From a virus, in IMG/VR virus record IMGVR_UViG_3300028840_002547, positions 1 to 28,561 of that record: a DNA stretch of 28,561 nt. One strand, 5' to 3'. Positions 1-28,561 of this stretch are shown in pieces. The position numbers were made by a program, and so were the translations under genes. The first letter of the stretch is position 1, and each line of letters begins with the position of its first letter. The notes beneath the pieces are model-generated. The model saw only the letters and a list, made by a program, of their open reading frames with translations. It made no database searches and was not told where the DNA came from.

Positions 1-189
1 ACAAATATCGCTGTCGGAAATGGGTTCGAAGATATTTTTTTTAAAAAGTTCCAGCGCATTATCGGGGAAATCCTCTAAATAATAATCAAGGGGAGTATCA
101 TAAAGCGGAAGCGGTTGCATTTCCATCAGTATTTCGTTTTTCAAAGCCATGAAATCTATAAAAATTTTCTTGTGAGCAGGTTTTAACAT
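1..189 (-). CDS. Unknown protein, 5' part only (cut by window edge)
   Basis: Reading leftwards from ATG at 189-187, the frame stays open for 63 codons to the window edge, so only the N-terminus is present. A good ribosome binding site (GGAGG, complement of 196-201) sits a few bases upstream and a TTGACA promoter lies behind it. The visible part begins MLKPAHKKIF, is rich in Leu, Asp, Glu and Pro, and shows no signal peptide, membrane segment or motif I recognise. It is transcribed away from the virion operon, so it probably belongs to another transcription unit. Function unknown. Confidence 0.7.
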   Translation of the reverse strand, partial: MLKPAHKKIFIDFMALKNEILMEMQPLPLYDTPLDYYLEDFPDNALELFKKNIFEPISDSDIC

Positions 190-222
190 TTTTTATCCTC
201 CATATAGATTAAAAATAAACCC

Positions 223-251
223 ATCTTACCCGAAATAAAAAGACCTGTCAA
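223..251 (-). promoter_or_regulatory. Sigma70-type promoter for the leftward gene
   Basis: On the minus strand, TTGACA (complement of 246-251) is followed after 17 bases by TAAGAT (complement of 223-228), a perfect -35 and a 4/6 -10. It sits just upstream of the leftward gene's ribosome binding site. Confidence 0.6.
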
Positions 252-269
252 GATTTTTTTCATGCCCAT

Positions 270-299
270 TTGACATATTACTAATGACTATGATATAAA
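270..299 (+). promoter_or_regulatory. Sigma70-type promoter for the head gene operon
   Basis: TTGACA at 270-275 and TATAAA at 294-299, 18 bases apart, about 35 bases upstream of the first rightward gene. It is back to back with the leftward promoter at 223-251, making this a divergent control region. Confidence 0.6.
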
Positions 300-334
300 T
301 AGAGCAAATCTATGGACGAAAGGTATTGATATAT

Positions 335-589
335 ATGCAATTAAAATCAGGCGACAAATATTTGTCAGTAAACGGACGGGATGAGGTCCGGCAACTTATC
401 CTTAATTGGGAAGTAGATGCCGCCGGTCTGACAATATATAAAGGTGTTGCAGCACCTGGAACGGCTAATGATGCTGCTGGATGGCTAATCGAAAAAATCA
501 CTAATCCGGCTTCTCCGGGAGTCGGTACTATTCGCTTGTCTGCGGAAAACCAGGTATGGGACGACCGAGCAAGCCTAACATATACTTAA
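335..589 (+). CDS. Small unknown protein, first gene of the head operon
   Basis: 84 residues beginning MQLKSGDKYL. An upstream TTG at 326 is possible, but it would be only 2 bases from the GAAAGG at 318-323, whereas ATG 335 lies 11 bases from it, so I prefer ATG. The protein is soluble, with alternating hydrophobic residues that suggest a small beta-rich fold, and ends in RASLTYT. It lies directly before the scaffold and coat genes, so a head-associated role is a guess from position only. I do not recognise a family. Confidence 0.7.
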   Translation: MQLKSGDKYLSVNGRDEVRQLILNWEVDAAGLTIYKGVAAPGTANDAAGWLIEKITNPASPGVGTIRLSAENQVWDDRASLTYT

Positions 590-630
590 ACAGATTTAAG
601 CGCAGATAAGCGCAAAGGAAAGGGCAAGTA

Positions 631-1452
631 ATGCCATACAAAACAAATGAAGAAGGCCATGTTGTGTTGGATGACGGAAAGCCTGTCTTTGTGAAAGAAG
701 ATGGGACCGAAACTGCGGTTGATTTTGAAAATCTTGTACAGACTGTGAATAGTACAAACTCAGAGTCAAAAGCAAGGAAAGAAAAGATCAGAGATCTTGA
801 AAAGGCTTATGGTAAGTTCAAAGATTTTGAGGACACGCCTATTGAGGATATCAATAAAGCGCTTGAAATCATGCGCAATCTTGATCAAAAAGAACTTGTA
901 AAAGCCGGTGAGAGGGATGAGGCAATTAGGCAGGCGGTTGAAAATACCGAGTCAAAATATAAGCCTATGATCACAGGATATGAGCAAAAGCTTAATGAGC
1001 TAACAAGTGATCTTGAACAAAAGAAAAGCCTTATTGAAAGACAGGTTCTTGCACAAACCCTTTCAAATTCTCCTTATCTTGATAAGGTTTCCAATACTTC
1101 ACCCGATGTTCGTCAAACGATATTTGCAAACAACTTTAGGATAGAAGAAATAAATGGACAGCTTAAAGCCGTAGCATATAAAGCAGATGGCGAAAAACTG
1201 TACAGTCCTTCTAATCCTGCGCAATTATGCGACACAGAGGAAGCCCTTCAGATTTTGTGGAATGCATATCCGCATAAGGATTTGTATTCAAAAATGGGAA
1301 ACAGTGGAAGTGGTTCTACTGGCAATGCAGGTGGACCTGCAAATCAAACTTTTTCAAGGCTTGAATGGCAACAAAAGCTCGGGAAAGCCACAGTGCCTGA
1401 ACGAAAAGAAATGGCACAGCAAGTCTTAAACGGACAAGTAAAACTTAAATGA
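631..1452 (+). CDS. Phage capsid scaffolding protein (DUF6651-like)
   Basis: 273 residues. The N-terminus (about 5-35) has the pattern VVLDDGKPVFV..DG.E that I know from phage DUF6651/scaffold-type proteins. The middle (about 45-150) is charged and predicted helical or coiled-coil, with many Lys, Glu and Gln. A globular part follows (about 150-222: FRIEEINGQLKAV, then EEALQILWNAYPHKD), and a Gly/Ser linker leads to a basic C-terminal helix, as expected for a tail that binds coat protein. It lies immediately upstream of the coat gene, the usual scaffold position. No protease motif is visible, so no maturation protease is claimed. Ribosome binding site AAAGGAAAGG precedes ATG 631. Confidence 0.85.
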   Translation: MPYKTNEEGHVVLDDGKPVFVKEDGTETAVDFENLVQTVNSTNSESKARKEKIRDLEKAYGKFKDFEDTPIEDINKALEIMRNLDQKELVKAGERDEAIRQAVENTESKYKPMITGYEQKLNELTSDLEQKKSLIERQVLAQTLSNSPYLDKVSNTSPDVRQTIFANNFRIEEINGQLKAVAYKADGEKLYSPSNPAQLCDTEEALQILWNAYPHKDLYSKMGNSGSGSTGNAGGPANQTFSRLEWQQKLGKATVPERKEMAQQVLNGQVKLK

Positions 1453-1467
1453 TGATAGGAGAAAATA

Positions 1468-2619
1468 ATGGCTAATACACTTACCGACCTGATGGACACA
1501 CTTATCATGCCGATGGCACTTGACGTGCTTCGAGAAAACCTTGTCATGGCTGAGCTTGTTAATCAGGATTATAAATCTGAAGCAGCGAGTCAGAATCAAA
1601 CAATTAGGATTCCAAAACCTCAAGCAATGGGTGTTGCTGGCGATTTTGTTGCCGCAACTGGTTCCAGCTCTACTGATTTAGATGATCCATATGTGGACAT
1701 TACGATGTCTAATTGGAAGTATAAGCAGTGGGAGATGAGCGATAAAGAAGCATTCGACGCTGTGTCTTCTGGAATTCTTCCAAGTGCAGCCTCTGCTGCT
1801 GTCAAATCAATTGCTAATGCTGTGGATCTGTCTTTGCTGAACCTATATACTGAAATATACAACTATTACGGGACTCCAGGGACAACTCCAGATGAATCCA
1901 GTGATATCATTGGTGTAGGCAAAATCCTGAACGACAATCTTTGCCCTCCGGATCAGCGTAGGCTTGTTCTTGACACAGCCGCTCAGGCAAAGTTTCTCGA
2001 CATTTACGAAAAAGTTAATGAAACCGGTACGAATGCCGCTCTCGTGGATGCATCTTTGGGTCGTAAGTTCGGCTTTGATACTTACATGGATCAGTTGGTT
2101 CCAACTCATACAAAGGGAACTCTTGCAGCTGCAACTGCTATTGCTGCAAAAGCTATCTATGCCATTGGGGATACTGCTATCACTCTTGATGATTCTGGTG
2201 GTGGCGCATTGACTGGTACTCTTGTGAAGGGTGATAGGCTTACCTTCGCAGGTGATACTACTATCTATACTGTTACTGCCGCTGCTACCGCTGCCGCAAA
2301 TGAGATTGATATCGTTATCTCTCCTGCATTGGTTGCTGCCACTGCGGATGGTACAGTTGCAACTATTAAAGATGCTTGGGTGCCTAACTTAGCTTTCCAT
2401 CGGGATGCGATGGTACTGGCAATGCGACCTTTGCAGAATGCCGAAACCGTTGTAAACAGTAATTCGGTTATCTCTGTACAGACTGATCCTGTTAGCGGTA
2501 TTCCGCTTCGGCTTGAGACTTGGCGTGATCCTAAGTACTCGACTCAGTACTGGAAATTTGATGTGCTGTATGGCGTCAAGCTTGTAAGGCCGGAACTTGC
2601 TGCGATTCTGTTTGGATAA
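1468..2619 (+). CDS. Major capsid protein, P22 coat family
   Basis: 383 residues with the N-terminal pattern of P22-type coat proteins (MANTLTDLM, then LRENLVMAELVNQDY, then QTIRIPKP). The central region has a helical spine (about 92-130). Around residues 230-300 is a beta-rich stretch containing GTLVKGDRLTFAGDTTIYTV, which resembles the inserted Ig/telokin-like domain of P22 coat proteins. The C-terminus ends LYGVKLVRPELAAILFG, which fits the closing strand of the HK97-type fold. It should form the icosahedral shell. Codons are regular and the start is set by AGGAGA before ATG 1468. Family assignment comes from pattern recall, not a search. Confidence 0.88.
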   Translation: MANTLTDLMDTLIMPMALDVLRENLVMAELVNQDYKSEAASQNQTIRIPKPQAMGVAGDFVAATGSSSTDLDDPYVDITMSNWKYKQWEMSDKEAFDAVSSGILPSAASAAVKSIANAVDLSLLNLYTEIYNYYGTPGTTPDESSDIIGVGKILNDNLCPPDQRRLVLDTAAQAKFLDIYEKVNETGTNAALVDASLGRKFGFDTYMDQLVPTHTKGTLAAATAIAAKAIYAIGDTAITLDDSGGGALTGTLVKGDRLTFAGDTTIYTVTAAATAAANEIDIVISPALVAATADGTVATIKDAWVPNLAFHRDAMVLAMRPLQNAETVVNSNSVISVQTDPVSGIPLRLETWRDPKYSTQYWKFDVLYGVKLVRPELAAILFG

Positions 2620-2625
2620 AATCTT

Positions 2626-2653
2626 ATCCCTCGGTCTTAATCGGCCGGGGGAT
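2626..2653 (+). terminator. Hairpin after the coat gene (weak or partial terminator)
   Basis: ATCCCTCGG (2626-2634) pairs with CCGGGGGAT (2645-2653), 9 base pairs including one G-T, loop of 10. It is followed by TTAAAG rather than a run of T, so it may stabilise the coat mRNA 3' end or slow read-through rather than end transcription fully. Confidence 0.5.
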
Positions 2654-2675
2654 TAAAGCATAGGAGAAAAAAAAG

Positions 2676-2873
2676 ATGGTAACACTTTATGGAGTTAACA
2701 GCCGAGGTCAGGTTTTTAAGAGCTTTGTCAATCCAGATGAGGTTGATTTTTATATCAAAGAAAAAGGATTGATGACTACAGAACCAGAACCTAAAGCGGA
2801 AGAAAAACCGATTGAAAAGCCTGTTGAAGTCAAGAAACCTGGTAGGCCGAAAAAGGAAGATAAGGACGAGTAA
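2676..2873 (+). CDS. Small post-coat protein with AT-hook-like tail
   Basis: 65 residues. Residues 1-34 form a small folded part (MVTLYGVNSRGQVFKSF, then a Glu/Asp-Val-Asp strand). The rest is a low-complexity tail of Pro, Glu and Lys ending in KKPGRPKKEDKDE; the core PGRPKK matches the minor-groove AT-hook core GRP flanked by basic residues. Strong ribosome binding site (AGGAGA) before ATG 2676. Its stop codon is directly followed by the ATG of the connector gene. It could be a minor head component that touches packaged DNA; this is inference. Confidence 0.75.
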   Translation: MVTLYGVNSRGQVFKSFVNPDEVDFYIKEKGLMTTEPEPKAEEKPIEKPVEVKKPGRPKKEDKDE

Positions 2874-3491
2874 ATGCTTTACTCTGATGACTCATATTTG
2901 ACCGAATTAAGGTCACCGATCATGTCTTATGGTGTAACCAATTGGATAGATCAACATAGGCAAGCCGCTCGTAGGTTTGAAACTGACTTGAATGTCAGAT
3001 GGTATCGGTTTACCGCTCAATTATATGGGTACGATCCGGCTGAAACTCTCTTTGATGGATCGAAACTATTGCAAGGGTACGATTATGTCGGAACAAGTAC
3101 AGTTTCAGTTAGTGTTGGTGATATTGTTGTTGTGGATATTGGTCATACAAGTGGCGGTTTAGTCGGTAATTATTATGAGTCAATAAGTGTTTCAGGGTCT
3201 ACTGACTTGGATGCTGAAGATTTCACAGGTGCTGGATGGACGGACGTTACATCTGATAGGGTTAAGTTTCGTGATGCTGTATCTTATTATTCAATCTTCC
3301 TTATTTATAGGTTTCTAGCAAACAAAGAGCGAGAAGACGACTATGCGGATCAAAGAGAATATTGGATGATAAGGTATCAGGACGAAATGGATATAATCCT
3401 TTCAGACGATATAGGATACGACTTTGACGGTGATGGAGTTATTGATTCGACCGAAAAGAAATCAGCTCGTTATAGGATAAAACGTGTTTGA
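2874..3491 (+). CDS. Head-tail connector/adaptor candidate with EF-hand-like loop
   Basis: 205 residues. Position right after the coat gene and the two helical blocks (about 23-50 and 131-172) separated by a beta-rich insert (about 70-125) suggest a gp6/gp15-like connector that docks under the portal. Near the C-terminus residues 183-194 read DFDGDGVIDSTE, with Asp183, Asp185, Asp187, Asp191 and Glu194 at the 1, 3, 5, 9 and 12 positions of a calcium-binding EF-hand loop. The end is basic (RYRIKRV). ATG follows the previous stop with no gap; AAGGA inside the previous gene serves as ribosome binding site. Connector assignment is inference from order and shape. Confidence 0.65.
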   Translation: MLYSDDSYLTELRSPIMSYGVTNWIDQHRQAARRFETDLNVRWYRFTAQLYGYDPAETLFDGSKLLQGYDYVGTSTVSVSVGDIVVVDIGHTSGGLVGNYYESISVSGSTDLDAEDFTGAGWTDVTSDRVKFRDAVSYYSIFLIYRFLANKEREDDYADQREYWMIRYQDEMDIILSDDIGYDFDGDGVIDSTEKKSARYRIKRV

Positions 3492-3936
3492 AATAAAGAT
3501 AGAAGACAAGGAAGTAACAAAGTTTTTTCAAGACGTTCTTGATGGTTTTGAGGACGATAATATGAGTCGAATCTTAGAAGAAGCGGCTTCATATGTTGAT
3601 TACAAAATCCTTGAAAGAACTTCAAAAGGAATTGATGTAGACTCTAAACCCTTTAAGCCTTATGCGCCTATGACAGTGCGTTTAAGGAGTGAAGCCGGTT
3701 TACCTACCGACGTTCCTGACTTGTTTTTTACCGGTCAAATGCTTAACGCTATGACACATGATAGCTCACCTGAAGAAGGTAGGGTATTTTTTATGGGCGG
3801 CATAGGCAGTAATTCTCCTACTAATAAAATGTTGAAAAACAATCCTATACGGCCATTCTTTGGAGTATCCGAAGATGATATCCTGTTTGTTCAAGACCTT
3901 GTTGAAGACGAGGTTGATAAAATCATAAAAGGATAG
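3484..3936 (+). CDS. Phage virion morphogenesis (tail completion) protein
   Basis: 150 residues, GTG start at 3484 overlapping the previous stop by 8 bases, with TAGGA upstream. The pattern DSKPFKPYAPMTVRLR, followed by LFFTGQMLNAM and NNPIRPFFGVSEDD, is that of the Mu gpG-like/virion morphogenesis family (PF05069): a K.F.P..P.T..R core, an L..TG.M segment and a P.RPFFG..E.D segment. Members act at the head-tail joint or in tail completion. Order between connector and tail genes agrees. Confidence 0.8.
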   Translation: MFEIKIEDKEVTKFFQDVLDGFEDDNMSRILEEAASYVDYKILERTSKGIDVDSKPFKPYAPMTVRLRSEAGLPTDVPDLFFTGQMLNAMTHDSSPEEGRVFFMGGIGSNSPTNKMLKNNPIRPFFGVSEDDILFVQDLVEDEVDKIIKG

Positions 3937-3938
3937 AT

Positions 3939-4589
3939 ATGGGTAGAGAAGCTATACTTACTGAAATTGCGCACAAGATAGGAATACTTGACGATATAAC
4001 AACTACGACAAGAAAGCCTATTACTACTGCTAAGGAATTGAACGAAATAGCGCATCCGCAATTTCCGGTTGTTAATGTAATCGGTGGACTCCCCGGACCA
4101 TCAGGGGGTAGGCCTATTGAATTGGCAGAGGAAAGCTATGATAGTGCTATTCGCAGCGAAATGAGCGTGTTTATCAGAGTATTCGGATATAATAAAGTGA
4201 ATCCGGATACTGAAATAAGTACTCTATTTAATCTGATTTATCAAAACCTATATTACGATCCAACCCTTAAAGGGTATGATTATACTGATAAAAACGTGGA
4301 TGCGGTTGTAGACACTGACGTAGTTATCTATAGGACTGAAACTGAGTTAGCCGGTGATGACACCAATTTTCAGTTGATGAAATCGCTTACTGATCTTGGG
4401 TTGGTTAATGATTTAACTACATTGGATTATGATAACCCTGCATTGTTTACCGATGTAACGGACATAACCACATCAAAAGCATACTCTACGAGCGTTCAGC
4501 CGAGCGCAATAACTGAGTACAGAGACCCATACTTTATATTCACGATTATAATGAATGTGGCTTATAACCACAAATCATATTCAATTTAA
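3939..4589 (+). CDS. Tail terminator candidate
   Basis: 216 residues starting MGREAILTEIAHKIG. The layout, a helix followed by an FPVVNVIGG strand, then SEMSVFIRVFGYN and a helix carrying ISTLFNLIYQNLY, and a final TEYRDPYFIFTIIMNVAYNH strand, fits the small alpha/beta tail terminator (lambda gpU-like) fold, and the gene sits between morphogenesis and tail tube genes. Longer than a minimal gpU because of an insert near residues 120-185 rich in Asp and Thr. Assignment is inference from order and secondary-structure pattern. Confidence 0.55.
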   Translation: MGREAILTEIAHKIGILDDITTTTRKPITTAKELNEIAHPQFPVVNVIGGLPGPSGGRPIELAEESYDSAIRSEMSVFIRVFGYNKVNPDTEISTLFNLIYQNLYYDPTLKGYDYTDKNVDAVVDTDVVIYRTETELAGDDTNFQLMKSLTDLGLVNDLTTLDYDNPALFTDVTDITTSKAYSTSVQPSAITEYRDPYFIFTIIMNVAYNHKSYSI

Positions 4590-4607
4590 CAAAAAGGAGC
4601 TATAAAT

Positions 4608-5633
4608 ATGGCTACTTCTGCCGATGCGATGGTGAAGATTGAGACTTCCAATATCGCATATACAAATCAGGCAATGGTCGACTCTGGGGATCATACGATT
4701 TTCAAAGTTACCGGTGTCGATGTTTATTCAGGTGATCCTGACATTGATGTGAAACCGGATGGCATTCTTTCGGGTATCAATCTCATGTCTCCTGAAAGCG
4801 GTGCAACTAATAATGAAGTTGAATGGCCGGCGTTTACAGCACAGATTAGCGGCGTTTCTGTTAGTGTTTCAGCCGGATCTATTGCTATTACAAGGCCTGC
4901 AACTGCGGTTGCAAAGGTATGTAGTATTATTGTTGATGGGACCGGAACCGTAGCAGTTGAGGCAGGCACGGACGGTGCTACCACTACATTTAGTGAGGTA
5001 CGTGGAGCTGCCGGAGGCCCGCCTTTGATTCAAGTTGCGGATATCGAACTTGCACAGGTTAGGGTTACAAGTGATGTAGCAGCTGTAATTACTGCTGCCG
5101 AAATCTTTCAGAACCCCGGCCAGCATAGCGAGTATGTAACTTTTCCGCCTATCAAAGAAAAACGACACGTAGGGAAAGGTGATGTTCATGCATCTGTAAG
5201 CGCTGAAAAGACTGCATACGTTGAGTTTGCAAGTGCATTGCCATTAACTCATGTTGGAGCAATTCCCAAGGGAGTTTTTATCGACTATGCGACTCCTAAT
5301 ATGACGGAAATTCCTCGATGTTTAGATTATACGCCTTCAGAAGTAAGTCACGGAGTTAACAGCACAACTTACTATGGTGGGACTGATGCATCTACTACTC
5401 GGTCTCTTGGTCAAGGTGGATTCACTGTCAGGACTGACGATAATATTCGGGACTTTATTATTGGTCGTAAGGATGATCCTACAGTTATTGAATTTTATCC
5501 TGATCGTAATAAAGTGCCGTTTCAACGCACTATGGCTACACTTGGTATGGCTCGGACATTCCCTGCCGAAGACCAGAATCAGTGTGTTGTCACTATGACA
5601 AGCTTAAACGAAACATCCGACTTTACGTCATAA
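4608..5633 (+). CDS. Major tail (tube) protein candidate
   Basis: 341 residues, AAGGAG ribosome binding site before ATG 4608. The protein is beta-rich with many Thr, Ser, Val and Gly; an internal Ig-like-looking stretch (about 75-135) has short alternating strands. The C-terminal third (FTVRTDDNIRDFIIGRKDD, then PTVIEFYPD, then a final VVTMTSLNETSDFTS) is typical of a tail tube barrel. It is the first abundant-looking protein after the tail terminator and is followed by its own strong terminator, as expected for a gene needed in many copies. No sheath gene precedes it. Family not firmly recognised. Confidence 0.6.
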   Translation: MATSADAMVKIETSNIAYTNQAMVDSGDHTIFKVTGVDVYSGDPDIDVKPDGILSGINLMSPESGATNNEVEWPAFTAQISGVSVSVSAGSIAITRPATAVAKVCSIIVDGTGTVAVEAGTDGATTTFSEVRGAAGGPPLIQVADIELAQVRVTSDVAAVITAAEIFQNPGQHSEYVTFPPIKEKRHVGKGDVHASVSAEKTAYVEFASALPLTHVGAIPKGVFIDYATPNMTEIPRCLDYTPSEVSHGVNSTTYYGGTDASTTRSLGQGGFTVRTDDNIRDFIIGRKDDPTVIEFYPDRNKVPFQRTMATLGMARTFPAEDQNQCVVTMTSLNETSDFTS

Positions 5634-5637
5634 TCTA

Positions 5638-5665
5638 ATGGCGCCTGAAATATGGCGTCATTTTT
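5638..5665 (+). terminator. Rho-independent terminator after the tail tube gene
   Basis: ATGGCGCC (5638-5645) pairs with GGCGTCAT (5654-5661), 8 base pairs with one G-T, loop of 8, then TTTTT (5661-5665). Confidence 0.75.
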
Positions 5666-5681
5666 ATAGGAGAATAAAAAA

Positions 5682-6731
5682 ATGGCATTTGACACTAAAT
5701 ATCTTGTTCCCGAAGGAACTGAAGCAGGATCTCCTTTAGTAGTTAATGGAGTTCCTATTGTTACTACTCAACCAGAAGGTGATATTATAGAGGATTATGC
5801 AACAGCGAGAAGTGAAGGTACTTATCTTCTTTCAGTTCAAGCAATAGATGATTCTGGAAATACAACTGTAAGGCGTGGAGACTACATCTATTATAATAAG
5901 AATGACACTCCTGTTCTTAGTTGCAAAAGATCTGGTGAGTATTTCGGTAAGGCTGTTAGCGAAACTGCAACGGACTTAATATCTTACGGCGAAACAGGAA
6001 CCATATCTGTTGTTGTGGGACAAGATCCTATTATGATTGGGAAGGGTACTTATTGCGAGTTTAAAACCAATCCTGTTTCAGCTGGTGTTGCTGGCGGTGC
6101 TGCTACTGGTACTGCAGGGGATGTCAATGTAATAAATATCGATGGTGATACATTTGAGTATTGCATGCTCGGTACTCAAACAATCCTTGCGCCTGAAATT
6201 ACGGCAGCAGGATTGAACTGGAGTCTTGATCAAACTGAAGATGACGGGGTTATTGTTACTCGTGGTATCACTGCAAGGAATCCTGAATCCTTTGTTGTAG
6301 GTACCGACAAAGCTTTTTTTGCTAAGTTCAGGGCGACCATTGCGAATGTTTCTGGAACCGATGATTTTGCATTCGGATTTGTAAAGGCGACTGCTTATCC
6401 TGCGAATTTTGATGACTTTACGGATGCTGCTGTATTAAATGTAATTTCTGGAGCAATATATACAGAGACTATACTCAACAATGCCGCCACGACATCTACG
6501 GACACTACGGACACATGGGCTGATGGTGAAAAGCACGAACTTGAGGTAAGAGTGGATGCTAACGGTGTGGTCAGTTTCTTGATAGATGGGGTTGCACCGA
6601 CGGTTACTCAGTCTTTCACGTTTGACGATGGCGATCGTGTGTTTCCTTGCTTCTTTTTTCTTCATGCTGCTGCACCTGTTGCCGGTGCTATTCCTTGTGG
6701 AAAGTGGCATACAGGATATCAAAAAGATTAG
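5682..6731 (+). CDS. Virion structural protein, DUF2190-like plus LamG-like domain
   Basis: 349 residues. The N-terminal half (about 20-115) alternates short strands and turns (DYIYYNKNDTPVL, EYFGKAVSE, TGTISVVVGQ), which recalls the DUF2190 capsid-decoration/tail family. The C-terminal half (about 150-345) reads like a concanavalin/LamG jelly roll: AFFAKFRATIANVSG, DDFAFGFVKA, then WADGEKHELEVRVDANGVV and SFLIDGVAP. Such domains often bind sugars or act as surface decoration. It sits between two strong terminators, downstream of the tail tube candidate and upstream of the chaperone promoter, so it can be expressed at its own level. A decoration or tail-surface role is inference. Confidence 0.6.
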   Translation: MAFDTKYLVPEGTEAGSPLVVNGVPIVTTQPEGDIIEDYATARSEGTYLLSVQAIDDSGNTTVRRGDYIYYNKNDTPVLSCKRSGEYFGKAVSETATDLISYGETGTISVVVGQDPIMIGKGTYCEFKTNPVSAGVAGGAATGTAGDVNVINIDGDTFEYCMLGTQTILAPEITAAGLNWSLDQTEDDGVIVTRGITARNPESFVVGTDKAFFAKFRATIANVSGTDDFAFGFVKATAYPANFDDFTDAAVLNVISGAIYTETILNNAATTSTDTTDTWADGEKHELEVRVDANGVVSFLIDGVAPTVTQSFTFDDGDRVFPCFFFLHAAAPVAGAIPCGKWHTGYQKD

Positions 6732-6738
6732 TTATATT

Positions 6739-6770
6739 GGCCCCTGCCATTCGGTAGGGGCCTTTTTTTT
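6739..6770 (+). terminator. Strong rho-independent terminator
   Basis: GGCCCCTGCC (6739-6748) pairs with GGTAGGGGCC (6753-6762), 10 base pairs with one G-T, tetraloop ATTC, followed by eight T (6763-6770). It closes the head/tube operon. Confidence 0.92.
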
Positions 6771-6790
6771 GCTTAGTCAAAACCTCCCAT

Positions 6791-6820
6791 TTGCATTCCA
6801 CAAGTAGAATATGTTATAAT
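6791..6820 (+). promoter_or_regulatory. Extended -10 promoter for the tail chaperone/tape measure operon
   Basis: Perfect -10 TATAAT at 6815-6820 preceded by TGT (extended -10, TGn), with a weak -35 TTGCAT at 6791-6796, spacer 18. It follows the terminator at 6739-6770 and precedes the chaperone gene by about 40 bases. Confidence 0.7.
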
Positions 6821-6858
6821 CTCATTTATTTAATCATTCATTCAACATAGGAATAAAC

Positions 6859-7362
6859 ATGTTTGAGCTTAACGAGTCAAAACTTAGATCAATGACAATC
6901 AGAAACGAGGCTGTAGAGGACTTGAGTGATGGTATTATGAAAATGATAACCGGAACTGAACCCAAGACAGTTACAAAGACAGTTGATGGTAAAGAAGCAA
7001 CTCATGAGGTAAAGCCCGAATGGATAGTCAAAAACATGTCGGCAGATGAGTTACAAAAAGCTGTTGATGATGCTTCAATGTCTTTGGCATTGCTCAAAGA
7101 AAACTTACCTAAAGAAAAAAGCGGAAATCCGATAGTTGACTCGCTTATGCTGTTGATTAAGACATGTAATGATCAACAAAAAAAGCTGTCGCATGAAACT
7201 CTCTACAGGATTAATATTCTCAAGTATGGGTCTGTCTCTCCTATTGTAAGTCACACAAATGCTGTTCTTGTGGCAACTCATTTTGGGTTAGATTTTAAAA
7301 AAATTACTGATAAAATCTTATTGCTGTCACAGATGGGGTCAAGTTTCCCTATGGGGGAGTAA
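6859..7362 (+). CDS. Tail assembly chaperone, G-type
   Basis: 167 residues of mostly helical, charged sequence, lying just before the tape measure gene and followed by an open -1 frame, the hallmark of lambda G/GT-type chaperones. These proteins coat the tape measure during tail assembly and are not kept in the virion. The N-terminus (FELNESKLRSMTIR) and a helix rich in Lys/Glu/Leu (about 60-125) are seen. AGGA upstream of ATG 6859 fits translation initiation. The last codons carry the slip heptamer TTTCCCT. Confidence 0.8.
   Translation: MFELNESKLRSMTIRNEAVEDLSDGIMKMITGTEPKTVTKTVDGKEATHEVKPEWIVKNMSADELQKAVDDASMSLALLKENLPKEKSGNPIVDSLMLLIKTCNDQQKKLSHETLYRINILKYGSVSPIVSHTNAVLVATHFGLDFKKITDKILLLSQMGSSFPMGE
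7344..7350 (+). promoter_or_regulatory. Probable -1 ribosomal frameshift site
   Basis: In the chaperone frame the bases read T TTC CCT, an X XXY YYZ heptamer. Slipping back one base re-pairs TTC as TTT and CCT as CCC, both readable by the same tRNAs. The -1 frame opens after a TAA at 7311-7313 and runs to 7574, and the zero-frame stop is at 7360-7362, so the slip must fall between 7314 and 7359; this is the only canonical heptamer I see there. Confidence 0.7.
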
Positions 7363-7574
7363 AAAAAATATATAACTTACCTCGGGTAAAGTCTGCTTGT
7401 TTTCTTTGCCATGATATCATTGTTGTACATGGCAAGGTGTTATTTAATGGGATTAAAAGACCTTTACATGAAGCTGTACCTGATATTTTTTATTATGACT
7501 ATATGACTGATTTAGAAATTGCAGTATGGAACTATCACGCTAAGAAGCTTATGAAAGACAACGATAATGGCTGA
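7350..7574 (+). CDS. Tail assembly chaperone, T-type extension made by frameshift
   Basis: After a -1 slip at 7344-7350 the frame is open for 74 codons (YGGVKKIYNLPRV at its start) to TGA at 7572-7574, giving a GT fusion of about 238 residues (164 + 74). No separate ribosome binding site and start explain this stretch well, and it fills exactly the gap between chaperone and tape measure, overlapping the tape measure start at 7567. It contains CFLCHD and a helical end (LEIAVWNYHAKKLM). In lambda the T domain recruits tail tube subunits; the same role is inferred here. Confidence 0.72.
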   Translation, partial: YGGVKKIYNLPRVKSACFLCHDIIVVHGKVLFNGIKRPLHEAVPDIFYYDYMTDLEIAVWNYHAKKLMKDNDNG

Positions 7575-10500
7575 TACTGAAAAACTAATAAAGATTATAT
7601 TTGAAGCTGTTGACGATACTACCGCCACTATAGGAAAAATAGGTGGTAGTATAAAAAAGCTTGATAGCGGGATAACTGACATTGCCGAACCCTTTGCAAA
7701 AATGGGCGACAGCATACTTACAGTTGATAAGTATCTTGCGGCATTGGCGGTTGGTGGCATGGCTTATTCCACAGCAAAAGCCATAGACCTGGAATCTGCA
7801 GTAGTTGGTCTTGACAAAGTTCTTTCGGATCAGGAGAAAAGTTCGCTTCCAGACTTGGTAAGTAGGATGGGTGAGTTTGGAGATGCTTTTGGATTTACCG
7901 CTGCCGAAGCTGTTGCTTCAGCCGGGGAATTTAGGAAAGCAAGCTTTGAACTTGAGGACGCTGCTCATCTGGCTGAATTATCGGCAAAATTAGTAGTTGG
8001 CGCCGGTGAGGCTAACTTCAGGATGGGTGAATCGACAGCCACACTTACCGCACTTCTTAAAGGTTTCAAGGTTGAGCAAGAAGATATTGTAGTCACATCA
8101 ACACATATGGCCGATGTGCTTAACAAATTAGCTGATGAGTATGCAACTACCGTCGGTGAATTGTCTAATGGTTTGACGATCCTTGCGCCTATTGCAGACG
8201 GCTTGGGATACTCTTTTGATGAAATGGCCGGGTTAATGATTCCGGTTGTTGAAATTTTTGGTAGCGGTGCTGAATCCGCTAATGGATTAAAAACATCTTT
8301 ACTATCATTGGCTGACCCTACAAAAGAGGTCAGATCTGCACTTGAAGCCTATGGAATAGCGCTTGAAGATGCAAATGGAGAACAAAAAAATGTAAAACAA
8401 ATTCTGAACGATTTGCTTCCTGTTTACCAGGGTCTTGACAAGGCACAGCAAACTCAACTCGCGTCAATGATCGCAGGTAAAGATCAGGCTGCAAAGTTTA
8501 CAGCTTTGTTAAATGGTATGGATACAGCCTTAAAAGCTACCACAATATCAGCAACTGAGGCAGGCGGATCTCTTGAAAAAGAAGTGGCAAGAGGTCTTGC
8601 AACTGCTGAAGTCCAAGTAAAAAGGTTTACCGCTTCTTTTGTTAATCTTGCGGCTGCTATAGGTTCAAAATTTCTTGATTCAACAACTGGCATTATAAAA
8701 GGTGCAACTGATATTCAAATTGCACTTAGAAAAATAGTTGAAGGCGATGGTTTTAAAGCTGTTTTTGATTTTGTAAACGAGTCAGGAAAAGAACTTGAGG
8801 CCTTGCTTTCAGATATTGCTGAAAACTTACCAGAAGCTTTTGATGGAATAGATTTCTCAGGTATTTTAGAATCGTTCAGCGAGTTAAAAGACAATATTTT
8901 ATCAACGTTTGATCTTGATTTATCAACAACTGAAGGATTAACACAAGCAATTCAAACGGTCGTAAATGTAATCGATCTTTTAATAAAAACAAGCAGTGGA
9001 ATATATGATGCTTTCAAGCCTTATATTCAAGGCGTGCTTGATGCTGCTAACAATACTGATAAATTAAACGAAAACAATGCAAGAGCTGTAGGTGAGTTAT
9101 TAGGTATTGCCAAAGCCATAACAAGTCTTGGAGGTATTCTCGGATCGTTTGTCACCGTAATGCTTAAGGCTGGTAATGATATTGAGTCTACTTTCAACGT
9201 CGTATCTAATGCCATAAAAACGATAGTAAACGGAATACAAGCTCAGTTTGATTTTGTTGTAGGTATTTTAATATTTATTGTTCAGAAGTTTGCTAATGCA
9301 GCCAACACTATAGCTCAACTATCGCCTTTTGAAGGATTTCAAAAAAGTACAGAAGAATTTAAAAAATCAATTGACGAATTGTCAGCAGCAAACATCTATT
9401 CATTAAAACAAAACATTACTGAAACCATAGACAGTGCAAGTAAAACGATAGACTCTTTTGGGGCAAAGGTAAAGGAAACAAAAAAAGAAATAGAAAAGCC
9501 TGTAAAGATTGGTTTTGACTTTAGCGGAGATGAAGCAGAAAGGAAAAACAAAGAATGGCTTGAAAAAATTGAAGGTTTCAGAAAAGAACTTGAAGACAAG
9601 CCGTTAAAAGTAAACACTGAAATTGAAACTAAAGACCTATCAACTCAAATTGAAGATATTGACAGTAAAATAAGTGATCTGACAGGCAAGAAAAATGAAA
9701 TAGATCTACAACTAAAAGAATATAACAGCCAAGGTGCAACTGCTCCAGATGGGCTTGTAAAAGAGGTGATCGCTCTTGACGAAAGCATAAAAAGTCTAAC
9801 AGAGCAAAAAAACGTAATACAATTACAACTTGAATCAGAAGAATCTTATGATCAAGTAAAAGCAGTAAAAGACGAGATTGATTCTATAACAGAAGAAGAA
9901 CGGATTGTCAGACTTCAAACTGATGTTAATGAAGGTCGTGGTTTAGGTGAGATAGTTGATGAGTTAACAAGACTCGAAGACGGATCGTATAAAATCGAAC
10001 TAAAGTCAGAGCTTCAGGGTATAGATGATGTAGAAAAAAAGATTGATGAAGTAACAAAAGATAAAAAGTTTCTTCTGCAAGTAGAAACAAAGCAAATGGA
10101 GGAAGAAACAAAGCGGATCGTTAAACAGATTGAAACTTCATCAAAAACTATTCAAAAACAACTTGAATATAAGTTTAAGCTGGATGTAAAACAAGCTGAA
10201 ATAAACCTTGAGAAGATCACTAAAGCTTACGACTCTACAAAAGGAATTATAGAATCGGTAACAAAAGCTAATAGTGATTTGTTTGCTTCATTTTCGACTG
10301 AGTTTGATCAGCAAACTTTATGGCAGTTCCAAGATCAATTAGAGCAAAACTTAGAAATACAAAGAGAGCAGGCTGATCAGCAGATATTATTGAATGAACA
10401 ACTGATAAGAGAACTTGAGTTAAAAAATCAGCTTCGTGAAAAGTTCTTGAACAGTGATGAAGCAATCCTTAAAATGACTGTTGATAAAGGGCTTGAGCCT

Positions 10501-10590
10501 GATCTTGAAGCGCTATTAAGAGCCTTGATACCAAGGCTTCAACTATGGGGCACAGAAAACGATATATCTTTAATAATTGAGGCGTCATAA
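7567..10590 (+). CDS. Tail tape measure protein
   Basis: 1007 residues, by far the longest gene, at the standard place after the chaperones. The N-terminal part (about 60-340) has the TP901-type tape measure pattern: KAIDLESAVVGLDKVL, FGFTAAEAVASAGEFRKA, ATLTALLKGFKV, NGLTILAPIADGLGYSFDEM. Residues about 515-605 are hydrophobic (ITSLGGILGSFVTVML, FVVGILIFIVQKFANA), likely the part that meets the host membrane. Residues about 640-970 are long Lys/Glu/Gln coiled coil. By the usual rule of about 0.15 nm per residue the tail would be near 150 nm. No peptidase or lysozyme domain is visible. It ends in TAATG, overlapping the next gene by one base. Confidence 0.95.
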   Translation: MADTEKLIKIIFEAVDDTTATIGKIGGSIKKLDSGITDIAEPFAKMGDSILTVDKYLAALAVGGMAYSTAKAIDLESAVVGLDKVLSDQEKSSLPDLVSRMGEFGDAFGFTAAEAVASAGEFRKASFELEDAAHLAELSAKLVVGAGEANFRMGESTATLTALLKGFKVEQEDIVVTSTHMADVLNKLADEYATTVGELSNGLTILAPIADGLGYSFDEMAGLMIPVVEIFGSGAESANGLKTSLLSLADPTKEVRSALEAYGIALEDANGEQKNVKQILNDLLPVYQGLDKAQQTQLASMIAGKDQAAKFTALLNGMDTALKATTISATEAGGSLEKEVARGLATAEVQVKRFTASFVNLAAAIGSKFLDSTTGIIKGATDIQIALRKIVEGDGFKAVFDFVNESGKELEALLSDIAENLPEAFDGIDFSGILESFSELKDNILSTFDLDLSTTEGLTQAIQTVVNVIDLLIKTSSGIYDAFKPYIQGVLDAANNTDKLNENNARAVGELLGIAKAITSLGGILGSFVTVMLKAGNDIESTFNVVSNAIKTIVNGIQAQFDFVVGILIFIVQKFANAANTIAQLSPFEGFQKSTEEFKKSIDELSAANIYSLKQNITETIDSASKTIDSFGAKVKETKKEIEKPVKIGFDFSGDEAERKNKEWLEKIEGFRKELEDKPLKVNTEIETKDLSTQIEDIDSKISDLTGKKNEIDLQLKEYNSQGATAPDGLVKEVIALDESIKSLTEQKNVIQLQLESEESYDQVKAVKDEIDSITEEERIVRLQTDVNEGRGLGEIVDELTRLEDGSYKIELKSELQGIDDVEKKIDEVTKDKKFLLQVETKQMEEETKRIVKQIETSSKTIQKQLEYKFKLDVKQAEINLEKITKAYDSTKGIIESVTKANSDLFASFSTEFDQQTLWQFQDQLEQNLEIQREQADQQILLNEQLIRELELKNQLREKFLNSDEAILKMTVDKGLEPDLEALLRALIPRLQLWGTENDISLIIEAS

Positions 10591-11429
10591 TGTTAATAAC
10601 TCTCATGCCGGACGATACAAGCTCAACACCGTTAATGCGCAATGGATCTTTATTGTTTCCTCATGCAAATAAACGGCTTTCTCGGGCAAAGCTTGTAAAC
10701 GGAGACACCTACTTTCATAACAGTGGTTATACTCACAAAGACAGGACGGCTACGATATCACTTGACTTGTTATCTATTGATGATGAAGTATTATTAAATG
10801 GTTGGATGGAAGATAATACAGATATAGTTTTTAGTGATAATGTTGGTTTATATAACAGCACCATATACTCACTTGACATATCTTCTGGGACTGCAAGCCT
10901 TGTATTATGGATAAAAGAATCAATTGTAAATAACGAAGATATATATCCGGTACCATCACCTGTTTCATGGAATGATGTGACTTCGGATAGTTTTTGGGAG
11001 GGTTACGGTGACGGGTCAGCTTATGTTTTACTGTCATGGGATGGGACATCATGGACAGGTTCAGGCATAAATAGTGCATTAAGATGGTACTCACTTGATC
11101 TTGTAGGGAGCGCTGCAAATGGATATGCGTATCCTTGGGGATCATGGGCCGACGGCCTGAAGCCTACAAAATTTAAAATAACATATAGCTATACGTATTC
11201 AGTAGGCGATCCACCAAATGCTTTTTATATTGAAACATATCCAGATTATGATAAATTGTTTTACATGTCAGGATTTCCGGTTTCTGGTCAAGAGTACGAT
11301 TTAGACTGGGACAATCCTTATGAGCCTGGAACTCATTCTGCAATATATGAGTTCTTATGGGACTTCACATGTACTCTTCCAAACTGTTCTAACTCTATGA
11401 ATATCACTAAAATAGAACTGTATTATTAA
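10590..11429 (+). CDS. Tail tip protein, distal-tail-like candidate
   Basis: 279 residues, ATG sharing one base with the tape measure stop. The first 110 residues (LVNGDTYFHNSGY, ATISLDLLSIDDEVLLNGWM, then SLDISSGTASLVLWIKE) look like the compact beta-sandwich of distal tail (Dit) or lambda gpM-type proteins. The remainder is Trp, Tyr, Gly and Asp rich (WGSWADG, YETYP-like segments), suggesting a carbohydrate-binding or lectin-like beta domain. Position right after the tape measure supports a tail tip role. No exact family recognised. Confidence 0.6.
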   Translation: MLITLMPDDTSSTPLMRNGSLLFPHANKRLSRAKLVNGDTYFHNSGYTHKDRTATISLDLLSIDDEVLLNGWMEDNTDIVFSDNVGLYNSTIYSLDISSGTASLVLWIKESIVNNEDIYPVPSPVSWNDVTSDSFWEGYGDGSAYVLLSWDGTSWTGSGINSALRWYSLDLVGSAANGYAYPWGSWADGLKPTKFKITYSYTYSVGDPPNAFYIETYPDYDKLFYMSGFPVSGQEYDLDWDNPYEPGTHSAIYEFLWDFTCTLPNCSNSMNITKIELYY

Positions 11430-11438
11430 AGATAACGT

Positions 11439-11981
11439 ATGAACGAAAAAGTAATAATAGATTGGATAACAAGTCTTGATGTAAAAACTATAGTTATACT
11501 CGGATTTATAACTATAAGACTGTTCCCCGATATCAGGCAATATGTTCCCGATCTTTGGGAAGTTGCAGCAGGTAGAAAAAAGCTTTCAGATATTAGGATA
11601 AAAACAAGCGAATTGAAACACTTTGAAAAAAAACAGACTTTCGTAGCATCCGAAAAGATATCTGAAACGGATTGCGATGCTTTCTATTTGCGACTAATAA
11701 AAAAAATAAATCAGGCAGCAAACAATAACGAGTCAATTACTTTTTCATTTGTGAAAGTCAGGAAAATATCACGAGGCGGACTTAAAGGGTTGCGTCAAAT
11801 GATTAATGCCGTATCTTTACGGGATGATTGTATAGTAAAGTTAATTTTCCCAAAAGAAACTGATACAGAAGTTTTGAAAGAAATCCATCAGTACGCTTTA
11901 GACAGGGCAAAAGACGGGAATAACATGCTTGAAATAAAAGAAGACCAAAGAGGTAATGGAGATCATGATTCCGAAGAGTAA
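11439..11981 (+). CDS. Membrane-anchored protein of unknown function
   Basis: 180 residues. One hydrophobic segment near the N-terminus (about 14-29, VKTIVILGFITIRLF) is followed by a basic stretch and a soluble domain. Residues about 97-150 (SITFSFVKVRKISRGGLKGLRQM, then IVKLIFPKE and EVLKEIHQYAL) alternate strand-helix-strand-helix in a way that resembles a STAS-type fold, but this is a weak likeness. The C-terminus is acidic. It overlaps the next gene. It is the first of four small genes that interrupt the tail tip genes and is not an obvious virion part; superinfection exclusion or lysis support is possible but unproven. Confidence 0.65.
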   Translation: MNEKVIIDWITSLDVKTIVILGFITIRLFPDIRQYVPDLWEVAAGRKKLSDIRIKTSELKHFEKKQTFVASEKISETDCDAFYLRLIKKINQAANNNESITFSFVKVRKISRGGLKGLRQMINAVSLRDDCIVKLIFPKETDTEVLKEIHQYALDRAKDGNNMLEIKEDQRGNGDHDSEE

Positions 11982-12378
11982 ATTTTTTGATATTTTAATA
12001 TGTGTATTACTGTTATCATACAATAGCTACAATCACGAGCCAAACAAAATATTAAATGGTAACGTCGTTAACATTAATTACGATGGTGAAATATCAGTCA
12101 AAACAAAACACGGTATAAAAGACTATTTACTGTATGGACTTGACTATAACAAAGCCAATATTATAGAATATAAAAGATTTCTTGATCCGTTACTTATAGG
12201 CTCAAAGGTAACAATAGTTGAAATCAACAAGAAAGCTATATTATTTTGGTATAGCTTTAATATCAACAAACAGATGGTTCAAGACGGATTTATAAAAATT
12301 AAGGATTGCGATCTTGACATGTGTGATGGTTGGGTAAAGACAGACAGTATAAAAAAGGACTTTTATGGATCGTTTTAA
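11965..12378 (+). CDS. Exported protein with degenerate staphylococcal-nuclease-like fold
   Basis: 137 residues from ATG 11965; an in-frame ATG at 11956 is less likely because it lies only two bases from AGAGG. Residues about 5-20 are a hydrophobic signal or anchor (FFDILICVLLLSY). The rest follows the SNase strand order: GNVVNINYDGEISVKT, then DYLLYGLD, then FLDPLLIGSKVTIVEINKK, then NKQMVQDGFIKI. In true SNases this is DGDT, an Arg in vRL.GiD, a following Glu, and a second Arg in gR.la; here DGE remains but both Arg positions look replaced, so catalysis is doubtful. Fold assignment is from pattern likeness. It overlaps both neighbours in a compact cluster. Confidence 0.6.
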   Translation: MIPKSKFFDILICVLLLSYNSYNHEPNKILNGNVVNINYDGEISVKTKHGIKDYLLYGLDYNKANIIEYKRFLDPLLIGSKVTIVEINKKAILFWYSFNINKQMVQDGFIKIKDCDLDMCDGWVKTDSIKKDFYGSF

Positions 12379-12514
12379 AAATGAAATAAGAGATATTTCA
12401 AAAAGAATTCATAGCGGAGATTACACAGCTATTAAAGACATGGAAACAATGATAGAAAGAGAAAAAGAAAATCTATTTTATCCAAAAAAGAAAAGGAGAC
12501 TCGGAAATGATTAA
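12365..12514 (+). CDS. Small basic/acidic protein, 49 residues
   Basis: ATG 12365 overlaps the end of the preceding gene by 14 bases and the frame runs to TAA at 12512-12514. The product begins MDRFKNEIRDISKRI, is charged and helical throughout and ends with a basic patch (PKKKRRLGND). No signal or membrane segment. Its end overlaps the start of the next tiny gene, in keeping with a tightly coupled cluster. No strong ribosome binding site of its own is seen, so it may rely on coupling. Function unknown. Confidence 0.55.
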   Translation: MDRFKNEIRDISKRIHSGDYTAIKDMETMIEREKENLFYPKKKRRLGND

Positions 12515-12575
12515 GTATTTTATTGGAATGTCAATATTTATTTGTTCACTTTTTATGTATGGTTGCGGATGTTAA
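12507..12575 (+). CDS. Tiny lipoprotein-like peptide, 22 residues
   Basis: AAGGAG at 12493-12498 is 8 bases from ATG 12507, an excellent ribosome binding site. The product has a short basic start (MIK), a hydrophobic core (FIGMSIFICSLF) and FMYGC, which fits the lipobox pattern with Cys20 followed only by Gly-Cys. The mature lipopeptide would be three residues. Its stop TAA (12573-12575) overlaps the ATG (12569) of the next tail gene, which lacks a clear site of its own, so the peptide may mainly serve translational coupling. A tiny lysis/spanin-like peptide is another option. Confidence 0.5.
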   Translation: MIKYFIGMSIFICSLFMYGCGC

Positions 12576-13540
12576 AAACAACTTTCACCATATTATTTGA
12601 GGGTACCGATATGCCGGTATCCTCTTTTCAGTATAGATCTGATTCAAACGGATCAAGTGGTTCTTGTGTTGTAGAGGGCCTTGATTACAGAGATTTTATA
12701 TCTGATAATCCTGAAGGTGAGATAGTTCTTACAAAACATGTTGGGTCAACTGATACTGAGATTTTAACTTGCACAATAGGTACAGCCAATATAGCAAAAG
12801 GACCGACTGACAGATCAATAAGTATTGATTTTGAAGATATTGTTTTTTCAGGATCAATTCCTGATAGTTTTGCTGTTGATGATTTGACATCAAACGAGCA
12901 GTTACAAAGTGGTTACTGGTCATTTCTACTACCGTCAATTGAGCAGGGATATCAAAACGGAATGACGGTTACTTACGATGATGTAGAAAGGTATATTTTA
13001 TCAGTTGCAGTTAGTTGGAATGCCGATAGTTTTGGATCAGTAACACTCACAGAAGGCGCAAGACCGCCTGACGATGAGAGTGAAGCAGGTGATCCGGGAT
13101 GGCCTGTATGCACAACTGGACCATTAACTATAGGCTCAATATCGAGCGGATCTTTCAGAACAAATTGCGGATCAGGACTTGATTCTTCTGACACATATAT
13201 ATCACCTGAGGGATATACTTATGATACATATGTTTTTAGGTGTCGATATTTTGAATTATCATCTGAAAGGCAAGTAAAAGTAGAGTTCTCAGCCTTACCT
13301 CCAGCGCTTGACACTGATAATATCGCAAGTGGCTTTGAGTTTGATTTGATACAAGGCGTTTATGAGCCATTTGAGAATCCTGCACCTACAATAAATACTA
13401 CAAGAGGAAATGGCGATTTTATAGCAACTTTACCAGCAGGAATATATACTTGTAGAGTGACTGTGTATGTTAATAGACTGTCAGATCCTTTAGCATGGTT
13501 AAACTCAAGATATACTCTTTATGTTCATTATTTGGATTAA
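12569..13540 (+). CDS. Tail tip structural protein
   Basis: 323 residues from ATG 12569 (MLKTTFTILFEGT). A longer TTG start at 12542 is possible but would overlap the lipopeptide gene fully and has no good ribosome binding site. Beta-rich: residues 1-100 hold short strands (DRSISIDFEDIVFSG), residues about 135-160 read TYDDVERYILSVAVSWNA, which is seen in tail tip/minor tail proteins, and residues 190-323 look like a jelly-roll or CUB-like domain with scattered Cys (PVCTTG, RTNCGSG, FRCRY, YTCRVTV). Position between the Dit-like and hub-like genes supports a tail tip role. Confidence 0.6.
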   Translation: MLKTTFTILFEGTDMPVSSFQYRSDSNGSSGSCVVEGLDYRDFISDNPEGEIVLTKHVGSTDTEILTCTIGTANIAKGPTDRSISIDFEDIVFSGSIPDSFAVDDLTSNEQLQSGYWSFLLPSIEQGYQNGMTVTYDDVERYILSVAVSWNADSFGSVTLTEGARPPDDESEAGDPGWPVCTTGPLTIGSISSGSFRTNCGSGLDSSDTYISPEGYTYDTYVFRCRYFELSSERQVKVEFSALPPALDTDNIASGFEFDLIQGVYEPFENPAPTINTTRGNGDFIATLPAGIYTCRVTVYVNRLSDPLAWLNSRYTLYVHYLD

Positions 13541-13543
13541 TAT

Positions 13544-13882
13544 ATGGGAAAAGCTATTATCAGAGAAAAAGTAGGTGAAGAAGGATTATATCTTGTAACG
13601 CTTGAATATGAAACGAAAACAAGCGATATTAGGTATATAGAAGCCACTATTGACAAGCTTATGGAAGAACTCAAAGCGACACAAGCTGAAATTGAAGCCG
13701 ATACAGTAGAAGACCAAGAAGAAGATCCGGCAAAAGAAGAAGACCCGGAAGAAGAAGATCCAGATCCAGAAGAAGATGAAGACCCTTCGCCTTCATCAGA
13801 TCCAGAACCAGGCCCGCCTGAGCCTGAACCTCCACCTGAAGAATCGGGACAAATATCAGGGACAGTGAAAGGATTTATATAA
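13544..13882 (+). CDS. Coiled-coil/acidic proline-rich tail protein
   Basis: 112 residues. The N-terminal 50 residues (KAIIREKVGEEGLYLVTLEYE, then a helix IDKLMEELKATQAEIEA) resemble small tail tip proteins that carry a strand pair and a coiled coil. Residues about 53-100 are repeats of Glu, Asp and Pro (EEDPEEEDPDPEE), an extended acidic spacer. The last residues, GQISGTVKGFI, are the first strand of a carboxypeptidase-regulatory-like Ig module whose remaining strands are encoded by the next gene. The stop TAA shares its last base with the next ATG (TAATG). Confidence 0.7.
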   Translation: MGKAIIREKVGEEGLYLVTLEYETKTSDIRYIEATIDKLMEELKATQAEIEADTVEDQEEDPAKEEDPEEEDPDPEEDEDPSPSSDPEPGPPEPEPPPEESGQISGTVKGFI

Positions 13883-14196
13883 TGGCAACAACACCGCTCG
13901 AAGGAGTAACGGTAACGGCTTTCCGATGGGAAAATGATACATCAACCTATACAAATCAGGGGAGTGATACTACAGATGCACTCGGAGAATATGAGATATC
14001 TGGATTGTGGCAAGGACGATCATATAAGGTCAAGTTTGAAAAAAATGGGTATTTGGCCATATATTATGCCGATACAGGATTTAAGGCAGACCTTGAAACG
14101 GGTGGGCCTATTTATATGACCACAGATCTTGAGGTTGACGCAACCTTAAGTCAAGGCGGAACTATATCGGGAACAGTTGAAGGTGAAATACCTTAA
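13882..14196 (+). CDS. Carboxypeptidase-regulatory-like Ig module protein
   Basis: 104 residues. PLEGVTVTAFRW (5-16), DALGEYEISGLWQGRSYKV and FEKNGYLAIYY follow the strand order of CarboxypepD_reg (CnaB-like) beta sandwiches: G.pL.GV.V.a, then T...G.y.i.gL..G.Y.v.f...Gy. The usual first strand (IsGtV) is missing from its N-terminus and is instead the C-terminus of the preceding gene; in turn this gene ends with GGTISGTVEGEIP, a first strand with no module after it. Stop-start overlaps (TAATG) at both ends. Likely a tail tip adhesion or spacer domain. Confidence 0.65.
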   Translation: MATTPLEGVTVTAFRWENDTSTYTNQGSDTTDALGEYEISGLWQGRSYKVKFEKNGYLAIYYADTGFKADLETGGPIYMTTDLEVDATLSQGGTISGTVEGEIP

Positions 14197-15761
14197 TGGC
14201 ATCGGAAAATTCCGGAAAAATTACCTCATTACGTTATCAAATAACACAGCTTGAACAGCGTATAGAGGATATAGAATATTATGAAAATCAAGCAAAGGAG
14301 CAAGTGCTTGTATGGTGTGTTGATTTGGGTGATATCACCGTAGGATCTCGTGTAGGCACCATAGAAGTTGACAGAGAAAAACAAGGCTTAAATATTCATC
14401 CTGCTTATGAAACGGGTGCTCAGTATGACTCTGAACGAGATGGCGTTTTTCAGTATTTTGGAGTCATGAATCCGTATGCTAAATTGCTTAATGCAATTAT
14501 TGCTCCTGGAGTTGAGTCGTGGAAGCCTCGTTATCGATATGGAACAATATACGATATCAACAAGTCTGAAGATATCGCAAACGTAAATCTTGAAACATAC
14601 TCTTCTGAATTTTATCGTGATGTTTTAAATCAAGTTGACAATCTGTATGGTTTAAAAATTGAATACATGGATTGCAATTCTGCGCCGTTTGAAGAAGGTG
14701 ACGTAGTTGTAGTTGAGTTTGATGATACAAAATGGGGTCAAGGTAAAATAATTGGTTTTAAGTCTAATCCAAAACCTTGCAATGATGAGATTGTTTTTTT
14801 CTCACTAGGTGAACTTGGTATATTATGGGATATTAAAACCAATGCTTATGTAGAAGGTTTTACAGGCCCTACAGATTACGCTGATTGCATAGCGTACTTG
14901 GCAGATAAGACCGAAACAACCTTGGATAATCAGTACTATGGATTGCCATATACTCGATTATTACGAACTTTTTATACTGATGCTGCATATAATAATTATC
15001 ATGAAAAATTTACTACATGGGGGTTGACTGCACACGGAGAAAACCCAGGATATTTATATGATAAGCCTGAAATATCATATTCTGTAACTGAAGTTGATGG
15101 AGTATTTGAAAGTAGGACAGAATGGGATGAAACTATAACTCCTTGGGGAAGTATTGCACCGGCATATTTACATAACTTTTTTTATACTGAGGGGCCGTTT
15201 GGTCCAATATTTCAAGCTGGTGGAGTTAATCTTTACGATTGGTCATCATGGGATTATATGGAAAGTCATTTTGTTTGTCCACTTGATGAAGATGAGTCGT
15301 ATTATTCATACGGTACAGATGCGGAATATGGAAACGATGCGATAGGGATCGGATATCCTGGCGCTGTAATGAGTGAAATATCAATCGTGCAGGTACTTTT
15401 TAATTCCCATGCCTATATCGAAACAATTGATGATGAGGGTGTACTAAGGACAATATATACTTCATCAAGAGAAACAGAGGTATTATGCACTTGTGGTAAT
15501 TATCCTTGGGAAGTAGATGATAGCGATGAGTCAGACCCACAACTAATGGATATAAACGCTGAGTTTTCTATGGCTGTTTATGATCTTATTGAAGCCTTGC
15601 ATGCTTTGAGAGGTGTGGAGATTATGTATGATTCTCCTGATTATGAAACAAGTGTATGTTTAGGGCCATCGACAACTAGTGATAACTGTGAAAACAGCCT
15701 ATGCAACTATTGGTATAGTGTTGTTAATCCTAAAATGGAGTTAAAGATATATAAAAGCTGA
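14196..15761 (+). CDS. Tail tip/hub protein
   Basis: 521 residues, ATG sharing a base with the previous stop. Residues 5-35 form a coiled coil (ITSLRYQITQLEQRIEDIEYY). Residues about 45-195 include YRYGTIYDINKSEDIANV, LKIEYMDCNSAPFEEGDVVVVEF and KIIGFKSNPKPC, a pattern that recurs in phage tail tip proteins (an OB-like/hub domain with DVVVVEF and a GFK.NPKPC end). The rest is Tyr, Trp, Asp and Glu rich and may be a host-recognition or plug domain. Scattered Cys (CTCGNY, CLGPS, CENSLCNY) occur near the end. Preceded by the acidic and Ig-like tail genes, so all three may form one tip structure. Confidence 0.65.
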   Translation: MASENSGKITSLRYQITQLEQRIEDIEYYENQAKEQVLVWCVDLGDITVGSRVGTIEVDREKQGLNIHPAYETGAQYDSERDGVFQYFGVMNPYAKLLNAIIAPGVESWKPRYRYGTIYDINKSEDIANVNLETYSSEFYRDVLNQVDNLYGLKIEYMDCNSAPFEEGDVVVVEFDDTKWGQGKIIGFKSNPKPCNDEIVFFSLGELGILWDIKTNAYVEGFTGPTDYADCIAYLADKTETTLDNQYYGLPYTRLLRTFYTDAAYNNYHEKFTTWGLTAHGENPGYLYDKPEISYSVTEVDGVFESRTEWDETITPWGSIAPAYLHNFFYTEGPFGPIFQAGGVNLYDWSSWDYMESHFVCPLDEDESYYSYGTDAEYGNDAIGIGYPGAVMSEISIVQVLFNSHAYIETIDDEGVLRTIYTSSRETEVLCTCGNYPWEVDDSDESDPQLMDINAEFSMAVYDLIEALHALRGVEIMYDSPDYETSVCLGPSTTSDNCENSLCNYWYSVVNPKMELKIYKS

Positions 15762-15774
15762 CCGGTTGCTTTTT
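15753..15774 (+). terminator. Weak hairpin at the end of the tip gene
   Basis: AAAAGC (15753-15758) can pair with GCTTTT (15768-15773), loop of 9, ending in T. Short and A-T rich, so weak at best. Confidence 0.3.
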
Positions 15775-15797
15775 CATAGTAAAGTGTGATATATAAT
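15766..15797 (+). promoter_or_regulatory. Possible promoter for the fibre genes
   Basis: A perfect -10 TATAAT lies at 15792-15797, 35 bases before the fibre start. The best -35 (TTGCTT, 15766-15771) is 20 bases away, too far for a normal promoter, so a weak or activator-dependent promoter is possible. Confidence 0.4.
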
Positions 15798-15831
15798 ATT
15801 GAAAAAAACAATAACTTAAAGAGGTTAAAAT

Positions 15832-17862
15832 ATGGCCTTTAAACAAGTAATAAATCCATTAACAGGTAAATTCGATTTAGTATCAGATAGCGCTACATCT
15901 GCAAATGTTGCTGCTGGATCGGCTGATGGCGATCTTTTAGAATGGGATGTTGCAGGGAATGAATATGTTGTTACAAATGATATCTCTCCTGATTCAGTTA
16001 CTTTCAATACTGGAGTTACCACTTCTGCTGAAAGGAAGCTTCGATGGGATGCAGATGCTGTAACGCTTGCATTTGGCGTACCTGATGGTGAAATTCAGTT
16101 AGGTCAAGAGGTTCACGATTATCTGACTAATCTATCTGGTGGCGATGTGGTTAACGGGGACGTTGTTTCGGCATATGGTGTTTCCGGTAACAGGCAAGCA
16201 TTTACATTGACTGACGCCACCGATCATGATTTATCTGTAAGCGTGTTAGGTGTTGTTACCGTTCCAACAATAGCAAACAACAACACTGGAAGAATCACTT
16301 TCAGAGGTAATGTTAGTGGACTAAACACTGATGCGTTAACAGAGGGGCTTCCAATATATGTCGATCCGGCGAACCCAGGAAAGTGGACCAATGTACGGCC
16401 AGTAATGCCGGATCATGCTATATATGTAGGCGTTTGCCTTGTAAAGTCGGCTACGGTAGGTGTTATCAATGCCAACCCACGATACTTAAACAATGCTACA
16501 ACTGAAGTTACAAAGGAACCAACAGGATTTGATGTTCCTGAAAATGTGGTTGTATCCTATGATTCTACTACTCGTAAAATAACCCTTACCGGTAGTTCGT
16601 GGAATGCTTATTATGAAGGTGAGCACGTATCAGCATTGATATCAGGATGGGTAAGTGATGCACACCCAGCAACATTAGATAAAAGATATTTTCTTGTCTA
16701 TAATGGGTCTGCATTTGTTTGGAAAGAAATAGGAACTGATACTTTTTACTTTTATGATTTACTAATTGCCTATGTTGACCATGGCACAAGCGATAAATTT
16801 GGATTGCGAGAATGTCATGGACTTATGCCATGGCAGACACATCATCATTTACACGACTCTATCGGCACCTTCAAGTATAGCGGAGGGATACTTGGCGGTT
16901 ATACGCTTGACAGTACAACCGCAGCTGATAGGCGACCAACTGTTAGCGAGTCAATTGTATATGATGAGGATTTGAAAAGCACAATTACAGCTTTTACAGC
17001 TGCAAATTATACTCAATTTTTCTTATCGTCTGCTGACACTGCAAACTTTACTAAATCGGCGGCTGACATTGTTCCTGTAAGCACAAGTCAACCTTATTGG
17101 AATGAGTTTTCAGGTGGGACATGGGGACAAACTCTCATGTCTAACAATTACTATGCGGCCATGTTTGTATTACAAGTCCCTACCACTGCTGACGCTGGAT
17201 CCCTACCGTACAGAACAATATTCGTGCAAGCACAATCTGAATATTTAACATTGACTGGAGCGCAAGCTGTAACAACCAATGATATAAACCTTGGTGAGCT
17301 AACTACACTTGCACCTGAAAGCGTTTTTATTGCAAAGATAATTATTAGGTATACTGGTGGAGATTGGAAACTGATCCAAGTAGATGCTATCACAGGAAAT
17401 AGGCAATCACAAGCCACAAGCCCAACCGGATCATATCTTGCAAGTGTTTCTACCGATGATACCTTAACTGGGTCTGGTACTGTGTCAGATCCTTTATCAG
17501 TAGCTGTTACAGCAGTCGTAAAGTCTTCAACTCAAACATTGACATCTGCTGAGGTCACAAACACTCTCGTAAACAATTATGGACAGACAGTCGCTAACAC
17601 ATTGACTTTACCTACGGCCGGTGCTGGTATGAACTTTATATGCACTGTAGGCACATCAGGGGCCGGAGCACTTAATATCAAAGCAGGTCCGAGTGATAAA
17701 ATATATCTTGATGGGACTGCATTGGATGATGGTGACAAGGTTAATAACGCTACTCCGGCAGTGGGAGACGCTATAACTTTTTTATCATTTCAGACAGGTG
17801 CAAGTACTTATGACTGGATTGCAAGAACGTCAATAGGAACATGGATTGATGGTGGTGCCTAA
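15832..17862 (+). CDS. Tail fibre / receptor-binding protein candidate
   Basis: 676 residues. The N-terminus (MAFKQVINPLTGKFDLVSD) is a typical short anchor of fibre proteins, and residues about 100-220 (EIQLGQEVHDYLTNLSG, VNGDVVSAYGVSGNRQAFTL, GLPIYVDPANPGKWTNV) match repeats I associate with phage fibre and structural proteins of the same kind. The C-terminal part (about 545-676; LTLPTAGAGMNFICTVGT, GPSDKIYLDG, DAITFLSFQTGASTYDW) looks like a fibre tip beta-domain. Mostly Thr, Ser, Gly, Val and Asp; no enzyme motif such as a depolymerase active site is visible. It ends in TAATG with the LRR gene. Confidence 0.7.
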   Translation: MAFKQVINPLTGKFDLVSDSATSANVAAGSADGDLLEWDVAGNEYVVTNDISPDSVTFNTGVTTSAERKLRWDADAVTLAFGVPDGEIQLGQEVHDYLTNLSGGDVVNGDVVSAYGVSGNRQAFTLTDATDHDLSVSVLGVVTVPTIANNNTGRITFRGNVSGLNTDALTEGLPIYVDPANPGKWTNVRPVMPDHAIYVGVCLVKSATVGVINANPRYLNNATTEVTKEPTGFDVPENVVVSYDSTTRKITLTGSSWNAYYEGEHVSALISGWVSDAHPATLDKRYFLVYNGSAFVWKEIGTDTFYFYDLLIAYVDHGTSDKFGLRECHGLMPWQTHHHLHDSIGTFKYSGGILGGYTLDSTTAADRRPTVSESIVYDEDLKSTITAFTAANYTQFFLSSADTANFTKSAADIVPVSTSQPYWNEFSGGTWGQTLMSNNYYAAMFVLQVPTTADAGSLPYRTIFVQAQSEYLTLTGAQAVTTNDINLGELTTLAPESVFIAKIIIRYTGGDWKLIQVDAITGNRQSQATSPTGSYLASVSTDDTLTGSGTVSDPLSVAVTAVVKSSTQTLTSAEVTNTLVNNYGQTVANTLTLPTAGAGMNFICTVGTSGAGALNIKAGPSDKIYLDGTALDDGDKVNNATPAVGDAITFLSFQTGASTYDWIARTSIGTWIDGGA

Positions 17863-19256
17863 TGATAGCTATTAATGGTTTATTAGGATATTATTATGGA
17901 GTAACTAAAGCCGAGGTTGATGCTCTCATTGCTTTTTATAATGCGACTGGAGGTGATAGTTGGACAAATAATAGCGGGTGGATAACAAATCCTAATGTTG
18001 CTGACTGGCATGGATTGGTATTAACCGGTGGTCATGTTACTCGACTTGATTTAGATAGTAATAATTTGTCTGGAACAGTTAGTGATACGATAGAAGACTT
18101 AGAATGGTTGACAGTTATTGATCTTCATGCAAATTCACTTACAGGAACAATAAGCTTATTGAACAAGTCAACTATAACAGGCTTTTATATTTATAATAAT
18201 TCACTAACATCAATCGACTTGACTAAAATCGTAAATGCAACGGCTATTTGGTGCAATCTCAATTCAATAACGGCTTTCGATGCTTCGGACAATACGAAAG
18301 TCGATGTTTTATATCTGCAAGACAATGGATTGACAGAATCGGCGGTTGATGCTGTCCTTGCCGGGATATATTCAAGCCGTTTGAGCTATACCGACACAAA
18401 TCCTGTACTTAATATAGGCGGAACCAATGCCGCACCGTCTGCAACAGGATTGGGGTATATTGAGGACCTTGTCTATGATCCTGACGGTGATGGTCACAAT
18501 AAGTGGACGATCACATATACTTCACCTGCGTATACAAATGTCACACAGGCTGAAGTTGATGCTTTGATAGATTTTTATTATGCAACTGATGGACCAAATT
18601 GGGCTACAAATACAAACTGGGTCACCGCTCTTGATGTGAGCACTTGGTACGGATTAACTTGTTCCGGCGGTCATGTGACAGAGATAAGTCTTATAGGTAA
18701 CGACTTGGCAGGTGCAGCCGGATCGACATTAGACGGCCTTGATTGGCTGACAAAATTATTTGTTTATGGTAATAATATAACGTCACTGGATGTTACAAAT
18801 TTAACAGCGATGCTCAATTTGCATATTGGCAACAATGCTAATATCACGTTTTCCGGGTTGTCTTCCCTTACAAACTTACTTCAGTTTTGGTGTTATTCTT
18901 GTGACTTTACGAGCCTTGACACGTCAAGCAATACAAAAATGATCGGTTTGTATGCATATGATAACTCTTTCCCGGATATCGATCTTTCATCAAATGTCAA
19001 GTTGAGAACAACAACACTCTATGACAATGCATGGACACAGACTGAAGTAGACGATTTTATTGACTATATTTATCAGGCAAGAGCCGATTTCGATTATGCA
19101 AGTACAATAGCTTGTGATATTTCGGGAACGAATGCTGCACCCTCCGGAACATATCAGTACGCAGCAACGCCAAGCAGCGGGAAAGAGAAAATTTACGCAC
19201 TTGAAAATGACGATGATGTTGAAGGTTTTAATCTTTGGTCGTTTACTTACAATTAG
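17862..19256 (+). CDS. Two-module leucine-rich-repeat protein, tail adhesin candidate
   Basis: 464 residues in two similar halves, starting near residues 14 and 227. Each begins with an LRR cap (AEVDALI.FY.AT.G..W, then a WxTxxxVxxWxGL segment), goes through a GGHVT step into several irregular leucine-rich repeats (LDLDSNNLSGTVSDTI; LTKLFVYGNNITSLDVTN), and ends in a shared closing unit (GTNAAPS followed by W.ITY or WSFTY). The cap pattern is common in bacterial and plant extracellular LRR proteins. Between halves is DPDGDGHNKW, a calcium-loop-like turn. No signal peptide, so it is not a secreted bacterial protein; directly behind the fibre gene with a one-base overlap it is most simply a receptor-binding protein or fibre chaperone. 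Confidence 0.75.
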   Translation: MIAINGLLGYYYGVTKAEVDALIAFYNATGGDSWTNNSGWITNPNVADWHGLVLTGGHVTRLDLDSNNLSGTVSDTIEDLEWLTVIDLHANSLTGTISLLNKSTITGFYIYNNSLTSIDLTKIVNATAIWCNLNSITAFDASDNTKVDVLYLQDNGLTESAVDAVLAGIYSSRLSYTDTNPVLNIGGTNAAPSATGLGYIEDLVYDPDGDGHNKWTITYTSPAYTNVTQAEVDALIDFYYATDGPNWATNTNWVTALDVSTWYGLTCSGGHVTEISLIGNDLAGAAGSTLDGLDWLTKLFVYGNNITSLDVTNLTAMLNLHIGNNANITFSGLSSLTNLLQFWCYSCDFTSLDTSSNTKMIGLYAYDNSFPDIDLSSNVKLRTTTLYDNAWTQTEVDDFIDYIYQARADFDYASTIACDISGTNAAPSGTYQYAATPSSGKEKIYALENDDDVEGFNLWSFTYN

Positions 19257-19265
19257 GATCTAAGT

Positions 19266-19385
19266 ATGAAATATACTGTTGAGTATGAAAATGGAACAAT
19301 CAAGGAAATTAAGGTATCAACTGGCGACAGGCTTATTTTACCGCCAAACACAAAAATCATAGAAACGGAAGAACAAGGAGATTAA
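19266..19385 (+). CDS. Small unknown protein, 39 residues
   Basis: AGGA seven bases before ATG 19266; frame runs to TAA 19383-19385. Product starts MKYTVEYENGTIKEI and continues VSTGDRLILPPNTKI: a simple beta hairpin-like pattern with a short acidic end. Lies between the LRR gene and the last late gene with tight spacing, so it is probably a real gene of the fibre module. Function unknown. Confidence 0.6.
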   Translation: MKYTVEYENGTIKEIKVSTGDRLILPPNTKIIETEEQGD

Positions 19386-19388
19386 ATT

Positions 19389-19670
19389 ATGGCAGCGATA
19401 GTTAAAATTGATAGTTCGGCTACGAAAGCAGCGAGTGAAATCGCTTCAGCTATGCTTATGCTTCGGAATGCAGTCGGAAAGCTTGAAGGATATGAAGGAT
19501 TGAGGGCGCAGGCGATCGGGGTAAGTGCATCTGAAATGCAAGCTGTATTTGGAATTGAAGACTCTACACAGGCGCAGGCGTTCTCTGACAGGTGGTCTGC
19601 TTTCCTGACTGCTTACAATGGTGGGACGATTACCGTCTTCTCTGATTTTGTGGATGCATTAACGATCTAA
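19389..19670 (+). CDS. Small helical phage protein, last gene of the late operon
   Basis: 93 residues, AAGGAG upstream of ATG 19389. Starts MAAIVKIDSSATKAASEIASAM, then a helix-rich, Ala-rich body (LRAQAIGVSASEMQAVFGI) and ends TITVFSDFVDALTI. No signal or membrane segment. The sequence is typical of small accessory structural proteins behind fibre genes; I do not recognise a family. Confidence 0.65.
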   Translation: MAAIVKIDSSATKAASEIASAMLMLRNAVGKLEGYEGLRAQAIGVSASEMQAVFGIEDSTQAQAFSDRWSAFLTAYNGGTITVFSDFVDALTI

Positions 19671-19701
19671 AGTTTCACACAATTAATGTTCCACATGAAA
19701 C

Positions 19702-19733
19702 AATTTGGCGCATCTTTATAGATGCGTCAAATT
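19702..19733. terminator. Shared hairpin between convergent operons
   Basis: A 13-base-pair stem (19702-19714 with 19721-19733, one G-T) with loop TTTATA. It lies between the rightward late operon and the leftward exonuclease gene, whose last codons it overlaps. The A-T rich ends of the stem supply short T runs in either direction, so it could end transcription from both sides. Confidence 0.65.
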
Positions 19734-20365
19734 ATCATATATTTTGTGACATGCTTCCATAAATTCCAGGTATCCAAACAATCTCCATTTGCACAATAAT
19801 CAGCAATAATATCATATTGTTTATCCGCATATAATTGTGCAATCATAGAACCATCAACACCTTTTTTCCCTCCGGGGATACCAAATGATTTCATAAAGAA
19901 ATCAAGGGTTCCATCTGCGTACTTATCCCATCCAGCTAATATGGCCCGGATATCAAAGTGATTAGAAATCCTGTATCGTTCAAGTCCTATTCGAACAGTG
20001 GGTTCAACTTTATATCGGATTGAGTTCATTATTAATGTGGGAAAGTCAAAACTTAATCCGTTGAAAGATATATAATAATTGTATTTTTTTAGAGTATTCC
20101 ATATATCTTTCAAAAACAATTGCGGATCATCATCGTGTTTTAGGACTATAGCAATTGATTTTTCATTGTCATAAAAACCGGCACATATGATTTTATTATA
20201 TATCGGTTTTTTAGCCATATCAATAATTTGAATGGCTTTTTTTTCTGCTATTTGAGCAATTTTTTTTTCTGGATCTTTTAGCCGTTTATCTGGCAGCGGA
20301 TCTTTCATATAGGGAATCAGTCGATTGTCTCCTATTGTTTCGAAATCTACAGCAACTGGTTTCAC
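19727..20365 (-). CDS. 3'-5' exonuclease of the DnaQ/PolB-exonuclease type
   Basis: 212 residues, GTG start at 20365 overlapping the previous stop (ATGTGA) and preceded by GGAGG. ExoI motif DFET (Asp7, Glu9), ExoII motif FNGLSFDFP (Asn102, Asp107), a further Asp138, and ExoIII region with Asp195 (DYCANGDCLDTW) are present, so the DEDD metal ligands are complete. It resembles the stand-alone predicted exonucleases related to the PolB proofreading domain (DNA_pol_B_exo2, PF10108). The usual Tyr lies five rather than four residues before Asp195; the residue four before is Cys191. Likely trims 3' ends in phage DNA replication or recombination. Last gene of the leftward operon. Confidence 0.85.
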   Translation of the reverse strand: MKPVAVDFETIGDNRLIPYMKDPLPDKRLKDPEKKIAQIAEKKAIQIIDMAKKPIYNKIICAGFYDNEKSIAIVLKHDDDPQLFLKDIWNTLKKYNYYISFNGLSFDFPTLIMNSIRYKVEPTVRIGLERYRISNHFDIRAILAGWDKYADGTLDFFMKSFGIPGGKKGVDGSMIAQLYADKQYDIIADYCANGDCLDTWNLWKHVTKYMII

Positions 20366-20583
20366 ATTTCCTCCTTGAATACTTCTAATAACAATTTGCA
20401 GATAGCCAATGGATCATCTTCTCTCCATTGATTATCTGATAAATATCGCTTGCAAGCATTACAAAATACAATCTCTTCAATGTCTAAAAAAGCATGATAT
20501 TCGAGACACATTTCATAATACTTGCAATCATATTTCCTGACAGGTTTTATTTCCTCATTTTCATCAATGTCTTCAATTTCCAT
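20362..20583 (-). CDS. Small Cys4 (zinc-binding-like) protein
   Basis: 73 residues. After an acidic N-terminus (EIEDIDENEE) come Cys20, Cys26, Cys41 and Cys44 in the order C-x5-C-x14-C-x2-C, with D-C-K-x-Y and CKRY flanks. The same arrangement forms the C-terminus of the HTH protein two genes upstream. A four-Cys zinc site is the natural reading. Overlaps the exonuclease gene by 4 bases and the 56-residue membrane protein gene by 37 bases. Function unknown; may bind DNA or protein. Confidence 0.7.
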   Translation of the reverse strand: MEIEDIDENEEIKPVRKYDCKYYEMCLEYHAFLDIEEIVFCNACKRYLSDNQWREDDPLAICKLLLEVFKEEM

Positions 20584-20717
20584 TTTTCAACCTTAAAAGT
20601 TAGGTAAAATAACCCTGATAGGATTGCAAAAAATACCGAGTTCAACTCACTTCCCATTATGAGATTGCCAAAAGAGGCAATCACACAATAAATTGACATC
20701 CCATATATTGCTTTCAT
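20547..20717 (-). CDS. Small membrane protein, 56 residues
   Basis: ATG at 20717-20715 follows AAAGGTGAT; the frame stays open to TAA at 20549-20547. Two hydrophobic segments (about residues 4-22, IYGMSIYCVIASFGNLI, and 27-42, VFFAILSGLFYLTF) are joined by a short polar turn, and the C-terminus is basic (KVEKWKLK). Two-span topology with basic tail in the cytoplasm is likely. Its tail overlaps the start of the Cys4 gene by 37 bases in another frame. Role unknown; a small inner-membrane effector of early infection is possible. Confidence 0.55.
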   Translation of the reverse strand: MKAIYGMSIYCVIASFGNLIMGSELNSVFFAILSGLFYLTFKVEKWKLKTLMKMRK

Positions 20718-20784
20718 ATATCACCTTTTTCTTGGAATTGCAATAGGTTTTTCCTAATCTAATTGAGCATAATAATGTTATTAC

Positions 20785-21057
20785 TCATATTTCCTCCTGT
20801 TCATACCGATTACACTTATCACAACTAAATATCTTATCGCTTGGAGCGTATATATTTAAACACTCCATATATCTTCGGCAATCCGGCTTTCTTTCGGGGA
20901 CGAACCTTTCGCCTTTTGCAGGGGTTTTACTAAGTTCGTCATCTGAAATAAGCATTTTACCATCAGTTTTTATCTTTCCTTGGGATATCCGTTTCCGGAC
21001 AGTCCTTTCGGAAAGATTTAGCTCTTTTGCCGCTTGTTTTATTGTATAGTATTTCAA
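20785..21057 (-). CDS. HTH DNA-binding protein fused to a Cys4 module
   Basis: 90 residues, TTG start at 21057 with AGGAGG upstream (complement of 21061-21066), overlapping the preceding stop (ATTGA). Residues 1-42 are an excisionase/MerR-like helix-turn-helix: YYTIKQAAKELNLSERTVRKRI, then a wing KIKTDGKMLI. After a basic linker comes C60-x5-C66-x12-C79-x2-C82, the same Cys4 module as in the 73-residue protein. Such a small HTH in an early operon next to a divergent control region could be a regulator or recombination directionality factor; no integrase is in the window. Function inferred only from the HTH. Confidence 0.75.
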   Translation of the reverse strand: MKYYTIKQAAKELNLSERTVRKRISQGKIKTDGKMLISDDELSKTPAKGERFVPERKPDCRRYMECLNIYAPSDKIFSCDKCNRYEQEEI

Positions 21058-21188
21058 TTAATCCTCCTGCGCATAGTAAAAATCAACCAATCTGAAAGGC
21101 CATCCTCTTTTTTTTTCTTTTTCTGTTCCATTTCATAACCATATGGAGACAATCCATTAAATTCAGCATCCATAAAAATATTATCCAT
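21054..21188 (-). CDS. Small unknown protein, 44 residues
   Basis: ATG 21188 (or 21191) is set by GGAG at 21194-21197 complement. A longer frame up to 21251 exists, but its start would lie upstream of the expected transcript start from the promoter at 21252-21278, so it is rejected. The product begins MDNIFMDAEFNGL, carries a Lys-rich run (QKKKKKED) and ends LIFTMRRRIN. First gene of the leftward operon; its stop overlaps the start of the HTH gene. Function unknown. Confidence 0.6.
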   Translation of the reverse strand: MDNIFMDAEFNGLSPYGYEMEQKKKKKEDGLSDWLIFTMRRRIN

Positions 21189-21203
21189 CATATCTCCTTT
21201 TTT

Positions 21204-21249
21204 GCTTTTCCGAAAAATTCGGTCACGTCCTGAACCGATTCCGAAAAGC
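21204..21249. repeat. Imperfect inverted repeat in the leader of the leftward operon
   Basis: GCTTTTC at 21204-21210 with TTCGGT ending at 21223 mirrors ACCGATT at 21234-21240 with GAAAAGC ending at 21249, with a gap in the pairing. It straddles the expected transcript start and leader, so it may act as operator or 5' hairpin. Confidence 0.5.
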
Positions 21250-21251
21250 AT

Positions 21252-21278
21252 ATTATACGATCAGAAACTCTTTGTCAA
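21252..21278 (-). promoter_or_regulatory. Promoter of the leftward early operon
   Basis: On the minus strand a perfect -35 TTGACA (complement of 21273-21278) and perfect -10 TATAAT (complement of 21252-21257), separated by 15 bases. It sits immediately upstream of the leftward genes. Confidence 0.75.
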
Positions 21279-21304
21279 GAAAAAATTTTACAATTAAAAA
21301 GTGT

Positions 21305-21331
21305 TGATTTTATTGAATATTTTGAAAATCA
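21305..21331. repeat. Inverted repeat between divergent promoters, operator candidate
   Basis: TGATTTT (21305-21311) and AAAATCA (21325-21331) are exact inverted arms around a 13-base A-T centre. It lies in the AT-rich stretch between the leftward promoter (21252-21278) and the rightward promoter (21364-21390), apart from which the 309-base gap between genes (21189-21497) holds only the leader repeats listed here. Confidence 0.35.
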
Positions 21332-21363
21332 TAAAAAATAATGAAAAAAAATGGAAAACCGGG

Positions 21364-21390
21364 TTGAAAAAATTTAAAAAATCGTATAGT
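21364..21390 (+). promoter_or_regulatory. Promoter of the rightward replication operon
   Basis: TTGAAA (21364-21369) and TATAGT (21385-21390) with a 15-base spacer, about 107 bases upstream of the pentapeptide gene. The spacer ends in ATCG directly before the -10, as does the leftward promoter. Confidence 0.55.
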
Positions 21391-21436
21391 GTCTGTTTTC
21401 AGTTTTAGTGTATGACAGTGTTCAATAAAATATGCT

Positions 21437-21461
21437 GGGACTCCGATGGATAAGGAGTTCT
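21437..21461 (+). promoter_or_regulatory. Leader hairpin upstream of the rightward operon
   Basis: GGGACTCC (21437-21444) pairs with GGAGTTCT (21454-21461), 8 pairs including two G-T, loop of 9. No T run follows, so it is a leader structure rather than a terminator, perhaps for stability or translation control. Confidence 0.4.
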
Positions 21462-21497
21462 CTTTTGAACATTAACGATTAAACGAGGGGGGAAATC

Positions 21498-21872
21498 ATG
21501 TACAAATGTCAAAGTTGTGATGGAATAGTATCGGAAGCCAAGCTTTGGCGGACCGATTTTCGGAAAGCCGATCTTCGGAGAGCCGATCTTTCGGAAGCCA
21601 ATCTTTCGGGAGCCAATCTTCAGGGAGCCAATCTTTGGAATGCCGATCTCCGGAATGCTACTTTACCCAATACAGATAGGTTTTTAAATAATCCATACGG
21701 AGTTTGTCATATTCGAGAAAACTCCATCAGAATTGGATGCGAATATCATTCAGTGGAGGCATGGAAAGGTTTTACAGACGAAGAAATTAACAAAATGGAT
21801 CCTGGAGCCCTCGAATGGTGGAAAGGAAATAAGGAAATAGTTATGTTTATTGCTGAAAATCTGAAAGTCTGA
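21498..21872 (+). CDS. Pentapeptide-repeat protein with phage C-terminal domain
   Basis: 124 residues, strong site GAGGGGGG before ATG 21498. A short Cys pair (CQSC, residues 4-7) is followed by about eight pentapeptide units of the A(D/N)L.. type (residues 14-56: FRKADLRRADLSEANLSGA onward), enough for two coils of a square beta helix. The C-terminal 60 residues (CHIRENSIRIGCEYHSVEAW, then FTDEEINKMDPGALEWWKGNK) are a domain often seen behind pentapeptide repeats in phages. First gene of the rightward early operon. Some pentapeptide proteins mimic DNA and protect gyrase, but this one is short and no such role is shown. Confidence 0.75.
   Translation: MYKCQSCDGIVSEAKLWRTDFRKADLRRADLSEANLSGANLQGANLWNADLRNATLPNTDRFLNNPYGVCHIRENSIRIGCEYHSVEAWKGFTDEEINKMDPGALEWWKGNKEIVMFIAENLKV
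21535..21660 (+). repeat. 15-bp tandem repeats coding for pentapeptides
   Basis: About eight degenerate copies of a 15-base unit near GGAGCCAATCTTTCG, the DNA behind the pentapeptide repeats. Individual units match those at 25518-25758 closely. Confidence 0.7.
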
Positions 21873-21923
21873 AAAAATGAAATTTGGGAGATAGTTTTTA
21901 ACAAATAAGGAGGGATTTAAAAA

Positions 21924-22652
21924 ATGGCATTAATTGACATGGTAAAAACGGGTATCGAGAAAAAGCCGATTAAAATTGTATTGCATGGCCCGCCTGGAAT
22001 CGGCAAGAGCACATTCGGAAGTAAAACACCAAATCCTATCTTTCTTCCTACAGAGGATGGGTTGACCACGATTGACGTACCCCACTTTCCACTTGCAAAA
22101 AACTTGCAAGAATTATGGGTATGCATGAAGGAGTTAATTGAAGAAGAACATGAGTATAAAACTTTTGTAGTCGATACTTTGGATTGGCTTGAAAAGCTTA
22201 TGTGGAAGCATGTCTGCGAAACTCATTCAGTCGATAGTATCGACGAAATAGGATATGGAAAAGGATATCTTTTCGCAACAACTCAATGGAGGCGATTTTA
22301 TGACGGACTTGAAATGATGCGAAATAAGGGGATTGCAATCGTTTTGCTTGCTCATACTGAAATCAAGCCTTTTTCTCCGCCAAATTCTGATTCCTATGAT
22401 AGGTGGCAAATCAAACTACACAAGACGGCCGCCGCAATTGCAGAAGAATGGGCCGATGCGGTTCTTTTTGCGAATTTCAAGGTTTATGTAAAGACGAAAA
22501 AAGGCAAGAATTCCGGTAAGGCCGTAGGCGGTGAAAGGGTTATTTATACCCAACCGAACCCGGCATACCGAGCAAAAAACCGCTACGGTTTGCCGGATGA
22601 AATCCCATTTTCTTTTGAGGATTTGAAAAACGCAATTATTAACGCTCGGTAA
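21924..22652 (+). CDS. Sak4-like RecA-fold ATPase (AAA_24), recombination
   Basis: 242 residues, AGGAGGG upstream of ATG 21924. Walker A GPPGIGKST (22-30), Walker B FVVDTLDW (81-88, Asp84), and a sensor-like LLAHTE (141-146). The order, the short N-terminus and the C-terminal KTKKGKNSG loop with an ending such as PFSFEDLKNAI fit phage AAA_24/Sak4-type ATPases (PF13479), which act with a single-strand binding partner in strand annealing and exchange. The DUF669-like gene follows directly, the usual pairing. Confidence 0.85.
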   Translation: MALIDMVKTGIEKKPIKIVLHGPPGIGKSTFGSKTPNPIFLPTEDGLTTIDVPHFPLAKNLQELWVCMKELIEEEHEYKTFVVDTLDWLEKLMWKHVCETHSVDSIDEIGYGKGYLFATTQWRRFYDGLEMMRNKGIAIVLLAHTEIKPFSPPNSDSYDRWQIKLHKTAAAIAEEWADAVLFANFKVYVKTKKGKNSGKAVGGERVIYTQPNPAYRAKNRYGLPDEIPFSFEDLKNAIINAR

Positions 22653-22726
22653 GTATTGCAATTTTTCGAAAAGTAATGTATAAGAGGTTTTTACTTAATT
22701 TTAACTTGTTAATAGGAGAAAAAAAC

Positions 22727-23203
22727 ATGTTTGATTTGACAGGGTTAGGACTTGATCCGGATGTAAAAGAATCAGGTAGCGGAATGCCTAAATTGGGGAA
22801 GCACAAAGCAGTTATTCTTGAAGATGAAATTAAAGATAGCTCAAGTGGTAATGGTAAAGTAATGCACGTTAAATTTCAAATTGTAGCCGGAGAAGATGAA
22901 GGCAAGGAGGTATTAGATTTTTGGAATATCCTACATTCAGGGACGGAAACATCAAAAGTAACACAAAAGATAGGTCAAGGTAAGTTGAGAAAAGCATGTA
23001 GACTTGCTGGTATTGACTACCCGCCAAAAGACAAAAGGGGATTATATGGTAAACCTATGTATATTCTTTTGATTGAAAATGAATATATTTCAAAAACCAC
23101 AGGCGACAAAGTCAAGGGAGTTAAAATTGACGATTTCTTTGAAATCAAAAACGCAGCAACAACACAATCAAAAACTGAAACCACGATTGACGTCGGATGG
23201 TAA
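22727..23203 (+). CDS. DUF669-like protein, single-strand DNA-binding candidate
   Basis: 158 residues from ATG 22727, preceded by AGGAGA with 7 bases spacing; an in-frame ATG at 22676 lacks a ribosome binding site. Pattern: GKHKAVILEDEIKDSSSGNGKVMHV start, then EVLDFWNILHS, then IGQGKLRKACRLAGI and LYGKPMYILLIENEYI, typical of DUF669 (PF05037): a beta-barrel with a helical insert. The end is TTIDVGW. DUF669 genes accompany phage recombinases and are thought to act in place of SSB. Direct neighbour of the Sak4-like ATPase. Confidence 0.8.
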   Translation: MFDLTGLGLDPDVKESGSGMPKLGKHKAVILEDEIKDSSSGNGKVMHVKFQIVAGEDEGKEVLDFWNILHSGTETSKVTQKIGQGKLRKACRLAGIDYPPKDKRGLYGKPMYILLIENEYISKTTGDKVKGVKIDDFFEIKNAATTQSKTETTIDVGW

Positions 23204-23217
23204 AGGAGGACATATCA

Positions 23218-23376
23218 ATGAAACTAACACCTGAATTCCTTGAAAAAATAATCAGCAAACTCCCCGATAGTGGCGAAACTAAATTTCCAGCCATGACATA
23301 CGAGCATGGAATCGAAGAGGTTTTGAGTTATCTTTTGGATGAGATTGATTCTGAAGATTTTCATTATAGCATATAA
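23218..23376 (+). CDS. Small acidic helical protein, 52 residues
   Basis: AAGGAGG lies just upstream of ATG 23218; the frame ends at TAA 23374-23376. The product starts MKLTPEFLEKIISKLP and has an acidic C-terminal helix (EEVLSYLLDEIDSEDF). No motif recognised. It lies between the DUF669-like gene and a terminator-like hairpin, so it is the last gene of a sub-operon. Function unknown. Confidence 0.65.
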   Translation: MKLTPEFLEKIISKLPDSGETKFPAMTYEHGIEEVLSYLLDEIDSEDFHYSI

Positions 23377-23386
23377 AAAAAACCTT

Positions 23387-23416
23387 CTCCCCGGTTTTTT
23401 GGCCGGGGAGTTCTTT
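23387..23416 (+). terminator. Terminator-like hairpin inside the replication operon
   Basis: CTCCCCGG (23387-23394) pairs perfectly with CCGGGGAG (23403-23410), loop TTTTTTGG, followed by TTCTTTC. The T run is broken, so partial read-through to the helicase gene is likely. Confidence 0.7.
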
Positions 23417-23434
23417 CTTAAAGCAGGAGGTGAA

Positions 23435-23677
23435 ATGCAAATAAAACACGAGCAAAACATCAAGGATAAAATAATGAATTTTCATGATACTATCAGCGAT
23501 TTAAAACTAATAATTGAAACAGATATCAAGCTTCCTGTTGATTGCGATGTAATTGACATTGTTAACTGCTTCAATCAACTTGAAAACGTAAAGGATATTT
23601 TCAATAAAGCAAAAATAGAGCTTGTACATATCATACATATCAATAATATGGTTTCAGAGCACGAAAATGGAAAATGA
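23435..23677 (+). CDS. Small helical protein, 80 residues
   Basis: ATG 23435 follows AGGAGGTGAA, the strongest site in the region; the longer open frame upstream runs through the terminator hairpin and is rejected. Product starts MQIKHEQNIKDKIMNFHDTI, all helical, with Leu/Ile heptads (LKLIIETDIKLP, IVNCFNQLENVKDIF), likely a small coiled-coil. It overlaps the helicase gene start by 11 bases, suggesting coupling. Function unknown; an accessory of the helicase is a guess from context. Confidence 0.6.
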   Translation: MQIKHEQNIKDKIMNFHDTISDLKLIIETDIKLPVDCDVIDIVNCFNQLENVKDIFNKAKIELVHIIHINNMVSEHENGK

Positions 23678-25436
23678 ACAAAATACGGCGAAGGATGACT
23701 CAAGAAATTTCGCACTCAGACCGTACCAAATAACAGCATTAAACCGGGTTCATGCCGACTTGCAAACGGAAAAACACGTCCTATTACAAGCAATAATGGG
23801 AGCCGGTAAAACTGTCATGGTATGCCGATTGATAAATCGGTATTTTTTTGAGACGGACCGGAACTTTCTGATATTGGCACACAAAGAGGAACTCGTAAAA
23901 CAGTTTCATAAAACATTTCGAGAAAAAACCGATGTTCCCGATAATGAAATTGGGATTGCTTGTGCGGGTATAAGTAATAAAGTGCAAATCAAAAAGCGGA
24001 TCGTGATTGCTACTCGGGATACTTTCATAAATCAGCTTTCAAAATACCAATATTGTTCAATGTTAGTAGTTGATGAGTGTCATGCAATAAGCATGGACAA
24101 AAAAGAGTCAAGATATTATCAAATCATTTCCGACCTACAATCAAAAAATGAGCAATTGCGAATATTGGGAACCACAGCCACTCCATTTCGTATGGGTCTC
24201 GGATTCTGTTATGGAAATCGTAATGCCGGTGAAGTTCTTTTCCCTCGCTTGAATCATTGCATCAAATACGAGGAGTTGAAAGAAAAAGGCTTTTTAATGC
24301 CATTAGAAGGACTTGCGGCAAATACAAACGCCTTGCAAAAAGATATCGATGGAGTAAAACGGAACGGTGATTTTGTACTCGAACAGCTTCAAGACGTAAT
24401 GACAAAGCAAATTCACCTTGAAACAGCGGTTGAAGAAATCCGGGAACATTGCCAAGAGTTCAACCGGATATGCGTTTTTTGTGTAGGTATTGATCACGCA
24501 GAGGCATTAAAAGACTTACTCGGGGATGAATGCACAACCGTTCATTCGAAATTGACGCCGATTGAACGTGAAAAGAATATGCGTGATTGGCAGGAAGGCA
24601 GGAAACGAATAATCACGTCAATAAATATTCTTGTTGAAGGATTCGACTTTCCACCTCTTGATTGCCTTGTTATGGCTCGTCACACCCTATCACCTGGATT
24701 ATATTTGCAGGCTGTAGGTAGAGTTATTCGTACTCATCCAAGCAAAAAAAGAGCTTTCCTATTGGATCTGACGGATAATACGGCACGATTCGGAACAGAT
24801 CTTGACAATATCAAAGTCAAAATACCTAAAAAAGTATCCGCCGAAGCACTAAAAAAGTTCGAAAAAGAATGCCCTGAATGTAACTGTTGGATGCACGTTG
24901 CAAGAATTGAGTGTCCCGATTGCGGGTATATTTATCCGCCTACGGAAAGGGAAATTGAGATTGCTACAGAAAGACCGGACTTGCAGTCGGTAAAGTTTGA
25001 ACCTGAACCGCCGATGGTTTGTGATATATTTGATGTAAAATTCAAAAGGCATAAAAAGAAAGGCAAGCCAGATTCTATGCGGGTTGAATACCATGATGAA
25101 AATCCATATCAATCTCTGTTAGCTTCGGAATGGGTATGTCTTGAGCATGGTGGATTTGCATCACAAAAGGCTTCCGAATGGTGGGATAAAATGACAACCG
25201 GAGAAGATCCGGTTCCTAAAACGGTAGATGAAGCGCTTGATCGAATAGAAGATGAATTTATATACCCGGAAAAAGTCGTTTTGCAAGTTGATAAAAACGG
25301 TTTTGACAAGGTTTTGGATCATATTTTTTATGACGAAGATATTGAAAGGTTAGGTCTGGAACAGGGAAAAGAACCGGAAGTGATAATTGAACCTGATTTT
25401 ATTATCAATGACGATGTTGACGATATTCCGTTTTAA
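23667..25436 (+). CDS. SF2 DEAD/DEAH-type helicase with Cys4 zinc ribbon
   Basis: 589 residues from ATG 23667 (MENEQNTAKDD); the frame extends 15 codons further up but those have no ribosome binding site. Motifs in order: LRPYQ (17-21), Walker A MGAGKT (44-49), Ia ILAHKEEL (69-76), DECH (136-139), TTATPF (169-174), motif V-like ILVEGFDFP, and motif VI QAVGRVIRTH (about 348-357). A four-Cys ribbon (CPECNCW then CPDCGYIYP) lies near residues 401-420. The C-terminal 170 residues hold a mixed domain of unknown type that ends acidic (NDDVDDIPF), possibly a protein-docking tail. This is the phage RecG/UvsW-like or type III restriction-like helicase group, DNA-acting. Coupled to the upstream small gene. 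Confidence 0.9.
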   Translation: MENEQNTAKDDSRNFALRPYQITALNRVHADLQTEKHVLLQAIMGAGKTVMVCRLINRYFFETDRNFLILAHKEELVKQFHKTFREKTDVPDNEIGIACAGISNKVQIKKRIVIATRDTFINQLSKYQYCSMLVVDECHAISMDKKESRYYQIISDLQSKNEQLRILGTTATPFRMGLGFCYGNRNAGEVLFPRLNHCIKYEELKEKGFLMPLEGLAANTNALQKDIDGVKRNGDFVLEQLQDVMTKQIHLETAVEEIREHCQEFNRICVFCVGIDHAEALKDLLGDECTTVHSKLTPIEREKNMRDWQEGRKRIITSINILVEGFDFPPLDCLVMARHTLSPGLYLQAVGRVIRTHPSKKRAFLLDLTDNTARFGTDLDNIKVKIPKKVSAEALKKFEKECPECNCWMHVARIECPDCGYIYPPTEREIEIATERPDLQSVKFEPEPPMVCDIFDVKFKRHKKKGKPDSMRVEYHDENPYQSLLASEWVCLEHGGFASQKASEWWDKMTTGEDPVPKTVDEALDRIEDEFIYPEKVVLQVDKNGFDKVLDHIFYDEDIERLGLEQGKEPEVIIEPDFIINDDVDDIPF

Positions 25437-25466
25437 AACTTTAATTTTTTACAGGAGGGTAAATAC

Positions 25467-26084
25467 ATGGAAATATTGGATTTAGAGAAAGTCAAAAAAG
25501 GTGAGATTAAAGATCTCCGGGAAGCCAATCTTTGGGGAGCCGATCTTTGGGGAGCCGATCTCCGGAGAGCCGATCTCCGGGGAGCCGATCTTCGGGGAGC
25601 CTATCTTTGGAATGCCGATCTTCGGGGAGCCTATCTTTGGAATGCCAATCTTTCGGAAGCATATCTTTCGGAAGCCGATCTCCGGGGAGCCAATCTTTGG
25701 AGAGCCAATCTTTGGGGAGCCAAGCTGCGGAATGCCGATCTTCTGGGAGCCAAGCTCCCGGATTATAAGATTTGTCCAGCAGGCGGAAGCTTTTTTGCAT
25801 GGAAAAAACTGCAAAACAGTATTATTTGCAAACTTAAAATACCAGCATATGCAAGGCGCACATCTTCTCTTGTCGGACGTAAATGCCGTGCCGAATTTGC
25901 GATTGTGGAATACATGGAAAAAAACGGGAAGTTATTTAAAGGTGTTGCATACTCAAAACATGATGGCACTGAGTATAAAGTTGGAAAAATCATGAAACCG
26001 GATCAATATGATCCGGATATCCGTGTCGAATGCTCACACGGAATTCATTTTCTTATATCATATGAAGAGGCTCTAAACTACTAA
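25467..26084 (+). CDS. Pentapeptide-repeat protein with DUF5758-like domain
   Basis: 205 residues, AGGAGGG upstream of ATG 25467. Residues about 15-98 hold about sixteen pentapeptide units (ADLWGADLRRADLRGA style). From residue 105 onward comes WKKLQNSIICKLKIPAYARRTS, SLVGRKCRAEFAIVEY, SKHDGTEYKVGKIMKP and ECSHGIHFLISYEEALNY, a pattern I know as DUF5758, the usual partner of pentapeptide repeats in phages. Paralogue of the protein at 21498 in its repeat part but with another C-terminus. Likely a host or DNA-mimic effector; not shown. Confidence 0.8.
   Translation: MEILDLEKVKKGEIKDLREANLWGADLWGADLRRADLRGADLRGAYLWNADLRGAYLWNANLSEAYLSEADLRGANLWRANLWGAKLRNADLLGAKLPDYKICPAGGSFFAWKKLQNSIICKLKIPAYARRTSSLVGRKCRAEFAIVEYMEKNGKLFKGVAYSKHDGTEYKVGKIMKPDQYDPDIRVECSHGIHFLISYEEALNY
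25518..25758 (+). repeat. Array of about sixteen 15-bp repeats coding for pentapeptides
   Basis: Repeating units such as GGAGCCGATCTCCGG and GGAGCCAATCTTTGG, in phase with the coding frame. Because 15 is a multiple of 3, other frames on both strands also stay open here; these are not genes. Confidence 0.8.
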
Positions 26085-26101
26085 CAGGAGGAGGAATAGA
26101 A

Positions 26102-26320
26102 ATGTTGATTGATTATAAACACCTGACACGATGCCCAATAAAAACATATGATCCGGATCAAAAAGCTTTTGTTGGAGATGAATACTGTATAGAATGCTGC
26201 CTCAATAACGGTATCTTCCCAAGAACAAAAAAAGTTGATTGTGAATTTATGGACTACGACGAAGGCAGGAAAAAAATGGTCGGCAAAATGTCGGCAAACT
26301 ATCGAATGGGCAATCTATAG
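26102..26320 (+). CDS. Small cysteine-rich protein
   Basis: 72 residues, AGGAGGAGG upstream of ATG 26102. MLIDYKHLTRCPIKTY at the start, then Cys29, Cys32 and Cys33 (YCIECCLNNG) and KKVDCEFM with Cys47. The same C...CxxC...KVDC arrangement, even the same first residues MLIDY, is the N-terminal part of the next gene, so the two share an origin. Probably a zinc-binding module. Function unknown. Confidence 0.7.
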   Translation: MLIDYKHLTRCPIKTYDPDQKAFVGDEYCIECCLNNGIFPRTKKVDCEFMDYDEGRKKMVGKMSANYRMGNL

Positions 26321-26333
26321 AATGGAGGTCGTA

Positions 26334-26831
26334 ATGTTGATTGATTATGAAACAGAAGAAATAAGAGGTACGAATGTTAGAAAACTTTTGACCAGATGTC
26401 CTATTGATGAATATGTCTTGATAGGATGTTTTGAGTGCGATCAGTGCGAGTACAATCAGGGATATATCAATGGCGTAGGCATTAACAAGGTTGACTGCGC
26501 ATACACTGAACCTTTCGAAATCCTTGAAAGAAAAGTTATTGAATGGGGTGAAATAGTTGGATTAAATAGTGGCAGTTCAATAGAAAAGCAACTCCTAAAA
26601 GGAGTGGAAGAAATGGGTGAACTATGTGGTGCTGTCCTGAGGGGAAATCGTAAAAAAATCATTGACGGTTTCGGGGATACACTTGTAACTCTTATTCTTG
26701 CACACAACCATTTCCGAAATAAAAGTGAAAAATCTATTGCAAATTGCCTGAAAGTGGCATATGAAGAAATAAAAGATCGAACCGGAAAGATGAAAAACGG
26801 AAATTTTGTGAAGGAGGGTGATGATTCTTGA
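26334..26831 (+). CDS. MazG-like nucleotide pyrophosphohydrolase with Cys-rich N-terminal module
   Basis: 165 residues from ATG 26334 with GGAGG five bases upstream; a longer open frame starting at 26235 overlaps the preceding gene and is rejected. Residues 1-58 are the Cys module (Cys22, Cys32, Cys35, Cys38, Cys55). Residues about 66-160 are a MazG/all-alpha NTP pyrophosphohydrolase: KGVEEMGELCGA (Glu92, Glu93, Glu96) and IIDGFGDTLVTLI (Asp111, Asp115) give the ExxE and DxxxD metal sites. Such enzymes hydrolyse (d)NTPs or signal nucleotides to monophosphates. The Cys fusion is unusual. Confidence 0.8.
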   Translation: MLIDYETEEIRGTNVRKLLTRCPIDEYVLIGCFECDQCEYNQGYINGVGINKVDCAYTEPFEILERKVIEWGEIVGLNSGSSIEKQLLKGVEEMGELCGAVLRGNRKKIIDGFGDTLVTLILAHNHFRNKSEKSIANCLKVAYEEIKDRTGKMKNGNFVKEGDDS

Positions 26832-26895
26832 AGGTAATAGTTATTTGATGATGATCGAGCCAAAAAGTTCACAGGAAAGATGGATGTACTTATAA
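26821..26895 (+). CDS. Possible tiny ORF, 24 residues
   Basis: ATG 26821 follows AAGGAGG closely, only three bases, and the frame ends at TAA 26893-26895. The product starts MILEGNSYLMMIE and has no recognisable feature. It lies between the MazG-like gene and the second helicase and may be an accident of the strong Shine-Dalgarno run. Confidence 0.3.
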   Translation: MILEGNSYLMMIEPKSSQERWMYL

Positions 26896-26922
26896 CGATA
26901 TGAAATGTTGAGAGGTGAAGTG

Positions 26923-28548
26923 ATGGGGAATATAAAACAGATAGGAAACACACTACACGTCGAATGGAACAAGTTTGACATAGAAGGATACATGCTTTTC
27001 CTACAATCAAAAGGTTTGCCCGAATATAATCTTAAATACTACGAGGATAACGACACATATAAGTTGACATGCCCGTCAAGATTCGCCCATATTTTCGGAA
27101 TAGAAGAAAGACAGAATATCCGGCAATGGTTGCCAAAAAACAAGTTCTTGTTTGATTATCAGGATTATATTATTTATCAATTCGCATTACCCCTAAAGAG
27201 ATACGCAATATGGGCAGATACCGGATTGGGAAAAACGATCATGATGCTTGAGCTTGCCCGTCAAGTTGCCCATAAAACTGGTGGTCGTGTTTTACTTATT
27301 TCTCCATTAAATATCCTACCTCAAACATTGGATGAAAAACAAAAGTTTTATGGTGATGAATTTGAAATCGAAATGATCCAAGATCGGAAAAGTTTAAAAT
27401 GGTTTGCAAAATCAGAAGGCCAAGGAATCGGAATTGTAAACCCCGAAAAATTTATCCCGAGAAAAGGCGACGCCGAGACGATATCGGAGTGTCAATTTCT
27501 TTCCGGTTGCCTATTGGATGAAGCCTCCATACTTAAAGGAGGCGGTGGAACAATTAAATGGGCATTGATCAAATCTTGTAGAGGTATTGAATACAAATAC
27601 ACATTTACCGCGACCCCTGCACCAAATGACGTTATGGAGTACGCGTCGCAAGGATCATTTCTCGAAAAGCTTCGAAATGAAGGCGAAATCCTATGGACAT
27701 TTTATACACGAACAAAAGATGGAAAATTCAAGATCAAAGACCATGCTAAGTCTGCTTTTTATCGTTTTATGGCAGGATGGTCTATTTATCTTAGGAATCC
27801 TAAAAGATACGGTTTTAAAGATATTTTGAAAGACATTCCTGATCCTATCACAAAGGAATATATCATTCCGATAACTGATGAACAAAAAAAGATGGTGATG
27901 GATAAACCCGATAAAACAGGGCAGCTTGCCATGTTTCCGACTTCCGATGAAAAACTTGAAATGATTGACCGAATTAAGTATTCGGAAATTGCAAAGGGCT
28001 TTATTTATGAGGGCAAAAATGGAAATAGAAAGTCAATTCCGGTTCCCTCTTTAAAACCTCAATTTGTAGCCGATCTAATCATGATAGATCTTAAAGAAGG
28101 TCGTCAGGTACTTACATGGACGATATTTGATGAAGAATCTAAAATCATTTTTGATTTAATTGATCAAAAGGGGTTTACAATCAAGGTTTTAACTGGTAAG
28201 GTTCCTAAAGCAAAAAGAATGCCAATCATAGAAGACTTCCGAATTGGAAAGATTGATTGTCTGATTACAAAGGCAAGTCTTTTGGGCTATGGTTTGAATT
28301 TTCAAAACTGTACTTCAAATGTGATATCAGGATTTAATGACTCAGAGGAACAGCGGTACCAGTTAGAACGTCGTACGATGAGGTATGGACAAATAAAGGC
28401 AGTCAAGTTTCACTATCCCTATATAAAAGAACTTGAAGGCGTTGTTTATGACAATATCAATCAAAAACGTGAAAGAATACAGGCAGAGGTCAGGATTATG
28501 GAAAATTATTATATCAAAGCAATGGAGGAATTGAGTAATGGAAGATAG
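26923..28548 (+). CDS. SNF2-like SF2 helicase
   Basis: 541 residues from ATG 26923 (MGNIKQIGNTLH), with AGAGGTGA upstream; an ATG at 26905 lacks good spacing. Motifs: FDYQDYIIYQ (Q-like, about 77-86), Walker A ADTGLGKTIM (98-107), VLLISPLNILPQ (Ia), LLDEAS (about 196-201, DEAx box), FTATPAPND, a motif V-like ASLLGYGLNFQNC, and motif VI EEQRYQLERRTMRYGQ. A 70-residue N-terminal domain precedes the helicase core. The pattern is that of SNF2-like phage helicases that act on branched or bound DNA. It is the second SF2 helicase in the operon. Confidence 0.9.
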   Translation: MGNIKQIGNTLHVEWNKFDIEGYMLFLQSKGLPEYNLKYYEDNDTYKLTCPSRFAHIFGIEERQNIRQWLPKNKFLFDYQDYIIYQFALPLKRYAIWADTGLGKTIMMLELARQVAHKTGGRVLLISPLNILPQTLDEKQKFYGDEFEIEMIQDRKSLKWFAKSEGQGIGIVNPEKFIPRKGDAETISECQFLSGCLLDEASILKGGGGTIKWALIKSCRGIEYKYTFTATPAPNDVMEYASQGSFLEKLRNEGEILWTFYTRTKDGKFKIKDHAKSAFYRFMAGWSIYLRNPKRYGFKDILKDIPDPITKEYIIPITDEQKKMVMDKPDKTGQLAMFPTSDEKLEMIDRIKYSEIAKGFIYEGKNGNRKSIPVPSLKPQFVADLIMIDLKEGRQVLTWTIFDEESKIIFDLIDQKGFTIKVLTGKVPKAKRMPIIEDFRIGKIDCLITKASLLGYGLNFQNCTSNVISGFNDSEEQRYQLERRTMRYGQIKAVKFHYPYIKELEGVVYDNINQKRERIQAEVRIMENYYIKAMEELSNGR

Positions 28549-28561
28549 AAGACCAATAGTA
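28538..28561 (+). CDS. Start of the next gene (cut by window edge)
   Basis: ATG 28538 overlaps the end of the helicase gene by 11 bases; GGAGG at 28524-28528 is 9 bases upstream. Only eight codons (MEDRRPIV) are in the window, so nothing can be said of its product. Confidence 0.6.

Follow-up and report, generated by a model that had tools for sequence, protein, structure and literature searches.

A phage tail-tip gene apparently split around an Ig-like module into three coupled cistrons

In this work we describe three contiguous genes (genes 1 to 3, positions 13544-15761) of the virus record IMGVR_UViG_3300028840_002547, whose 28,561 bases are called the window below and come from a tailed phage. 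Sequence comparisons give good support to the view that genes 1 and 3 descend from a single ancestral tail-tip gene, a relationship that the original prediction for this DNA had missed. We consider it moderately probable that this gene was split around an Ig-like module, that the pieces are now three coupled cistrons and that their products reassemble; the split protein may be of the baseplate-spike-like kind. A structural phage gene would thus have been divided into coupled cistrons at a hairpin turn, a point that makes structural sense, and the module in turn is interrupted behind its first strand. Should the pieces reassemble, a binding module can be mounted midway along a tail protein with no need to keep the reading frame, and the pieces form natural split-protein pairs that are directly testable. 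The analysis also defines a widespread, previously unannotated tail-tip protein family.

Layout of the three genes

The split gene comes shortly after the tape measure gene of the phage (7567-10590). Its features are as follows.

13544-13882, plus strand: gene 1 (112 aa), made up of the N-terminal half of the family's tail-tip protein, a linker rich in acidic residues and proline, and an ISGTV tail (family profile)
13544-13699, plus strand: beta-hairpin and helix 1 of the family domain (alignment to the intact relative L007 and its predicted structure)
13700-13849, plus strand: Glu/Asp/Pro-rich linker (sequence)
13853-13867, plus strand: ISGTV at the end of gene 1, first strand (A) of a CarboxypepD_reg-like module (joined versus separate PF13620 scores)
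13869-13873, plus strand: Shine-Dalgarno sequence AAGGA for gene 2, 8 nt spacing
13880-13884, plus strand: junction 1, TAATG (sequence and window ORFs)
13882-14196, plus strand: gene 2 (104 aa), a CarboxypepD_reg-like module that lacks its first strand and is followed by strand A of a further module (PF13620 profile)
14164-14178, plus strand: second ISGTV, at the end of gene 2, with no module behind it (sequence, joined-tail Pfam scores, spacing)
14181-14186, plus strand: Shine-Dalgarno sequence AGGTGA for gene 3, 9 nt spacing
14194-14198, plus strand: junction 2, TAATG (sequence and window ORFs)
14196-15761, plus strand: gene 3 (521 aa), with helix 2, the conserved core and the C-terminal half of the family's tail-tip protein (family profile)
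14301-14786, plus strand: conserved core WC...YMDCN...IIGF..NPKPC (alignments A2 and A3)

At each junction the genes overlap in TAATG and the reading moves to the -1 frame shortly after an ISGTV; the sequence and the window ORFs agree in this with what had been predicted. A TAATG overlap is by itself not unusual: it occurs at two other gene pairs of the window (10590 and 17862), and in relatives it is the most frequent way for the tail-tip gene to overlap its upstream neighbour (33 of 83). The two junctions have TAATGGCA in common, which is the usual start context of the window phage; we rejected it as a repeat of its own, because ATGGC opens 8 of the 20 genes surveyed.

Genes 1 and 3 correspond to two parts of one family protein

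In tblastn, gene 3 matches a portion of one gene each in Marinobacter phage PS3 and ctUtU524, and the N-termini of these two genes resemble gene 1. A search with an alignment of the core returned 80 loci from viruses and 10 from genomes, and a family HMM was made from 83 of the loci, the window being left out. Gene 3, which starts with MASENSGKITSLRYQ and has no Ig-like module, matches this profile from position 93 to 282 (E 2.6e-56) and contains the family core WC...YMxCN...GF..NP..C. Gene 1 matches positions 1 to 62 (E 9e-6), where the N-terminal hairpin MGKG.I...G..G.Y.V and the helix of the family lie. The match of gene 1 is modest, and since its pairwise BLASTP comparison with two relatives is not significant, the profile was needed to detect it; among all the window ORFs, the next one after genes 3 and 1 is at E 1.1. 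With the relatives from a second survey included, both parts share one ORF in 100 of 106 distinct relatives. Of the other six, four are truncated at the end of their contig, and L371 and L414 have a simple frame change. The window phage is the sole family member found with three cistrons, seen in two near-identical contigs of this one phage, and a pattern scan of IMG/VR for ISGTV, four or five residues, TAATG and the remainder of the module returned only this phage (the matches of a first scan, swamped by an out-of-frame terminase motif, were rejected).

The position of the break can be read on the AF2 model of the intact relative L007 (60-row alignment, pLDDT 94.3, pTM 0.86), in which a beta-hairpin (residues 2-9 and 14-20) is followed by two helices (24-46 and 53-79) and then by strands. 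Gene 1 aligns to residues 1-53 of L007 and gene 3 from about residue 56, and these boundaries place the break, together with the inserted acidic-proline linker and module, in the turn between the two helices. Since the domain is continuous in the relatives, we infer that the beta-hairpin and helix 1 of gene 1 would pair with helix 2 and the rest of gene 3, rebuilding the domain. The original prediction of a fold split between proteins would thus extend to the tail-tip domain itself, with gene 1 supplying a beta-hairpin and a helix to the domain of gene 3, while the sharing of the Ig-like module, for which it was proposed, is plausible from the sequences. Judged by the sequences of the relatives, the hairpin tip accommodates inserts in other phages as well, and the distance from the N-terminus to the core ranges from 72 to 346 aa. 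One relative (L079, positions 3314-4001) carries a Cys-rich repeated insert in the helical hairpin, that is, another module at the same turn.

The tail-tip family has no useful match of its own in PHROG, Pfam or NCBIfam, and PF04717 (Phage_base_V) matches 1 of 60 family members (E 0.0064). The best Foldseek matches of the family model are weak and fall among baseplate spike proteins of phages and injection systems, namely E217 8eon_F (best, E 2.9e-3, TMq 0.27), Mu 9ki1_V and VgrG. A role as a gpV-like baseplate spike with an OB-fold is, on these model comparisons, a lead and not a result. The family resembles these spikes in giving them as its best Foldseek matches and in the position of its gene soon after the tape measure; it differs from them in that the matches are weak only and in having a helical hairpin inserted in its N-terminal part.

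The single frame changes of two relatives (L371, positions 2700-3000; L414, positions 2600-3000) lie in or near the helical hairpin, have no start signal and could come from error, decay or recoding; they look like error or decay. These two cases are the point in favour of explaining the breaks of the window in the same way, by sequencing or assembly error or by gene decay, an explanation that we nevertheless regard as very improbable. A second assembled contig, IMGVR_UViG_3300017963_000520, is 100% identical over 12,312 bases around the junctions, with 1 mismatch within an overlapping 13,563 bases, and both junctions are the same in it. Because a second assembly carries identical junctions, simple base errors at both of them are unlikely. 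Furthermore, a stop, an ATG and a Shine-Dalgarno sequence coincide at each break, and long open frames continue on either side.

Gene 2 carries an Ig-like module in a shifted register

Gene 1 ends in GQ-ISGTV-KGFI*, and gene 2, which opens with MATTPLEGVTVTAF, has the N-terminus MATT-PLEGVTVTAF and the C-terminus GGT-ISGTV-EGEIP* (asterisks, stops). Gene 2 alone matches PF13620 (CarboxypepD_reg) with 29.1 bits, below the curated cut-off of 32.3 bits, and because this match covers profile positions 12 to 64 only, we conclude that the module lacks its first strand. When the tail of gene 1 is joined ahead of gene 2, the match covers positions 1 to 64 and rises by 4.6 bits to 33.7 bits, above the cut-off. 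The claim that ISGTV closes gene 1 and that the remainder of the module opens gene 2 is borne out, the PF13620 match being complete when the two are joined. The C-terminal tail of gene 2 itself, placed ahead of gene 2, completes the match just as well (33.8 bits). The tail of gene 2 joined to gene 3 gives no PF13620 match; the second ISGTV does lack a module behind it, as the original prediction had stated.

The two copies of ISGTV are 103 residues apart, which is one module length, and the end of gene 2 resembles a module boundary in a bacterial tandem array, where the end of a module is followed by the ISG.V of the next. By this spacing and this comparison, gene 2 holds a single module whose register is shifted, strands B to last of one module being followed by strand A of the next. 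The copies differ at third bases (TCA/TCG, GGG/GGA and GTG/GTT), and the codon usage of gene 2 agrees with that of the rest of the phage. No homologue of gene 2 was found in phage records, viral contigs and the PDB, except in the sister contig; tandem modules sought in viral contigs for an alignment gave 4 pattern matches and 0 module arrays. AF2 of gene 2 alone, with no usable homologue alignment, gave an uninformative model (pLDDT 38). In 49 records of relatives, PF13620 has only two matches; they are weak and belong to other genes, which lie upstream of the family gene. One relative (L009, positions 1756-2034) has a stand-alone small gene that starts with TAATG and encodes a CarboxypepD_reg-like module with the first strand present, two genes upstream of its tail-tip family gene.

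In the explanation that we favour, a Glu/Pro linker and a CarboxypepD_reg-like module would have been inserted in the turn of the helical hairpin, cutting the tail-tip gene. The linker of gene 1 would extend outward and its ISGTV would be the missing first strand of the gene 2 module; strand donation from the gene 1 tail to gene 2, plausible on the profile scores, would anchor gene 2 on the exterior of the tail tip, where it would probably act as a decoration that binds surfaces. The ISGTV of gene 2 may serve another copy of gene 2 as donor strand, may replace the strand that gene 2 itself lacks, or may be the relic of a lost second module. In transthyretin-like folds, strand A is central and runs parallel to a neighbour near the C-terminus. 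Because a short link precedes ISGTV in gene 2, filling its own slot would, with this geometry, be hard. A chain of variable length, in which gene 2 modules complement each other by donor-strand exchange with the tail of gene 1 as primer and without chaperone or usher, is an improbable extension of the donor role.

We give a smaller place, as rather unlikely, to a scar of past rearrangements, in which a module or a tandem pair was inserted in the hairpin turn and a later loss truncated the second module; genes 1 and 3 may then still cooperate, with the ISGTV tails as leftovers and gene 2 as a passenger or a poor folder. That gene 3 contains nothing for the second ISGTV to pair with, that the split arrangement occurs in one phage only and that gene 2 ends as a module of a tandem array does all speak for this history, but both tails are still ISGTV despite their different third bases, Shine-Dalgarno sequence and start are clean at both junctions, and gene 2 has the codon usage of the phage. 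The idea of module gain and loss at a junction used for swapping has no support in its swapping part, since no DNA repeat of at least 12 nt linking junctions 1 and 2 was found and the pattern scan gave no other IMG/VR contig with this split; a relic of loss at the second junction is possible.

Expression of the three genes

The two Shine-Dalgarno sequences are encoded by the residues that follow ISGTV and have normal spacing, so that both junctions combine a short overlap with an internal Shine-Dalgarno sequence, which are features of termination-reinitiation. One-base overlaps are typical of this process, and short gene overlaps are over-represented among the subunits of heteromeric complexes (PMC10666635). 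We propose that coupled termination-reinitiation would yield three polypeptides here.

Alternatively, a -1 frameshift at each junction, or re-entry at the stop, would produce one polypeptide of about 735 residues with a central Ig-like extension. This has in its favour the -1 direction of both steps, the single polypeptide of the relatives and the use of frameshifting by phages for Ig-like domains (PMC5009743), but there is no slippery heptamer X-XXY-YYZ in the frame overlaps (13840-13882 and 14187-14196), the second overlap is of three codons only, two shifts in succession would give very little product, and the second ISGTV is without a module even in the joined reading. We therefore see little chance for this mechanism, and the frameshift-made fusion of the original prediction is not supported, both junctions having in addition a Shine-Dalgarno sequence and an ATG.

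Comparison with known systems

Frameshift-made Ig-like domains on phage structural proteins are a known device (Fraser et al., 2006; reviewed in PMC5009743 and PMC8718954), of which SPP1 offers a further case (PMC8718954). The window shares with them a promiscuous Ig-like module placed out of frame on a tail or head protein. It differs from them by stop-start coupling with its own Shine-Dalgarno sequences in place of a slippery site, and by a module that is in the middle of the protein instead of C-terminal and is cut after its first strand. Coupled TAATG gene pairs (PMC10666635) have in common with the window the overlap, the Shine-Dalgarno sequence inside the upstream gene and products expected to assemble; in the window, however, the subunits are pieces of what is a single protein in relatives, and the cut is inside a domain.

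On the sequence, gene 2 would have an empty slot and a spare strand. This likens it to the subunits of chaperone-usher pili, where donor-strand complementation fills an Ig-like unit that lacks one strand with a spare strand carried by the neighbouring subunit. In contrast with these pili, gene 2 lacks the first strand and would receive it from a C-terminal donor; the window phage has no known chaperone or usher, and the pairing is a predicted one.

Other observations

In three relatives' loci (L032, 4361-4363; L090, 4361-4363; L089, 562-564), which represent two distinct sequences and come from a viral contig, a Syntrophaceae MAG and a deltaproteobacterial MAG, the codon of the near-invariant Cys of YM[DT]CN reads TGA, and the frame continues past it (PIGYMT*NGAAFAVGD); the 69 other scored loci have TGC or TGT at this Cys. 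A hairpin of 6-7 bp with a GGU/GGG loop lies about 17 nt downstream of the TGA, with folding z-scores that are not significant, and the Syntrophaceae genome carries a tRNA-Sec (75.6 bits). TGA at this conserved Cys is a candidate for selenocysteine in a phage tail protein. Another relative has an in-frame TGA (L063, 4136-4138; SGSDY*PIDHG) that is not at a conserved Cys position.

Elsewhere in the window, a leucine-rich-repeat protein gene (17862-19256) has a TAATG overlap with its upstream gene, and two pentapeptide-repeat proteins (21498-21872 and 25467-26084) have repeat DNA common to both, the second of these genes being traversed by long open frames on both strands.
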